Shown here one piece after another: positions 1-64,000 of a DNA stretch of 64,000 bases. The position numbers and the translations under genes were made by a program. The stretch comes from an uncultured Methylophaga sp. (GTDB lineage: Bacteria > Pseudomonadota > Gammaproteobacteria > Nitrosococcales > Methylophagaceae). The DNA is taken from positions 62,001 through 126,000 of the forward strand of contig NZ_CAMYKO010000006.1 in the NCBI RefSeq assembly GCF_947259025.1, written 5' to 3'. How positions within the stretch are numbered: position 1 is the first letter of the stretch; each line of letters opens with the position of its first letter. The notes beneath the pieces are model-generated. The model did no database searches. It saw nothing but the letters and a program-made list of their open reading frames with translations, and had not been told where the DNA came from.

Positions 1-2
1 AG

Positions 3-281
3 GATCAGGACTTTTCCGAGCTCAGTGACAGCCTGAAACAGGCGGTCCGCGCCGTAGTGCTGATCGGTGAAGATGCTGAACAGATTGCCGCCGTGGTGCC
101 GGCAGCAGTGTCACAGGCCCGGGCAGAAAGTATGACTGACGCGGTCAGACAGGCCCAGCAACTGGCGCAAGCAGGGGATAATGTTTTGCTGTCGCCGGCC
201 TGTGCCAGTTTTGACATGTTCAGCGGTTATGCCGAACGCGGTGAAAAGTTCGAACAGGCAGTAAGGGGGTTGGCGGCATGA
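3..281 (+). CDS. murD: UDP-N-acetylmuramoyl-L-alanine:D-glutamate ligase, C-terminal end (partial)
   Basis: This is the last 92 codons of MurD, the cytoplasmic ligase that adds D-glutamate to UDP-MurNAc-L-Ala. The 5' part lies before the window. The visible piece ends with the family's C-terminal signature [12 protein letters not shown] followed by a YAERG segment, where the substrate-binding third domain closes. The reading frame is open from base 3. Its stop overlaps the ftsW start as ATGA, which indicates translational coupling inside the division and cell-wall cluster. The identity rests on the motif and on the following genes ftsW-murG-murC. Confidence 0.93.
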
Positions 282-1417
282 GCGAATCCAATCTGCAATT
301 TGACCGCAGCCTGCTGTTTGCTACCGGGGCGCTGTTGTTTATCGGCCTGATCATGGTGTGTTCGGCATCCATCACTATCGCCGACAGCAATACCGGTCAG
401 CCTTTGTTTTATTTTATCCGCCAACTGATGTTTGCCATGGCAGGACTGGGCCTGGCCTGGGCTGTTATTTCGATCAGATTGGCGCTCTGGCAGCGCTTTG
501 CACCGCAGTTACTGATGTTTGGCGTCATGCTGCTGGTGATGGTGCTCATTCCGGGGATCGGCCGCGAAGTTAACGGCTCCAGCCGCTGGCTGCCACTCGG
601 GCCGGTCAACCTTCAGGTCGCCGAACTTATCAAGCTATTTGCCATTATTTATATTGCCGACTACCTGCAGCGCCATCATGGCCAACTGCATACTTCTTTT
701 CTGAAAGTGTTGGCACCTTTGATGCTGCTCGGAGTGGCTGCATTCTTGTTGTTGTTACAGCCAGATATGGGCTCGATGGTGGTGATTATGTCCACCGTGC
801 TGGCGATGCTGTTCCTGGGTGGTGCTCGCCTCGATGTTTTTGCTGCCCTGCTGGCAGTGATGGGCGGATTATTCACCATGCTGGTATGGGTAGCACCATA
901 TCGGCTGGAGCGTCTGCAAAGCTTTATGGATCCCTGGGCTGATCCCTGGGGCAGTGGCTTCCAATTGACACAGGCCTTGATCGCGTTTGGTCGAGGTGAC
1001 TGGCTGGGTGTCGGGCTGGGCAGCAGCATGCAGAAACTGTTCTATCTGCCCGAAGCTCATACCGACTTTCTCTATTCAATTCTGGCCGAAGAGCTGGGAT
1101 TGGTCGGGGCCTTGGCGGTGATTGTGCTGTTTTTCATCTTTATCTGGCGGGCGTTGGCTATTGGCCGTGCTGCAGAAGATGCGGGCCAGGTGTTTGGTGC
1201 CCAGGTTGCCTATGGCATTGGCATCTGGCTGGGGCTGCAGGCCTGCGTCAATATCGGCGTCAATATGGGCGCTTTGCCTACCAAAGGTTTGACCTTGCCC
1301 TTAATGAGCTACGGTGGCAGTAGCCTTGTGATTGTCTGCATCGCAGTGGCCCTGTTACTGCGTGTTGATATGGAAACCCGTTTGCCCGAGAAAGCCTCGG
1401 CGAGGATCAGACGATGA
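278..1417 (+). CDS. ftsW: Septal peptidoglycan glycosyltransferase FtsW
   Basis: FtsW is the SEDS-family polytopic membrane protein that polymerises lipid II at the division septum together with FtsI. The 379 residues match the usual length. About ten hydrophobic segments are visible, starting near residue 13. SEDS landmarks are present: [14 protein letters not shown] near residues 94-107, LLQPDMGS near 160, the long loop with [10 protein letters not shown] near 260, and the C-terminal [11 protein letters not shown] near 340. The start overlaps the murD stop (ATGA), and the end overlaps murG by 4 nt. Confidence 0.97.
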
Positions 1418-2490
1418 AGCGGGTCATGATTATGGCAGGCGGCACCGGCGGGCATGTATTCCCGGCGCTGGCAGTGGCTGATGAGCTTAAGCAGCGCGGC
1501 GTTGAAGTGAACTGGCTGGGTACGCAAAGAGGTATCGAAGCACGCTTGGTGCCGGAAGCCGGTTACTCACTGTCGTTTATTAGCGTCTCCGGTTTGCGAG
1601 GTAATGGCGCTCTGGGCTGGCTAATGGCCCCGTTTCGTATTATGAAAGCTATCAGTCAGGCCTGGTCAGTGATAGAGGACAGCCAGCCTGATGTGGTGTT
1701 GGGCTTTGGTGGCTTTGCGTCAGGTCCTGGTGGCGTAGCAGCGTGGCTGAAAAAAACGCCGCTGCTGATCCATGAGCAAAACGCGATCCCAGGGCTGACC
1801 AACCGCCTGCTGGCAAAACTGGCAGCGAATGTGATGACCGGTTTCCCTGACAGCTTTGCCGAAAAAGAGAAGGCACTGTGGGTGGGCAACCCGGTTCGCA
1901 AGCAGATTGAGGATATGGCGATGCCGCACCTGCGCCAGAGCGAGACCGGACAGCGACTCAAGCTGCTGGTACTGGGCGGCAGTCTCGGTGCCCGTTCGCT
2001 GAATACGCAGGTGCCGGCAGCATTGCAACTGATCGACGAAAACAAACGGCCGGAAGTCCGCCACCAGTGTGGCAGCAAACATATCGATGATTGCCGGACG
2101 GCGTATCAACAAGCCGGCGTTCAAGCCGATGTCAGTGAATTTATCGGCGATATGGCCGAGGCCTACGGCTGGGCCGATCTGGTGATATGCCGGGCTGGCG
2201 CCTTGACCGTAGCAGAAGTGGCGGCAGCCGGCGTGGCATCGATTCTGGTGCCTTACCCACATGCAGTGGACGATCACCAGACCCACAATGCGGCAATGCT
2301 GGTCAAAGCCGATGCCGCGCAACTGATCCCGGATCAGGCGTTAAGGGCGGAAGACCTGGCAGATCGCATCAAAAAACTGGAACAGGACAGAGAAGGATTA
2401 TTAACCATGGCCAATGCGGCGCGCCAGGTTGCCAAAATCGGCACGGCCACGCGTATCGCGGATTTATGCGAGGAGCTGAGTGATGGATAG
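1414..2490 (+). CDS. murG: UDP-GlcNAc:lipid I N-acetylglucosaminyltransferase MurG
   Basis: MurG converts lipid I to lipid II at the inner face of the cytoplasmic membrane. The 358 residues show the N-terminal glycine-rich loop [12 protein letters not shown] (residues 9-20), the second glycine-rich motif [11 protein letters not shown] near 93-103, HEQNAIPG near 120, and the C-domain donor-binding stretch with [10 protein letters not shown] near 188 and [13 protein letters not shown] near 260. It starts in the ATGA overlap with ftsW and ends inside the first codons of murC. Confidence 0.98.
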
Positions 2491-3904
2491 ATTGACCTCA
2501 GCGATGCAAAGCCGGGTGCGGCATATCCACTTCATCGGCATTGGTGGCGTGGGCATGGGCGGGATTGCCGAAGTCCTGCTCAATCTGGGCTACCAGGTGA
2601 CTGGGAGTGATCTGGCAGAAAACAGTCTGATTCGTCACCTGCGCGCGCTGGGTGCCACCATTATGATTGGTCACGACCCCGGTTATCTGGAAGGGGCCGA
2701 TGTGGTGGTGGTGACCACCGCTGTCAAAGAAGACAATGTTGAGCTTCAGGCGGCGCGCGAACAACGCATTCCGGTGGTGCCCAGGGCTGAAATGCTGGCC
2801 GAACTGATGCGCTTTAGCTACGGCATTGCTGTAGCGGGTACGCACGGCAAAACCACCACGACCAGCCTGATTGCCGCCTTGCTCAGTGAAGGCGAACTGG
2901 ACCCGACCTTTGTCATTGGTGGTCGCCTCAACAGCGCTGGCAGTAATGCCCGTCTGGGCACAGGCCGTTACCTGGTGGCTGAAGCCGATGAGAGCGATGC
3001 GTCGTTCCTCTATCTGCAGCCGATGATCGCGGTTGTCACCAATATTGATGAAGATCATATGGAGACCTACGAAGGCAGCTTTGACAAGCTCAAGGCGACT
3101 TTTGTCGAGTTTCTCCATCACTTGCCGTTTTATGGCCTTGCCGTCATGTGCCTCGATGATCCGGTCGTGAAAGAACTGCTTAACGAAGTGACGCGGCCGT
3201 TTATTACCTATGGTCAGGATGAGGAAGCCGATTATCAACTGGTCGATCTGACTCAGCACCAGGGACAGAGCTTTTTCACCGTGGTGGAAAAACATACCGG
3301 TAAGCGTTTCCCGGTCACCCTCAATATGCCCGGTCTGCACAATGTGCTGAATGCCACCGCAGCGATGGCCGTGGCGCGCAACCTGGAAGTCAAAGTCGAG
3401 GCCTGCCAGCGCGCCTTGCATAAATTTGATGGTATCGGCCGTCGCTTTAATCTGCTGGGGCCGGTTAAAGCCGAGGGTGGTGAGGCGATGCTGATTGATG
3501 ATTACGGTCACCACCCCACTGAAATAGCCGCCACGCTTGATGCCACCCGCGGTGGCTGGCCGGAAAACCGCCTGGTGGTGGTATTTCAGCCGCACCGCTA
3601 TACCCGTACCCGTGATTTATTTGAGGATTTCGCTCAGGTCTTGTCCAGCGTTGACGTGCTGGTTGTTCTGGAAGTCTATCCCGCCGGTGAAAGCAAAATT
3701 GCCGGTGCGGATGCCCGCAGCTTGTGCCGGGCGATTCGACTGCGGGGTCAGGTTGAGCCGGTGTTTGCCGAGGATAAAGCGGCATTGTTCGAGTTATTGC
3801 CGGGCCTGCTCAAAGACGGTGATGTAGTGCTGACTCTGGGCGCCGGTGATATTGGCCGTATGGCTCAGGCTTTACCGACGGTACTAAGCGGGGGTGCTGA
3901 ATGA
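2483..3904 (+). CDS. murC: UDP-N-acetylmuramate:L-alanine ligase MurC
   Basis: MurC adds L-alanine to UDP-MurNAc, the first amino-acid ligation in muropeptide synthesis. The protein of about 473 residues has the N-terminal dinucleotide-like motif [17 protein letters not shown], the ATP-binding loop [10 protein letters not shown] near residue 116, and the central-domain EADESDASF motif. The ATG at 2483 is preferred over the in-frame GTG at 2480 because AGGAG at 2471-2475 lies 7 nt from the ATG but only 4 nt from the GTG. The gene overlaps the end of murG by 8 nt and murB by 4 nt. Confidence 0.97.
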
Positions 3905-4791
3905 TGGCTTTACAGCAGAACCTCAGAGGACAATTACAGCAACAGCAGTCTCTGTCACGTTATACCTCCTGGCGGGTCGGCGGTGAGGCAAAACAAGTCT
4001 ACCGGCCCGCTGATGCGGCGGATCTGGCGCTGTTTCTGCAACAGTTGCCGGAGGATGAACCGGTGTTGTGGCTGGGGCTTGGCAGTAACCTGCTGATCCG
4101 TGATGGCGGATTCCCGGGCACAGTGATTATTACCGCCGGGACTTTGCAGCAGATCGACATCGATGGGCTCAGCCTCAGTGCTGAAGTCGGTGTCTACTGC
4201 AGCAAGCTGGCCAAGCAAGCTGCCAAGGCAGGAATGAAAGGCGCTGCCTTCCTGGCAGGTATTCCGGGCACGCTGGGCGGCGCGCTGGCCATGAATGCCG
4301 GCGCCCATGGTGGTGAAACCTGGGACTTTGTCACCGGCGTCACCACCATTAATAAACACGGCCAGCTTCGCCAGCGCCCGGCGTCAGAATTCAAAGTGAG
4401 TTACCGCCACGTGGCATTGCCCGATGGCGAGTGGTTTATTGCGGCCAATATGCAATTCGAACAGGGTGATGCTGAAGCAGAGTCATCACTGATCCGGGAA
4501 CTGCTCAAAAAACGCAATGCCAGTCAGCCCACCAACCAGCCCTGTGCCGGTTCGGTGTTCCGTAACCCGCCGGGTGATTTTGCGGGTCGCCTGATCGAAA
4601 CCAGTGACCTCAAAGGCCTGACCGTGGGCGGAGCCAGCGTTTCAAGCAAGCATGCCAACTTTATTGTCAATGACGGCAGTGCCACAGCGGCGGATATCGA
4701 AGCATTGATTTATTTGCTGCAGGACAAAATTGAACAACTGCACGGGGTCAAATTGATACCGGAAGTACACATTATCGGGGAGGCGAACTGA
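3901..4791 (+). CDS. murB: UDP-N-acetylenolpyruvoylglucosamine reductase MurB (short type)
   Basis: MurB is the FAD- and NADPH-dependent reductase that forms UDP-MurNAc. The 296 residues show the FAD-binding signatures [10 protein letters not shown] near residue 23, [12 protein letters not shown] near 59 and [20 protein letters not shown] near 119. The substrate site contains AGSVFRNP near 218, and the C-terminal signature is [10 protein letters not shown]. It is much shorter than the E. coli enzyme (about 340 residues) and looks like the type II form. ATG codons at 3901 and 3904 are both possible starts. The end overlaps ddl by 1 nt (TGATG). Confidence 0.96.
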
Positions 4792-5729
4792 TGACGCGCC
4801 GTATTGATAATGCTGCAGAATTTGGCCGGGTCGCGGTATTGATGGGCGGACGCAGTGCTGAGCGTGAGATTTCCCTGATCAGCGGCAAGGCAGTGCTGGC
4901 CGGACTGCAGCGCCGTGGCGTCGATGCCTATGGTATCGATGTCAGCTTTGATATCTGTCATCAACTCAGCAGCGGTGAGTTTGATCGGGCCTTTGTAGTA
5001 CTGCATGGCCGTGGAGGCGAAGACGGCGAAATCCAGGGCTTTTTACAGGCGATTAATCTGCCTTACAGCGGCAGTGGTGTGGCGGCATCGGTACTGTCGA
5101 TGAACAAGCGCATCAGCAAAAACAACTGGATCCAGCAGGGGCTGCCTACCGCGGCCTATGAGCAGGTCAATGCCGATAGTGATGCCGCCACGCTGGTCAG
5201 AAAGCTGGGGCTGCCGCTCATTATCAAGCCAGTCAATGAAGGCTCCAGTATTGGTATGAGCAAGGTCAACACTGCAGAGCAACTGAAAGTGGCGATTAAT
5301 CTGGCCTTGGAATACGACGCCGATGTGATTGCCGAGCAATGGATCACGGGTGAGGAATACACCGTCGCCATATTAGATGGCGAGGCGCTGCCTGCGATTC
5401 GTCTGAAAACGCCCAATGAATTCTACGACTATGAAGCCAAGTACCAGTCAAACTCGACCGAGTATTTGTGTCCCTGCGGACTGGATCAGCAAAGCGAACA
5501 GCAGATGCAACAACTGGCATTACAAGCGTTCGACGGACTGGATATGTCGGGCTGGGGACGAGTGGATTTCATGCGGGACGGCAGAGGCGAGTTTTATTTG
5601 CTGGAAGCCAATAGCGTGCCGGGCATGACTGATCATAGCTTGGTGCCTATGGCGGCGAAGCAGGCAGGGCTGGATTTTGATGATCTGGTTTGGCGCATTC
5701 TGGAAACCAGTTTTGGAGGACAGGACTGA
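4791..5729 (+). CDS. ddlB: D-alanine:D-alanine ligase
   Basis: This ATP-grasp enzyme makes the D-Ala-D-Ala dipeptide for MurF. The 312 residues carry VAVLMGGRSAEREISLISG at the N-terminus, LHGRGGEDGEIQG near residue 71 for the first D-Ala, the ATP-binding KPVNEGSSIGMSKV near 147, and the metal and substrate segment YLLEANSVPGMTDHSLVP near 268. Its place between murB and ftsQ is the classical ddlB position. Both junctions are 1-nt stop/start overlaps. Confidence 0.97.
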   Translation: MTRRIDNAAEFGRVAVLMGGRSAEREISLISGKAVLAGLQRRGVDAYGIDVSFDICHQLSSGEFDRAFVVLHGRGGEDGEIQGFLQAINLPYSGSGVAASVLSMNKRISKNNWIQQGLPTAAYEQVNADSDAATLVRKLGLPLIIKPVNEGSSIGMSKVNTAEQLKVAINLALEYDADVIAEQWITGEEYTVAILDGEALPAIRLKTPNEFYDYEAKYQSNSTEYLCPCGLDQQSEQQMQQLALQAFDGLDMSGWGRVDFMRDGRGEFYLLEANSVPGMTDHSLVPMAAKQAGLDFDDLVWRILETSFGGQD

Positions 5730-6502
5730 TGGCCGCTAAAAAGCGTGGCGCCACCATTAAGCAAAAGCCGGTGCAGCAAACACGCGACTGGCAACAGCTC
5801 TTCAAGCAGGGCCTGGCAGCGTTGCTTGTGATGACCGCGCTGGTCAGTGTGGTTTACCTGCACGAAGCCGACACGCTGCCGGTCAAGCATGTCAGCGTCG
5901 AAGGTGATATGCGTCATGTTGATCGTGAGCAACTGGTAGAAGCGGTGTCGCCGTTTGTCCGCGGCAGTTTCCTCGATGTGGATGTCGCCAGTATTCGTCA
6001 AGCCGGTGAACAGCTGCCCTGGATCCAACAAATCCAGGTCAGACGTGTCTGGCCTGACACCCTGCACCTGGTTGTACAGGAGCATCAGGCCGTGGCGCGC
6101 TGGAATGAGAACAGTCTGGTGAACAACCTGGGCGGCGTGTTTACGCCGGGAGCCGAAACCATCCCCGTCGGGCTGGTGCAAATGAACGGCCCGGACGGCA
6201 CCAGTGAGTTGATGGCAAGAAAACTGGTGAATATTCAGCAGCAGGTCGATGTTCTGGGGCTGCGGGTAACCGCGATCAGCATGGATAAGCGCCGTGCCTG
6301 GCAGGTGGATTTCAAAGACGGCCTGCATCTGAAACTCGGCCGCGCCGATGGCGACACCCGGCTCCAGCGGTTTATTGATGTTTACCGCGGCGGCCTGAAC
6401 GGTTTCAGAGAGCAGATTGAAGCGATTGATATGCGTTATACCAACGGGCTGGCAGTGGTCTGGAAAGACGGTCAGCAACCTGATTTTAATGGGACAGTGT
6501 AA
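5729..6502 (+). CDS. ftsQ: Cell division protein FtsQ
   Basis: FtsQ is a bitopic inner-membrane divisome protein that links early cytoplasmic and late periplasmic components through FtsL/FtsB. The predicted 257 residues have a basic cytoplasmic N-terminus, one membrane segment near residues 29-44 (LAALLVMTALVSVVYL), a POTRA segment starting around LPVKHVSVEGD, and a conserved WPDTLHL-type stretch. The ATG at 5729, overlapping the ddl stop and preceded by GGAGG at 5715-5719, is chosen over an earlier GTG inside ddl. Confidence 0.95.
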   Translation: MAAKKRGATIKQKPVQQTRDWQQLFKQGLAALLVMTALVSVVYLHEADTLPVKHVSVEGDMRHVDREQLVEAVSPFVRGSFLDVDVASIRQAGEQLPWIQQIQVRRVWPDTLHLVVQEHQAVARWNENSLVNNLGGVFTPGAETIPVGLVQMNGPDGTSELMARKLVNIQQQVDVLGLRVTAISMDKRRAWQVDFKDGLHLKLGRADGDTRLQRFIDVYRGGLNGFREQIEAIDMRYTNGLAVVWKDGQQPDFNGTV

Positions 6503-7752
6503 TGTCGAAACGTAGTGAGAGAGAACTTATCGTCGGGCTGGATATCGGCACCTCCAAGGTGGTATCGATTGTGGCGGCACCGATCCCGGATGCCGGCCCC
6601 AATGAAAATCAGCTGGAAATTATCGGTATTGGTTCTCACCCGGCCAGAGGCATGAAAAAAGGTGTGGTGGTGAATATCGAGTCCACCGTGCAGTCAATTC
6701 AGCGCGCCGTGGAAGAAGCCGAGCTGATGGCGGGCTGCCAGATCCACTCAGTTTATGCCGGGATTGCCGGCAGCCATATCCGCAGCCTGAACTCTCATGG
6801 CACGGTCGCTATCCGCGATAAAGAAGTGACTCAGGGCGATTTGGACCGGGTGCTGGATGCGGCGCGGGCTGTACATTTCCCCGGCGACCAGCAACTGCTG
6901 CATGTACTGCCGCAGGAATTCATTATCGATAACCAGGAAGGTATCCGTGAGCCTATCGGCATGTCGGGCGTCAGGCTGGAAGCCAAAGTCCACCTGATTA
7001 CCGGTGCGGTCAGTGCGGCGCAGAACATTACCAAATGTATTGAACGCTGTGGCCTGGTGGTGGACGGCATCGTGCTGGAGCAGATGGCTTCCAGCTATTC
7101 GGTGCTGGATCAGGATGAAAAAGAGCTGGGCGTCTGCATTATCGATATCGGCGGCGGCACCACCGATATTGCGGTGTTTGTTGACGGTGCGATTCGCCAT
7201 ACCGCGGTGATTCCGATTGCCGGTGACCAGGTCACCAATGATATCGCGGTAGCTTTGCGCACACCGACCCAGTACGCCGAAGAAATCAAGATTAAATACG
7301 CCTGCGCGCTGACGCAGCTGGCACGTGAAGATGAAACCATCGAAGTGCCCAGCGTCGGTGACAGGCCGCCACGGCAATTGGCGCGGCAAACGCTGGCCGA
7401 AGTCGTGGAACCACGTTACGAGGAGCTGCTGATGCTGGTTCAGGCTGAACTGCGGCGCAGTGGTTTTGAGGAAATGCTGGCTGCCGGCATCGTGCTGACA
7501 GGCGGTAGTTCCAAAATGGAAGGCGTTATTGAGCTCGCTGAAGAGGTCTTCCATCTGCCTGTGCGCTTGGGCGTACCACAACATGTCGGGGGACTGGTTG
7601 ATGTGGTGCGTAATCCAATCCATGCCACGGGTGTCGGGTTGCTGTTATTCGGCAACGAGGAACATGCCCCGGGGCATGGAGAAATCAAGGTAAGTGACGG
7701 GTTTAAAGGCATGCTGGCAAGAATGAAGAGCTGGTTCCAGGGGAATTTCTAA
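6502..7752 (+). CDS. ftsA: Cell division protein FtsA
   Basis: FtsA is the actin-like ATPase that tethers FtsZ to the membrane. The 416 residues begin ELIVGLDIGTSKV (phosphate 1 motif) and contain IDIGGGTTDIAVF near residue 214 (phosphate 2) and VLTGGSSKMEGV near 330 (adenosine motif). The C-terminus ends in an amphipathic helix-like stretch, MLARMKSWFQGNF, as expected for membrane binding. The start overlaps the ftsQ stop by 1 nt (TAATG). Confidence 0.98.
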   Translation: MSKRSERELIVGLDIGTSKVVSIVAAPIPDAGPNENQLEIIGIGSHPARGMKKGVVVNIESTVQSIQRAVEEAELMAGCQIHSVYAGIAGSHIRSLNSHGTVAIRDKEVTQGDLDRVLDAARAVHFPGDQQLLHVLPQEFIIDNQEGIREPIGMSGVRLEAKVHLITGAVSAAQNITKCIERCGLVVDGIVLEQMASSYSVLDQDEKELGVCIIDIGGGTTDIAVFVDGAIRHTAVIPIAGDQVTNDIAVALRTPTQYAEEIKIKYACALTQLAREDETIEVPSVGDRPPRQLARQTLAEVVEPRYEELLMLVQAELRRSGFEEMLAAGIVLTGGSSKMEGVIELAEEVFHLPVRLGVPQHVGGLVDVVRNPIHATGVGLLLFGNEEHAPGHGEIKVSDGFKGMLARMKSWFQGNF

Positions 7753-7802
7753 GCTCAGTCATTAGCGTGCTGATTTGAACAATTTTTTAGGGGGAGAAAA
7801 CC

Positions 7803-8957
7803 ATGACTTTTGAATTAATTGATACTTATACAGAAAATGCTGTTATTAAAGTGATCGGTGTTGGTGGAGGCGGCGGTAACGCCCTGGAACACATGGTCAT
7901 CAACCAGATCGAGGGCGTTGATTTCATCAGTGCCAACACGGATGCCCAGGCTCTGCGTAAAAGTACCGCGACCACCCAACTGCAACTGGGTACGGATATC
8001 ACCAAAGGCCTGGGCGCCGGTGCTAATCCGGATGTCGGTCGTCAGGCGGCGCTGGAAGATCGCGAACGTATTATGGAAGTGATCGATGGCGCCGATATGG
8101 TCTTCATCACCGCCGGCATGGGCGGTGGTACCGGTACCGGTGCCGCACCGGTGGTGGCACAGGTCGCCAAGGAAATGGGCATTCTGACCGTGGCGGTTGT
8201 CACCAAGCCGTTCCCGTTTGAAGGCGGTAAACGTATGAAAACCGCACAGGCAGGCATTGAAGAGTTGGGTCAGCATGTGGATTCGCTGATTACCATTCCC
8301 AATGAAAAGCTGCTGAAAGTGCTGGGCAAGGACATGACCTTGCTCAATGCCTTTAAAGCCGCCAACGATGTACTGTTGGGCGCGGTGCAGGGCATTGCCG
8401 AGCTGATTACCCGCGAAGGTATGATCAACGTCGACTTTGCTGACGTGCGCACTGTGATGTCGGAAATGGGCATGGCGATGATGGGTACCGGTCATGCGTC
8501 CGGTGAAACACGCGCCCGTGAAGCGGCTAAGCTGGCCGTGTCTAGTCCGTTGCTGGAAGATGTCGATCTGGCCGGGGCCCGCGGCGTACTGGTCAACATC
8601 ACTGCCGGTCTCGATATGAGCATCGGTGAGTTTGAAGAAGTGGGTAACACCGTTAAGGAATTTGCTTCTGATGACGCTACTGTGGTTGTTGGTACCGTGA
8701 TTGATCCTGAGATGACTGATGAACTGCGGGTCACTGTAGTCGCCACTGGCCTGGGTAGTGACCGGGTTGCCGTGCCGAAAACACCGGAAGCCGAGTCACC
8801 GCAGATTGAAATCGTCAAAAAGCCGGCCGAAATCGACTACGACGAGCCGACTGTCATGCGTAAAGAAAAAGATAGTCAGCAGAAACAAGTGGCGAACGGT
8901 GATGTCAATATGGATTATCTTGATATCCCGGCGTTTCTGCGTCGTCAGGCTGACTAG
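7803..8957 (+). CDS. ftsZ: Cell division GTPase FtsZ
   Basis: FtsZ is the tubulin-like GTPase that forms the Z ring. The 384 residues show [14 protein letters not shown] near residue 18, the tubulin signature [13 protein letters not shown] near 103, and [11 protein letters not shown] (T7 loop) near 203. A variable linker leads to the conserved C-terminal peptide [10 protein letters not shown] that binds FtsA and ZipA. A strong GGGGGAG ribosome binding site sits 7 nt before the ATG, which fits the high FtsZ demand. The 50-nt gap to ftsA is the largest in the cluster up to this point. Confidence 0.99.
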
Positions 8958-8994
8958 GTGTAAAGTTGTGTAAAGTGGCTGGAGCTGTTGTGCT

Positions 8995-9003
8995 TGTGAT
9001 AAT
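8995..9003 (+). promoter_or_regulatory. Possible extended -10 promoter for lpxC
   Basis: TGTGATAAT in the ftsZ-lpxC gap matches an extended -10 (TGn followed by a TATAAT-like hexamer). No good -35 was found at the right spacing. It lies about 40 nt before the lpxC GTG. This is inference from sequence only. Confidence 0.3.
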
Positions 9004-9041
9004 ATGATCGGATCTGTATTTGTATAAGGGGGTATAACACC

Positions 9042-9959
9042 GTGATTAAGCAGCGAACATTGAAAAACGTGATTCGTGCCACCGGTGTAGGTCTGCATAG
9101 TGGCGAGATGGTCTATCTCACCCTGCGTCCTGCTGCCCCCAATACAGGCATTATCTTCCGCCGGGTCGATCTCGACCCTGTGGTTGAGATCCAGGCCAAG
9201 GCAGAAAATGTCGGTGAAACGGCATTGTCGACCACATTGGTTGAACACGGTGAGCGCGTGTCAACGGTCGAACATTTACTGTCTGCCTTTGCCGGTCTCG
9301 GTATTGATAATGCTTACATCGATCTGAATGCCCCCGAAGTGCCGATCATGGACGGCAGTGCCGGACCTTTTGTGTTCCTGGTGCAATCGGCGGGCATCGA
9401 AGAGCAGAACGTTGCCAAGCAGTTTATTCGTATTAAGAAGCCGGTCACCCTGGAAGATGGTGACAAGTGGGCGCGCTTTGAACCGTTTGACGGCTTCAAG
9501 GTCTCGTTCACGATTGACTTCGAGCACCCGGCCTTTACCGGACGACCGCAGAAGGTTGATGTTGATTTCTCCTCCACATCATTCGTTCGCGAAGTCAGCC
9601 GGGCCCGGACTTTCGGCTTTATGAAAGATATCGAGAAGCTGCGCGAAAACAATCTGGCGCTGGGTGGCAGCATGGATAATGCGATTGTCGTCGACGATTA
9701 CCGGGTACTGAATGAAGACGGCCTGCGTTACGAAGACGAATTTGTCCGCCACAAGGTGCTGGATGCGATTGGTGATTTGTACTTGCTGGGACACAGCCTG
9801 ATTGGCGCTTTCAGCGGCTACAAGTCCGGTCACGAAGTGAACAACAAACTACTGCGTAAACTGCTGGCCCAGGAAGATGCCTGGGAACTGGTCAGCTTCG
9901 AAGACGACAAAGACGCCCCCATTCTTTTCAGTCGTCCTGCTGCCTCGTTGACCAGCTGA
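9042..9959 (+). CDS. lpxC: UDP-3-O-acyl-N-acetylglucosamine deacetylase LpxC
   Basis: LpxC is the zinc amidase that performs the committed step of lipid A synthesis. The 305 residues show the zinc site: [14 protein letters not shown] near residue 77 supplies one His, and [14 protein letters not shown] near 237 supplies the second His and the Asp. The catalytic region [17 protein letters not shown] follows near 257. The start is GTG at 9042, after a GGGGGT-like site. The gene ends 1 nt before the end of the convergent dciA, so there is no room for a separate terminator. Confidence 0.98.
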
Positions 9960-9960
9960 T

Positions 9961-10401
9961 TTAGTCAGCCTGGCGCCGGGCCAGTTTATGCAGGGCGGTC
10001 TTGAGCGGACCGTCCTCGATTTCAGCAGCGGTGCTGTTTAACAGCGCCGCTGTTTTTGTAGATAACTGCATGTTATTGCTGGCCGGTGGTCGTTTGACGG
10101 CAGGCAGAGGCCGGACTTTCACTTCAAGCCGGCCCACCGGTTCCGGCAGATGGGCAGCCAGGGCCTGACAGATTTGCGGCCCCTGAAAGCGCAGCATGCT
10201 GGCATAGGCCGCCTTATCGGTAATGATGACAAGGCTGTCGCCACTGATGTTTGCCAGCTGACAATGATTCACAAATTGCAGGGGCAGGCTTTTTTGCAAA
10301 ATGATGTTAAGCTTGTCCAATTGCCCGGCGCGCGCAAACAGCCTGTTAAACTGGCTGTTTTGTTGACACACCTGTTTCATGCGTTTGGGTTTATCAGACA
10401 T
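9961..10401 (-). CDS. dciA: DciA-like DUF721 protein
   Basis: A DUF721 (DciA-type) protein of about 146 residues. DciA proteins load the replicative helicase DnaB in bacteria that lack DnaC. The N-terminal half is basic and helical (KPKRMKQVCQQ...LFARAGQLDKLNIILQKSLP). It is followed by the domain typical of the family: a segment with HCQLANISGDSLVIITDKAAYASMLRFQ, split here into HCQLANISGD and SLVIITDKAAYASMLRF. The ATG at 10401 is preferred over the GTG at 10410, although neither has a strong ribosome binding site. The gene sits in the lpxC-secA interval, where DUF721 genes are common in gammaproteobacteria. Confidence 0.75.
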   Translation of the reverse strand: MSDKPKRMKQVCQQNSQFNRLFARAGQLDKLNIILQKSLPLQFVNHCQLANISGDSLVIITDKAAYASMLRFQGPQICQALAAHLPEPVGRLEVKVRPLPAVKRPPASNNMQLSTKTAALLNSTAAEIEDGPLKTALHKLARRQAD

Positions 10402-10425
10402 ATTAATCACTGAGAAAGGATAAAA

Positions 10426-11337
10426 ATGCAGGTTATCATTATATCCTCAAACAGTCAGACACATAAGCAATGGCATCTGACCCGCGGCAAGCTGATGTTG
10501 CTGCTCGCGCTGATCGTCAGCCTGGTCAGTGTCAGCAGCTATAGCTTTGCCAACTGGCTCAACAATCCCGCCTCATCACAACTCAATCCAGCCATTCCAG
10601 TAACACAAACCTCATCCAACAGCACCGGTTCTGTCGAAACACAGCAGACTGCTGAGCAGGGTGAATCGGCCACTGAGTTTTATGCACGGCAACTGGGCGG
10701 TTTGCAGGCAGAAACCATTCGCCTGCGTATGTTTAGCGAACGGCTGGCAGAAATCGCCGGTTTTGATACCAGTGCTTTTTCGCTGGATGAACACCCCGGT
10801 CAGGGCGGCATTGAAAAAGACGGCAGCGCGCTGAGCAGTGACGTGCTGGATCTCAGTATTGAACAACTGTCTGAGGAACTGCGTAACCAGCAGGAAGCTT
10901 TGACCGCGCTGGAGCAGTACCTGTTGACCGAGGATACCATCGCCGCCAGCATCCCCACCGGTAAGCCAGTAAAAGACGGATGGGTATCGTCCTTCTATGG
11001 ATACCGCATTGATCCTTTCAATGGGAAGAAGACCTTCCATGAAGGTCTGGACATCGCTGCGCGCAATGGTACCAACGTTCTGTCTGTTGCCGATGGTATT
11101 GTCACCTGGGTCGGCCAGCGTGGCGGTTATGGTGGTCTGGTGGAAGTCGATCACGGTAATGGCTATGTCACCCGTTATGCTCATAATAAGACCATCAAGG
11201 TCAAGAAAGGCGACCGCGTCAATAAGGGAGAGACGCTTGCGCTGATGGGCTCGACCGGACGTTCAACCGGTCCCCACGTGCACTTTGAGGTGCTGCGCGA
11301 CGGCCAGCACGTCAACCCGTACAACTTCATCAAGTAA
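10426..11337 (+). CDS. Membrane-anchored M23 family peptidase
   Basis: A predicted periplasmic LytM/M23 metallopeptidase or amidase activator of 303 residues. One membrane segment (near residues 23-42) is followed by a Ser/Thr-rich linker and a helical region. The C-terminal LytM domain shows YGYRIDPFNGKKTFHEGLDIA near 195-215 and HVHFEVLRDGQHVNPYNFI at the end. The metal-binding positions are the His of FHEGLD (HxxxD), and the HxH of GPHVHFEV, so the domain looks catalytically competent. A member of this family between lpxC and secA is common in this group. AAGGA precedes the ATG at good spacing. Confidence 0.9.
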   Translation: MQVIIISSNSQTHKQWHLTRGKLMLLLALIVSLVSVSSYSFANWLNNPASSQLNPAIPVTQTSSNSTGSVETQQTAEQGESATEFYARQLGGLQAETIRLRMFSERLAEIAGFDTSAFSLDEHPGQGGIEKDGSALSSDVLDLSIEQLSEELRNQQEALTALEQYLLTEDTIAASIPTGKPVKDGWVSSFYGYRIDPFNGKKTFHEGLDIAARNGTNVLSVADGIVTWVGQRGGYGGLVEVDHGNGYVTRYAHNKTIKVKKGDRVNKGETLALMGSTGRSTGPHVHFEVLRDGQHVNPYNFIK

Positions 11338-11352
11338 CATCCCTTGTATTCT

Positions 11353-11415
11353 GCGGAGCCTGCCTCCATCTGGAATTGAATATGCTTCAATCTCCTGACA
11401 GCTCCGCGTTATAAT
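11353..11415 (+). promoter_or_regulatory. Nested inverted repeat and possible -10 box upstream of secA
   Basis: GCGGAGC at 11353-11359 pairs with GCTCCGC at 11401-11407. Inside it, TTGAA (11376-11380) pairs with TTCAA (11386-11390). A perfect -10 hexamer TATAAT follows at 11410-11415, with only a weak -35 match (TTCAAT, 18-nt spacer). There is no secM gene here. The element could terminate or modulate read-through from the peptidase gene, or be part of the secA promoter. Confidence 0.4.
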
Positions 11416-11475
11416 CACGCGTTTGATAATTAACGGTGTTCGCGCCGTAACAACCAACACAGATAAGGCGAAAAG

Positions 11476-14193
11476 ATGGTTAGCAAGTTCTTCAGCAAGA
11501 TATTTGGTAGTCGCAACGAGCGGGTATTGAAAAAGCTCCGCAAGGTGGTTGAACAAATCTCAGCGGTAGAAGCCGATATCGAAAAGCTGGATGACGCCGG
11601 CCTGCAAGCCAAAACCGATGACTTTCGCCAACAGTTGAAAGACGGCAAATCGCTGGATGATATCTTGCCGGAAGCGTTCGCCGTCGTTCGTGAGGCCAGT
11701 AAACGAACGCTGGGTATGCGCCATTTCGATGTGCAGATGATCGGCGGTATGGTGCTTAACGACGGCAGGATTGCCGAGATGAAAACCGGTGAAGGTAAAA
11801 CCCTGGTTGCCACATTGGCTGTTTATCTTAATGCGCTGCCCGGTGAAGGCGTCCACGTCATTACCGTCAACGATTACCTGGCACGCCGTGATGCCGACTG
11901 GATGAGCAAGCTTTACGGCTTTTTAGGGCTGAAAACCGGCGTTATCGTTGGTGGCCTGGGTAGTGAAGAGCGTCGCGCCGCTTATGCCTGTGATATCACT
12001 TACGGCACCAACAACGAGTTCGGTTTCGACTATCTGCGCGACAATATGGCTTTCCGTATTGAAGAGAAAGTGCAGCGTGGCCTCAATTTTGCCGTGATTG
12101 ACGAAGTGGACTCTATCCTTATCGACGAGGCCCGCACGCCGTTAATCATTTCCGGTCCCGCCGAAGACAGCTCGGAGCTGTATCAGCAGATTAATACCTT
12201 GATCCCCAAGCTGGAAAAACAGGAAGGGGATGAAGAAGAAGTCACCAAACCTGGCGACTACACCGTTGATGAAAAAAACAAGCAGGTGCACTTTACCGAA
12301 GCCGGTCATGAAAAGATCGAACAACTGCTGACTGAAGCCGGCATGCTGGACGAAAACGCCAGCCTTTACGATGCCGCCAATATCGGTCTGATGCACCATG
12401 TCACCGCGGCATTACGGGCACATGTCCTGTTCCAGCGCGATGTCGATTATATGGTTCAGGACAACCAGATTGTCATCGTCGATGAATTTACCGGCCGCAG
12501 CATGCCCGGTCGCCGCTGGTCGGAAGGTCTGCACCAGGCGGTGGAAGCCAAAGAAGGCGTCAAGATTCAGAACGAAAACCAGACCCTAGCTTCGATTACT
12601 TTCCAGAACTACTTCCGTCTCTACAACAAGCTCTCCGGTATGACCGGTACGGCTGATACCGAGGCTTTCGAGCTTAACTCGATTTATGGCCTGGAAGTGG
12701 TGGTCATTCCGACTCACAAGGATATGCAGCGTAAGGACGAAGCCGATCGCATTTATCTGACCGGCCAAGAAAAATTCCAGGCCATTCTGGAAGATATCCA
12801 GGACTGTCAGAAAAACGGTCAGCCGGTACTGGTTGGTACTGCCTCGATCGAGAGTTCAGAGTTACTGGCCGGTCTGCTCAAAAAAGCCGGTATCAAGCAT
12901 GAAGTGCTGAACGCCAAGTTCCACGAAAAAGAAGCCCAGATCATTGCCAATGCCGGTCGTCCCGGCGCTGTCACCATTGCCACCAATATGGCCGGTCGTG
13001 GTACTGACATTGTGTTGGGTGGCAGTCTGCAGGCAGAACTGGATGAGCTGCCGGAAAACACGGATGAAGACAGCAAAGAAAAAATCCGCAATGACTGGAT
13101 GAACCGTCATGAAGCAGTACTGGCTGCCGGCGGTTTGCATATTATCGGCACCGAACGGCATGAGTCCCGTCGTATTGATAACCAGCTGCGTGGTCGTTCT
13201 GGTCGTCAGGGTGATCCGGGCTCAACCCGTTTCTATCTGTCGCTGGAAGATAACCTGATGCGGATTTTTGCCTCCGAGCGCATGGCCGGCCTGATGCAGA
13301 AACTGGGCATGGAAGAGGGCGAAGCGATTGAACACCCCTGGGTGACTCGTGCTATTGAAAATGCTCAGCGCAAAGTGGAAGGCCACAACTTTGATATCCG
13401 TAAGCAATTGCTGGAGTTCGACGATGTTGCCAACGATCAGCGGAAAGTGGTCTACGAGCAGCGTAATGAACTGATGGCCGCGGATGACGTGTCGGAAACT
13501 GTGGTTTCCATGCGTGATAATGTGATCAACGACACGATTAGCAATTACATCCCACCCAACAGCATCGACGAGCAGTGGGATATTTCGGGGCTGGAAAATG
13601 CCCTGCGCGAAGAATATGCGCTGGATCTGGATATCAGCGGCTGGCTGGAGAATGATGACAGCCTGCACGAGGAAACCCTGCGTGAGCGCATTGTTGAAGA
13701 AGCAGAAAAAGCCTACCAGGCCAAAGAAGCGTCGGTCGGCGATGAACTGATGCGCCACTTTGAAAAAGCAGTGATGCTGCAGACCCTGGACAGTCAGTGG
13801 AAAGAACACCTCGCACAGATGGATTACCTGCGCACGGGTATTAATCTGCGTGGCTATGCACAGAAAGATCCCAAGCAGGAATACAAGCGCGAATCGTTCA
13901 GCCTGTTTACCACGATGCTGGATAATATTAAGCATGAAGTCATTCGTATCCTGTCGCGGGTACAAATCCGTGACCCGGAAGATGTGGATGCGGTGAATGA
14001 GCAGCGTCGTCAGAGTGACGATGTTGAATATCAGCATGACTCTGCCCAGCAGATGGGACAGGAAGAAGCTGAACCAGAAACACCCCAGGCATCACAGCCC
14101 TATACCCGTGACGGCACCAAGGTCGGTCGTAATGATCCCTGCCCATGTGGTAGCGGCAAGAAATTCAAGCACTGTTGCGGGGTGATTAGTTAA
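11476..14193 (+). CDS. secA: Preprotein translocase ATPase SecA
   Basis: SecA is the motor that drives unfolded preproteins through SecYEG. The 905 residues have nucleotide-binding domain 1 with [13 protein letters not shown] near residue 102 and the [16 protein letters not shown] box near 209. The preprotein cross-linking domain follows, then domain 2 with [14 protein letters not shown] near 506 and [20 protein letters not shown] near 578. The C-terminal zinc finger [13 protein letters not shown] is intact, as needed for SecB binding. Full length matches E. coli SecA (about 901). The stop overlaps the argJ start by 1 nt, which is unusual for secA and implies co-transcription. Confidence 0.99.
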
Positions 14194-15419
14194 TGGCAGT
14201 GAACCTGGCTGCACCGTCACCTGACAGTTTATTACCAGTTGCCGGTATTCGTCTGGCTACGGCGAGTGCCGGCATCAAAAAGCCGGGCCGCAAGGATGTG
14301 GTTGTGATCGAAATGACCGAGGGCAGTCATTGTGCCGCGGTCTATACACAAAATGCTTTCTGCGCGGCACCGGTGTTGCTGGCCAAGCAACATCAGCAAA
14401 GCAGCGCCAGCCGTTATCTGTTGATTAATTCCGGTAATGCCAATGCCGGTACCGGTGAAGCCGGTATGCAGGCTGCAAAAGACTGCTGCCAGGCGGTGGC
14501 CGATGCTGCCGGTGTGAATGTCAGTACTGTGCTGCCTTTCTCCACCGGTGTGATTGGTCAGCCGCTGCCGGTGGATAAAATCACCGCCGTGGTGCCCGAA
14601 GCCTGTGCTTCGCTGGCTGAGAATAACTGGTTCAGTGCGGCCCATGCCATTATGACCACTGATACCATCGCCAAGGCCCGTTCGGTGCAATTGGAGCTGG
14701 ATGGCAAAACCGTCACTCTCACCGGTATGTCCAAAGGTTCGGGCATGATCCGCCCGGATATGGCCACGATGCTGGCCTATGTCGCCACCGATGCCGCGGT
14801 CAGTCAGGCAGTATTGACCACCATGCTGCGCAAGGCGATGAGTCAGTCGTTTAACCGTATTACTGTGGATGGTGATACTTCGACCAATGATGCCTGTGTG
14901 TTGATGGCGAGTGGCCAGGCCGGCAACAGCGAAATCAGCAATATTAGCAGCGAAGACGGGGCGCGTTTACTTAACGCACTGACAGATTTGTGCCGCTATC
15001 TGGCGCAGGCGGTGGTGCGTGACGGCGAGGGCGCGACCAAGTTTATTGCAATCAGTGTCAGTGAGGGTGAGAGCCAAGAGGAATGCCGCATGGTGGCTTA
15101 TACCATTGCCCATTCGCCGCTGGTAAAAACGGCGCTGTTTGCCTCTGACCCCAACTGGGGACGGATTCTCGCGGCAGTGGGTCGCAGCGGCATTCATGAA
15201 CTGGATCTTAGCGGTGTCAGTATCTTTCTGGGTGATGTCTGCATTGTTGACCAGGGGCAGCCCGCCGCGAGTTATTCTGAAGCGCAGGGACAGAAGGTGA
15301 TGGACGGAGCTGAAATCGCGATTAAAGTGCAACTGGGCCGGGGTGATGCCGAAGACCAGGTCTGGACCTGTGACTTTTCCTACGATTACGTCAAAATCAA
15401 CGCCGAATACCGTACCTGA
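14193..15419 (+). CDS. argJ: Bifunctional glutamate N-acetyltransferase / ornithine acetyltransferase
   Basis: ArgJ transfers the acetyl group of N-acetylornithine to glutamate and may also make N-acetylglutamate from acetyl-CoA in arginine synthesis. The 408 residues include the autocleavage site: SGMIRPDMATMLAYVATDA near residues 184-202, where the Thr after Ala (ATML) becomes the nucleophile of the beta chain. SFNRITVDGDTSTND near 226 and the SDPNWGRILAAVGRSG stretch near 311 are also family signatures. It is directly coupled to secA. Whether it is mono- or bifunctional cannot be decided from sequence. Confidence 0.97.
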   Translation: MAVNLAAPSPDSLLPVAGIRLATASAGIKKPGRKDVVVIEMTEGSHCAAVYTQNAFCAAPVLLAKQHQQSSASRYLLINSGNANAGTGEAGMQAAKDCCQAVADAAGVNVSTVLPFSTGVIGQPLPVDKITAVVPEACASLAENNWFSAAHAIMTTDTIAKARSVQLELDGKTVTLTGMSKGSGMIRPDMATMLAYVATDAAVSQAVLTTMLRKAMSQSFNRITVDGDTSTNDACVLMASGQAGNSEISNISSEDGARLLNALTDLCRYLAQAVVRDGEGATKFIAISVSEGESQEECRMVAYTIAHSPLVKTALFASDPNWGRILAAVGRSGIHELDLSGVSIFLGDVCIVDQGQPAASYSEAQGQKVMDGAEIAIKVQLGRGDAEDQVWTCDFSYDYVKINAEYRT

Positions 15420-15431
15420 TTCTTTTCAGCG

Positions 15432-16481
15432 ATGAGCGAAGCTAAAATCACCACCATCAGCGATTTCTTTGAGCACAGCGGTCTGTCATTCCGGGTGTTT
15501 GATATGGGACGCCGTGTCAGCAAGATCAGCGAGACTGGATTCGCTGCATTTGAAAACGCCCAACTTCCTTATCCACTGCCTTTTCAGCGCAGTGCCTTAT
15601 TCGGCATTATTTTCTGGCACCCAAAAGCCGACAGCCAGCATTTCGTCTGGTTTTTAAAGTTTCCCCTGGATGAGCAGGGGCTGCTGTTGCAATCAGCCCG
15701 TGACGAATTTCTGGTGATGTTGCTGGAGCGGGTCGGCGAGAGCATGCTGGCCGCGGCAGATGGCAACAAGCTGGAAGGCGCATTAAAAGACAGCCCTTAC
15801 AGCTTTACCCCACGTGAAGACAAAATGGCGGCCTTTAACGCCCACGCAACGTTTGAACTGGACTTGAAAGCATCGCAATATTACCCCGAAGCCCGGGCAT
15901 ATTTTACCGGCAAGTCAGCAAAGGATAGCTGGGACCAACTGGGCATGCAGGGTGTGGCTGATGTCGCAGTGCGTCTGGCAGACTGTGAGGAAACGCCGGC
16001 GCTGGCAGCCAATCTGGCATCAATGCCGCCACAGCCGTTTCATGTGCTTTGTACCTTTCTGGAAAACGCCTCGCCCTCAGCAGCGCTGACAGCACAATTG
16101 CAACACAAGCTGGCTGAACAACTGTCACAGGAGCAGCCTGATGCAGCACGTATCTGTGCCTGTCTGCGGGCCGCCTCCAACAGCCAGGACAGCGCGCTTG
16201 TCGATAATATGGTCAAAAGCGTGCTTGAGCATCCCTGCAGCCGTAATGTCGAGGTGCTGGCAGTGATCGGCGGGCGTTGCTGGACCACGCTCCAACAAAG
16301 CGATATCTGTAAACTGTATGTTGAGCAACTGGCGCACAATGATGCCGGTTACCCTGCTTTCAGTCAGTTGCTGGCAGATTTGGTGTTTGTGCCCGGCATG
16401 CGCGAACCGGTAATGCAGGCGCTGCGTGACCCGCAACGCTCTGACTTATTATCAGAGCATGTCGGCACAATGTTCGGCTAA
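15432..16481 (+). CDS. DUF3549 family protein
   Basis: An uncharacterised cytoplasmic protein of 349 residues that resembles the DUF3549 family found in gammaproteobacteria. It starts with ISDFFEHSGLSFRVFDMGRRV and contains AFENAQLPYPLPFQ and a FWHPKADSQHFVWFLKFPLDEQGLL segment, read here as FWHPKADSQHF plus VWFLKFPLDEQGLL. The C-terminal half is a run of helices rich in Ala and Leu, with no catalytic motif I can recognise. It follows argJ by 12 nt and may be in the same transcript. No function is assigned. Confidence 0.75.
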   Translation: MSEAKITTISDFFEHSGLSFRVFDMGRRVSKISETGFAAFENAQLPYPLPFQRSALFGIIFWHPKADSQHFVWFLKFPLDEQGLLLQSARDEFLVMLLERVGESMLAAADGNKLEGALKDSPYSFTPREDKMAAFNAHATFELDLKASQYYPEARAYFTGKSAKDSWDQLGMQGVADVAVRLADCEETPALAANLASMPPQPFHVLCTFLENASPSAALTAQLQHKLAEQLSQEQPDAARICACLRAASNSQDSALVDNMVKSVLEHPCSRNVEVLAVIGGRCWTTLQQSDICKLYVEQLAHNDAGYPAFSQLLADLVFVPGMREPVMQALRDPQRSDLLSEHVGTMFG

Positions 16482-16483
16482 GT

Positions 16484-17020
16484 TTAACTGAGCTGGGCGG
16501 CCACCCGGCAGCGCCACTCCTGCTCCATCATCACTTCGCGGGTCGTTTCCACCCGATCCAGAAACACCGTTCCCTGCAGATGATCAAACTCATGCTGAAA
16601 TACCCGGGCTAAAAAGCCCTGGTAACGAGTTTCTCTCAATTCTCCATCGCGGTTGTAGAAACGCACCGCTATCTCATCAGCGCGTGGTACCAGACCGCGG
16701 ATGCCGGGCAGGCTCAGACAGCCCTCCCAATCCTTGCTCTGGCCATCAGATACCTCAAGGATAGTGGGGTTGATCACTGCAAAAGGTTCAACATCCGGTG
16801 CATAGGGGTAACGTTCGTTGGGGTGTGAGGACATGATAAAAAACTGCTGGCTGATGCCGACCTGTGGCGCAGCAATGCCCATCCCGCCTTTTTCCATCAC
16901 AAACCCGAACAAGTCATCCAGCTGACGCTGGAAAGCCGGATCAAGAATAGCTTCGACAGGCTTGGCGGGCTGTCGTAACTGGGGATGACCTAACTGGAGA
17001 ATTTCGAATTCGACTGTCAT
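16484..17020 (-). CDS. def: Peptide deformylase
   Basis: A peptide deformylase that removes the formyl group from nascent protein N-termini. The 178 residues carry the three family motifs: GIAAPQVG (motif 1), EGCLSLPG (motif 2, Cys metal ligand) and QHEFDHLQG (motif 3, the two His ligands and catalytic Glu). The ATG at 17020 overlaps the stop of the upstream dioxygenase gene as ATGA, which decides the start over an in-frame codon further upstream. It is not next to fmt here, unlike the classical def-fmt pair, so it could be a second deformylase; I cannot see the rest of the genome. Confidence 0.93.
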   Translation of the reverse strand: MTVEFEILQLGHPQLRQPAKPVEAILDPAFQRQLDDLFGFVMEKGGMGIAAPQVGISQQFFIMSSHPNERYPYAPDVEPFAVINPTILEVSDGQSKDWEGCLSLPGIRGLVPRADEIAVRFYNRDGELRETRYQGFLARVFQHEFDHLQGTVFLDRVETTREVMMEQEWRCRVAAQLS

Positions 17021-17655
17021 AAAGCGGGGGCTTGCAGCGGATCCTTTAAACGGAACCAACCGGCAATACTGTAACGGTCTCGTGAGGCTTTGACTACCTC
17101 GTGCGGGAATTGTTCGCTGAGGAAAATCACAAAGCTGCCGAACTGAGGATTGACGGTTTCAATCACCTCTTCTGAATCCGGCGCATAGATCAAAAGCTGA
17201 CCGCCATCATCATGCTGCCAGTCCGGGTTCAGATACAAAATCGTGGTCAGTACCCGGTTGGCCTGACCTTTAAAGGCATCCATATGCTTTTTATAAAATG
17301 CACCGGGCGGGTAATGGGCATAGTGCGACTCATAATCAAACAGCCCCATGAACAGGCGTCGATTGAGCTGCAAGCGCAAGTCGGCCATTTCCTTGATATA
17401 GGCGGCATCAACCGGATGGCTATCTTTCAGCCAGCGGGTTTGATCGCGGCGTACAGCGCGGTTAAGCTGAAAATCCTTATCACGGCCGATACCGGCATGG
17501 CTGAAATCTTCATCATCAAGTCCGCTGACGCGGCGGTGCAGGGCAGTATTCAGTTCAGCGGGCAACAACTGTGGCAGGATGCAATAGCCCTTATCGGCCA
17601 GGGCATCGGCAATCAGGTCGTAGCTGAACTCAGCAGGCTGGATGAGCGCTTTCAA
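17017..17655 (-). CDS. 2-oxoglutarate/Fe(II) dioxygenase, prolyl-hydroxylase-like
   Basis: A 212-residue non-haem dioxygenase with the PHD2/PPHD-type fold. Predicted iron ligands are H124 and D126 in FYKKHMDAF and H185 in FPHEVV. R194 in SRDRYSIAGWF would bind 2-oxoglutarate. The RRDQTRWL segment (69-76) matches the family's substrate-loop RxDxxxW pattern. Bacterial prolyl hydroxylases of this kind have been shown to act on elongation factor Tu in Pseudomonas, so a translation-related target is plausible but inferred. The start appears to be TTG at 17655, because an in-frame TGA lies directly upstream, with GGAG about 9 nt before it. It overlaps def by 4 nt. Confidence 0.85.
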   Translation of the reverse strand: MKALIQPAEFSYDLIADALADKGYCILPQLLPAELNTALHRRVSGLDDEDFSHAGIGRDKDFQLNRAVRRDQTRWLKDSHPVDAAYIKEMADLRLQLNRRLFMGLFDYESHYAHYPPGAFYKKHMDAFKGQANRVLTTILYLNPDWQHDDGGQLLIYAPDSEEVIETVNPQFGSFVIFLSEQFPHEVVKASRDRYSIAGWFRLKDPLQAPAL

Positions 17656-17988
17656 TCATGGAATCTCCATACAAACTTAAACACCGTTTTTGGCTCGTGT
17701 CGTCTCTTTAAAAACGCGAGGTGCAGGAGTTTGAACGGGATGCTAAAAATAGCATATTTCTCTGATTAAAGAGGCTATTTTTATTTTTTTAGAGCGTAGA
17801 GCTATCCGCAGATTGCACAGATGTTCGCAGATTACCTGCGATTACAGAACAGCATAATGATCAGGGTCAGCAGAGGATTAAAACTATGCTACCTGTGCTA
17901 ATAACAAACCCAGATTGCGCAGCCAATTGTCACACACGAATGGCTTCTCATTAATCAGCGATCATCGGCGAAATCTGCGGAAAAAAGA
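17656..17988. other. Intergenic region with an A/T-rich inverted repeat
   Basis: No gene is seen in this 333-nt gap between two - strand genes. AAAAATAGC and GCTATTTTT flank an inner CTCT/AGAG pair around 17742-17780, followed on the + strand by a T-rich run (about 17778-17790), so a hairpin facing the + strand is possible. Several short ATTGC/AGATT repeats lie between 17805 and 17925. The end nearest 17655 should hold the dioxygenase promoter, but no clear hexamers were found. Confidence 0.4.
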
Positions 17989-19218
17989 TCAACCAAAGAA
18001 CCAGTAAGCCACGGTGATAGCAGCGATAATGCCGGCAAAGTCGGCAGCCAGACCACAGCCCACTGCATGGCGGATATTTTTAATGCCGACCGCGCCGAAA
18101 TACACGGCCAATACATAAAACGTGGTTTCGGTACTGCCTTGCACAATCGATGACAGCTGGCCGGCAAAGGAATCGGCGCCGTGGGCCTGCATGGTATCGA
18201 CCATCATTGCGCGAGCGCCGCTGCCGCTGAAGGGTTTCATTAGCGCGGTGGGCATGGCATCAATAAAGCGATCATCCAGTCCCAGGCTCAACACCAGGCT
18301 GCGCAGACCATCAAACAGCAAATCCAGTGCACCACTGGCACGGAACACACCGATCGCGACCAGCATCGCCACCAGGTAGGGAATAATACGGATCGCAGTT
18401 TCAAACCCTTCCCGGGCACCATCAATAAAGGCATCATAGGCATTGATCTTTTTTATCGCGGCGACGGCAATAAAGACGGCAACCAAAGAGAACAAAATGA
18501 CATTACTGATTAACGCCGACTGCACCAGCATCTGTTCTTGAGAAAGGCTGGCAAAGTAAGCCAAAAGCCCCAGCACCAGCAGGGTAAAGCCACCGAGATA
18601 AGCGAGTACGACGCGATCCAGCAGATTGATCTTCTGCACTGTGGCAACGGTAATCAGCCCAACGAAGGTCGACACATAGGTCGCCAGTAAAATCGGAATA
18701 AAGACATCGGTGGGATTGGCCGCGCCCATCTGGGCCCGGTAGGTAAAAATAGTCACCGGAAACAGCGTCACAGCCGAGGTATTAATGACCAGAAACAGGA
18801 TCTGGGCGTTACTGGCCGTGTCCTTGAAGGGGTTGAGCGTTTGCAGCTCTTTCATCGCCTTGATCCCCAGCGGGGTGGCGGCATTATCCAGACCCAGCGC
18901 GTTGGCCGAGATGTTCATTACCATCGAACCCAGCGCCGGGTGATGGGCCGGGATCTCGGGCATCAATTTGCGAAATAGTGGAGTCAGCCCGCGAGTCAGT
19001 AGTTCGACAAAGCCGCTGCGCTCACCGATTTTCATCACCCCCAGCCATAAAGCCAGAATGCCTGTCAGGCCCAGGGAGATCTCAAAACCGGTCTTGGCCA
19101 GCTCGAACATCGCCTCCATCAACTGGGAAAAGACCTGCTGATCGCCCAGCACCAGCAGCTTGAACAGCGCTACGGCAAAAGCGATCAGAAAAAAGGCAAT
19201 CCAGATGATATTGAGCAT
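17989..19218 (-). CDS. Fused SpmA/SpmB-type nucleoside-recognition membrane protein
   Basis: A 409-residue polytopic membrane protein made of two Gate/nucleoside-recognition domains, corresponding to Bacillus SpmA and SpmB joined in one chain. The first half has a membrane start at residues 1-25 and the typical HPALGSMVMNISANALGLDNAATPLG region, split here into HPALGSMVMNISANALG and LDNAATPLG. The second half contains GAREGFETAIRIIPYLVAML and MKPFSGSGARAMM. In Bacillus these proteins affect spore core dehydration. This organism is Gram-negative and the transported substrate is unknown. About ten hydrophobic segments are visible. Confidence 0.85.
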   Translation of the reverse strand: MLNIIWIAFFLIAFAVALFKLLVLGDQQVFSQLMEAMFELAKTGFEISLGLTGILALWLGVMKIGERSGFVELLTRGLTPLFRKLMPEIPAHHPALGSMVMNISANALGLDNAATPLGIKAMKELQTLNPFKDTASNAQILFLVINTSAVTLFPVTIFTYRAQMGAANPTDVFIPILLATYVSTFVGLITVATVQKINLLDRVVLAYLGGFTLLVLGLLAYFASLSQEQMLVQSALISNVILFSLVAVFIAVAAIKKINAYDAFIDGAREGFETAIRIIPYLVAMLVAIGVFRASGALDLLFDGLRSLVLSLGLDDRFIDAMPTALMKPFSGSGARAMMVDTMQAHGADSFAGQLSSIVQGSTETTFYVLAVYFGAVGIKNIRHAVGCGLAADFAGIIAAITVAYWFFG

Positions 19219-19291
19219 GCGGCTTATTGTGGCATGCCACCCGGGTAAGAGGAAGTCGGCGCAACATCACACTGCGCCGGATTGTTATGTC

Positions 19292-21079
19292 CTAGCCGCT
19301 GCGTTTATTGTTTCGCTTTTTAGGCTTACCGCTGTTGAAGTCTTTACGCGGTCCGCCTTTTCTGGGCATTTTACGTTTGGGCCGGGCGGATCGACCTTCC
19401 TCAACCGAGTCCGGCAGGCTGATCTGTAGTTGCTGCTGATTGACCCAGACTTTGCGCAGGTGCTGGAAGATATCACGGGGCATGCCGTCGGGCAGATCGA
19501 CGTAACTGTGATCGTCCATAATCGAAATGCGGCCGATATACTGGCTTTCCAGTCCGGCTTCATTGGCGATCGCGCCCACCAGGTGCTTGGGTTCGACATT
19601 GTGATCAGCGCCAACTTCGACCCGGTAGGTTTTCATGCCTTCTTCGGGTTCATGACGCGCCGGTCGCGGCGCGGAGCGGGATTCCTGACGGGCAGGCCTG
19701 CGCTCACTCTGCTCGGCGCGCGGTTTAGCTGCTTTGCGTTCACTGCTGTGCACCACCGGTTTCAGCGGCCGGCTTTTCTGCACCAGGAACGCCAAAGCGG
19801 CGGCGACTTCCAGTGGATCAGCCATATGCTCATCCTGGTAGTCACTGATCAGCTTTTCGAAATAACTCAGATCCTGAGACTCAATCGTTTCCGACAGCAG
19901 CTCTTTAAAGGCGATGACGCGGCGATCGGCAATATCTTCCGTGCTGGGCAATTGCATGCGGCTGATAGTCTGGCGGGTGGCTTTTTCAATCGCCGCCAGC
20001 ATGCGTTTTTCCCGTGGCGAGACAAACAGAATCGCTTCACCCTTGCGCCCGGCACGCCCAGTACGGCCGATACGGTGAACATAGGATTCGGTATCGTATG
20101 GAATATCGTAGTTGATGACATGGCTCATACGCTCGATATCAAGACCACGGGCAGCGACATCGGTAGCAACCAGGATATCGATATGACCGGCTTTCATTTT
20201 TTCGATGGTCTTTTCCCGCAAAGCCTGGTTCATATCGCCATTCAGCGGTGAAGCGGCATAACCGCGGGCTTCCAGTTTTTCAGCCAGATCGACGGTGCTG
20301 TTTTTGGTGCGCACAAAGATGATTAGGCCGTCAGTGTCTTCCACTTCCAGCATACGGGTCAGCGCATCCAGTTTGTGAAGACCAGTGACCTGCCAGTAGC
20401 GCTGGTTAATGGTATCGACAGTCGAGGTTTTCGACTTGATATGCACTTCCACCGGATCTTTCAGGTAACGCTGGGCCACCCGGTGGATTGGTTTCGGCAT
20501 AGTCGCCGAGAACAGCGCAACCTGACGTTCGGCAGGCGTTTCCTGGAGGATGGTTTCAACATCGTCGATAAAGCCCATACGCAGCATTTCATCGGCTTCG
20601 TCCAGCACCAGCGAGCGCAGATCTTCCAGTACCAGCTTGCCGCGGCGGATATGATCCAGTACCCGGCCCGGTGTGCCAACGATGACCTGCGGATTACGTT
20701 TTAAAGCACGTAATTGCACACTCATGCTCTGGCCGCCGTAAATCGGCAACACATGGAAACCAGGCAGATGACGGCCATAAGCCTGGATGGCTTCAGCGAC
20801 CTGAATAGCCAGTTCACGGGTCGGTGTCAGTACCAGCATTTGCGGTGTGTTCTGGCGGCTGTCAAGGCGGCTCAGTAAGGGCAACGAGAAAGCCGCGGTT
20901 TTACCGGTACCAGTCTGTGCCTGGCCCAGCAGGTCGTGACCTGCCAGCAGTGGGGTAATACTTTGTGCCTGGATCGGCGACGGGGTTTCATAACCAGCTT
21001 CCTGAATAGCTTTCAGAATAGCCGGGGCGATGCCAAGCTCAGCGAATGAGGGCATCGTTTCACGATGTTCTTGGGACAT
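19292..21079 (-). CDS. deaD: DEAD-box ATP-dependent RNA helicase, DeaD/CsdA type
   Basis: A 595-residue RNA helicase with all core motifs: the Q motif around F13 to Q39, Walker A AQTGTGKTAAF near residue 53, PTRELA, the DEAD box VLDEADEML near 156, SAT, and HRIGRTGRAGR near 336. The tail carries a basic linker (about 425-480), a DbpA-like RNA-binding domain (about 480-555) and a final Arg/Lys/Gly-rich tail. This layout fits CsdA, which helps ribosome assembly and mRNA decay at low temperature. It is divergent from the dodecin gene. Confidence 0.94.
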   Translation of the reverse strand: MSQEHRETMPSFAELGIAPAILKAIQEAGYETPSPIQAQSITPLLAGHDLLGQAQTGTGKTAAFSLPLLSRLDSRQNTPQMLVLTPTRELAIQVAEAIQAYGRHLPGFHVLPIYGGQSMSVQLRALKRNPQVIVGTPGRVLDHIRRGKLVLEDLRSLVLDEADEMLRMGFIDDVETILQETPAERQVALFSATMPKPIHRVAQRYLKDPVEVHIKSKTSTVDTINQRYWQVTGLHKLDALTRMLEVEDTDGLIIFVRTKNSTVDLAEKLEARGYAASPLNGDMNQALREKTIEKMKAGHIDILVATDVAARGLDIERMSHVINYDIPYDTESYVHRIGRTGRAGRKGEAILFVSPREKRMLAAIEKATRQTISRMQLPSTEDIADRRVIAFKELLSETIESQDLSYFEKLISDYQDEHMADPLEVAAALAFLVQKSRPLKPVVHSSERKAAKPRAEQSERRPARQESRSAPRPARHEPEEGMKTYRVEVGADHNVEPKHLVGAIANEAGLESQYIGRISIMDDHSYVDLPDGMPRDIFQHLRKVWVNQQQLQISLPDSVEEGRSARPKRKMPRKGGPRKDFNSGKPKKRNNKRSG

Positions 21080-21273
21080 GAATAAACCTGATGAGTGTCA
21101 GTTTTGAACGCAAAACTGAAAAGCGGGCGTGAAAAACGCACCATTATACGATGCAAGCTAAAGAAAAGACAGAAAAATCATTGTTTTATTCGCTATCAAA
21201 AAGGGCTGGTCAGCAGGGCAGCTTCGGCTTTAAGATGAGGTGTAACTGATGACACCACAATAAGGAGATAAAA

Positions 21274-21483
21274 ATGTCTGAACATATTTACAAACTGATC
21301 GAACTCACCGGCAGTTCCTCAGTGAGCTCCGATCATGCCATTGAAAGTGCCATCAAAAAAGCCTCGGAGACGGTCAAAAATATGGACTGGTTTGAGGTCA
21401 TTGAAACCCGTGGCAGCATTGCTGACGGTGGCGTGCAGTTCTGGCAGGTCACCATCAAGATAGGCTTTAGAATCGAAGACTGA
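21274..21483 (+). CDS. Dodecin, flavin-binding protein
   Basis: A 69-residue dodecin. These small proteins form hollow dodecamers that bind riboflavin or FMN and act as flavin buffers. The sequence shows the KLIELTGSSSVSSDHAIESA start, the flavin-stacking Trp in the NMDWFEV segment (W38), and the GGVQFWQVTIKIGFRIED C-terminal strand, with Gln57 of the family probably in VQFWQV. A strong AAGGAG site precedes the ATG. It is followed after 23 nt by a flavoenzyme gene on the same strand. Confidence 0.95.
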   Translation: MSEHIYKLIELTGSSSVSSDHAIESAIKKASETVKNMDWFEVIETRGSIADGGVQFWQVTIKIGFRIED

Positions 21484-21506
21484 GCCTCGCTGCAGGTTTA
21501 AAACAC

Positions 21507-22916
21507 ATGCAAACCGACGTCGTCATTATTGGCGCGGGCACAGCAGGACTGGCAGCCGCCAGGGAAGTCAGGAAACAGACCGAAGATTTTCTAATCCTCG
21601 ATCCCGGGCCGTTGGGCACCACCTGTGCCCGCGTCGGTTGTATGCCCTCCAAGTTATTAATCGAAGCGGCCAATGCCTATCACCGCAGACTGAGCTATGA
21701 GCAGTTTGGCATCCGTCATGCCGATAAGCTTGAAGTGGATATGCCGGCGGTGATGCAACGGGTCAGGGAATTACGCGACTTTTACGTTAACAGCACGCTT
21801 GAAGCCATTGAGGCATTCGGCGCGCACTTGATCTCTGCCAGCGCCACCGTGCTGGATCCGCACAAAATGCTTGCCGGTGATGACACCATTGAATTTAACA
21901 AGCTGATTATCGCTACCGGTTCAAGGCCGCAACTGCCAGCGGAGTGGGAAGGCCTGGGATCGGGCCTGTTGACCAGTGACAATGTGTTTGAACAGTCGCA
22001 TTTTGCCAGTGATATTGCCGTTATCGGTCTGGGTGCGATTGGTATTGAGATCGCTCAGGCACTGAGTCGGCTCGGTATCAATGTCACAGCCTTTGGCGCT
22101 GGTACCTGTCTTGCCGGTATTAGTGATAAGCAGGTGAACCAGTCTTTACTCAGTCATCTGCAACAGGAATTTGATCTAAAACTGGGTAGCAGGATCGAAC
22201 TGGAGCGGGCCGGGGAGGCTATCCGGGTTACTTCAGAAGACTATGATTCAACGTTTGAACAGGTGATTGCGGCGATTGGCCGCAGACCGAATCTGGATCA
22301 GCTGGGGCTGGAGAGGCTGGGCTTATCGGCAGATTCAGACTGGACCTCGCAGATTGATCCACAGACTCTGCAGCTTGCTGATTTACCCGTGTTTGTTGCC
22401 GGTGATGCACGGGGTCACACCATGTTGTTGCACGAAGCGGCAGACGATGGCCGTATTGCGGGGCATAATGCGGTGGCCGCTTCGATGCTGGGCTGCCAGC
22501 GAAGAGTGCCGCTGCATATTGTGTTCTGCCAGCCGGAAGTGGCACTGGTGGGACAGCGGCGGGCAGAGCTGCAGGAAGGGGAATTTATCAGTGGTCAGGT
22601 AGATTTCTCCGGGCAGGGCAGGGCAAGAGCCGCACAACGCAATGCCGGCTTTCTTGTTATCTATGCTTCAAAAGATTCGGGCATTGTTCTTGGCGCAGAG
22701 ATGGCGGCGCCCGCTGCCGGTCACCTGGCACATTTACTGGCATTGGCCATTCAGCAAAAGCTGAGCGTTGACGAAGTGCTGGCGATGCCGATTTATCACC
22801 CGGTGCTGGAAGAAGGGCTGCGCACGGCATTGCGTCAGTTACAAAAGCAGTTACCGGCTGCTGACAGCTTCAGTCCGTTTCAGTGTGAAGGGCTGGATAG
22901 CGAAGCACTGGACTAA
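21507..22916 (+). CDS. Dihydrolipoamide dehydrogenase-like FAD oxidoreductase
   Basis: A class I pyridine-nucleotide disulfide oxidoreductase of 469 residues. It has the FAD loop VVIIGAGTAGLAAA (residues 5-18), the redox-active disulfide CARVGC (C40 and C45), the second FAD site with VFVAGDARG near 295, the NAD-binding VIGLGAIGIEIAQ near 173, and the C-terminal His-Glu pair in IYHPVLEEG. All catalytic parts for lipoamide dehydrogenase chemistry are present. It is not beside pyruvate or 2-oxoglutarate dehydrogenase genes and lacks a lipoyl domain, so the physiological disulfide substrate is uncertain. Confidence 0.85.
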   Translation: MQTDVVIIGAGTAGLAAAREVRKQTEDFLILDPGPLGTTCARVGCMPSKLLIEAANAYHRRLSYEQFGIRHADKLEVDMPAVMQRVRELRDFYVNSTLEAIEAFGAHLISASATVLDPHKMLAGDDTIEFNKLIIATGSRPQLPAEWEGLGSGLLTSDNVFEQSHFASDIAVIGLGAIGIEIAQALSRLGINVTAFGAGTCLAGISDKQVNQSLLSHLQQEFDLKLGSRIELERAGEAIRVTSEDYDSTFEQVIAAIGRRPNLDQLGLERLGLSADSDWTSQIDPQTLQLADLPVFVAGDARGHTMLLHEAADDGRIAGHNAVAASMLGCQRRVPLHIVFCQPEVALVGQRRAELQEGEFISGQVDFSGQGRARAAQRNAGFLVIYASKDSGIVLGAEMAAPAAGHLAHLLALAIQQKLSVDEVLAMPIYHPVLEEGLRTALRQLQKQLPAADSFSPFQCEGLDSEALD

Positions 22917-22917
22917 T

Positions 22918-23184
22918 TTAAAATGACTGCGCGGCAATCAGCGCCAGTTTGGCTTTGCGGCTCATTTTTTTGATCGCTGCCTCACGTTTGGAAGCACTGC
23001 TGCGATCGACCTGGGTTTCGCGGTAGACCAGTTTCTGCGCCGGGCTGGTGTGGAAAAAGCGGGCGCCACCGTTATGGCTGCGGTGCTGTTGCAGGCGACG
23101 TTCAAGGTCGGTGGTGATCCCGGTGTAGAGGTAACCATTGGCCGCTTCGATGATGTACACGAACCACTCAGTTTTGTTCGTCAA
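22918..23184 (-). CDS. GIY-YIG domain protein (UPF0213-like)
   Basis: A small GIY-YIG nuclease-like protein of about 88 residues. The core motif appears as [16 protein letters not shown], followed by [20 protein letters not shown] and a [22 protein letters not shown] tail typical of the UPF0213 group, whose function is not settled. The start is uncertain: TTG at 23184 gives a 17-nt overlap with msrB, GTG at 23160 gives a shorter form that begins VYIIEA. Tight packing with msrB suggests one transcript. It ends 1 nt after the convergent flavoenzyme gene. Confidence 0.8.
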
Positions 23185-23566
23185 AGTCCAGTGCCACGGA
23201 ATTGATGCAGTAACGCAAGCCGGTCGGGGCCGGGCCGTCATCGAACACATGGCCCAAGTGCGCCTCACAATGCTGACAACGCACTTCGGTGCGGTCCATG
23301 CCATGACTGTAGTCAGCATGATGGGTCACGGCATCGACATCAACCTGGGCTGAAAAGCTGGGCCAGCCACAGCCTGAGTCGAACTTTCTTTCGGAGTTGA
23401 AAAGCGGTTGCTGACAACAGACGCAGCGGTAAAGACCGTCATCATCGTTATCCAGGTAGGAGCCGGAAAAGGCGGGCTCAGTACCGGCCTGGCGGGTGAC
23501 ATAAAACTGCTCTTCGGTCAGTTGCTCTCGCCATTGAGAGTCAGATTTCACAAGTTTGTCAGACAT
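23168..23566 (-). CDS. msrB: Peptide methionine-R-sulfoxide reductase MsrB
   Basis: MsrB reduces methionine-R-sulfoxide in oxidised proteins. The 132 residues show the two zinc-binding pairs, CVCC in the [11 protein letters not shown] segment and CQHC in [18 protein letters not shown]. The catalytic Cys lies in RYCINSVAL near the C-terminus, and CGWPSF is the substrate-site signature. The ATG at 23566 is preferred over the upstream TTG at 23575. There is no signal peptide, so it is cytoplasmic. Confidence 0.95.
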
Positions 23567-23650
23567 TTTGCACAACAGAATCTACAGCTAGCTTGCCAAT
23601 ATTGTAAGCAAAGCTGCCAGAAAATTCAGCCGTTGTGAGGGAGAGAGTCG

Positions 23651-23683
23651 GAAAAAAAGTTGCCAGCCGGGGAGGCTGGCAAC
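23651..23683 (-). terminator. Rho-independent terminator
   Basis: A 10-bp perfect stem, GTTGCCAGCC at 23659-23668 with GGCTGGCAAC at 23674-23683, and a 5-nt loop are followed on the - strand by seven T residues. It would end both the short transcript starting near 23755 and read-through from the kinase gene. Confidence 0.9.
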
Positions 23684-23755
23684 AAACTCGGTTTTCAGAT
23701 TTAAGAGAGAGGGAGTGTCAATGCTTGAGTGATGCAAGTCATCTCAGCTCCTTCG
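23652..23755 (-). ncRNA. Candidate Fur-controlled small RNA of about 100 nt
   Basis: A good sigma-70 promoter overlapping a Fur-box-like site, a predicted start near 23755, and a strong terminator at 23683-23651 define a self-contained transcript of about 104 nt. This size and control resemble iron-responsive RNAs such as RyhB and PrrF, which are short, Fur-repressed and end in a Rho-independent hairpin; no sequence homology is claimed. The pyrimidine-rich stretch ACACTCCCTCTCTCTT before the terminator would be unpaired and could base-pair with ribosome binding sites. The RNA also holds a short reading frame with a strong ribosome binding site, so it may be a dual-function RNA or a small mRNA. 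Confidence 0.6.
23701..23742 (-). CDS. 13-residue reading frame inside the candidate small RNA
   Basis: ATG at 23742 starts MTCITQALTLPLS and stops at TAA (23703-23701). AAGGAG at 23753-23748 lies 5 nt upstream, a better ribosome binding site than most genes in the window have. Because transcription probably starts near 23755, the leader would be only about 13 nt. Translation is plausible, but a peptide this short may be a regulatory device and not a product. No homologue is recognised. Confidence 0.4.
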   Translation of the reverse strand: MTCITQALTLPLS

Positions 23756-23761
23756 ATTTAA

Positions 23762-23790
23762 ATAATAATGATTTGTATTAAGCTTTTCAA
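23762..23790 (-). promoter_or_regulatory. Sigma-70 promoter with overlapping Fur-box-like sequence
   Basis: On the - strand, -35 TTGAAA (23790-23785), a 17-nt spacer and -10 TATTAT (23767-23762) form a near-consensus promoter. The spacer and -10 contain CTTAATACAAATCATTATT, which matches 13 of 19 positions of the Fur consensus, including an unbroken AATCATTAT half. A repressor bound here would cover the -10. Confidence 0.65.
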
Positions 23791-23835
23791 GAAATATTTT
23801 GGATTTATTTTATAAAGTCTTTAACTGCATGATTA

Positions 23836-25185
23836 TTATTGATTAATCGGTAGGCTGATGCGAATTCTGAGACCGCCCTGACTCAGGTTTGCGGCTTCTA
23901 TCTCACCTCGGTGAGCCGCCACAGCACGCTGGGCGATGGTCAAACCCAAGCCAATGCCATCCTGGCGGCTTGGCTGACCACGGAAAAACGGTCGGAACAG
24001 TTTATCAAGATCGTCTTGGGCAACGCCCGGCCCCTGATCACTGATTTCAATCACGAAGCTGTTTTTCGACCGATTAATGCCTGCCTCGACAGTGACATTG
24101 TCGCCGGCTTCACTGAATTTAATCGCGTTTCTCAGCACATTCTCTACCGCCCGGTGCAGTAATTCCTGCTGACCGTGCAGCTCAATATCGCCATTGTGCT
24201 GATAATCTATTGATACCGATTTGGCCTCGGCCTCAAAGCGGGCATCGGCAACGATTTCATCCAGTAACAGATTGATATCAATCGCCGCAGGCTGGTTATG
24301 ATTGACCCCAGTCTCCATGCGCGACAGTAACAACAACTCGCCCACCAGTTCACTCATCCGGTCCGCTTCTTTTTCCAGCCGCTGCAAAGTCATCGCCACC
24401 TTGTCCGGTTGCTGCTGGGCCAACCCGATAGCGGCCTGCATTCTGGCCAGCGGTGAACGCAGTTCATGTGACACATCATGCAGTAACTGTCTCTGGCCGT
24501 TTACCAGGGCGCTGATCTGCGAAGTCATATAATCGAAATTGCTGCCCAGTTCTGCCAGTTCATCCTGGCGGCGTGTCATCTCAGGGCTGACGCGGGTGTC
24601 GAGTTTGCCGCCGGCAACATCACGAAAAGCCTGTTTCAGGCTGGCAATGGGGCGGGTGAAATACCAGGCCAGTAAAGCGCTGAACAGCAGGCTGGCCAAT
24701 ATTGCGGAGCTTACCATCAGCAATAAAGGCAAGTGTTTCAATACCCAGCCCTTTTTGAACACCGGTGCCTTTTTGGGTTGTGCCAGCGGGGCGAATAACA
24801 GCCAGTCACGGTCTTGGAACTGGACCGTTTCCACAATACGGTCTTTCCCCTTCTGCTGGAGTTGTCTGGCTTGTAGCAAGGTATCGGCATCAACAGGGCG
24901 CCCCAGCAGTTCATGACCATCCTGATCCACGGCCATAACCGGGGGCATCTCATTGTCAGCCAACTGGGCAAGAAACGTCTGCAAAGCCTGGGCTCCCTGC
25001 TTATCAGCAATATTGGCCGCCACTTTGATGTAGGCAATACCGCGGTGATCCAGAAAATGCACCTCGCTGGACAGGCCATCATCCTTGGCAGCATGTTTGA
25101 GCCAGACCACACTGCCGGTGCTGACCGCGGCAAGCAGCAGGGTCAGCCAGAACGAAAAGAAAAATTTCCAGAACAAACGGCCCAT
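23836..25185 (-). CDS. cpxA: Sensor histidine kinase, CpxA-like
   Basis: A 449-residue membrane histidine kinase. It has a first membrane segment (about 7-29), a periplasmic sensor of about 120 residues, a second membrane segment (about 153-176), HAMP (about 177-228) and a HisKA domain with phosphoacceptor H240 in HDVSHELRSPLARMQ. The ATPase domain carries the N box (ENVLRNAIKFS), the G1 box DQGPGVAQDDLDKLF and the G2 box GIGLGLTIAQR. The start overlaps the regulator stop by 1 nt. The CpxA assignment rests on the domain layout plus the divergent CpxP-like gene and the GTAAA repeat operator. Confidence 0.85.
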   Translation of the reverse strand: MGRLFWKFFFSFWLTLLLAAVSTGSVVWLKHAAKDDGLSSEVHFLDHRGIAYIKVAANIADKQGAQALQTFLAQLADNEMPPVMAVDQDGHELLGRPVDADTLLQARQLQQKGKDRIVETVQFQDRDWLLFAPLAQPKKAPVFKKGWVLKHLPLLLMVSSAILASLLFSALLAWYFTRPIASLKQAFRDVAGGKLDTRVSPEMTRRQDELAELGSNFDYMTSQISALVNGQRQLLHDVSHELRSPLARMQAAIGLAQQQPDKVAMTLQRLEKEADRMSELVGELLLLSRMETGVNHNQPAAIDINLLLDEIVADARFEAEAKSVSIDYQHNGDIELHGQQELLHRAVENVLRNAIKFSEAGDNVTVEAGINRSKNSFVIEISDQGPGVAQDDLDKLFRPFFRGQPSRQDGIGLGLTIAQRAVAAHRGEIEAANLSQGGLRIRISLPINQ

Positions 25186-25874
25186 TACGACTCCCGGATC
25201 AGTTGATAGCCCTGACCACGAATGGTCTCGATATAGTGATGCCCGTCATGCTGGCGGCCCAGCTTCTGTCGAATGCTGCTCATATGCACGTCAATACTGC
25301 GGTCAAAGCGGGCTAGAGGCCGGCCCAATGCCTGCGCCGATAATTCCTGTTTACTGACCACATGGCCAGCCTGGCGTGCCAGTACCTCCAGCAGGTTGAA
25401 TTCGGTGCTGGTCAAATCCAGCCGCTCACCAAACCAGAAGGCTTGTCGGGTTTCACTGTGGATCGAGAGCGGACCGACCACAAACTGACCGGCATCAATC
25501 TGGCCGCTGTTGAGTTCAGTGCGGCGCAGTATGGCACGAATGCGTGCTACCAACTCGCGCGGAGTGCAGGGCTTGGGCACATAATCATCGGCGCCGGACT
25601 CGAGGCCGATAATGCGGTCAATGTCGTCACCTTTGGCTGTGAACATTAAGACCGGGATCAGACTCTGCTGCCGAATCTGCAACAAAATATCGGTGCCTTT
25701 AATATCGGGCAGCATCATATCCAGGATAATCAGGTCAAAACGGCAACTGAGTGCGGCTTCCAGACCCTCGGTGCCATTAAAGCGGGTTTCTACAGTGAAC
25801 TGCTCCTGCTGCAGGTAATCGCGGAATAATTCCGCTAATTCCTTATCATCATCAACAATTAATATGCTGGCCAC
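25185..25874 (-). CDS. cpxR: OmpR-family response regulator, CpxR-like
   Basis: A 229-residue regulator with a receiver domain (acidic pocket D8-D10, phosphoacceptor D52 in LIILDMMLPD, and KP in YVPKPCTPREL) and a C-terminal winged helix ending HYIETIRGQGYQLI. The GTG at 25874 is preferred because GAGGT lies 6 nt upstream and the receiver begins directly (ASILIVDDD). An earlier in-frame ATG at 25907 would add 11 residues that do not look like receiver sequence. It is likely to bind the GTAAA repeats just upstream and to control itself and the divergent gene. Confidence 0.9.
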   Translation of the reverse strand: MASILIVDDDKELAELFRDYLQQEQFTVETRFNGTEGLEAALSCRFDLIILDMMLPDIKGTDILLQIRQQSLIPVLMFTAKGDDIDRIIGLESGADDYVPKPCTPRELVARIRAILRRTELNSGQIDAGQFVVGPLSIHSETRQAFWFGERLDLTSTEFNLLEVLARQAGHVVSKQELSAQALGRPLARFDRSIDVHMSSIRQKLGRQHDGHHYIETIRGQGYQLIRES

Positions 25875-25947
25875 CGGGCTACCTCGTTTAAACAATGATT
25901 CAATCATAGCGGTTCACTCTGAGGGCAACCAGATCAGGCTGCGGAAC

Positions 25948-25983
25948 TTTACCTATCTTTACCTTCTGCTAACGTTTCTTTAC
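25948..25983 (-). promoter_or_regulatory. CpxR-type operator between cpxR and cpxP
   Basis: On the - strand GTAAA-N5-GTAAA is an exact match to the CpxR consensus (25962-25948). A third GTAAA half (25983-25979) lies 21 nt from the nearer copy, close to two helical turns. The site is in the divergent region, placed to regulate both directions. Confidence 0.75.
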
Positions 25984-26060
25984 AGCGCTTTGGGTGATAC
26001 TGGCTGCGTGTTTGGCACAACCCTTAGGGGTGAATTATTCAATCTGAAATGGAGCTTGAT

Positions 26061-26510
26061 ATGAAAAAAAGTCTGATTTTAATGAGTCTGATCCCGCTGA
26101 CGCTGCTGGCTGGACCAGCCATGGCCGGTGACAAGGACTGTGATAAAAAGCACGGCCATCATATGAAACATAAAAAGGCCGGTGATGTACCTTTTTATCT
26201 GCGTGATATTGATCTGGATGACAGTCAGAAAGCACAACTCAAAGCGATGATGGAACAACGTCATCAAAACCGTGAGTCGGGCAAAAAAGCTTACTGGGAA
26301 AACAAAAAAGCCATTATGGAATTAACCCGCGCGGAAACGCTGGACGAGGCAGCACTGGAGCAACGTATTGACCAGTCGCTGGCGATGAAAAAACAATCCA
26401 GCATGGAGCGCGCCCGCTTCCACCATGAAGTTTACAACCTGCTGACGGCCGATCAGCAACAGCAGCTGGATGCCAAAATCGCCAAGTATAAGAACAAACA
26501 CAAGCAGTAA
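26061..26510 (+). CDS. cpxP: CpxP/Spy family periplasmic protein
   Basis: A 149-residue exported protein. It has a signal peptide (cleavage after AMA, residue 21), then a His/Lys-rich stretch KKHGHHMKHKK that could bind metal, and a helical LTXXQ-type domain with LDDSQKAQLKAMM and LLTADQQQQLDAKI, the two repeats that define Spy/CpxP proteins. CpxP binds CpxA and dampens the response; Spy is a chaperone. The ATG at 26061 is chosen because GGAG at 26051 lies in front of it. The gene is divergent from cpxRA with a CpxR box between. Confidence 0.88.
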   Translation: MKKSLILMSLIPLTLLAGPAMAGDKDCDKKHGHHMKHKKAGDVPFYLRDIDLDDSQKAQLKAMMEQRHQNRESGKKAYWENKKAIMELTRAETLDEAALEQRIDQSLAMKKQSSMERARFHHEVYNLLTADQQQQLDAKIAKYKNKHKQ

Positions 26511-26525
26511 TTAGATCCAGCGTTC

Positions 26526-26582
26526 AGGCACAGTGTCTCTCTTCCTCTCTATACCTTATCCGGAAGGCACTGTGCCTTTTTA
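26526..26582 (+). terminator. Terminator after the cpxP-like gene
   Basis: AGGCACAGTG (26526-26535) pairs with CACTGTGCCT (26568-26577) over a pyrimidine-rich loop of 32 nt and is followed by TTTTTAT. The loop is long for a classical terminator, but the 10-bp stem is perfect. Confidence 0.65.
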
Positions 26583-27074
26583 TTTGAGCTTGCTGAGCTC
26601 CGTCAGCGAATAACCCTGTGGATAGCCCTTGGCGCGCAGATTGAAGTAATACTGACAGTAAGCTGAAAAATTATGCGGTGTGCCCTCTGTGGGCAGGTGT
26701 GTGAAATTATCAATCAGGCTCACCGCACTCTCCTCAATACCAATTTCCATCAGCATATCTTCCAGTTGCACCGCGCGGTTGGCGATCATGCGCGGGCTCT
26801 CACGAAAATGTGTCGAGGCATGTTGCAGCACGGCCTGTCGATGGTCCTGGCTGGTGACGTTTCCTCCAAGTGCCGCCTGACTGCGGATAATCAGCCAATC
26901 TTCCGGCGCGATATCATGGTGGGCTTCCAGCCATTGCGGGATTTCATCTTTAGCGATGGGGTTATTGATCGAAGTATCAGAGGATAAGTCAAAATCATCC
27001 TCACTGCAGGCGGTGACCGACACCGCCAACAGTGGCATCAACAAAATCAATCCGAGAAAACGTAATTGAGCCAC
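26580..27074 (-). CDS. Predicted lipoprotein of unknown function
   Basis: I do not recognise this gene. From GTG at 27074, with GCAGGA about 7 nt upstream, the protein has 164 residues. A hydrophobic signal (RFLGLILLMPLLAVS) ends in VTAC, a good lipobox, with Ser and Glu after the Cys that predict outer-membrane sorting. The rest is acidic and helical, with two further segments (HHDIAPEDWLIIRSQAAL, NFSAYCQYYFNLRAKGYP) and no catalytic motif seen. It is convergent with the cpxP-like gene, and its last codons abut that gene's terminator. Confidence 0.7.
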   Translation of the reverse strand: MAQLRFLGLILLMPLLAVSVTACSEDDFDLSSDTSINNPIAKDEIPQWLEAHHDIAPEDWLIIRSQAALGGNVTSQDHRQAVLQHASTHFRESPRMIANRAVQLEDMLMEIGIEESAVSLIDNFTHLPTEGTPHNFSAYCQYYFNLRAKGYPQGYSLTELSKLK

Positions 27075-27246
27075 AATAAGTCCTGCCTCTGTTGAATCAG
27101 CGTTCAAGCTAGCAACCCTCGGTCCTGTTAACATCGGAAAAGCTCCTGTTTTAGCCCGGGTTTATTACCTGAGATTCGCATTCGGATAACGACAAGGCGG
27201 TGAAGGATTGGGTATCATCAGTCTCTGAATTTATTGAGGATAAAAT

Positions 27247-27930
27247 ATGGTTCTGGAGAACGCCCCGAGCTGGCAACGGGCGCTGGATGCGGAGTTTGCC
27301 GCGCCTTATATGCAGGATTTAAAGCAGTTTCTGCGTGCTGAAAAAGACAAGCAAAAAGTCATTTATCCGCATTCATCCAACTGGTTTCATGCGCTGGAAA
27401 CCACGCCACTGGACCAGGTCAAAGTGGTGATCCTGGGTCAGGACCCCTATCATCAGCCGGGCCAAGCTCACGGCCTGTGTTTTTCAGTCAAGCCGGGGGT
27501 GAAAACACCGCCGTCGCTGGTCAATATTTATAAGGAACTGGAATCCGATCTGGGCGTGAAGCCGGTCAGCCACGGCTACCTGGAGAGCTGGGCAAAGCAG
27601 GGCGTGCTGTTACTTAACGCGGTACTGACCGTGGAAGACTCCAAAGCCAATGCTCACCAGGGCAAGGGCTGGGAGCAATTCACCGACCAGGTCATCAGCA
27701 CGGTTAACGAGCAATGTGAAAACGTGGTGTTTATGCTCTGGGGCAGTTATGCCCAGCGCAAGGGCAGCGTGATTGATACCAGCAAGCACCTGGTGCTGAA
27801 AGCGCCGCATCCCTCGCCTTTGTCGGCGCATCGCGGTTTTTTCGGTTGCCGGCATTTCAGCCAGGCTAATCAATACCTTGAGGCCCATGGCGAGACCGCC
27901 ATCAACTGGCAACTGCCGGACACGCCCTGA
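27247..27930 (+). CDS. ung: Uracil-DNA glycosylase
   Basis: A family 1 uracil-DNA glycosylase that removes uracil from DNA in base-excision repair. The 227 residues show the water-activating motif [14 protein letters not shown] (catalytic Asp near residue 64) and the uracil-binding stretch. The leucine intercalation loop is [13 protein letters not shown] near 188, with the catalytic His. The length is typical. Confidence 0.98.
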
Positions 27931-28052
27931 CTCTCATTAAATGCTTAAGCGCATGGCGGCGATGATACAATGCGCGCCATGTTGAATATCTCTATCAGCC
28001 ATTTCATTGTCGATCAGTGTGCTTACCGCTTCCTGCAACGGGGAAGTCAGGC

Positions 28053-29942
28053 ATGATTAAATTCACTGAAGTCTCGCTGCGCCGTGGCACCAAGGTGCTG
28101 TTTGAAGCGGCCAGTCTGATTATCCATCCGGGGCAGCGTGTCGGTCTTACCGGCGCCAACGGCACCGGCAAATCCAGTCTGTTTGCCTTATTGCAGGATG
28201 AACTGCATGCCGACACCGGTGAGGTCAGCCTGCCTGACAGCTGGGTGATTGCCCATGTTGCTCAGGAAACCCCGGCGGTTGATATCCCGGCAATTGAGTA
28301 TGTCTTGCAGGGTGACAGCGAACTGACCCGCCTACGAGAGCAACTGGCTGCCGCCGAAAAGGCGGGCGACGGTCACCGGCAGAGCGAATTGCACGACAAG
28401 CTTTTGCATATTGACGGCTATGCGGCTGAAAGCCGGGCCGGTAAATTGATGCACGGGCTGGGCTTTAAAGTCGGCCAGGAAGACTGGCCAGTCACGGCGT
28501 TTTCCGGTGGCTGGCGCATGCGGCTCAACCTGGCTCAGGCACTGATGTGCCGCTCTGATGTGTTACTGCTGGATGAGCCTACCAATCACCTGGATCTGGA
28601 AGCGGTTTACTGGCTTGAAGACTGGCTGCGGGCCTACCCCGGCACCTTGCTGGTGATTTCGCATGACCGCGACTTTCTGGATCGGGTGGTGACCCATGTT
28701 GCCCATATCGAGCAACAGCGGATCAAAATCTACACCGGTAATTATTCCGACTTCGAGCTGGCGAGAGCCGAGCATCTCGCCAACCAGCAGGCGGCGCACC
28801 AGAAACAGCAACGTGAAATTGCCCATATGCGCAGTTTCGTCACCCGCTTTAAAGCCAAGGCCACCAAGGCCCGGCAGGCACAGAGCCGGATCAAGGCTTT
28901 GGAACGAATGGAACTGATTGCCCCGGCACATGTGGACTCACCGTTTCATTTTTCCTTTCTGCCGCCCACCAGGCTGACTAATCCCTTGTTGAAACTGGAT
29001 AAAATCTCGGTCGGCTACAATGACACGCCTTTGATTGAGAAGGTGGAACTCAGTCTGGCACCGGGCGACCGCATCGGCTTGCTCGGCCCTAACGGGGCCG
29101 GTAAATCGACGCTGATTAAACTGATTGCCGGTGTGCTTGATCCCCTGACGGGTAAACGCAAAGAAGCCCGCGATATTACCATCGGCTACTTTGCTCAGCA
29201 CCAACTGGAGCAACTGCGCCCGGAAGACAGCCCGCTGAGGCATCTGCAGCGTTTGGATCGCCAGGCCAGTGAACAGGAACTGCGCGATTTTCTGGGTGGT
29301 TTCGGTTTTCATGGCGATAAAGCGCTGGATCGGGTTGCGCCATTTTCCGGTGGTGAAAAAGCGCGGCTGGTGCTGGCGATCCTGGTCTATCAGCGTCCGG
29401 CATTACTGCTTTTGGACGAACCCACCAACCATCTGGATCTGGAAATGCGGCTGGCTTTAACCGTGGCGCTGCAGGAGTTTGAAGGCGCGCTGGTGGTAGT
29501 TTCGCATGACCGGCATTTACTGCGCAGCGTGACCGATGACTTGTGGCTGGTGTCCGAGGGCAAGGCCGACTTATTTGATGGCGATCTGGATGATTACCGC
29601 CAGTGGTTGCTCAACAAGGATCGTCAGGACAAAAAGCCGGCCGAGACCAGCAGCAATACTAAAAAGCAGGATCGTCAGGCCGCGGCCGCCCGTCGCCAGC
29701 AGCTCCAGCCATTGCGTAATAAAGTCAAAAAGGCCGAGACGCAGATGGATAAGCTGGGGCAGAATCTGAGCGAACTGGAATTACAACTGGCTGATACCTC
29801 ACTTTACACCGACCAGGCTAAAGATGAACTCAAACAACTGCTGCAACAGCAGGCTGATTTGAAAAATGCCCTGGAACAGGCCGAAACCGACTGGATTGAG
29901 GCCAGCGAACAACTGGAAGCGGCACAGGCCGCCGGAGAATAA
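28053..29942 (+). CDS. yheS: ABC-F family ATPase, YheS-like
   Basis: A cytoplasmic ABC-F protein of 629 residues with two nucleotide-binding domains and no membrane segments. The first has Walker A GANGTGKSS and signature FSGGWRMRLNLAQAL; the second has Walker A GPNGAGKST and signature FSGGEKARLVLAIL. Each is followed by LLLDEPTNHLD. ABC-F proteins act on ribosomes. The linker between domains is rich in basic residues, and the C-terminus (about 540-629) is a coiled coil. The ATG at 28053 is chosen since it opens MIKFTEVSL; an earlier in-frame GTG adds an unlikely 12 residues. It is 2 nt from the uup-like gene. Confidence 0.92.
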   Translation: MIKFTEVSLRRGTKVLFEAASLIIHPGQRVGLTGANGTGKSSLFALLQDELHADTGEVSLPDSWVIAHVAQETPAVDIPAIEYVLQGDSELTRLREQLAAAEKAGDGHRQSELHDKLLHIDGYAAESRAGKLMHGLGFKVGQEDWPVTAFSGGWRMRLNLAQALMCRSDVLLLDEPTNHLDLEAVYWLEDWLRAYPGTLLVISHDRDFLDRVVTHVAHIEQQRIKIYTGNYSDFELARAEHLANQQAAHQKQQREIAHMRSFVTRFKAKATKARQAQSRIKALERMELIAPAHVDSPFHFSFLPPTRLTNPLLKLDKISVGYNDTPLIEKVELSLAPGDRIGLLGPNGAGKSTLIKLIAGVLDPLTGKRKEARDITIGYFAQHQLEQLRPEDSPLRHLQRLDRQASEQELRDFLGGFGFHGDKALDRVAPFSGGEKARLVLAILVYQRPALLLLDEPTNHLDLEMRLALTVALQEFEGALVVVSHDRHLLRSVTDDLWLVSEGKADLFDGDLDDYRQWLLNKDRQDKKPAETSSNTKKQDRQAAAARRQQLQPLRNKVKKAETQMDKLGQNLSELELQLADTSLYTDQAKDELKQLLQQQADLKNALEQAETDWIEASEQLEAAQAAGE

Positions 29943-29944
29943 TT

Positions 29945-31849
29945 GTGGCATTACTGTCATTAAAACAGGTGACTGTCAGTTTTGGCGGTCCCAACTTGCT
30001 TAATAAAGTCGATTTCCAGCTGGACCGCGGGGAACGCGTCTGTCTGGTAGGCCGTAACGGTGCCGGCAAATCAACGCTGATGAAACTGATCGGTGGTGAA
30101 ATCAAGGCCGATGGCGGCGAAATTATCGGTCAGAACCAGAAGATTGCCCGCCTCGAGCAGGAAGTGCCTACCGGGACTCATGGCAAGGTGTTTGATGTGG
30201 TGGCAGCCGGTCTGGGCGAGATTGCGCCGATGCTGGTGGAGTATCACGATATTGTGCATCAACTGGAAACGGACAGCTCCGAAGCGTTGCTGAGCAGACT
30301 GGAAAAAGCCCAGCATAAGCTGGAAGCGGCAGATGGCTGGTCAGTAGAACAGCAGGTGGAGACGGTGATTTCACGATTATCGCTGGATGCCGATGCTGAC
30401 TTTGACAGTCTTTCTGGCGGTAAAAAGCGGCGGGTGTTGCTGGCGCAGGCATTGGTCAAACAGCCCGATATTCTGCTGCTGGACGAGCCCACCAACCATC
30501 TGGATATTGAATCCATCACCTGGCTGGAAGGCTTTCTTAAAAGCTACGGTGGCACGCTACTGTTTATTACCCACGACCGCACCTTCCTGCAGGCTTTGGC
30601 TACTCGGATTGTGCAGCTGGATCGCGGCGAGCTGAGCAGCTTCCCCGGTGATTATCAGAACTACCTGAAAAAGCGCGAAGAAATGCTGGCGGCCGAGGCC
30701 GAGCAGAACGCCCAGTTTGATAAAAAGCTGGCCCAGGAAGAAGTCTGGATCCGTCAGGGCATCAAGGCCCGCCGTACCCGGAATGAAGGCCGCGTTCGCG
30801 CCCTGGAGAAAATGCGCCGTGAACGCAGTCAGCGCCGCGAACGCCAGGGTAGTGTCAGTATGCAGTTGCAGGAAGCCGAGCGCAGCGGCAAGCTGGTGAT
30901 AGAAGCGGAAAATATCAGCCAGAGCTATGACGGCAAAACCTTGTTTGAAAACTTCATCACCTTAATCCAGCGTGGTGACCGTATCGGCATTATCGGCCCC
31001 AATGGCTGCGGTAAAAGTACCTTGCTGTCGATTCTGCTTAAACGCTTGGAACCTGAGCAGGGCGAGGTCAAACTGGGTACCAACCTGGAAATTGCCTTTT
31101 TCGACCAGTTGCGTAGCCAGCTGGAAGAAGAGGAAAGTGTGGTGCATAACGTTGGCCAGGGTAGTGACCATGTTGATATCAATGGCAGTCGTAAACATAT
31201 TATCGGTTACCTGCAGGATTTTCTGTTCACACCCGAGCGGGCCAGAACCCCGGTCAAAGCCCTATCCGGTGGTGAGCGTAACCGCCTGCTGCTGGCCAAG
31301 CTGTTTACCCAGCCGGCCAATCTGCTGGTAATGGACGAACCCACCAACGATCTGGACGCCGAAACCCTGGATCTGCTGGAAGATCTGCTGATGAATTACA
31401 GCGGCACCTTATTGCTGGTAAGCCATGACCGGGCGTTTCTCAATAATGTGGTCACCAGCAGTATCGTGTTTGATGAAGACGGGGGACTGCGCGAATATGT
31501 CGGTGGTTATGATGACTGGCTGCGCCAGCGTGCCGAACAGCAAAAGCCTGCTGCTAAATCAGCAAATAAGCAGGCACAAGCAACCAAACCGGCTGCCAAA
31601 AAGAAATCGACGCTGACCTATCAGGAACAGCTTGATCTGAAAGCCCTGCCGGCCAAAATCGAGGAACTGGAAGCCCGTCAGCAGGCGTTTAATGAACAGA
31701 TGTCAGATCCGGCTTTTTACCAGCAGGACGCCGATAAAATCAGCGAAGTACAGAAACAGGTCGCGGCGCTGGAAGCCGAGATGGAAGCCGCCTTCGAGCG
31801 TTGGGAAACGCTCGAAGACAAAGACGGATCACAGTCAGGCGGAGATTGA
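29945..31849 (+). CDS. uup: ABC-F family ATPase, Uup-like
   Basis: A second ABC-F ATPase, 634 residues, starting at GTG 29945. The first domain has GRNGAGKST and SGGKKRRVLLAQALV, the second GPNGCGKST and SGGERNRLLLAKLF, with Walker B LLLDEPTNHLD and LVMDEPTNDLD. The C-terminal 80 residues form the coiled coil characteristic of Uup, which binds branched DNA and affects transposon excision and ribosome assembly. The Ala/Lys-rich linker (about 530-560) precedes it. It lies directly after the yheS-like gene, and its end overlaps the convergent amt fusion by 15 nt. Confidence 0.92.
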   Translation: MALLSLKQVTVSFGGPNLLNKVDFQLDRGERVCLVGRNGAGKSTLMKLIGGEIKADGGEIIGQNQKIARLEQEVPTGTHGKVFDVVAAGLGEIAPMLVEYHDIVHQLETDSSEALLSRLEKAQHKLEAADGWSVEQQVETVISRLSLDADADFDSLSGGKKRRVLLAQALVKQPDILLLDEPTNHLDIESITWLEGFLKSYGGTLLFITHDRTFLQALATRIVQLDRGELSSFPGDYQNYLKKREEMLAAEAEQNAQFDKKLAQEEVWIRQGIKARRTRNEGRVRALEKMRRERSQRRERQGSVSMQLQEAERSGKLVIEAENISQSYDGKTLFENFITLIQRGDRIGIIGPNGCGKSTLLSILLKRLEPEQGEVKLGTNLEIAFFDQLRSQLEEEESVVHNVGQGSDHVDINGSRKHIIGYLQDFLFTPERARTPVKALSGGERNRLLLAKLFTQPANLLVMDEPTNDLDAETLDLLEDLLMNYSGTLLLVSHDRAFLNNVVTSSIVFDEDGGLREYVGGYDDWLRQRAEQQKPAAKSANKQAQATKPAAKKKSTLTYQEQLDLKALPAKIEELEARQQAFNEQMSDPAFYQQDADKISEVQKQVAALEAEMEAAFERWETLEDKDGSQSGGD

Positions 31850-34800
31850 GTCACTCAGCAAAGATGTTATTTCTGACACAGGAATGGGTTTGCTGAATAA
31901 ATAGCCCTGGTAGATATCACAGCGTTGCGTTTTGAGAAATTCGAGCTGTGCTTGATTTTCGACGCCTTCAGCCACGATTTGCAGGCCCAGGCTCTTACCC
32001 AAGGTGATGATAGCCATACATATTGCTGCATCCTGATGATTTGACTGGCATTCCCTGACAAACGCCTGATCAATTTTGAGGATGTCGACCGGGAAGCGTT
32101 TGAGATAACTCAATGAGGAATAGCCAGTACCGAAATCATCTATCGACAGGCGAATGCCGGTGTTCTTGAGTGAGTTCATCGCCGCAATGCTGTCTTCATT
32201 GTTACCGGTTAGAACCCCTTCGGTGATCTCGAATTCAAGCAACTCGCCATTAAGCTGATGCTGTTCGAGCACAGCACTGACCATGGAAGGCAATGACGCT
32301 GAATATAAATGATGACCGGAAATATTGACAGCGACGGGAAGCAGCCGAATACCCTCCTCCCGCCATTGTGCCAGCTGCCGGGCGACAGAGGATATGACCC
32401 ATTCGTCCAGCTTGATCATCAGATCAGAGGCTTCAATCAGGGGAATGAACTCACCGGGCATAATCAGGCCATGCTCGGGATGCCGCCACCGCACCAGTGC
32501 CTCAAAGCCGATAATCTCGTCGCTTTTCAAACAGACTTTAGGTTGATAATGTAATTCAAGTTGATTGTTTTTGAGGGCTGTCGGCAAAGCATTTTCAAGC
32601 TCAAACTGTTGCTTATTTTCCTCGCTCATCGCTTTAGTAAATACGCGGTAGGTGTTGCGTCCGGCCTGTTTTGCCCGATACATGGCGATATCGGCACGCT
32701 GCATCAGTTGTTCGGTGTTGATCCCGCCGTTGTCGGATATCGCAATACCGATACTGGTTCTGACGACCAGGTTTTCTTTATTCAGTTGAACAGGTGCCTG
32801 CATGGCCTCGATAACCTGTTTGGCTTTATTTTCGGCATGCTCTTGTGTCACCTCGCCGGAGAGTACCAATACGAACTCGTCGCCTCCCCAGCGGCCAACC
32901 AGATCTGTCTCACGAGTGACTGCCGATAATCTCTTGGCCGTTTCACACAATAGTTGATCCCCTGCCTTGTGGCCGAGGTTATCATTGATCTTTTTGAACT
33001 GATCCAGGTCCAGGAACATCAGTATCACCGACCCCCTGGACTCACGGTGATGTTGAATACGTTTTTTCAGGTTATTCAGGAAATAGGTACGGTTGTAAAG
33101 GCCTGTCAGTGGATCATGGTAAGCCAGCATTTTGAGTCGGTTCTGTAACTTGATTTGCTGGGTGATATCCCTGATGTGCAGTGTGTACTCAACGTCTGAA
33201 AAACTGGTTTCTGTTGTCTGGGTCACGACAATTTCTGCAGGGAATTCAATCCCATCACTACGAGACAACTCTGTAATATTCTGCCGCTTCAGTACCAGAC
33301 CTTCACTGGCTACAAAACCCTGTTCCAGGCTTGATAGGGCAGCCGGGCGGGACTCTTCCGAGATAAAGAGATGGAAGAAGCTCTGACCCAGCACTGATTT
33401 TCTCGACATCCCGAAACATTGTTGAGCAGCCGGGTTGAACTCGATGATTTCGCCGCGGGCATTGATGGTGACAATGCAGTCCATTGCCGCTTCCAGAATA
33501 GCGCCTTTCCGGAATTCACTCTGTTTGAAGGCGTTGAACGCTTCATCGCGTTTCTTTATCTCTTCATTCACTTTATCGATGACGCGATTGTATTGTTGTG
33601 CAATCTGGCCGACTTCGGTAAACGGCTCAACCGGTACTCTGCTGGAAAAATCAGATTGCTGCTGCTGACTTTGCATCGTTGATAACAGATCATAGCTCTC
33701 GGTACTCACCCGATGCTCAGCGACGTTGAGTCCGATCAGCTCTGATTCGGCGTCCACGCGTAATGACAAGTAACGGTTAATTAGATGTAAAAGGACAAAT
33801 GCCACCGAAAAACTGTAGACACCAATAGCCGTGATACCGATAGTCTGAACCCACAACTGTTCCAGTGTGGTGAGGCCGGTGCCTATCGCTTGAGTTTTAC
33901 CAAAGATGGCCACTGCCAGCGTTCCCCAGATACCGGCAAACAGATGAACCGGCACCACACCGATGGCATCATCAACTTGATGACGATCCAGCAGACGGTG
34001 ACCATAGAAGACAAGCACACCTCCGATAACACCGATAATGAGCGCCTGACTGGGGCTGACAATATGACAATTGGCTGTGATCGAGACCAGTCCGCCCAGG
34101 ATACCATTGATGATCATCAGCACATCCACATAGCCATCAAACAGATATTTAAGAATACTGGTAGCGATTCCGCCCCAGACACCGGCCAGAATGGTGTTAA
34201 GAACAATAACCGGTATATTGTCGCCCCAGGCGAGGGTACTGCCGGCATTGAAGCCAAACCAGCCAAACCAGATCAAAAGGCCACCCAGAGCGGCCAGCGG
34301 CAGGTTGCTGCCGGTGATATGGTTAGCTGACCTGTCATAGCGCCCGATCCTTGGTCCAATAATCAATACCGCTGCCAGAGCAACCCAGCCACCCACAGAG
34401 TGAACCACTGTCGAGCCCGCAAAATCGACAAACCCCATATTTGCCAGCCAGCCGGAGGATGAGTTTTCAATGATGCCGCCCCAGGCCCAGTGGCCAATGA
34501 CCGGGTAGATAAACAATGCGATGACGATGGTGATGGCCACATAGCCGAAGTAGCTCGTTCTTTCAGCGACCGCGCCGGAGACGAGAGTTGCGGCGGTGCC
34601 GCAGAACATCATCTGAAAGATAAAGAATGCGATCAGTCCGGCAGAACTGAGTTCTCCAAACAGGAAATTGTTCGTGCCTATCCATCCTCCGGCACTTTGC
34701 CCGAACATCAGGCCGAAACCGACTAACCAGAAAATAGCACTCGCCAGGGTAAAGTCAGTAATATTTTTGGCGGCGACATTGATACTGTTCTTGCTTCGTA

Positions 34801-34882
34801 CCATGCCACTCTCAAGACAGAGAAAACCCGCCTGCATTAGAAAAACCAGAAACGCTGAGACCAGCAACCAAAGACTTTCCAC
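31835..34882 (-). CDS. Ammonium transporter-PAS-GGDEF-EAL fusion
   Basis: A 1015-residue sensor that joins an ammonium channel to c-di-GMP enzymes. Residues 1-375 are an Amt domain with about 11 membrane segments and the twin pore histidines H161 (in FAGSTVVHSVGGW) and H313 (in VVPVHLFAG). A linker helix leads to a PAS domain (about 455-575). GGDEF (585-745) has intact GGDEF at 666-670 and an inhibitory RETD site at 657-660. EAL (765-1010) has EAL at 794-796, DDFG at 915-918 and AEGVEN at 981-986, so both activities look possible. The start is GTG at 34882 with AAGGA upstream. Ammonium released from methylamine is a plausible signal. Confidence 0.93.
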   Translation of the reverse strand: MESLWLLVSAFLVFLMQAGFLCLESGMVRSKNSINVAAKNITDFTLASAIFWLVGFGLMFGQSAGGWIGTNNFLFGELSSAGLIAFFIFQMMFCGTAATLVSGAVAERTSYFGYVAITIVIALFIYPVIGHWAWGGIIENSSSGWLANMGFVDFAGSTVVHSVGGWVALAAVLIIGPRIGRYDRSANHITGSNLPLAALGGLLIWFGWFGFNAGSTLAWGDNIPVIVLNTILAGVWGGIATSILKYLFDGYVDVLMIINGILGGLVSITANCHIVSPSQALIIGVIGGVLVFYGHRLLDRHQVDDAIGVVPVHLFAGIWGTLAVAIFGKTQAIGTGLTTLEQLWVQTIGITAIGVYSFSVAFVLLHLINRYLSLRVDAESELIGLNVAEHRVSTESYDLLSTMQSQQQQSDFSSRVPVEPFTEVGQIAQQYNRVIDKVNEEIKKRDEAFNAFKQSEFRKGAILEAAMDCIVTINARGEIIEFNPAAQQCFGMSRKSVLGQSFFHLFISEESRPAALSSLEQGFVASEGLVLKRQNITELSRSDGIEFPAEIVVTQTTETSFSDVEYTLHIRDITQQIKLQNRLKMLAYHDPLTGLYNRTYFLNNLKKRIQHHRESRGSVILMFLDLDQFKKINDNLGHKAGDQLLCETAKRLSAVTRETDLVGRWGGDEFVLVLSGEVTQEHAENKAKQVIEAMQAPVQLNKENLVVRTSIGIAISDNGGINTEQLMQRADIAMYRAKQAGRNTYRVFTKAMSEENKQQFELENALPTALKNNQLELHYQPKVCLKSDEIIGFEALVRWRHPEHGLIMPGEFIPLIEASDLMIKLDEWVISSVARQLAQWREEGIRLLPVAVNISGHHLYSASLPSMVSAVLEQHQLNGELLEFEITEGVLTGNNEDSIAAMNSLKNTGIRLSIDDFGTGYSSLSYLKRFPVDILKIDQAFVRECQSNHQDAAICMAIITLGKSLGLQIVAEGVENQAQLEFLKTQRCDIYQGYLFSKPIPVSEITSLLSDSISA

Positions 34883-35003
34883 ACATAATTCCTTATTGTC
34901 AGTCTATAGTTTTACGGCAACTCTAACGAAAAATCCATGCTAAATTATTGACCTTAAATAGGAATATTTATTCCACTTTTAGAAATTGTCTGTAGATAAC
35001 CAC

Positions 35004-35041
35004 AAAAAAAGCCATTGCCGGATGCCGACAATGGCCTTTTG
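35004..35041 (-). terminator. Terminator after the membrane cytochrome gene
   Basis: GCCATTG and CAATGGC (35011-35017 and 35028-35034) form a stem that continues inward with one mismatch. The - strand then reads into a run of seven T (35010-35004). The opposite side has TTTT as well, so it may work both ways. Confidence 0.75.
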
Positions 35042-35063
35042 ATGTTTACAGGGTGTTCAGTCC

Positions 35064-35828
35064 CTATTCATCCAGTAGCGCGTCCCGGTCATCCACGCCC
35101 CTGCGCGGCAAGATCCACATTTCATACATAGATACCAGCCACATAAAGGCAAACGACAAGGCCATTGAGCCACCGGCCACAATCACCAGCCAGGCAAAAT
35201 TCGGATTGAGCTTGGTCAGCCACCAGGACGCGATATCAACCAGCAGGAAGGCATAGGGCGTACAAATTGCGATTACCTTGAGCGGTTTGGGCACACCTGC
35301 AGCCAGACTGAATATCAGGCCCACAAACATAAAGATAAAGGCAATGCCGAACAGGTGAATGTGCGACACCCGGGCCAGTGATGAGAATGAGGCACCTGTA
35401 TCAACCAACGCCCGATCCTTGATGGCCTGGAAGTTGGTGTAATCCGGAATCGGCATACCCGAGTCGGCGTTGTGACAGGCAATACATTTGGCTTCAAAGA
35501 TCTGTTTTACGCCACTGCTCTCATAAGTTTCTTCGGTAGCACCCTGGTGAATCCAGGTAATAATCTGGGCCCGTTCTTCATCAGAGGCCATGGGCTTCAT
35601 CGAACCATGCAGCTTATTCTCCAGCAAAGAGCCACTGCGGTTGCCGTAGTAGCTGTAGACGATATCGTCTACCGACAGGCCATATTCTCCATCGGCCAGG
35701 CCGTGAGTAAGCTGGATCTGTACCAGCGCCATCAGGTAACCGACGGCAACCACGATCAGGTAGCCGCTGAATAACGCTTTCAGCGAAGTACCCTGACTGG
35801 CCAGATTAAGGTTGTGCGATAAAGCCAT
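35064..35828 (-). CDS. Membrane protein with a c-type haem motif
   Basis: A 254-residue membrane protein. It has one N-terminal membrane segment (about 18-40), a periplasmic domain of about 110 residues with a single haem c motif CIACH, and four C-terminal membrane segments from about residue 155 to 242. The stretch before the haem motif (MASDEERAQIITWIHQGA) resembles the start of a cytochrome c domain, and Met63 to Met66 offer possible axial ligands. No enzyme subunit is encoded beside it. Its partner is unknown; a quinol- or cytochrome-linked electron-transfer role is inference. Confidence 0.75.
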   Translation of the reverse strand: MALSHNLNLASQGTSLKALFSGYLIVVAVGYLMALVQIQLTHGLADGEYGLSVDDIVYSYYGNRSGSLLENKLHGSMKPMASDEERAQIITWIHQGATEETYESSGVKQIFEAKCIACHNADSGMPIPDYTNFQAIKDRALVDTGASFSSLARVSHIHLFGIAFIFMFVGLIFSLAAGVPKPLKVIAICTPYAFLLVDIASWWLTKLNPNFAWLVIVAGGSMALSFAFMWLVSMYEMWILPRRGVDDRDALLDE

Positions 35829-35897
35829 GGTTTTTCCTTTATAAATTGTGTGGATATTATGTTATTACATTCGGCCACACTTGAGTAGCAAACGCGG

Positions 35898-36653
35898 CTA
35901 TTGAGTGAAGACTTTTTTCAATAACTCGGTGGATCGCGCTGCCGGATTTTCACGGATTTTCTTTTCTTCTGCGGCAAGCATGGTGAACAAGCCATCCAGC
36001 GCTTGTTCAGTGACGTAGTCAGGCAGATTGACGTTCAGATTTTCACCCACCACAGGCACGCTTGAAACTTTGTCATTGAGCTGACTGTAATAGCGGGTTG
36101 AGCCCACCTGATCCAGCGAGTTTTTGATAGTAGGCCGGAACAGTTCAGTCAGTCTGCCACTGGTTTTATCGCGAAAATATTCGGTGGCGGCATTGTCACC
36201 ACCATTGAGAATGTTTTTGGCATCCTCAATGCTCATAGCCTTGATCGCATCAACCACAATACGGGTCGCTTCGGGTGCAGCCGCTTCTGCGGCCCGGTTC
36301 ATGCTGGTTTCAAACTCATCGGCCAGACTGCCGACGCCGAGCTGGCGCATCAGATCCCCGGCTTTCTGTACCTGTGGTGGCAGTGGGATGCGGATGTTGG
36401 GATTTTTGAGATAGCCATCGGTCTGGCTGATTTGATCAATAGCGCGCTCACTGCCCACGGTCAGAGCTTCCTTGAGTCCGGAGATGACCGTGCCGGTATC
36501 AAGCTGACTGGTATCAGGGTTCTGATCACCCGGCAGCAGGGTCTTGCCGGCATCTTTCAGATCATCAATCATTTTGCCCCAGTCGGCCTGGGCAGTGCCG
36601 ATAGACAGGCCTTGGCTGAGTAGCAATACAGTCACGAAGGCTTTTGCTTTCAT
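35898..36653 (-). CDS. DUF4197 exported protein
   Basis: An exported protein of 251 residues that matches the DUF4197 family in length and style. The signal peptide AKAFVTVLLLSQGLSIGTAQA ends with AQA before DWGKM. The mature part is helical with repeated features such as GLKEALTVGSERAIDQIS near residue 60, ATEYFRDKTSGRL and PDYVTEQALDGLFTMLAAEE. The ATG at 36653 follows AAGGA, so a longer in-frame start with three Cys is rejected. The family function is unknown. Confidence 0.8.
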   Translation of the reverse strand: MKAKAFVTVLLLSQGLSIGTAQADWGKMIDDLKDAGKTLLPGDQNPDTSQLDTGTVISGLKEALTVGSERAIDQISQTDGYLKNPNIRIPLPPQVQKAGDLMRQLGVGSLADEFETSMNRAAEAAAPEATRIVVDAIKAMSIEDAKNILNGGDNAATEYFRDKTSGRLTELFRPTIKNSLDQVGSTRYYSQLNDKVSSVPVVGENLNVNLPDYVTEQALDGLFTMLAAEEKKIRENPAARSTELLKKVFTQ

Positions 36654-36801
36654 CACGATATCCTTTTGCTTACTGTGGCAACATTGCGCACAGCTTTTTG
36701 TCATTGTCGCTGATGCAGTTTGCCAGTCAAGTCAGGCGACTGCCCCCCGGCGATGCATCGCTCAGTCTGCAGCAAACAGATGACAGAATAAAAAACCGGA
36801 C

Positions 36802-36837
36802 AAAAAAAAGGCCGGTCAGTTTGCGCTGACCGGCCTT
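36802..36837 (-). terminator. Terminator after the cold-shock gene
   Basis: A perfect 12-bp stem, AAGGCCGGTCAG (36808-36819) with CTGACCGGCCTT (36826-36837), and a 6-nt loop are followed on the - strand by a run of seven to eight T (36809-36802). Confidence 0.93.
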
Positions 36838-36858
36838 GGATATTCTATAGGCAATGCA

Positions 36859-37068
36859 TCAGGTGGGAATAACGTTTTCCGCTTGCGGGCCTTTCTGACC
36901 CTGGGTGACTTCCATCGTCACTGCCTGTCCTTCTTTCAATGTTCTAAAGCCTTCTGCCTTAATCGCGGTGTGATGGACAAAAACATCGGGGCCATCAACC
37001 TGTTCAATAAAACCGAATCCCTTAGCATCATTGAACCATTTAACTGTTCCTGTTACTTGATCTGCCAT
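36859..37068 (-). CDS. Cold-shock domain protein, CspA family
   Basis: A 69-residue single-strand nucleic-acid chaperone. The two RNA-binding motifs are intact: KGFGFIEQ (RNP1) and VFVHHTAI (RNP2). The protein starts [13 protein letters not shown] and ends GPQAENVIP, typical of CspA/CspD-type proteins. A strong -10 lies about 75 nt upstream and the leader can fold, as in cspA-type genes. Whether it is induced by cold cannot be said. Confidence 0.97.
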
Positions 37069-37150
37069 ATCAACCTCAATCTAAAAAACTATGCCAGCGC
37101 CTTCCAGCGTCGGCGATTTAACTGCTCCTGATGGAGCTTATTGCATTGTA
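37069..37150 (-). promoter_or_regulatory. Promoter and structured leader of the cold-shock gene
   Basis: On the - strand TACAAT (37150-37145) is a good -10; a TGACTT-like -35 sits 18 nt upstream. The predicted leader of about 70 nt opens with a perfect hairpin GCTCC-ATCA-GGAGC (37137-37124). A second GC-rich region, GACGCTGGAAGGCGCTGG, precedes the ribosome binding site. Structured leaders control cspA-type mRNAs by temperature. Confidence 0.5.
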
Positions 37151-37381
37151 CGCCTAAAAAATGCAAAAAAGTCAGCATTTTGGCGCAATAAATCAATAAT
37201 TTTTTGTGGCGGGAAGGGGATTCAGCCGACGATCGGCGAGACCGGGATGAGCAGAAGGCTTGGTTTTACTGGGCTTGAGGCCAGCAGGGGCAATGAGCCG
37301 CGGGCACGGGCACCTGTCAGCGGTAGATGCCCGGCCACAGCCTGTTTTTGGGCTTTTTGCGCTAAAAAAGCACAAAATGGC
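37151..37381. other. Non-coding gap with several inverted repeats
   Basis: No credible gene is seen. AAAATGC/GCATTTT with flanking CGCC/GGCG (about 37151-37186) can pair, GCCGA-CGA-TCGGC forms a short hairpin at 37227-37239, and the stretch to 37345 is GC-rich with GGGCA/TGCCC pairs. Reading frames crossing it have low-complexity, non-family sequences. Confidence 0.4.
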
Positions 37382-37648
37382 CTATTCAGGTACGTAGTCA
37401 GCAGGCGGTTTTGAGCCTTCACCAAACAGGAATTTTTCCATTTCAGTTTTGAGAAAAGCCTGGGATTTGGGATCAGCCAGAGACAGACGATATTCATTGA
37501 TCAGCATGGTTTGCTGACTGAGCCACATTTGCCAGGCTTCCTTGGAAATGGATTCGTAAATTTTTTTGCCCATGTCGCCCGGGTAAGGCGGAAAGTCGAG
37601 GCCTTCTGCTTCTTTGTCGAGTTTGGCGCAATGAATCGTGCGAGCCAT
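37382..37648 (-). CDS. yggX: Fe(II) trafficking protein YggX
   Basis: A small cytoplasmic protein of 88 residues linked to protection of iron-sulfur clusters from oxidation. It starts [24 protein letters not shown], given here as [11 protein letters not shown] and [12 protein letters not shown], with the conserved Cys7, and contains [21 protein letters not shown] near residues 35-55 split as [12 protein letters not shown] and TMLINEYRL. The C-terminus FLFGEG is typical. It lies 9 nt after mutY, the standard gammaproteobacterial pair. Confidence 0.97.
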
Positions 37649-37657
37649 ATCTGTCCT

Positions 37658-38704
37658 CTATATTTGTAAAGATTTCAAAAACGATTTGACCGGTGCCGGC
37701 AGGCCCAGCCCGAAAGTGTCTTCTATTTTATACCAGTTGCCGCGGTCTTTGTCGGCAACACCGTCAGTGCGGCACTGTAACAAGTGTGGCTGTATATCCA
37801 GGCGGAAATGGGTAAAGACATGCTGGCGTGGTGATAATTCAGATTGTGACAATAGCTTGAGTTGCCATTGTTGATGACACAGTAGAGTGATATTGCTGCA
37901 ATCCGTGGTTTCGGGAAAGCTCCACAGGCCCCCCCAGATCCCCTGTTGTGGGCGCTGTTCAAGCAGCACTTCACCCTGTTCATTCTGCAATACCAGCCAG
38001 TGTGTCTGGCGGGTGGGGATGGTTTTTCTGGGTTTTTTACCGGGAAAATCAGTCTGCCTGCCCAGAGCATAAGCGCGACAGTCAGTTTGCAGCGGACAGC
38101 GCTCACAGGCGGGCTTGCTTCGGGTACACAAAGTGGCGCCCAGATCCATTTGTGCCTGAATGTAGTTGGCAATTCGCTCCCGGGGCAATAAAGTCTCGGC
38201 CAGTTGCCAGAGCTGATTCTCTGTTTTTTTCTGACCGGGCCAGCCTTCCACGGCGAAAAAGCGCGCCAACACGCGTTTCACATTACCGTCAAGAATGGCA
38301 AAACGCTGATGATAGGCCAGGGTCAGAATGGCACCGGCGGTAGAGCGGCCAATACCCGGCAATGCTGTCAGTTCTTCCAGCGAGGCTGGCATTTGTCCGT
38401 GATATTCATCGCGCACAATACGGGCGGTTTTGTGCAGGTTACGTGCGCGGGCGTAATAGCCCAGCCCTGACCACAAAGCCAGCACCTCATCCTGCCCGGC
38501 ATTGGCCAGTTTTTCGATATCAGGAAAGCGATCAATAAAACGCTGGTAATAGCCGATTACCGTGCCGACCTGGGTTTGCTGCAGCATGATCTCTGACAAC
38601 CAGACGTGGTAGGGAGTCGGTGATTGCTGCCAGGGCAGATCTTTGCGGCCGTGCTGGTCATACCAGTCAAGCAGGGCCGTAGCGAAATTGAATGTATCGG
38701 ACAT
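37658..38704 (-). CDS. mutY: Adenine DNA glycosylase MutY
   Basis: MutY removes adenine mispaired with 8-oxoguanine. The 348 residues show the catalytic region [20 protein letters not shown] near 37-56, the helix-hairpin-helix [15 protein letters not shown] near 112 with the catalytic Asp in [10 protein letters not shown] near 133, the [4Fe-4S] loop [17 protein letters not shown] near 193, and a C-terminal NUDIX-like domain for 8-oxoG recognition (about 230-340). It is co-transcribed with yggX. Confidence 0.97.
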
Positions 38705-38712
38705 AGGCTGGT

Positions 38713-38749
38713 AAAAAAACGCCCACGCACTGCAAGCAGGCGTGGGCGT
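38713..38749 (-). terminator. Terminator between asmA and mutY
   Basis: ACGCCCACGC (38719-38728) pairs with GCGTGGGCGT (38740-38749), a 10-bp perfect stem, followed on the - strand by seven T. It would separate the asmA transcript from mutY, whose start is at 38704. Confidence 0.9.
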
Positions 38750-38764
38750 GTCAGAAATGAGGGA

Positions 38765-41212
38765 TCAGAAAAAGTCTTTCAGCTTGTCCTTAACGGCGTC
38801 TTTGACTTTATCTTCCGGCTTTTTGTCTTCGGCGGCGGCTTCCTCTCCGGTGCTCTCACCCTCGGCTGAATCTTCAGCTTCAGAGGCTGACTTGCTGCCC
38901 AGTGCGCCGCCCAGCAGGGCGCCAACATCATCGCCCAGCTTTTCTTTGATTTTTTCTTCAGCCTTGGCTTTTATTTCCTGCTTGGCTTTATCCTTGACCA
39001 GGTTGGCCAGATCCACCGTTGGCTTGGGCTCGCTGAAGGTGCCGCCGATTTTCACCGGAATGGTCAGGCCTTTGAGTTCGGCCAACTCTTTACCGCCCTG
39101 ACCGCTGATAGACCCGACAACGGCGACTTTCAGGCTGTAGTCGATGGTTTCTTTGGGCAGGCTGGCCTGGCCGGCACCACTGACGCGCAATAGCGGTGAT
39201 TTAAGTGCCAGATCCTGATTATCAATCAGACCGTTTTTAGCAGTGAATGTGCCACTTAAAGCAGAGAAGTCAGTCTGAACCGGGCCTTCAGAATCTGCGA
39301 CTTTCTGACCTGACAAAGCGGCCTTGGCCTTGCGGATAGCACCGGCAATATTAATGCCTTTAAGGGCACCATCAGTGAAAGCAAAACCGCCGTTACCGCT
39401 GAGTGTTTGTTTGATCTCATCCACGCTGGCACCAGTGCCGGTCAATTTGGCATTGGCATTGGCGGTGCCGCTGATTTGCGCTTTGCCGGTCATATCCTGC
39501 AGCAATGGCGCGGCTTGAATGCCTTTGATGTTCTCATCAATAGCCAGCATGAGTTTATCACCGCGGGCATCCAGAGAAACATTACCGTTGTACTGACCCT
39601 GATATAGATCAGCGCGCATCGGTGACAGCTTTACCAGGCCGTCGGCGGCATTGATAGTGACGTGAATGTTTTCACTGGTGAGGCCAGTCGCTTTCAGCTT
39701 GCCGATATCAATGCTGCCCTTAGCGTTGATCTGACGCAGGGCTTCCAGTGGTAATTCACCGCCACCCTCAGCCGCTTTTGGTGCAGTATCTTTGGCAGGT
39801 TTTTTGGCTTCACCTTCCTCAACCGGTGGCAGATAACGATCAGCATCAATCTGGTCCAGGTTGAGTTTGAAATTAAAGGCCGGCTGGCTGAAGTTGTTAA
39901 TGGCAAACTGACCGGTCAGTTTGCTCTGATCAAGCGTCACATCCAGTTGCTTGGCATTGACCGAGTTGGCTGTGCCTGCCAATTCAGTTTTCAGCTCCAC
40001 TTTTTCCAGTGTGCTGTTATCGGCCATAGGCGGCAGCTCGATATTCATATCACCAGCCAGTTTACGCAGGCTGAAAGGCTGAACATGAATGTTGCCGGCA
40101 AAAGCAGGGTTGTCACCCAGGATTTTGTTGGCCTTGATATCGCCCTGCATGACCAAGTCTTCAAGTTTGAGCAAAAGGGCAGACAGGGTCAAAGTCTGCT
40201 GTTCCAGATCAGCGCTGACATTACTGGTGAGTTCCAGTTTGGCTTTTTCACCGGGCAACGCCGGGTCGGCGATATCCGCTGTGAGCTTGAGATCACTGAT
40301 GCTGGTCTGCTGGGTGGCTAGGTTACTGTTGACCTCAGCAGTCAGGTTGGCATCAATATTCTGCTTGTCATTGCTGGCTTTGGCATTCAGATTCAGTCCG
40401 CTTACTGAAACCAGTTGCTTGACCATATCAGCCTGAACATTACCTTTGAGACTAATGTCAGCCTGGCTGAATGGCAGGGCTTTGCCTTCGGCCAGGGTGG
40501 TGAAAGACAGATCGCTCAGCGCATATTGCTGATTTTCCATATCCACCATGACATTGCTGTCGAGGGTGACGTGAGCTTTGGCTTCGGGCTTGGCGCTGAT
40601 GAGATCAAAGGCCATCTCTACAGCGGTGGGTTCGCCCGGCACCAGCGGGTCGGTGTTCAGATTGAGGTTACGCAGCTGGTAGCTTTCACCTTTGGAGGCA
40701 TCCGACCAAAGAATATTGGCATTGTTGAGTTGCACTCCGGCAATACTGACGCCAGACAAGGCCGGTCCCGATTTGGCTTTATCCTCTTCAGGCTTGCTTT
40801 CAGTCAGATCTTCTTCAGCCGACTTGGTCAGGTCTTCCCAGTTGGTTTTGCCGTTTTTGTCGGTTTCCAGATTCAGCACCAGACCGTCCAGCACGACGGT
40901 GTCCATTTCCAGTTGCTTTTTCAGCAGCGGCATCAGTTTAATGCGGATCTCGGCGGCTTCTACCTTGGCGAAGGAGTCGGATTTGAAGCCCTCGGCATTA
41001 CTCAGAGAGAGCGGACCGAGTTCCAATGCAATCCAGGGAAATACCGACAGGCCGATATCGCCCTGCAAGGTAAGGTTACGGCCGGTAACTTTCTCAACCT
41101 GGGTTGAGATTTCGTCTTTATAGTCATTGGGGTCGACCACAAAAGGCAATGCAATCAGACCGGCAACAACGATCAGAATCAGAGCAAAAATCAGTTTCAG
41201 GGCAAGACGCAT
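38765..41212 (-). CDS. asmA: AsmA family protein
   Basis: An 815-residue AsmA-family protein, anchored by one N-terminal membrane segment (LALKLIFALILIVVAGLIAL) and otherwise periplasmic. It has the family start FVVDPNDYKDEI...VEKVTGRNLTLQGDIGLSVFPW, a long middle of beta-strand repeats, and the AsmA C-terminal domain with LPLEALRQINAKGSIDIGKLKATGL near 500-525. AsmA-like proteins are bridge-like lipid transporters between membranes. The last 80 residues are an acidic Glu/Ala/Lys tail. It is followed by a strong terminator. Confidence 0.92.
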   Translation of the reverse strand: MRLALKLIFALILIVVAGLIALPFVVDPNDYKDEISTQVEKVTGRNLTLQGDIGLSVFPWIALELGPLSLSNAEGFKSDSFAKVEAAEIRIKLMPLLKKQLEMDTVVLDGLVLNLETDKNGKTNWEDLTKSAEEDLTESKPEEDKAKSGPALSGVSIAGVQLNNANILWSDASKGESYQLRNLNLNTDPLVPGEPTAVEMAFDLISAKPEAKAHVTLDSNVMVDMENQQYALSDLSFTTLAEGKALPFSQADISLKGNVQADMVKQLVSVSGLNLNAKASNDKQNIDANLTAEVNSNLATQQTSISDLKLTADIADPALPGEKAKLELTSNVSADLEQQTLTLSALLLKLEDLVMQGDIKANKILGDNPAFAGNIHVQPFSLRKLAGDMNIELPPMADNSTLEKVELKTELAGTANSVNAKQLDVTLDQSKLTGQFAINNFSQPAFNFKLNLDQIDADRYLPPVEEGEAKKPAKDTAPKAAEGGGELPLEALRQINAKGSIDIGKLKATGLTSENIHVTINAADGLVKLSPMRADLYQGQYNGNVSLDARGDKLMLAIDENIKGIQAAPLLQDMTGKAQISGTANANAKLTGTGASVDEIKQTLSGNGGFAFTDGALKGINIAGAIRKAKAALSGQKVADSEGPVQTDFSALSGTFTAKNGLIDNQDLALKSPLLRVSGAGQASLPKETIDYSLKVAVVGSISGQGGKELAELKGLTIPVKIGGTFSEPKPTVDLANLVKDKAKQEIKAKAEEKIKEKLGDDVGALLGGALGSKSASEAEDSAEGESTGEEAAAEDKKPEDKVKDAVKDKLKDFF

Positions 41213-41274
41213 ATAAATATTCCGTTGTTAGATTAATCCTGTTGAACTATCCATGATAGGACAATAAAGAGGCT

Positions 41275-43218
41275 TTATGAACCGCTTGGAGGATAGTTGA
41301 AGCTGAAAAGTTCATAATCCAGCGTACTGTCTATCATACCACTGGCGGTAATCAGATAGGGCTCACCATGATCTTTGACTCTCAGCCGTCGTTTGGGAGA
41401 GTAGAGCCCTTTTTCTGTTATCAGGGCGGCATCACCGGGTTTGTCGCCGGGTAATATAAGTGCAGGGTGCTGTTCGGCTTCTCCGTCCGGGGTGCAGAAT
41501 ACCGGAAGCGGTTTACCCGGGATCAGTTCAACGCCAATATGGGTCTGATCTTCCATATCGATAAACAGCCACTTTATAGTGGCGAGCTTCACACTGAAAT
41601 CCTGTTCAAAAATACCGACAAAATCACCAATGGTCAGGGGATAACAGCCATCGCTTTTGGTTTTAGCCATAAGCCCAATACTGCTCTGATTGTCGAGCTG
41701 CCAGGGCAATGCATGGATCATGGTACCGCCCAGACTCTGATGAATCGCATTGATACCATGCGCTATCTGCACCCAGCGAGCCTTTCCGCTGCTGATGCGG
41801 TGATAGCGGCGCTCATAAGTGGTATTGAGGTGCGGGATAATGGCCTTGAGCAAGCGCAGTTCAGTATCCAGTGAAGCATGGGTGCGGTCGCGGGCGTGTT
41901 TGAACAAATCTTCGATATAAAGCAGCGCAGGTTGTGTATTGAGCAGGCGGGTTGTGGCTTTCTCACGTATACGCTTGTCCGTCATCACCATGGCCTGTGG
42001 CGGCTCATCACTATCGACATCAATACAGAAATGACCGGTCAATAGGAAATTACTGGTGGTGTTGATTTGTTTCAGGCTGAGATGCTGAGTTTCAATCTTG
42101 TCGGTGAATTGCGCCATCAGTTGAAACAGACGCAGCACGTCGTACCGCGGCAAGCGATAGGGATCGGCCAGCGCGGTCAGCACAATTTGACCGTAAATAT
42201 CAAACAGGCTGCGGCTGTGGAACTGATCTTTGAAGTTGACGCTGCTTCGGCAGGTGCCGGCCTGTTCCTGGTAAAGATAAAGCTGATGTAATTGGCGCCA
42301 CGCCGCATCCGGTACTTTGTGATAAAGCTGATAGGCATAAAGAATCAGCAGGGCCTGTTGTTCAGCACTGCGATTGAGACTGAGCAACAGCATGCTACTG
42401 GAGGTCGGTGTCTGACCCCGCTGATAAAAATGCGCAGCTATCTGCCGATAGCCGACAGACAGCAGGTTTAACAACTCATACGTACAGTGAATGTTTTTCA
42501 GTTTATCGCTCCCGCTGCTGTTGAAGTCGTGCTGTACCGTGGAAATATCGCGACTGAAAAGCAAATCATCTATCGCCGAGCGGTAAACATCGAGTAATTG
42601 CAACTGCAGCAAGGGTTTGAGCTTGAGTGCGCAGAGTGGCTGCAGGTTTTTTAACAGGGTGGCGGCTTTCTGTCTGGGGTTGCGTGTTAACTGATTGGCC
42701 CAGGTCTGCAGCAAGGCCGGATCTTTGATGGTATCTGTGTGGCTGTGGGTTTGAGCTGGCTGGCCATGGAGAAATGCCAGCCGGGGCAGGTTGGCGGCGG
42801 GTTTGCGCCGGAATTTGAGCTTGTTTAACAGCGGGCCAAGCGAGTGACGCTGCCCATGCGAGTTTTCAGGCTGATCAGGCGCTTTCTGTTTGGCATTAAG
42901 CTGCAGTCGGATTTTTTCTTCTACCAGGTTGAGCGCATCTGCAAAGTTAGATTTGCGAAGAGGCTTCCTGAGCACGATATCAACTGGCTGTGACACCTGG
43001 ACACTGTTACTTAACAGGGCAGTCAAAGCCTGCGAGCGCTGCTTCCAGGCTTGCTGGCCGGCATCGCTGTCAAAGCTGTAAATCTCCAGGTCGGCAGGCC
43101 CCTCATCAACGATTTGCCACTCGGCAGACAGCCGATCGGCCGACAGTCTCAGCATCGACCGCAGCGAGGCTTGGTCGCTGTCGTTAAGGCCGCAGAGCTT
43201 GAGACGAAGTACTGACAC
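41275..43218 (-). CDS. Large cytoplasmic protein of unknown function
   Basis: I do not recognise this 647-residue protein. There is no signal peptide or membrane segment. The first about 110 residues look like a degenerate receiver domain: alternating strands and helices, DLEIYSFDSD where the acidic site would be, and LRKPLRKSNFADAL that recalls the Lys-Pro loop. A basic, Pro/His-rich linker (110-170) precedes a helical middle (170-420). The C-terminal part contains RISSGKARWVQIAHGINAI and TIGDFVGIFEQDFSVKLATIKWL, which looks like a small beta-barrel. It is last in an operon with ypjD and a CNNM gene (2-nt gap). Confidence 0.7.
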   Translation of the reverse strand: MSVLRLKLCGLNDSDQASLRSMLRLSADRLSAEWQIVDEGPADLEIYSFDSDAGQQAWKQRSQALTALLSNSVQVSQPVDIVLRKPLRKSNFADALNLVEEKIRLQLNAKQKAPDQPENSHGQRHSLGPLLNKLKFRRKPAANLPRLAFLHGQPAQTHSHTDTIKDPALLQTWANQLTRNPRQKAATLLKNLQPLCALKLKPLLQLQLLDVYRSAIDDLLFSRDISTVQHDFNSSGSDKLKNIHCTYELLNLLSVGYRQIAAHFYQRGQTPTSSSMLLLSLNRSAEQQALLILYAYQLYHKVPDAAWRQLHQLYLYQEQAGTCRSSVNFKDQFHSRSLFDIYGQIVLTALADPYRLPRYDVLRLFQLMAQFTDKIETQHLSLKQINTTSNFLLTGHFCIDVDSDEPPQAMVMTDKRIREKATTRLLNTQPALLYIEDLFKHARDRTHASLDTELRLLKAIIPHLNTTYERRYHRISSGKARWVQIAHGINAIHQSLGGTMIHALPWQLDNQSSIGLMAKTKSDGCYPLTIGDFVGIFEQDFSVKLATIKWLFIDMEDQTHIGVELIPGKPLPVFCTPDGEAEQHPALILPGDKPGDAALITEKGLYSPKRRLRVKDHGEPYLITASGMIDSTLDYELFSFNYPPSGS

Positions 43219-43220
43219 GG

Positions 43221-44504
43221 CTATTCATCCTCTCTGCCTGCTTCTTCCATGATGTGTCGCATGCGGACGGTCTTAATGGCATTGTCAGCGGTCTGTACGA
43301 CCTCGATAACGTAATTGCCTTTGCGAATACTGACGCCCGGATCGGGAATGCTTTCCAGATGTTCCAGTACCAGACCATTGATGGTTTTGGGCCCGTCGGT
43401 GGGCAGCTCCCAGTCATTGTTGCGATTGATTTCGCGGATATTGGCAGTGCCGTTGATAAGGTAGCTACCGTCTTCCTGGGGATGGATATCTTTATCTTCA
43501 TCAATAGTGTCGGCAGTGAACTCGCCGACAATTTCGCGAAAGATATCTTCCAGCGTAATCAGCCCCTGCAGGTCACCGTACTCATCCACCACCAGACCGG
43601 TGCGACGGCGGTTGCGCTGCAGGTTGATCAACTGAGTATTGAGCGGCGTGCCTTCCGGAACGAAGTAGGCGTTTTTAATAATGCTGCGCAGGGTCTCTGG
43701 GGTCAGGTTGTCCTGGGTAATCAAATGCAGCGCCTTACGCAGATGCAGAATGCCGACAATGTTATCCATCGTGTCTTCATACACCGGCAGGCGGGTATGG
43801 CCGCAGTGGGACAGTTGTTTGACGATATCGGCAAACGGGGTATTGATATCCAGCCCTTCGATCTCGTTGCGCGGCACCATGACATCGTTCACCGTGACCT
43901 TCTCCAGGTCCAGGATGCTCATCAGCATGTCTTTGTGGCGGGTGGGGATCATGCTGCCGGCTTCCATCAGCGCGACGCGTAATTCTTCAGTGTTAATCGC
44001 ACTGGTCGCCGCTTCTTCCGGGGAGACGCCGAACATCCGCACCATCCGGTTGGTGATGCCGTTGGTAAACCAGACCAGTGGATACAATACGAATAACAGC
44101 GGTTTCAGCAGGAAGCTGGCAGGGAAGGCGACCCGTTCCGGGTGCAAAGCCGCCAGGGTTTTGGGGGTGACTTCGGCAAACAGCAACACGATCAGCGTCA
44201 GCGCAAAGGTGGCGGCGACAATACCGTTTTCGCCCAGCAACTTGATGCCGATTACCGTGGCGATCGCCGAGGCCAGGATATTAACGAAGTTATTGCCCAG
44301 CAGGATCAGACCGATCAGCCGATCTGGACGGTTGAGCAGTTGGCTGGCAATGATCGCACCTCGGTGTCCCTCCTGTTCCAGATGCCGCAGCCGGTAGCGG
44401 TTGAGCGACATCAAGGCGGTTTCAGAACTGGAGAAAAAAGCAGACAGAAACAGCAGGAAAAATAAAACCAGAAACAGGACTAATAATGAAGTCTCTTCGA
44501 GCAT
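43221..44504 (-). CDS. CNNM/CBS/CorC transport protein, CorB (YfjD)-like
   Basis: A 427-residue membrane protein of the HlyC/CorC group. It has a CNNM (DUF21) domain of three to four membrane segments (about 1-190) with the signature SAFFSSSETALMSLNRYRL near 22-40. Two CBS domains follow (about 200-330, with VPRNEIEGLD and VVDEYGDLQGLITLEDI). A C-terminal CorC_HlyC domain (about 345-425) closes it. Relatives export or regulate Mg2+ or cobalt. In this group a CorB-like gene next to ypjD and ffh is common. Confidence 0.92.
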   Translation of the reverse strand: MLEETSLLVLFLVLFFLLFLSAFFSSSETALMSLNRYRLRHLEQEGHRGAIIASQLLNRPDRLIGLILLGNNFVNILASAIATVIGIKLLGENGIVAATFALTLIVLLFAEVTPKTLAALHPERVAFPASFLLKPLLFVLYPLVWFTNGITNRMVRMFGVSPEEAATSAINTEELRVALMEAGSMIPTRHKDMLMSILDLEKVTVNDVMVPRNEIEGLDINTPFADIVKQLSHCGHTRLPVYEDTMDNIVGILHLRKALHLITQDNLTPETLRSIIKNAYFVPEGTPLNTQLINLQRNRRRTGLVVDEYGDLQGLITLEDIFREIVGEFTADTIDEDKDIHPQEDGSYLINGTANIREINRNNDWELPTDGPKTINGLVLEHLESIPDPGVSIRKGNYVIEVVQTADNAIKTVRMRHIMEEAGREDE

Positions 44505-44512
44505 GAGTTATT

Positions 44513-45316
44513 TCAGTTCACCAGATATTCGAGGACGAATTTGCTGCCCATGTAAGCAAGCAACAGAAAGGAAAAACCGACCAGTGTCCATTTTACGGCG
44601 GTTCTGCCGCGCCAACCGTGACGCAGTCGACCCCAGAGCAAGGCAGCAAAGACGCACCAGGCAATCACCGACAACACGGTTTTATGCATCAGGTGCTGAG
44701 CCAGCAGGTCGTCAACAAACATCAGCCCGGTCACCAGACCCAGCGTCAGCAGGCAAAAGCCGGTGATGATGAGTTGAAACAGCGCGGTTTCCATGGTCTG
44801 CAGCGGTGGCAGTTTACGGATAAGACCGGCAACATGATGCTGGCGAAGTTGCTTTTCCTGCACTGCCAGGATAATGGCCTGAATGGCAGCCAGCATGAAC
44901 AGACTATAGGCGGCCAGAGACAGCAATACATGCCATTCCAAAGCCGGATCTGATAATGCTGAAGTCTGCGATGATGGCAACTCAACCTTGAGAATCAGGC
45001 TCAGTGCCACCAGGGGATAAATCACAATACCAGGGTGGGTGCGTGGCAGGCGACTGCCGACGATCAGAGCAATCAGCGCCATCAGCCAGGTGATAATGGA
45101 AAAAGTGGTGAACAAGCCCAGGTTCCAGCCACCGGCAGCCTCCACGGTGAACACAATATCGGTAGCATGGAACAGCAAAGCCATAATAATGAGTATGCCA
45201 ACAGGCAAGCTGGCTTTTGCTGTTGACGAATCCGGCTGCGCAAAGCGGCGGATAAGAATGGCGCTGCTGCTTAAATAGAGTAAAAAGGCGAGCGCGTTGG
45301 CAATGGCCATAAACAA
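44513..45316 (-). CDS. ypjD: CcsA-like membrane protein YpjD
   Basis: A 267-residue polytopic protein with about eight hydrophobic segments, of the cytochrome c assembly (CcsA/HemX-like) fold. It contains EWHVLLSLAAYSLFMLAAIQAI near residues 128-149, given here as EWHVLLSLAAYSLF, and HKTVLSVIAWCVFAALLWGRL near 211-231 given as HKTVLSVIAWCVF. The conserved His residues of such proteins bind or handle haem. In E. coli the equivalent YpjD sits beside ffh, as here, in divergent orientation. Confidence 0.88.
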   Translation of the reverse strand: MFMAIANALAFLLYLSSSAILIRRFAQPDSSTAKASLPVGILIIMALLFHATDIVFTVEAAGGWNLGLFTTFSIITWLMALIALIVGSRLPRTHPGIVIYPLVALSLILKVELPSSQTSALSDPALEWHVLLSLAAYSLFMLAAIQAIILAVQEKQLRQHHVAGLIRKLPPLQTMETALFQLIITGFCLLTLGLVTGLMFVDDLLAQHLMHKTVLSVIAWCVFAALLWGRLRHGWRGRTAVKWTLVGFSFLLLAYMGSKFVLEYLVN

Positions 45317-45452
45317 TCGGTCCCTGGCGACTTATCTGAAGTTAACCCGGCAATGATAAACGATGTCATCCCGATAGCAAGAATATATCAGTTATACTAT
45401 GTCTTTAAAGCAATATTCATTGGCGCAAGTCCGCCAACCATCAAGGTGATCT

Positions 45453-46832
45453 ATGTTTGACAGTTTAAGTGACAGGCTGGGAGGCACGCTTAAAAAGCTT
45501 CGTGGCCAGGGCCGAATCACTGAGGACAATGTAAAAGAGACGCTGCGCGAAGTGCGCATGGCTTTGCTGGAAGCCGATGTCGCGTTGCCGGTGGTGCGTG
45601 AGTTTATCGGCCGTGTTAAAGAACGTGCCATGGGGCAGGATGTTTTACGCAGCCTGACGCCCGGACAGGCGCTGGTCAAAGTCGTCAACGACGAACTGGT
45701 TGCCGTGATGGGCGAGGCCAACCCGGGCCTCAATATGAATACCCAGCCGCCGGCTGTGATCCTGATGGCGGGTCTGCAGGGTGCCGGTAAAACCACCAGT
45801 GTTGCCAAGCTGGCGCGTTACCTGAAAGAACAGGATCGCAAATCGGTGATGGTCGCCAGTACCGACGTCTACCGTCCGGCAGCGATCGACCAGTTGGAAA
45901 CACTGGCAGGTGAAGTGGAAGCCAGTTTTTTCCCCAGCCAGTCTGACCAGAATCCGGTTGATATTGCCAACAATGCGATAGCGCAGGCCAAGCGTGATTA
46001 TGTCGATGTAGTGATTATCGATACCGCCGGCCGTTTGCATATCGATGATGCGATGATGGACGAGATCAAACAGATCCACGCCGCTATCAATCCGATTGAG
46101 ACGCTGTTCACCGTCGACAGCATGACCGGTCAGGATGCCGCCAATACTGCCAAGGCCTTTAATGATGCTTTGCCGCTGACCGGTGTGATTCTGACCAAGA
46201 CCGATGGTGATGCCCGCGGTGGTGCGGCCTTGTCGATTCGCCACATTACCGGTAAGCCGATTAAATTCATGGGTATCGGTGAGAAAACCGAAGCGCTGGA
46301 AACCTTCCACCCCGACCGTGTGGTATCGAGAATTCTGGGCATGGGCGACGTGCTGTCGCTGGTCGAAGATGCCCAGCGCAAGATGGATGTCGACTCGGCA
46401 GAGAAGCTCGCCAAAAAGCTCAAGAAAGGCAAAGGCTTTGATCTCGATGACTTCCGCGAACAATTGCGGCAGATGAGCAATATGGGCGGCATCGGTTCCA
46501 TGCTGGACAAATTGCCGGGCATGGCCAATATTCCGGATGCCGCCAAAAATCAGGTTAACGACAAGGAAATGTCCAAGCTGGAAGCCATTATTAATTCAAT
46601 GACTGCCAAAGAGCGCCGTCGGCCTGATATTATTAAAGGTTCGCGGAAGAAACGCATCGCTGCCGGCAGTGGCACCCAGATTCAGGATGTGAACCGCCTG
46701 CTCAAGCAGTTTAGCCAGATGCAGAAAATGATGAAAAAAATGGGGTCTAAAGGTGGCATGGCCAAGCTGATGAGAGGCATGGGCGGCAAATTCCCCATGG
46801 GTGGAATGGGCGGCGGTGGCATGCCATTCTAG
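45453..46832 (+). CDS. ffh: Signal recognition particle protein Ffh
   Basis: Ffh is the GTPase that, with 4.5S RNA, targets membrane proteins co-translationally. The 459 residues have an N domain, G motifs GLQGAGKTT near 108, DTAGRLH near 190, TKTDGDARGG near 248, and a Met-rich M domain (about 300-430) with MMKKMGSKGGMAKLM. The tail is Gly/Met-rich. A -10-like TATACT lies about 60 nt upstream (near 45393). It is followed by the ribosomal protein operon. Confidence 0.99.
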   Translation: MFDSLSDRLGGTLKKLRGQGRITEDNVKETLREVRMALLEADVALPVVREFIGRVKERAMGQDVLRSLTPGQALVKVVNDELVAVMGEANPGLNMNTQPPAVILMAGLQGAGKTTSVAKLARYLKEQDRKSVMVASTDVYRPAAIDQLETLAGEVEASFFPSQSDQNPVDIANNAIAQAKRDYVDVVIIDTAGRLHIDDAMMDEIKQIHAAINPIETLFTVDSMTGQDAANTAKAFNDALPLTGVILTKTDGDARGGAALSIRHITGKPIKFMGIGEKTEALETFHPDRVVSRILGMGDVLSLVEDAQRKMDVDSAEKLAKKLKKGKGFDLDDFREQLRQMSNMGGIGSMLDKLPGMANIPDAAKNQVNDKEMSKLEAIINSMTAKERRRPDIIKGSRKKRIAAGSGTQIQDVNRLLKQFSQMQKMMKKMGSKGGMAKLMRGMGGKFPMGGMGGGGMPF

Positions 46833-46874
46833 GCCGCCTGCAGCCACAGGATTTTTAACGACTGAACAAAGACT

Positions 46875-46902
46875 TTGCAAACCCGGGAGACTTGCGTAAA
46901 AT
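46875..46902 (+). promoter_or_regulatory. Promoter of the rpsP-rimM-trmD-rplS operon
   Basis: -35 TTGCAA (46875-46880), a 16-nt spacer and -10 TAAAAT (46897-46902) lie in the ffh-rpsP gap, 41 nt before the rpsP ATG. Prediction from hexamers only. Confidence 0.45.
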
Positions 46903-46943
46903 ACGACGGTTTTCCGATCCAGTTTTCAACGGGCATAAAGAAT

Positions 46944-47195
46944 ATGGTAACAATTAGATTGACTCGCAGCGGCGCTAAAAAGCGTCCTTTCTACGGCATT
47001 GTCGTGACTGATTCTCGCAGCAAGCGCGACGGTAGCTACATTGAACGTATTGGTTTCTTCAACCCTATCGCACGTGGTCAGGAAGAAAGACTACGTGTTG
47101 ACCTGGAACGTGTCAGCCACTGGGTCAGCAAAGGTGCACAGACATCAGAGCGTGTTGGCAAGCTGATTGAAGAAGCACAAAAAGCGGCTGCATAA
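46944..47195 (+). CDS. rpsP: 30S ribosomal protein S16
   Basis: S16, 83 residues, a small-subunit assembly protein that binds 16S rRNA. It begins [21 protein letters not shown], here in two parts [10 protein letters not shown] and [11 protein letters not shown], and shows [19 protein letters not shown], the family signature. The ATG at 46944 is fixed by alignment to the known N-terminus; a longer in-frame extension is rejected. First gene of the standard rpsP-rimM-trmD-rplS operon. Confidence 0.98.
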
Positions 47196-47214
47196 ATAAA
47201 GTACAGGTGCGGGT

Positions 47215-47733
47215 ATGGCAACATCCGAGGAGTTTATCCCGGTAGGTAAAATATCCGGCGCCTTTGGTGTCAAAGGCTGGGTCAAGGTGTATTCCTTCAC
47301 CGAGCCACGCGCCAATATCCTGCAGTATTCACCGCTTTTTCTGTCACGACAGGGAGAGTGGGTGGAAATCAAATTGTCCGGTGGACATGTGCAGGGAAAA
47401 GGTGTGGTCATGGGCATTAGCAATGTGACCGACCGGGATCAGGTTCAGCCGCTGATTGGTGCTGAACTGGCGATCCGCAAAGACCAGTTGGAACCTGCCG
47501 CTGATGATGAGTTTTACTGGGCAGACCTGATTGGCCTCAGGGTGGAAAACCTGGAGGGCGATGCACTGGGCCAAGTTGATCATCTGCTGGAAACCGGCGC
47601 CAATGATGTGCTGGTGGTGAAAGCGGATGACCAGGACAAAGATCGGCTGATTCCATTTGTTTTGGATGAAGTGGTCAAGCAGGTGAACCTGGAGCAGCAA
47701 TTAATACAGGTTGACTGGGGCAAAGATTATTAA
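47215..47733 (+). CDS. rimM: Ribosome maturation factor RimM
   Basis: RimM, 172 residues, binds S19 and helps process the 30S head. The N-terminal domain begins VGKISGAFGVKGWVKVYSFTEP and ends the tRNA-like beta barrel; the PRC-barrel C-terminal domain contains FYWADLIGLRVEN near 95 and ANDVLVVKAD near 124, then LIPFV near 144. It directly follows rpsP and abuts trmD with no gap. Confidence 0.97.
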   Translation: MATSEEFIPVGKISGAFGVKGWVKVYSFTEPRANILQYSPLFLSRQGEWVEIKLSGGHVQGKGVVMGISNVTDRDQVQPLIGAELAIRKDQLEPAADDEFYWADLIGLRVENLEGDALGQVDHLLETGANDVLVVKADDQDKDRLIPFVLDEVVKQVNLEQQLIQVDWGKDY

Positions 47734-48489
47734 ATGGGACAGAGCATGCGCCTGGGCGTCATTTCTCTGTTCCCGCCAATGTTTGATGCGATTACCGAGT
47801 ACGGGGTGACCGGCCGGGCCGTCAGTCAGGGCATTCTGGACCTGACATTCTGGAACCCGCGGGACTTTACCCGGGATCGGCATCGCACAGTGGATGACCG
47901 GCCTTACGGTGGTGGACCCGGCATGGTGATGAAAGTCGCCCCGCTGAATGATGCGATTGACGCAGCCAGGCAGCAAATGGGTGACGACGCCAAGGTGGTT
48001 TACCTGTCACCACAGGGCAAAAAGCTGGATCAGCAGGCGCTGAAACAGCTGGCAAGCAGAAATAAACTGATTCTGGTTGCCGGGCGTTACGAAGGTATTG
48101 ACGAACGCCTGATTGAAAAACAGATTGATGAGGAATGGTCGATTGGTGACTACGTCCTCAGTGGTGGTGAACTGGCAGCTATGGTCATGATTGACGGTGT
48201 CGCCAGATTATTACCCGGTGTACTGGGGGATGAAAATTCTGCTGAGCAGGACTCCTTCATGGCAGGCCTGCTGGATTGCCCGCATTACACCAGACCGGAA
48301 AAATTATTTGACCAGTCAGTACCCGGGGTATTGCTGGGGGGCGACCACGAAGCGATTCGCAAGTGGCGCCTGAAACAGTCCTTGGGACGAACGTGGTTGC
48401 GACGACCTGACTTGTTGGCAGATAAAACATTGACCGATGAGCAGCAGGCGCTATTAGAAGAGTTTATTGCCGAGAGCGGGCAGGATTAG
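47734..48489 (+). CDS. trmD: tRNA (guanine37-N1)-methyltransferase TrmD
   Basis: TrmD methylates G37 of tRNAs that read CNN codons, preventing +1 frameshifting. The 251 residues show [20 protein letters not shown], the [14 protein letters not shown] loop near 54, the knot segment with [13 protein letters not shown] near 112 and [16 protein letters not shown] near 131, and the C-terminal DNA-binding-like domain. ATG 47734 follows the rimM stop directly; ATG at 47746 would match the E. coli N-terminus better (MRLGVISLF). Confidence 0.97.
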
Positions 48490-48503
48490 TTGGGAGTTGA
48501 ACA

Positions 48504-48848
48504 ATGAGTAACATTATCGAACAGCTTAACGCTGAACAATTGAAACAGGATGTCCCTGAATTTACAGCAGGCGACACTGTAATAGTCAATGTCAAAATCA
48601 AAGAAGGCGATCGTGAGCGTGAACAGGCGTTCGAAGGTGTTGTGATTGCCAAACGCAACCGTGGTCTGCACTCTGCATTCACTGTCCGCAAAATCTCCAG
48701 CGGTGTGGGCGTAGAGCGTGTATTCCAGACTCACAGCCCGACTATCGCCAGCATCAAGGTGAAACGCCGTGGTGATGTTCGTCGTTCTAAACTGTACTAT
48801 CTGCGTGACCTGACCGGTAAAGCAGCGCGTATCAAGGAAAAATTGTAA
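48504..48848 (+). CDS. rplS: 50S ribosomal protein L19
   Basis: L19, 114 residues, sits at the subunit interface and forms a bridge with 16S rRNA. Motifs are [29 protein letters not shown], split as [17 protein letters not shown] and [27 protein letters not shown] near 52, and [19 protein letters not shown] near the C-terminus. It ends the operon and is followed by a strong terminator. Confidence 0.99.
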
Positions 48849-48879
48849 GTTTCCGAACGACGCCAAGTCTGCAAGCCAA

Positions 48880-48910
48880 AAAGGGCAGTGGTTTTCCACT
48901 GCCCTTTTTT
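48880..48910 (+). terminator. Terminator of the ribosomal protein operon
   Basis: GGGCAGTGG (48883-48891) pairs with CCACTGCCC (48896-48904) across a TTTT loop. AAA on the left and six T on the right complete a canonical bidirectional-looking terminator between rplS and xerD. Confidence 0.95.
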
Positions 48911-48937
48911 GTTGCTGGCTGCTAATCTGACGGCACT

Positions 48938-49849
48938 ATGAGCGAACAGCAAGTCAAAGCAGAACCCAGCCGCCATTTGCAGCAATTTCTCGACAGTCTG
49001 TGGCTGGAGTCGGGCCTCAGCGAGAATACAGTGGAAGCCTACCGGCGTGATTTACTGGCTTTTGCCGGCTGGCTCAGTCAGTTTGATGTCGATCTCGCTG
49101 CCGCCACCCAGCAGCATATCCAGCGCTACCAGAGTCAGCGCATGCGTGAGGGACGCAAGGTTCGCAGTGAAGCCCGGCTGTTATCCTCATTAAGACGCTT
49201 TTACCGTTATTTAATAAGAGAAGAACTTCGCGACAGTGATCCCACTGCGCAGCTGGAATCGCCGCGTCTGGGCAAACCCTTGCCGGATAGCCTGACCGAG
49301 CAGGAAGTGGAAGATTTGCTGGCCCAGCCTGATATCACCGATCCGCTGGGGCTGCGTGACCGCACTATGCTCGAGTGTCTCTATGCCACGGGTCTGAGGG
49401 TATCGGAACTGGTTTCTTTGAAACAGGAGCAGGTCAATACCCGTCAGGGCCTGATCCGCTGTATCGGTAAGGGCAACAAGGAACGCCTGGTGCCGGTGGG
49501 TGAAGTGGCACTGGACTGGCTGCAGGACTATCTGATTGAGGGCCGGCCGGGGGTATTGAACGGCCAGGTCACCGATGATCTTTTCCCCACCCGCCGTGGT
49601 AAAGCGATGACCCGTCAGGCGTTCTGGTATCTGATCAAGCGTTATGCCAGTCAGGCGCATATCGATAAGCCTTTATCCCCGCATACGCTGCGGCATGCCT
49701 TTGCCACCCATCTGTTGAATCACGGTGCTGATCTGCGGGTGGTGCAACTGCTCTTGGGGCATTCCGATCTTTCGACTACACAGATTTATACCCATGTTGC
49801 CAAAGCGCGCCTAAAGCAACTGCATGGTGAGCATCATCCGCGCGGCTGA
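48938..49849 (+). CDS. xerD: Site-specific tyrosine recombinase XerD
   Basis: XerD resolves chromosome dimers at dif together with XerC and FtsK. The 303 residues carry an N-terminal core-binding SAM-like domain (residues about 10-95) and the catalytic domain with Arg in ATGLRVSELVSL near 150, HTLRHAFATHLL near 249, and the nucleophile Tyr in LGHSDLSTTQIYTHV near 287. The xerD-dsbC neighbourhood supports XerD over XerC. The start is 27 nt after the operon terminator. Confidence 0.95.
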   Translation: MSEQQVKAEPSRHLQQFLDSLWLESGLSENTVEAYRRDLLAFAGWLSQFDVDLAAATQQHIQRYQSQRMREGRKVRSEARLLSSLRRFYRYLIREELRDSDPTAQLESPRLGKPLPDSLTEQEVEDLLAQPDITDPLGLRDRTMLECLYATGLRVSELVSLKQEQVNTRQGLIRCIGKGNKERLVPVGEVALDWLQDYLIEGRPGVLNGQVTDDLFPTRRGKAMTRQAFWYLIKRYASQAHIDKPLSPHTLRHAFATHLLNHGADLRVVQLLLGHSDLSTTQIYTHVAKARLKQLHGEHHPRG

Positions 49850-49904
49850 CGATGTCTGTGACGGGTGTTAAACTTGCCGCTCAAATTAATTAGCCGGAGC
49901 GGCC

Positions 49905-50390
49905 ATGCCTTCTTTTGATATTGTTTCCGAAGTCGATAAACACGAACTGACCAACGCGGTTGATCAGACCAATCGCGAACTACGTAACCGCTTTGATTTC
50001 CGCGGAACCGAGGCCAGCGTCGAACAGTCGGACAAAGTGCTCACCCTGATAGCCGACAGTGATTTTCAACTGGAGCAATTACTGGATATCCTGCGTTTGA
50101 AACTGGTCAAACGGGGTATCGAACTGACCTGTCTGGAAATCAAGGAGTCGGTGGGTCACGGCAAAATGCGCAAGCAGGATGTGATCGTGCGTGAAGGCAT
50201 CGATAAGGATCTCTCGCGTAAAATCGTCAAACTGGTCAAACAGAGCAAAATCAAGGTGCAGGCCGCCGTGCAGGGTGAAAGCGTGCGCGTGACTGGCAAA
50301 AAGCGTGATGATCTGCAGGCGGTGATGGCCATGCTTAAAGATGATGACAGCATCGATATGCCGTTGCAGTTTAATAACTTCAGAGACTAG
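49905..50390 (+). CDS. yajQ: YajQ family nucleotide-binding protein
   Basis: A UPF0234/YajQ protein of 161 residues. It starts [21 protein letters not shown] with the typical [15 protein letters not shown] segment near 24-38, and ends [10 protein letters not shown] as the family does. Some relatives bind c-di-GMP or GTP and tRNA. It lies between xerD and dsbC; the usual E. coli locus is elsewhere. The C-terminal half shows the expected [20 protein letters not shown] stretch. Confidence 0.95.
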
Positions 50391-50398
50391 GAAATTAA

Positions 50399-51112
50399 AT
50401 GCTCAAACAAATTTTGATACTGCTGCCGCTGCTGTGGCTGGCACCGGCTCAGGCAGCCGAGATCGATGATCTGAAACAGCAACTCAAACAAAACCTGCCG
50501 GATATCAATTTCGACAGCCTGCAAGCGGTTGGTGATACCGGCCTGTATGAGGCGGTCATCAACGGCGAGATTATTTACTTCACTGCCGATGGCCGCTATG
50601 TGATGCAGGGCGAACTTGTATCACTGGAATCAAAAACTAACCTCACCGAACAGCGCAGAGTCAGCCTGCGTAAAGGCATCATTGATGGTCTGGATGAAAA
50701 AGACATGATCATTTTCGAGCCGGATGAGGTTGAGCACACCCTGACCGTCTTTACCGATATTGATTGTGTTTATTGCCGTAAGATGCACTCTCAAATCGAA
50801 AAGTATCAGGATTTGGGGATCCGTATTCGCTATATGGCTTACCCCCGCGGTGGCATCGGCTCGGAATCTTATGATGATGCAGTGACTGTCTGGTGTCATG
50901 AGGATCGTCAGGATGCGATGACCCGCGCCAAAGCAGGTGAAGAACTGGACACTAAAACCTGTAGCAACCCAGTGGAAGCGGAGTTCAACACTGGCCGCCA
51001 GCTGGGTGTCCAGGGGACACCGGCGATCTTCCTGGAAAGCGGGCAGATGCTGCCCGGTTATGTGCCACCGCAGCGGCTGAAAACAATTCTTGAGGAATCA
51101 GGCCAGTCTTAA
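50399..51112 (+). CDS. dsbC: Thiol:disulfide interchange protein DsbC
   Basis: DsbC is the periplasmic disulfide isomerase that repairs wrong disulfides. The 237 residues have a signal peptide (cleavage after AQA near residue 20), an N-terminal dimerisation domain of about 60 residues, a helical linker and a thioredoxin domain with active site CVYC in DIDCVYCRKMH near 124. A second Cys pair (C168 and C180, in VWCHED and KTCSN) also matches DsbC, and the cis-Pro loop is GTPAIF. The 3' end overlaps the convergent lpxH by 15 nt. Confidence 0.94.
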   Translation: MLKQILILLPLLWLAPAQAAEIDDLKQQLKQNLPDINFDSLQAVGDTGLYEAVINGEIIYFTADGRYVMQGELVSLESKTNLTEQRRVSLRKGIIDGLDEKDMIIFEPDEVEHTLTVFTDIDCVYCRKMHSQIEKYQDLGIRIRYMAYPRGGIGSESYDDAVTVWCHEDRQDAMTRAKAGEELDTKTCSNPVEAEFNTGRQLGVQGTPAIFLESGQMLPGYVPPQRLKTILEESGQS

Positions 51113-51853
51113 GCTTTGTTTGCTTTCCGGCAGCCGATGATCATGTAACGTCAGTTGCTGATCATCGGCCAGCAGGTAGCTGACTTTATCAGTCCAGTCA
51201 CCCAACACGACCCGGTAAGCGCTTCGCCCATTGAAAGATTCGACCTGATGTATGGCTGGCCGGTGGGTGTGGCCATGAATCAGCAGCTCAATATCTTGTT
51301 CACTGATATAGCGCTGCACCTCGCCCTGATTCACATCCATAATCATCGCGGTTTTACTTTGCTTTTTCTGGCGGCTCTTGGCAATGATCTGATCCGAGAT
51401 ATTATTGCGGAAACGGGCTGGCAGCCTGAGGAAACACCACTGTAAAAAGCGGTTCCTGACCACCCGCCGATAACGCTGATAGCTGATATCGTCAATGCAC
51501 AGACTGTCGCCGTGCATCAGCTGTGCTTTTTGCTGGCCCAGAGTTAGCGGATAACCATCTTCGATAAGTGTGCCACCCACCTCAGCAGCAAACGTCTTGC
51601 CCAGCATAAAATCGCGGTTGCCCACCATCAGGAATAATTTAATGCCGGACGACGTCAGCTGCTTCAGCTCATCGACAAAGGTGTTGAACTCCACCGGCAC
51701 CAGGTCATCGCCCAGCCAGGTATTGAATATATCGCCGAGGATATAGAGCTCATCCACTTTGCCCTGCTGCTGAGACAGAAAGTCACAGGCCAGTTGCGTG
51801 AGCTCTGGACGAGCTGGGCTCAGATGAAGATCGGAAATAAACAGTCTGCGCAT
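51098..51853 (-). CDS. lpxH: UDP-2,3-diacylglucosamine pyrophosphatase LpxH
   Basis: LpxH hydrolyses UDP-2,3-diacylglucosamine to lipid X in lipid A synthesis. The 251 residues hold the metallophosphoesterase motifs: FISDLHLS, the GDIFNTWLGDDL stretch near 42, GNRDFMLG near 80, HGDSLCIDD near 114 and HGHTHRPA near 195, all with the expected metal-binding His, Asp and Asn. The ATG at 51853 starts RRLFISDLHL; an in-frame TTG upstream is rejected. The end overlaps dsbC. Confidence 0.95.
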   Translation of the reverse strand: MRRLFISDLHLSPARPELTQLACDFLSQQQGKVDELYILGDIFNTWLGDDLVPVEFNTFVDELKQLTSSGIKLFLMVGNRDFMLGKTFAAEVGGTLIEDGYPLTLGQQKAQLMHGDSLCIDDISYQRYRRVVRNRFLQWCFLRLPARFRNNISDQIIAKSRQKKQSKTAMIMDVNQGEVQRYISEQDIELLIHGHTHRPAIHQVESFNGRSAYRVVLGDWTDKVSYLLADDQQLTLHDHRLPESKQSLRLA

Positions 51854-51895
51854 GATAAGAGCCCTGCCCGCGGGATGCAGGCAGGGCAAGTCGGA

Positions 51896-52471
51896 CTAGA
51901 GCACGCTGGCTTTAATAATCACGATATCTTCGGCAGGCACATCCTGGTGCGGACCACGCATGGTGGTCTCGACTTCACGGATTTTATCGACCACATCCAT
52001 GCCTTCAACGACTTCACCGAAGACGGCATAACCCCAGCCGCTAGGTGTTTTGCCTTTGAAATCCAGAAAGTCATTATTGACGGTATTGATAAAAAACTGC
52101 GCGGTAGCGGAATGCGGATCATTGGTGCGAGCCATAGCAACGGCGCCGCGTTTGTTGCTGAGCTCATTATCGGCCTCATTCTGGACCGGTGCTTTGGTCT
52201 GTTTTTGCTGGAAGTTCTGATCAAAGCCGCCGCCCTGAACCATGAAGTTTTCAATCACACGGTGGAAGATGGTGCCGTCATAAAAACCGTCTTCGACATA
52301 GCTGATAAAGTTGGCAACAGTCTCTGGGGCTTTGTCCCGGTTAAGTTCAATAACGATGTTGCCCATGCTGGTTTCCAGCTGAACCTGAGGCGATGTCGCG
52401 CTTTCAGCATTTGCCGCCAGCGAAAAAGAAGCGAAAAACAGGGGGGCGAGATGGCGATAGAACAGTTTCAT
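51896..52471 (-). CDS. ppiA: Periplasmic peptidyl-prolyl cis-trans isomerase
   Basis: A cyclophilin-type isomerase of 191 residues with a signal peptide (cleavage after ANA, residue 22), so it acts in the periplasm. Cyclophilin motifs are [16 protein letters not shown] near 69-84 with catalytic Arg, [14 protein letters not shown] near 125 and [16 protein letters not shown] near 147. It lies 42 nt before lpxH on the same strand, and the two may be one transcript. A homologue without signal (PpiB) is not seen here. Confidence 0.93.
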
Positions 52472-52614
52472 GATGGTTTGCGTCCGAAATCAGTCAAAAT
52501 CGTCATGATAGAGCATCTCAAAGATTCAAGCGACCAGCATTCGTCAAACAGCGCTGTGACCCGACAGGGCTGAAAGCGTATAATGCGCGTTTTTACGGAA
52601 ATTGATCATTCGGT

Positions 52615-54282
52615 ATGTCGGAATCAGCTGCGAACCATAATTTTATACGGCCCATTATTCAGGAAGACATTGATAGTGGCAGGTTAAGCGGAAAAGTCGT
52701 CACCCGTTTCCCGCCTGAACCCAATGGCTATCTGCATATTGGTCATGCCAAGTCGATTTGCCTGAACTTTGGCCTGGCTGAAGAGTTCGGTGGCGACTGC
52801 ACCCTGCGCTTTGATGACACCAACCCGGCCAAGGAAGAGCAGGAATATATCGAGGCCATCATGGAAGATGTGCAGTGGCTGGGCTTCCAGTGGGCGGGCG
52901 AGGTGCGCTATGCCTCGAATTATTTCGATCAGTTTTATGACTGGGCTGTGCACCTGATTGAACAAGGTAAAGCCTATGTCTGCGATCTGACGCCGGAACA
53001 GGCCAGTGAATATCGCGGCTGGGCCACCAAACCGGGCAAGCCGTCGCCATACCGTGAGCGCAGCATTGACGAGAACTTGGCTTTGTTTGAAAAAATGAAG
53101 CAGGGCGAGTTCGAGGAAGGTTTTTGTGTATTGCGCGCCAAAATCGATATGGCCTCGCCTAATATGAACCTGCGGGATCCGATTCTGTACCGCATTCGTA
53201 AAAAAGCCCATCATCAGACCGGCGATAAATGGTGTATCTATCCCAGCTACGATTTTGCGCATGGTCAGGGTGATGCGATTGAAGGCGTGACTCACAGTAT
53301 CTGCACGTTGGAATTCCAGGATCACCGGCCTTTATATGAATGGTTTATCGAAAACCTGCCGGTGCCTTCCAAACCCAAACAGTACGAGTTCGGCCGGCTC
53401 AATATCAATTACACAGTCACCAGTAAGCGTAATCTGAAACAACTGGTCGATGAACATATTGTGCATGGCTGGAATGACCCCAGAATGCCCACCATTTCCG
53501 GAATGAGAAGACGCGGCTTTACCCCGGCGGCGCTGCGTGAATTCTGCAACGGTCTGGCGGTCGCCAAAACCGACGGTGTGGTGGATATTGCGCAGCTGGA
53601 ATTCGAGATCCGCAGTGATCTCAATGAAAACGCTGCGCGTGCCATGTGCGTGCTCAAACCGCTTAAAGTCACCATTAGCAACGCGGCTGACGATGTGGAA
53701 TGGCTGGATGTCCCCAATCATCCGCAAAAGGAAGAGATGGGCCAGCGTGCCTTGCCATTCACCAACACCATTTATATTGATGCGTCGGACTTCACCGAAG
53801 ACACCACGCTGAGCCGCAAGAAGTTCAAGCGCCTGGTGATCGGGGATTTTGTGCGTCTGCGTGGTGCTTATGTGATCAAGGCCGATGAGGTTATTAAAAA
53901 TGACCAGGGTGAAGTGATTGAAGTCATCGCCTCACTGGTGCCCGATACCGTAGGCCAGAACCCACCGCCGGAAATGAAGCCACGTGGCGTGATTCACTGG
54001 GTGTCAGCGACGCAGGGTAAAGAAGTCGAGCTGCGCTTATACGACAGGTTATTCACTGCGGAAGCGCCGGGCAAACAGACCGGTAATTATCTGGATGATG
54101 TGAACCCTGATTCTTTACAGGTGATTAAGGCCCTTGCCGAGCCTGCTATTGTGGACTGTGAACCGGAAACCGCTTTCCAGTTTGAACGCGAAGGCTATTT
54201 TGTCAGTGACCGCTATGATCACAGCGCTGCTACGCCGGTATTCAATATGACCATTGGTTTAAGAGATTCAAAAAGTAAGTAA
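52615..54282 (+). CDS. glnS: Glutaminyl-tRNA synthetase
   Basis: GlnRS charges tRNA-Gln. The 555 residues show the class I HIGH motif in [17 protein letters not shown] near residue 33, the NFG region, the [11 protein letters not shown] segment near 268 that serves as KMSKS, and the beta-barrel anticodon-binding region after 340. Its start is in the divergent gap with the ppiA gene. The stop overlaps cysS by 1 nt (TAATG), a pairing that couples two synthetases. Confidence 0.98.
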
Positions 54283-55670
54283 TGCTGAAAATTCACAACA
54301 CCCTGTCTAAACAGAAAGAAGAATTCACGCCTTTGCAGCCAGGCAAGGTCAATATGTACGTCTGTGGTATGACCGTGTACGACCTCTGTCATGTTGGTCA
54401 TGCCCGGGTGATGGTGGTGTTTGATGTGGTCACCCGCTACCTGCGTGCTGTCGGCTATGACGTGACTTATGTGCGCAATATCACCGATATTGACGACAAG
54501 ATCATCAAGCGGGCTGCAGAAAATGGTGAAAGCATTACCGCGCTGACAGAGCGCTATATTGATGAGATGCACAAGGATGCTGAAGCGCTGGGCGTTTTGC
54601 GGCCGGATCTGGAGCCCAAAGCCACCGAGTCGATGAATGAAATGCTGGCGATGATTGAAACGCTGATCGATAAAGGCCTGGCCTATAAAGCTGACAACGG
54701 TGATGTCTATTACGATGTCAGTGAGTTTGCCGATTACGGCAAATTGTCCGGCCGCGATGTGAATGAACTGCGCGCCGGTGAGCGGGTTGCCGTCAATGAA
54801 GCCAAAACCGATCCACTGGACTTCGTATTATGGAAAGCTGCCAAGGCTGACGAACCCGCTTGGGACTCGCCTTGGGGCCGCGGTCGTCCCGGCTGGCATA
54901 TCGAATGTTCGGCGATGTCCGCGCATTGCCTGGGCGAACACTTTGATATTCATGGCGGTGGCCAGGACCTTCAGTTCCCGCATCATGAAAATGAGATTGC
55001 CCAGTCCGAGGGTGCGCATGGTTGCCAGTCGGTGAACTACTGGATGCATAACGGCTTTGTTCGCATTGATGATGAGAAGATGTCCAAATCCTTGGGTAAC
55101 TTTTTCACCGTGCGCGAAGTACTGGCCAATTACCCCGCCGAAGCAGTGCGCTACTTTATTCTCTCCAGTCATTACCGCAGCCCCCTGAATTATTCCGAGG
55201 ATCAACTGGAGCAGGCCAAGGCGGCGCTGACCCGTTTTTACACCTCGCTGCGTGATATTGAGCCACAGTCCGATGTTGATTGGCATAACGACGAAGAGTT
55301 TGCATCACGCTTTAAAGAAGCGATGGATGATGACTTTAATACCGCGTTGGCTTTATCTGTGATGGCCGATGTACGGCAGGCGTTGAACAAGGCCCTGGAG
55401 CAGGGCGATGACAAAGCTGGCTATTATGCCGGCCTGTTGCTCTCATTCGGTGATGTGTTGGGGCTGTTCCAGCAGGATGCCGATGCCTTCCTGGTGGGCG
55501 ATGTCGACTCAGATGATGAGGCCACGGAGATTGATGCGCTGGTCGCTGAGCGGGACCAGGCCCGGGCGGATAAAAACTGGGCCCGTGCCGACGAGATTCG
55601 TGACCAACTCACTGATAGGGGCATTGTGCTCGAGGATTCAGCTGGCAAGACCAGTTGGCGGCGTCGTTAA
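54282..55670 (+). CDS. cysS: Cysteinyl-tRNA synthetase
   Basis: CysRS, 462 residues. The HIGH motif appears as CHVGHARVM near 36, KMSKS as [11 protein letters not shown] near 265. Zinc ligands are Cys28 in VCGMTVYD, the Cys in HIECSAMS near 209, and His/Glu in [10 protein letters not shown] near 234. The C-terminal anticodon domain is complete and ends WRRR. Directly coupled to glnS. Confidence 0.98.
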
Positions 55671-55706
55671 CCTTTCAGGCATGTAATCAAGAAAAAAGAT
55701 TTGACG

Positions 55707-55880
55707 ATGAGTGCGAATTCGAAAAACAGCATCTGGAAGAAGCTATTCAAGCAGGATACCCGGCTTTCTCGGTTTTTTATGAGCGCTGCTGTCTATATCA
55801 TCGTCTTTGGCGGTCTGCTGTTAATCGTCACTGCCATAGTGAGTTTTTATCACTTTGTGCAGGGTAATCCGCATCTTTGA
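55707..55880 (+). CDS. Small single-pass membrane protein
   Basis: A 57-residue protein downstream of cysS. The N-terminus is basic (KKLFKQDTRLSRFF) and one membrane segment covers about residues 26-50 (SAAVYIIVFGGLLLIVTAIVS is the core, split as AAVYIIVFGGLL and LIVTAIVS). The tail is SFYHFVQGNPHL. GACG rather than a clear Shine-Dalgarno precedes the ATG. The composition and the clean reading frame look like a real small membrane protein, but no family is recognised. Confidence 0.6.
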   Translation: MSANSKNSIWKKLFKQDTRLSRFFMSAAVYIIVFGGLLLIVTAIVSFYHFVQGNPHL

Positions 55881-55888
55881 GTCGGTAA

Positions 55889-56025
55889 AGATCCTTCGGC
55901 AGGCTCAGGATGACACAGCGCTGTCATGCCGACCGCAGTGGAGGCATCTCTAACAGGGAGTCAGATCCTTCGGTAGGCTCAGGATGACAACGCGCTGTCA
56001 TGCCGACCACAGTGGAGGCATCTCT
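55889..56025. repeat. Two direct copies of a 63-bp palindromic repeat
   Basis: Copies at 55889-55951 and 55963-56025 differ at a few positions. Each begins AGATCCTTCGG, has TCAGGATGACA facing GCGCTGTCATGCC around a near-perfect palindrome, and ends GGAGGCATCTCT. Spacing is 74 nt. The arrangement resembles a mobile interspersed repeat inserted between cysS and folD. Confidence 0.8.
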
Positions 56026-56087
56026 GGGGCGCGAAAGTTTCTTTGACAGAGTCTGACCTTGATACTGGTAACTCTGTGCCCTAATCC

Positions 56088-56945
56088 CTACTGATTATGC
56101 AGCTGCTCTGCCGCAAACAGGGTGTTTTCCAGCAGGGTCGCCACCGTCATGGGGCCGACGCCACCGGGGACGGGCGTAATCCATGACGCTTTTTCCTTCG
56201 CCCCTTCGAAATCAACATCACCGGTCAGCTTGCCGTTATCGAGACGATTGATACCGACATCAATCACGATGGCACCGGGTTTAATCCAGTCGCCGGGAAT
56301 AAAGCCGGGCTTGCCGACCGCGACAACCAGCACGTCAGCACGTCTGACCTGTTCTTCCAGGTTGGTGGTCCAGCGGTGACAAACCGTGGTGGTGCAACCT
56401 GCCAGCAATAATTCCAAAGCCATCGGCCTGCCCACAATATTGGAAGCCCCGACTACCACCGCTTCCTGCCCTTTCAGATCGACACCGGTACTTTTCAGCA
56501 GAGTGATAATGCCTTTGGGGGTGCAGGGCTGCAAAACCGGCATACGCTGGGCAAGCCGGCCTATGTTGTAGGGGTGAAAACCATCGACATCTTTATGAGG
56601 CGCGATGTGCTCGATAACGGTTTCACCATCAATATGCTGGGGTAGAGGGAGTTGTACCAGAATGCCGTCAATTTCATCATCGGCGTTGAGTTGGTCGATG
56701 AGCGCCAGCAGTTCATCCTGGCTGGTGTTATCCGGCATATCATAAGCGACCGATTTGTAGCCGATTTCCTCACAGCTACGGCGTTTGCTGCCTACGTAGA
56801 CTTTTGATGCCGGGTTGTCACCAATCAGTACAACAGCCAGACCGGGACGGCGTTTGCCTGCTGCAATCCTTGCCTCGGTGGCCTGTTTTAGTTGTTGTTT
56901 AAGATCGGCAGCGACAGCCTTGCCATCAATAATCTTGGCGCTCAT
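56088..56945 (-). CDS. folD: Bifunctional methylenetetrahydrofolate dehydrogenase/cyclohydrolase FolD
   Basis: FolD makes 10-formyl-tetrahydrofolate from methylene-tetrahydrofolate, a central C1 carrier step that also matters in methylotrophs. The 285 residues have [16 protein letters not shown] at the start, the catalytic [18 protein letters not shown] near 54 with the essential Lys, QLPLPQHI near 99, the NADP site [17 protein letters not shown] near 165, and [15 protein letters not shown] near 259. It is isolated between repeats and tRNA genes. Confidence 0.97.
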
Positions 56946-57021
56946 TCAGGGTTCCCGGTCATGCAAAAGCGCTTATGATCGCATGATGCAGCCGGAACAG
57001 CAAAAAATATCAAATCAGAGA

Positions 57022-57050
57022 TTGACTCCTCTGGGGTAAGGACGTATCAT
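57022..57050 (+). promoter_or_regulatory. tRNA promoter
   Basis: -35 TTGACT (57022-57027), a 17-nt spacer and -10 TATCAT (57045-57050) precede the tRNA-Pro gene by 36 nt. Confidence 0.7.
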
Positions 57051-57086
57051 TTCGGCTTCTTCGGGGATGACGTCTTCGAAATAAGT

Positions 57087-57163
<77 letters not shown>

Positions 57164-57209
57164 CTTCCTAACCTTATTTCATAATCCTCGCTTAGACAGA
57201 AAACTCCAT

Positions 57210-57286
57210 GCGCCCGTAGCTCATCCGGATAGAGCATCGGCCTTCTAAGCCGAGGGTAGCAGGTTCGAGTCCTGCCGGGCGCGCCA
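57210..57286 (+). tRNA. tRNA-Arg (TCT anticodon)
   Basis: A 77-nt cloverleaf with encoded CCA. Acceptor GCGCCCG pairs with CGGGCGC, and CGGCCTTCTAAGCCG places the anticodon TCT for AGA/AGG codons. The T loop is GTTCGAGTC. It is 46 nt after tRNA-Pro, in the same transcript. Confidence 0.97.
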
Positions 57287-57490
57287 CATCTCCATACGCC
57301 TCCACTGAACCCTTTCATTGTTATGGCGTCCTCCACACCTTCTGCACTGGTCGAATAATTCTGGCCTCGTTTCGGCAAATTTATTCAAACAGAGAAGCTA
57401 CCACGACCCATATTTGTCGTTGGGCTTCATAAAGAACAGTCAATCAGCGTCCCTGCACGTGATCAATGCGCATTTTTGCTACTGCCTTTT

Positions 57491-57534
57491 AAATACCGCT
57501 ATTACACTTAATCGTCCTGATTGGTATTTTTTTT
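57491..57534 (+). promoter_or_regulatory. Attenuator-like hairpin in the azurin leader
   Basis: AAATACC (57491-57497) pairs with GGTATTT (57523-57529) and runs into eight T (57527-57534), directly before the GGAG ribosome binding site of the azurin gene. The loop is 25 nt and the stem only 7 bp, so termination there would be weak. Confidence 0.3.
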
Positions 57535-57543
57535 GGAGTTAAT

Positions 57544-57993
57544 ATGCGTTTTTCTTATTTTCTTATCCCTTTGGCTTTTGCATTACCCAACTTAGCCAGT
57601 GCAAACACCTGTGAAGTAGACGTTTCTGCCGGTGATACATGGGCTTACGATACAAAAGCGATTAGTGTTCCGTCTGATTGTGAAGAGTTTACTGTTAACT
57701 TCAAACACACTGGCGAAATGTCTAAAGAAGGGCTCGGCCATAACTGGGTTTTGTCCAAGACAGCAGATGTCAATGCGGTGGCCCAGGCTGGCTCGACCAA
57801 AGGCATTGAAAATAACTTTCTTCAACAAGATGATGACCGTGTTATCGCTTACACGCCAATCATCGGTGGTGGTGAAAGTGCCTCTACAACGTTTAACGTG
57901 AGTGCATTAGACGCCAGTGAAAACTACACCTTCTTCTGCTCATTCCCGGGTCATACATTTATGATGCGTGGCAGCTTGAAGTTAGAAGACTAA
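57544..57993 (+). CDS. azu: Azurin
   Basis: A periplasmic type 1 copper protein of 149 residues. The signal peptide ends after SA (residue 20). With the mature chain numbered from residue 21, the copper ligands fall exactly at azurin positions: His46 (in GLGHNWVL), Cys112 and His117 (in FCSFPGHTF) and Met121. The Cys3-Cys26 disulfide is also present. GGAG lies 5 nt before the ATG. It is convergent with the mau cluster, which lacks an amicyanin gene in the visible part. In methylotrophs with this cluster type, azurin is an electron acceptor of methylamine dehydrogenase; here that role is inferred. Confidence 0.95.
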   Translation: MRFSYFLIPLAFALPNLASANTCEVDVSAGDTWAYDTKAISVPSDCEEFTVNFKHTGEMSKEGLGHNWVLSKTADVNAVAQAGSTKGIENNFLQQDDDRVIAYTPIIGGGESASTTFNVSALDASENYTFFCSFPGHTFMMRGSLKLED

Positions 57994-58010
57994 TCGCTGT
58001 TTTACCCCTG

Positions 58011-58053
58011 GATAAGGGTGTGGTGGTTAGCGCCACCCACCTTTATCTTTTTT
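58011..58053 (+). terminator. Terminator after azurin
   Basis: GATAAGGGTGTGGTGG (58011-58026) folds with CCACCCACCTTTATC (58033-58047), with one or two mismatches, and is followed by six T (58047-58053) on the + strand. Confidence 0.65.
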
Positions 58054-58333
58054 CTGACCGCTTCTAGGCCGCTTTCTGGCGACCACAAGAAAACACCCAT
58101 CTCACTCCCCAACCGCCTGCATGTCAGTCATCACAGCGGATCTATTCACGACGATGCTGTAGGCTGAAAACGAGCGGGAAAGAGCGTTTCAAGCTAGCCT
58201 GCGAAGTGATGTCAAAGCTATCTGCTCCACAATTGACTTGAACTGGCTGTCATTACCAGCACTATAGAAGTGCCATAAGGCTATTGCAGAATCAGCGGCA
58301 AAAAGTAGTGGTAAGGGGCCTGTTTTTACAGCC
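58054..58333. other. Non-coding gap between azurin and mauN
   Basis: No full gene is seen. On the - strand a reading frame overlapping the end of mauN stays open to a stop at 58189-58191 and encodes a protein-like segment (ADSAIALWHFYSAG, then NDSQFKSIVEQIAL), but it has no start codon, so it may be a gene remnant or chance. Confidence 0.35.
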
Positions 58334-59179
58334 CTATTGATCAGTCTTTTTACTAACCATTCCCACCAAGTCCAGCTTCATCGACAGTGAACCTTCATGA
58401 CACTCATCAAGACAGGCGCCGCAACGGGTGCAATCACCTGAGGTGACAGATTGTGCCTGTTTGGCGACCACTGGTGCGAGCACATGCGGTTCAGGACAGA
58501 CAGCGACACAGCGTGAACAGCCACTGCTATCGCAGCTTTCGGTCGGGGTCGCCGTGACTTTGAGCCGACCATAGCGACCCAGCAGACCATAAAAGGCGCC
58601 TACCGGACAAAGATGCCCGCACCAGGCGCGGCGACTGACAAATAAATCAAAGAGAAATAAGCTGCCGAGCAACATGGCACCACTTAGGGAAAACCACATC
58701 AATTCACGTTGGAATCGAGTGATTGGGTTGACGATTTCCCAGGCCAAAGTGCCGCCCAGCAAAGACAAGACCAGCGATAATGCCAATATCCATAAACGCA
58801 GACTGCGAGACAGGCTCATATTGCCTTTGATCTTGAATTTTTTACGTAACCAGTAAGCCAGATCGGTTAATAAATTGATGGGGCAAACCCAGCTGCAATA
58901 AAGCCTGCCGGCTAAAAAAGCATAAAAGCCGCCCACGATGATAGCCCCCAGCAAAGCGGGAAGTGCGATCGAGGAGCCAGCAAAAAAAGACTGAAGCAGA
59001 ATAAAGGGATCGGTCAGCTTCAGTTCACCGAACAAGATGCTGGAGGATAAGTTGCCTTGTGCAATTTTACCGTAGCCCGGTATTTGAACAATAAATGCTA
59101 ATAAAATGCTGATCTGCACCGTACGGCGCATTAACAGCCAGCGATGCCGGTAAAGGCTTCGACCAAAGCGCGCTAGCAT
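58334..59179 (-). CDS. mauN: Methylamine utilisation ferredoxin-type protein MauN
   Basis: A 281-residue membrane iron-sulfur protein related to NapH. It has about four membrane segments (two near residues 24-40 and 60-95, others near 135 and 160). Cytoplasmic Cys motifs are CSWVCPINLL and CGHLCPVGAF, and two ferredoxin clusters lie at the C-terminus: CDSSGCSRCVAVCPEP and CTRCGACLDECHEG. In mau clusters MauM and MauN are needed with MauG for or around TTQ maturation and electron transfer in some species, though their exact role is unclear. It ends the cluster. Confidence 0.9.
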   Translation of the reverse strand: MLARFGRSLYRHRWLLMRRTVQISILLAFIVQIPGYGKIAQGNLSSSILFGELKLTDPFILLQSFFAGSSIALPALLGAIIVGGFYAFLAGRLYCSWVCPINLLTDLAYWLRKKFKIKGNMSLSRSLRLWILALSLVLSLLGGTLAWEIVNPITRFQRELMWFSLSGAMLLGSLFLFDLFVSRRAWCGHLCPVGAFYGLLGRYGRLKVTATPTESCDSSGCSRCVAVCPEPHVLAPVVAKQAQSVTSGDCTRCGACLDECHEGSLSMKLDLVGMVSKKTDQ

Positions 59180-59181
59180 GG

Positions 59182-59865
59182 CTAACTCCTTCCTACTGCG
59201 TTCCTGCCTGACAGGCCCAGGCCCAGTTCACGCGGTAATACCCGGATAGCGGCTTCTGACAATACGCAATGTTTTTCGCAGGTACCGCAGCCAGTGCAGG
59301 TATCGGAATGTACGGTGGGGATGAGCAACCTACCTGTTTCAGACTCAATAGGTTCCAGCGTGATGGCCTCGTCGCGAATCGGACACACCCGCCAGCAAAT
59401 GCTGCAAGTCATGCCTTTGTAATTGAGGCAGGTTTCATGGTCGACCAGCACCGCCACGCCCATATCGGCTTTTTTGATATCGGTCATGTGACGATCCAGG
59501 GCGCCGGTGGGACAGGCCTTGGCACAGGGGATATCCTTACACATGCGGCAAGGTTCTTCCCTCGCCACAAAAAAGGGTGTGCCCTGAGGGGCAGGATCAG
59601 CCCAACTGGCGAGTTTAAGAATATCGTACGGGCAGTCCTCAACGCACAAACCGCAGCGGATGCATGAGGAGTCGAAGTCAAGATCCGGCAATGCACCTGG
59701 TGGACGCAATGCCTCTGCCGCACGTGACGGCCGGGACAGGATCATCGACTGACCGATAATACTCCCGACCAGCACCACGCCAAAGCGTTTGAATATTTGG
59801 CGGAAGGTTTCCCGTTTTGCCGGGTCTTCCAGCTTAACCATGCTGTTCTGTTTTTGTTCAGCCAT
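59182..59865 (-). CDS. mauM: Methylamine utilisation ferredoxin-type protein MauM
   Basis: A 227-residue NapG-like protein with four [4Fe-4S] binding motifs: C68-C71-C74-C78 (CIRCGLCVEDCP), C106-C109-C114-C118, C146-C154-C157-C161 and C190-C193-C196-C200. A hydrophobic segment near residues 28-43 could be a membrane anchor or export signal. The ATG at 59865 is chosen because AGGAG lies 7 nt upstream; a longer in-frame extension overlaps mauL and is rejected. It is 2 nt from mauN. Confidence 0.92.
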   Translation of the reverse strand: MAEQKQNSMVKLEDPAKRETFRQIFKRFGVVLVGSIIGQSMILSRPSRAAEALRPPGALPDLDFDSSCIRCGLCVEDCPYDILKLASWADPAPQGTPFFVAREEPCRMCKDIPCAKACPTGALDRHMTDIKKADMGVAVLVDHETCLNYKGMTCSICWRVCPIRDEAITLEPIESETGRLLIPTVHSDTCTGCGTCEKHCVLSEAAIRVLPRELGLGLSGRNAVGRS

Positions 59866-59897
59866 AAAGACACTCCTGCAGACAAACTGCAAAAACG

Positions 59898-60263
59898 CTA
59901 GGGAGACACTGTCATTTCTGATCGGATGACGGGATGAATCCAGCACTGCAGCACATAATCACCTGCTTCAGGAATCGTCCAGGTGAAGGTTTCCCCCGGA
60001 AGTTGTACATCCAGATTCACCACAGTGCCGTCGGGGTAGGTGATATAAATACTGTGTGCGACATCAGATTTATTAGTGATCGCCAGTGTGTCATTGGCGC
60101 TAGGGGTGAACGACCAGTCTTCAAAATCATGGTGGGTCAGAGACATATTGTGAACCACCGGCGCTGAGTCGCTCACCTGCCCGGCGGCACTGGCACTCAT
60201 TGAGAGGAGTGTGGTGATGATAAGCGCCAGGCCCATCAACCAACGTTTGTGTTCGCTGCTCAC
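59898..60263 (-). CDS. mauL: Methylamine utilisation protein MauL, cupredoxin-like
   Basis: A 121-residue exported protein with a signal peptide (LALIITTLLSMSASAAG). The mature part has a cupredoxin-like shape, with His70 in SDVAHSIYI and Cys107-x2-His110 in LQCWIHP followed by Met117. That recalls a type 1 copper site, though the His-to-Met spacing (6 residues) is longer than in amicyanin. MauL is known to be required for methylamine growth in some methylotrophs but its chemistry is unclear. It follows mauG by 5 nt. Confidence 0.88.
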   Translation of the reverse strand: MSSEHKRWLMGLALIITTLLSMSASAAGQVSDSAPVVHNMSLTHHDFEDWSFTPSANDTLAITNKSDVAHSIYITYPDGTVVNLDVQLPGETFTWTIPEAGDYVLQCWIHPVIRSEMTVSP

Positions 60264-60268
60264 GACGA

Positions 60269-61273
60269 CTACTCCTTAGGTAATGCAGGTGGTTCAACAG
60301 CTAATGGGCCGCCATCCAGCGTTTTCAGAAAGGCAATCAGATCGGCTCGTTGCTGTTCAGTGAGTTCAAACGGCTTCATTTCCTTGGACAGGCTGGGCCT
60401 CTCAATCCCGCCGTCTTCATAGTGTTTGATCACTGCTTCCAGATCGGTCATCGAACCGTCATGCATATAGGGTCCGTTTTCAGGCAGATCACGCAATGTC
60501 GGTGTTTTAAAGGCATGTTGCATTATCGTCACCTCCACCGGTATCGCTTTACCACGTCCCAGATCCGGACTATCCAGACCGATATCGTGGAAGCTGTCAT
60601 CGGTGAAACGCCAAGACTTATGGCAGGCAGCGCACTGTGCTTTACCGTTGAACAGCTCAAAACCGCGTTGTGCACTGGTACTGATAGCCTGTTCATCGCC
60701 TTCTACCCAACGGTCGAAGCTTGAAATATTGGACACCAGCGTGCGTTGAAAAGTGGCAAGCGCCATGGCAATTCGCTGCGTATTAATCTCAGCATCGCCA
60801 TAGGCCGCCTCAAACAGCGGCTGATAACCTTTGATTTCACCCAGCCGCTCAACCAACTGTTTCATGTTGTAGTTCATTTCATGCGGCGTAGTGATAGGAA
60901 GCACTGCTTGTGCTTCCAGTGAGTTGGCACGGCCATCCCACATTAATGCTGTTAGCCAGGCGCTGTTCATGACCGTGGGCGTTCGTCTTGGCTGCTCGAG
61001 TTCTTCAGAACCCAGCGGCACAACACGGCCATCGCTCCAGCGATGATCCGGTGAGTGGCAGGTCGCACAGGACATACCTTTATCTCGGGACAAACGCGCG
61101 TCAAAAAACAGGGTTTTCCCCAGCGTCGTTTTTTCTGTAGTGAGCGGATTAGATGCCGGAGCCGGAATGGCTTCGGGACGATGATAGTCACTCCGCTTGA
61201 TTTTGTCATCGGCCAAACTGGCATGCACGGACAATACCGTGCATGCCAACATGACGAGGCTTCTGATCTTCAT
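60269..61273 (-). CDS. mauG: Dihaem enzyme MauG
   Basis: MauG is the periplasmic dihaem enzyme that completes the tryptophan tryptophylquinone cofactor of MauA by oxygenating and cross-linking two Trp residues. The 334 residues have a signal peptide (cleavage after SLA), haem motif 1 C69-A-T-C72-H73 and haem motif 2 C214-A-A-C217-H218, with the family stretches [36 protein letters not shown] in two parts [10 protein letters not shown] and [14 protein letters not shown]. It belongs to the bacterial cytochrome c peroxidase family. It follows mauA by 24 nt. Confidence 0.94.
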
Positions 61274-61297
61274 GATAAGAGAATGCCTCAGGCCAAC

Positions 61298-61864
61298 TTA
61301 GCTGGCTTTACCAACAACTGGTGAGATAGTGCAGTGATAAGTCATATCATCATTTTCTGCACCAAAGCACCATACGATGTCGTTAGAGAACTCAGGACGG
61401 TAAACCGGCAGCTCACCTTCTGTGTTCAGACACGCACATTGACCACAGGTTTGCTTACCACAGCAGTCACGGTAAGCGATCAGGTAGGTCTGACCGTCAC
61501 CCGGGTTATAACAGCTGGCAACCCAGGAACTGGGGGACAGGCTGGTGCCCGGAGGACAGGAAGTCAGCGTACCGCCACAGCAGTCACAAACGTTACCGTC
61601 GATAGAACAGTGACGCCAGTAGTCACAGGCTTGCGGGTCCTGATCCTGTGGCTGCCAACCGGCTCTGGCTGCATCCAGGTTACTGGCATCCGCAGCATGA
61701 GCCTCTTTCAGACGACCACGACGATCAACTGGTAACAAGGGCAGCAAAGTGGCGCCTACCAGGAAGCCACCCAGTTTGCCGACAAAACCACGTCGACCGG
61801 TTTTGTTAGCGGTACGACGGCTCAGTTTTTCAATAGCAGCGTCAAATCCTAATTTCTTTGTCAT
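61298..61864 (-). CDS. mauA: Methylamine dehydrogenase light chain MauA
   Basis: MauA is the beta subunit that carries the TTQ cofactor. The 188-residue precursor has a twin-arginine export signal (TGRRGFVGK) and cleavage is predicted after A57. In mature numbering the cofactor residues fall exactly on Trp57 (precursor W114, SSWVASCYN) and Trp108 (W165, DIVWCFG), and the catalytic Asp32 and Asp76 (D89 and D133) are also kept. Six disulfides worth of Cys are present, which explains the need for MauD. It follows mauD by 44 nt. Confidence 0.98.
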   Translation of the reverse strand: MTKKLGFDAAIEKLSRRTANKTGRRGFVGKLGGFLVGATLLPLLPVDRRGRLKEAHAADASNLDAARAGWQPQDQDPQACDYWRHCSIDGNVCDCCGGTLTSCPPGTSLSPSSWVASCYNPGDGQTYLIAYRDCCGKQTCGQCACLNTEGELPVYRPEFSNDIVWCFGAENDDMTYHCTISPVVGKAS

Positions 61865-61908
61865 TTGCCTTCTCCGTTATATTTTTGGTTCTACTCTCAA
61901 ATCAATGA

Positions 61909-62541
61909 TTAGTGCAGTTGCTCGCCCACTGCCACTTCTTTAGCGGTAGAGCTGTCTTTGAGGTAGCTCTGCAGTGAAGCGTGACCCAGCCGAACCGTTT
62001 CAAACAGGCTTTCAACATGTTCACGGGTGTTGCACAGGCCTTTGCCTTTGATCACGCCATCGGCATCCAGCAGTACGCCGTAAGGCACTTTCGAAACCTG
62101 GTAGCGCATACCAATCTCTGGTGAGTTCACGTAATACTCATCTTTCAGCGGGTGGTTGCTGAGGAATTCGCGGTGTTCAGCAGCGGTACCGTCACTAATC
62201 AGAATGACGTCTGCCCCCTCTGTTGCTGCGACATCACGAATGATTGGCAGCAGCTTGGCACAAACCGGGCAGGAAGGACCGGTGAACATCAACAGGCTTG
62301 GGCGTCCCGGCGTGATAGCGCGACCGACCAGCAAGTCTTTTTCATCGGTGAAGGTTTTAACGTTGAAGACCGGTGATTTGTCACCGATTTCGGGTCCGTG
62401 ATCCACCATCATCGCGCCCAGCGGTGCTGAACGTTCATGCAGCAGACCAATTTGTCGGATAACACCGACCATCAATGCAGCCAAAGCCAGGAAAGCGGCC
62501 CACAGCAGCACATTTGAAGCAACAAGAATATCGATACTCAT
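61909..62541 (-). CDS. mauD: Methylamine utilisation thioredoxin-like protein MauD
   Basis: A 210-residue thioredoxin-fold protein anchored by an N-terminal membrane segment (about 8-29). The active site is C91-P-V-C94 in GPSCPVCAKLLP, and the cis-Pro position is in SKVPYGVLLD. It is required to fold the disulfide-rich light chain in the periplasm. It lies between mauE and mauA. Confidence 0.95.
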   Translation of the reverse strand: MSIDILVASNVLLWAAFLALAALMVGVIRQIGLLHERSAPLGAMMVDHGPEIGDKSPVFNVKTFTDEKDLLVGRAITPGRPSLLMFTGPSCPVCAKLLPIIRDVAATEGADVILISDGTAAEHREFLSNHPLKDEYYVNSPEIGMRYQVSKVPYGVLLDADGVIKGKGLCNTREHVESLFETVRLGHASLQSYLKDSSTAKEVAVGEQLH

Positions 62542-62563
62542 TGTGAATTTCCTCAGTAAAAAA

Positions 62564-63112
62564 TTAAGTTCTTGATTCGCGGGAATTCGGCAGTCCCACC
62601 ATCACATCAGCAGCTACATAGAGCATGGCGAGCATGGCTGCCGCAGCGGCAGCGATGAGCCAGGATGCGAGGGGAACACTGGCGACTTCCAGTGAACTCA
62701 TGGCGATGAAAGTGCTGACGCCGGCAAGAAAGAGCGCACGCAGCACATGGAACATGCCAATGCGGCTCCGACTGGTCGGACGTCTTACACAGCCGCAGTC
62801 GATATGGGTTCGGCCTCTGCCGACATTGATAGCCAATGCCAGAGAGAACATCACAAACAGTCCCACTGCTGCCCAAGCAGCCATTTCACGCACGGGCGGA
62901 ATCATTAGCGCCGCAGCACACGCCAGTTCGACCCAGGGCAGAAGCCTGGCTACCGGTTTCACCATAAAACCTGGTAACAAACGGTAGTTGTCGACCACAC
63001 CCTGGAACTCGTCAGGGCTTCGCAGCTTGGAAATGGCCGCTACCGCCAGTACCAGCCCCACAAAAAGGGTGGCCAGTACTGACAGGGCAGGATCGTTAGT
63101 AAGCCAGTTCAT
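62564..63112 (-). CDS. mauE: Methylamine utilisation membrane protein MauE
   Basis: A 182-residue membrane protein with four to five hydrophobic segments, of the MauE/DoxX-like group. Conserved features are the [21 protein letters not shown] start and the Cys-rich loop [10 protein letters not shown], whose CGC could exchange disulfides with MauD. It is needed for stable light chain. It lies 22 nt before mauD and 3 nt after mauB. Confidence 0.94.
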
Positions 63113-63115
63113 GAC

Positions 63116-64000
63116 TTACTCGCTATCCTGGGGCAGGGTAAGAATGTGCGGATAGCGGCCGAGTCCTGCCGTTTCACCGATTTTCTTACCTGTCTTGGCA
63201 TCAAAGGTGTACAGAGTCTGTTCGTTAGCGGATAAGGCGAACAGATACGGTTTGTCGTCCTGAGTGACAGCAATCGAATCGATTTCGTGATTCAGTTCCA
63301 TCTTACGCAGGCGTTCACCGGTATCAGCATCAATCACAAACACGTAACGGCTTGGCGTTTTGTGAGTGAATTCGCCACGCTGATCGGCCAGCAGGTACAG
63401 CTCATTAGTGTCGTTGTGAACAGTGACTAACTGCCAGCCACCTGGACGCCACCTGTCTGCTTTCTCTTCTTCAGTGAAAACTTCGATAGGCTCCATGAAC
63501 TCAGCACCGTCAGCGGTCAGTTTTGCCTGATAGATACGACCTTCGTAATCGGGCCATACCAGACGGTTAGTCACATCTGAGTAATAAGGCTCGTTGACCA
63601 GATAGCTGTCTTCCGGGTGGAACACTTTGCTGTGAGTCTGAGTTGAATTGCCCTCATCGTCGTAATTGATTCTCAGCATGGAACCATCACGGCAGTGCAT
63701 ATAGACGTTCTGTTCTGGTGCCGGGAACAAGTGATAACAGTCCGGTGTGTCCATCATTTTGACGAACTGGTTTTGTTCCAGGTCAACCAGACCTACAGCC
63801 GGTACCGGTGAGAACTGCTGGAACATCATGTGCTTGTCATCAGTACTCAGCGTTGCCATATGGGTAAAGACAGCGGTCAGGAAGCGACCTTCAGGGATAT
63901 CAATGTCTGCTGTCACATCGTGGGTCTGGGTATCAAAGACTTCGATATAGTCATCACGGTTACCCCGGGCGATACGGTCATACCAGGTATTGGCAATGGC
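63116..64000 (-). CDS. mauB: Methylamine dehydrogenase heavy chain MauB (C-terminal part)
   Basis: This is the C-terminal 294 residues of the alpha subunit; the start lies beyond the window. The visible part has beta-propeller blades such as TWYDRIARGNRDDYIEVFDTQTHD, given as TWYDRIARGNRDD and YIEVFDTQTHD, then GRFLTAVFTHM and GRIYQAKLTADG, and ends in NEQTLYTFDAKTGKK. The heavy chain forms the scaffold for two TTQ-bearing light chains. The reading frame is open from base 64000. Confidence 0.97.
   Translation of the reverse strand, partial: AIANTWYDRIARGNRDDYIEVFDTQTHDVTADIDIPEGRFLTAVFTHMATLSTDDKHMMFQQFSPVPAVGLVDLEQNQFVKMMDTPDCYHLFPAPEQNVYMHCRDGSMLRINYDDEGNSTQTHSKVFHPEDSYLVNEPYYSDVTNRLVWPDYEGRIYQAKLTADGAEFMEPIEVFTEEEKADRWRPGGWQLVTVHNDTNELYLLADQRGEFTHKTPSRYVFVIDADTGERLRKMELNHEIDSIAVTQDDKPYLFALSANEQTLYTFDAKTGKKIGETAGLGRYPHILTLPQDSE

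Follow-up and report, generated by a model that had tools for sequence, protein, structure and literature searches.

Within 64 kb of DNA from an uncultured Methylophaga sp., hereafter the window, we find on the minus strand a compact unit that very probably encodes a Fur-repressed, iron-sparing small RNA (sRNA). The RNA is predicted to pair with the Shine–Dalgarno (SD) region of the sodB mRNA and with the mRNAs of other iron proteins. Its conservation, its predicted structure and its complementarity to sodB can all be read from the sequences compared here. The unit occurs once in the window's genome, and its parts and neighbours are the following.

25185-23836, minus strand: two-component sensor kinase, the upstream neighbour of the unit in the window
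23790-23785, minus strand: -35 hexamer TTGAAA of the sRNA promoter, from the sequence and the homologue alignment
23782-23764, minus strand: Fur-like operator, matching 13 of 19 positions here and overlapping most of the -10
23767-23762, minus strand: -10 hexamer TATTAT of the sRNA promoter, 17 nt from the -35
23754-23652, minus strand: predicted iron-sparing sRNA, about 103 nt (match of covariance model R1 at 23754-23653, 110.8 bits)
23754-23709, minus strand: 5' hairpin GANGGAG...CUCCCNUC, which pairs the SD-like GGAG
23753-23748, minus strand: AAGGAG (SD-like), preceding the ATG frame
23742-23701, minus strand: 13-codon frame MTCITQALTLPLS with its stop codon, opened by ATG and judged not to be a gene
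23708-23684, minus strand: single-stranded targeting segment UCUCUUAAAUCUGAAAACCGAGUUU, nearly invariant, changed in genomes G015 and G007
23683-23659, minus strand: intrinsic terminator stem-loop of 10 pairs, followed by a seven-T tail at 23658-23652
23629-23601, minus strand: msrB promoter CTGAAT-17-TACAAT, separate from the sRNA promoter, its -35 assigned by eye
23566-23168, minus strand: msrB (SelR domain), the downstream neighbour of the unit in all ten homologues

The TTGAAA-17-TATTAT promoter, the Fur-like site with its 13/19 match, the AAGGAG, the ATG frame and the terminator all lie where a first-pass annotation of the sequence had placed them. The case for the unit nevertheless rests on comparison, because counts of such elements in the single sequence do not exceed chance: the surrounding 4 kb hold two promoter-like sites (2.7 expected) and four terminator-like sites (4.2 expected), and the window as a whole contains 31 strand-specific Fur-like matches of at least 13 positions, the unit's own included. 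The unit rises above chance because it has homologues in 9/23 congeners, with their Fur matches and their fold z-scores.

We searched 58 genomes, comprising 24 of the genus (the window's own included) and 34 others. Clear homologues were found by DNA search in nine of the 23 other congeners, and a covariance search with R1, which was trained on the window's unit and its nine homologues so that the score of the window's unit is self-included, recovered the identical ten of the 24 genus genomes at 84.3–118.3 bits. The runner-up among the 58 genomes reached 31.1 bits and belongs to the same genus (G009), and none of the 34 genomes outside the genus gave a strong match (best, 21.2 bits). The first-pass annotation had proposed a search of relatives for the block; promoter, Fur-like site, hairpin, core and terminator are indeed kept together in 10 of the 24 genus genomes. 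Alignment of the ten shows hardly any variation in the segment UCUCUUAAAUCUGAAAACCGAGUUU and in the hairpin arms, and a drifting hairpin interior. When public species genomes were scanned for the core, records near the window's own genome possibly being left out, seven matches came up, all in Methylophaga and including M. sulfidovorans and M. aminisulfidivorans; the same scan of viral contigs gave no match. As far as searched, the sRNA thus appears confined to part of Methylophaga.

Among the 14 sRNA-negative congeners, R1 gave 13 weak matches in six genomes, which by eye resemble gene terminators or unrelated sequence, with the exception of the one in G009 (L044:1459-1574; 31.1 bits). This divergent unit, which precedes a gene resembling those for ABC-F ATPases, combines TTGCAA-17-TAATAT, overlying what by eye is a Fur-like site, with a 5' hairpin, a UCUCUCU segment and a terminator. 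It is perhaps the counterpart sRNA of that species, and its core pairs poorly with the sodB leader of G009 (-14.1 kcal/mol). A search of five genomes for a Fur half-site combined with AACCGAG returned five places, the printed matches of which contained, by eye, nothing resembling an sRNA. The kinase gene is a variable neighbour, not found within about 1.5 kb in two relatives and more distant in others. The two-component system beside the unit looks Cpx-like, judged from a gene for an LTXXQ (Spy/CpxP-like) protein (26052-26507) that is divergent from the response regulator (25188-25907). The window also carries a methylamine dehydrogenase light chain (PF02975) at 61301-61864 and two tRNA genes in proximity (57087-57283).

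All ten RNAs are predicted to fold alike, into a 5' hairpin, a single-stranded segment and a terminator of 9–10 pairs. The closing stem of the hairpin, GANGGAG/CUCCCNUC, is common to the ten folds (with GGAA in G015), the fold z-scores range from -2.2 to -4.2, and minimum-energy and centroid folds concur in nine of the ten. Covariation, which the first-pass annotation had suggested as a check on the stem, is modest overall, 12/500 shuffles being as high; three of the 10 terminator stem pairs are changed on both sides among the relatives, and every counted cell is paired. The 5' helix is nearly invariant and therefore says little either way. Judged from sequence, the unit is short and free-standing, is bounded by a promoter and a terminator of its own, and has been conserved as an RNA.

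The genes sdhC and sodB are the classic targets of iron-sparing sRNAs, sdhC being a target of RyhB. No match to the sdhC family (succinate dehydrogenase cytochrome, PF01127) was found in any of the 23 Methylophaga genomes searched, and sodB (iron superoxide dismutase) was found in 22 of the 23 congeners searched. We consider sodB the best-supported target of the predicted sRNA. The leader stretch that matches the RNA segment is ACTCGGTT. In each of the nine sRNA-bearing genomes tested, the stretches ACUCGGUU and AGGAGA are complementary to the segment; UACUCGGUUA and AGGAGA face it so that the SD is covered (9/9), and the middle UUCA of the site is present in eight of the nine. The predicted duplex energies of the cognate pairs are -17.9 to -24.6 kcal/mol (9/9). 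In G015, changes in both RNAs put G-C in place of one A-U pair of the duplex, and an adjacent further change breaks a neighbouring pair; in G007, one core change weakens the duplex. With energies corrected for accessibility, sodB ranks first among 817 sampled gene starts of the window's genome and fifth of 711 in the congener G014, where two of the four higher-ranked genes, one methyltransferase-like and one lacking a Pfam match, owe their place to sites within the coding sequence. Of the 401 regions in an initial sample, which did not contain sodB, none was as good as sodB by the corrected energy; raw duplex energy alone does not single it out, six of the 401 being as good.

TACTCGGTTA is present in the sodB leader of 9/9 sRNA-positive versus 4/13 sRNA-negative genomes (Fisher 0.0014, uncorrected for shared ancestry). 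The negative genomes with UACUCGGUUA are G002, where the contig starts 30 nt before msrB, the incomplete genomes G003 and G010, and G011, which is 99% complete; the other nine of the 13 are without it. The leaders of G010 (L118) and G011 (L123) keep TACTCGGTTA, and no sRNA was found in either genome. A compensated sRNA was sought in the sister clade with the sodB leader ACGTTGGTTA, and none of the 17 places in 14 genomes was convincing: seven are no more than the sodB leader read in antisense, and the other ten (nine loci viewed) show by eye no Fur-like promoter with a terminator. The single contig of G022 has two sodB places near both its ends (L111 and L125) with identical leaders, so that either the gene is duplicated or the ends of the assembly overlap.

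Further targets were sought among gene starts that a fixed rule, rather than annotation, assigned to open frames of 90 codons or more, and the names pqqC, fdsG, rpe and nirB are our reading of Pfam domains and sequences. The leader of a unit with cytochrome b561 ranks 4/817 in the window's genome and 2/678 in G014, through a site upstream of the SD and about 36 nt or more before the start. The other top matches at ribosome sites are a cytochrome b561, a globin-like protein and pqqC in the window's genome, and in G014 fdsG, rpe, a [2Fe-2S] oxidoreductase subunit, nirB and two genes without informative Pfam match. A cytochrome c gene ranked 4/678 and was dropped by the faster scan used for the shuffle control below. 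Beyond sodB and the b561 unit, no target ranked in the top five in two species; the accD-like gene (so named by eye) at rank 7 in the window's genome comes 13th in G014, and for the genes at ranks 6 and 8 the related genes of G014 offer no good site.

The control compared the real segment with 11 dinucleotide shuffles over 2206 gene starts. At ribosome sites the real segment gave 11 matches and the shuffles 6, 2, 2, 9, 6, 1, 6, 2, 4, 5 and 1; a smaller control (five shuffles, 1528 starts) gave 9 versus 5, 1, 0, 7 and 4. Over all positions, strong sites were not unusual (14 versus 1–18). The composition of the matches is what differs. With the Pfam domains generally regarded as iron-binding taken as such, six of 10 distinct genes are iron proteins for the real segment versus 1/40 for the 11 shuffles (Fisher 8.5e-5; leaving out sodB, for which the stretches had been picked deliberately, 3.7e-4). 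The Pfam cut-off was E 1e-5 for most shuffle proteins and 1e-3 for the real ones, and the six iron matches pass both; 10 of the 40 shuffle genes are without Pfam match, and L269, a beta-propeller with a secondary cytochrome d1 match, was scored as non-iron. The sole iron match among the shuffles is again fdsG. Conserved complementarity to iron-protein mRNAs is accordingly found for sodB (9/9) and the b561 unit (2/2), together with the enrichment over shuffles.

The presence of fdsG, pqqC and the ribulose-phosphate epimerase gene rpe among these matches raises a broader reading, in which a lineage-specific sRNA, unrelated in sequence to RyhB or PrrF, has a regulon that reaches into one-carbon metabolism. 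If true, Fur would tune methylotrophic flux via one RNA. We hold this reading tentatively and regard it as rather doubtful. Against it, Pfam does not mark rpe or pqqC as iron proteins, and fdsG also arises with a shuffled segment. Together with L224 and L254, rpe and pqqC make up the four of ten ribosome-site genes that are no iron proteins by this measure, and L224 and L254 likewise arise with shuffled segments.

In the promoter, a TTG-type -35 stands 17 nt from a TATCAT, TACTAT or TATTAT -10 in nine of the ten homologues. We scored the operator against the 19-position Fur consensus as generally known. Matches at the -10 reach 15–17/19 in seven of the ten species; in the window species and the two relatives nearest to it they come to only 11–13/19, which taken alone does not exceed chance. 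The Fur-type layout put forward in the first-pass annotation thus draws its support from the other species, and the match in the window species itself stays weak. The window's genome encodes a canonical Fur protein and contains hfq. Across that genome the Fur-like pattern occurs at 12 sites, versus 4 for a reversed control, with one site at the 5' end of a TonB receptor gene and another at that of a sigma-70-family gene. The RNA has a U-rich terminator tail and an A/U-rich single-stranded segment, which may serve Hfq binding. An sRNA with the same sodB and iron-protein targets might instead answer to a regulator other than Fur, for example one of oxidative stress, with the AT-rich palindrome incidental. 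The weak Fur match in three of the ten species agrees with such a regulator, as does the fact that msrB and sodB are both oxidative-stress genes. We find it very improbable in view of the 15–17/19 matches at the -10 in seven species, the enrichment of the predicted targets in iron proteins, and the precedent of RyhB and PrrF.

In ten of ten homologues msrB follows the unit immediately and on the same strand, and E. coli RyhB represses msrB according to PMC3650055. Both points lend themselves to a reading of the unit as the 5' leader of msrB, its terminator being an attenuator that is passed on a signal and its RNA acting only in cis. This is very unlikely, because msrB has its own promoter after the sRNA terminator: TACAAT lies between the terminator and msrB in all ten homologues, 17 nt from a CTGANN -35 read by eye, and an ACAAT element is kept in nine of the 11 congeners whose sequence before msrB is available and holds no sRNA. 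Minimum-energy and centroid folds, the two kinds compared, concur in nine of the ten, which to a degree also speaks against attenuation. Predicted pairing of the RNA to the msrB start is weak in nine of the ten (-6.1 to -13.6 kcal/mol; -18.4 in G004), and on this ground a RyhB-like direct repression of msrB in trans was rejected as well.

The first-pass annotation had left the choice between a regulatory RNA, a leader-like peptide, or both. Conservation and target complementarity favor a compact Fur-type regulatory RNA, and the peptide does not survive the comparison. A dual-function RNA or leader mRNA encoding 13 residues is extremely unlikely: a good SD, spacing and ATG occur in the window species, G013 and G005, but the arrangement of SD, ATG and frame is missing in the other seven of the ten homologues, the conserved nucleotides show the same constancy at every codon position and beyond the stop codon, and the SD-like GGAG (GGAA in G015) is sequestered by pairing in the predicted hairpin of every homologue. 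The three retained frames, in which SD, ATG and LPLS occur together, give MxCxxxALTLPLS, and amino-acid replacements in the variable half set them apart, whereas in the conserved half the nucleotides persist regardless of frame. In the other seven, the frame is stopped, shifted, run on or without a well-placed SD; G004 and G015 have open frames that run into LPLS from other starts, and the frames ending in LPLS in G022 and G007 start with GTG. The first-pass annotation had suggested looking for synonymous bias in the 13 codons; the frame is not conserved as one under coding selection would be.

On the best reading, the sRNA would work like RyhB and PrrF. RyhB, at about 90–100 nt, is similar in length to the unit. 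RyhB (RF00057, enterobacteria) shares with it a Fur-type promoter, a terminator and sodB as a target, repression of sodB by RyhB being described in PMC8544716. The two differ in that no sequence relation was found and in that the RyhB target sdhC is without a family match in the 23 congeners. The RyhB model gave no match to the window's unit at the gathering level or at E up to 10, and its 14.8 bits on the relative L012 compare with a threshold of 55. PrrF (RF00444, Pseudomonas) shares the Fur promoter and sodB among its targets; PMC13104616 describes an effect of PrrF on sodB and complementarity over the SD of brnD. PrrF is the best-scoring Rfam name, with 19.8 bits for the window's unit, 34.7 for L012, 25.3 for L013 and 25.0 for the divergent L044, but neither the window's unit nor any relative reaches the gathering threshold of 90 bits, and the match vanishes once the promoter is trimmed (L012, the one relative tested). 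The unit differs from PrrF also in being single-copy. The other seven relatives had no Rfam match at E up to 3. NrrF is another Fur-regulated sRNA that serves as an analogue; its model gave 14.9 bits on one relative against a threshold of 60. Membership in an Rfam family was rejected, the unit being below every Rfam threshold. HrrF, BrrF and IsrR follow the same iron-repressed sRNA logic, a likeness drawn from published descriptions. The available portions of the open-licence Methylophaga literature on sRNA or small RNA, including PMC11526790, contained nothing describing this RNA.

From these features we infer transcription of the unit, its repression by Fur, its binding by Hfq and the direction of regulation. 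Iron-loaded Fur would repress the promoter of an independent sRNA gene. When iron is scarce the sRNA would be transcribed to its own terminator and probably be bound by Hfq, and the segment between the two hairpins would pair with the SD region of sodB, blocking translation and probably leading to decay of the mRNA. Other iron-protein mRNAs would be hit likewise, sparing iron; the candidates are the cytochrome b561 genes, the globin-like protein, NirB, the formate dehydrogenase-type [2Fe-2S] subunit and another [2Fe-2S] oxidoreductase subunit. The single copy, the defined targeting segment and the sharply predicted sodB duplex make this testable by a two-plasmid reporter. Iron-sparing sRNAs are known as separate inventions in several groups, and the unit described here would be one for Methylophaga, a genus of marine methylotrophs. 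As such, it offers a handle on how iron limitation may restrict the oxidation of methanol and formate in these organisms.
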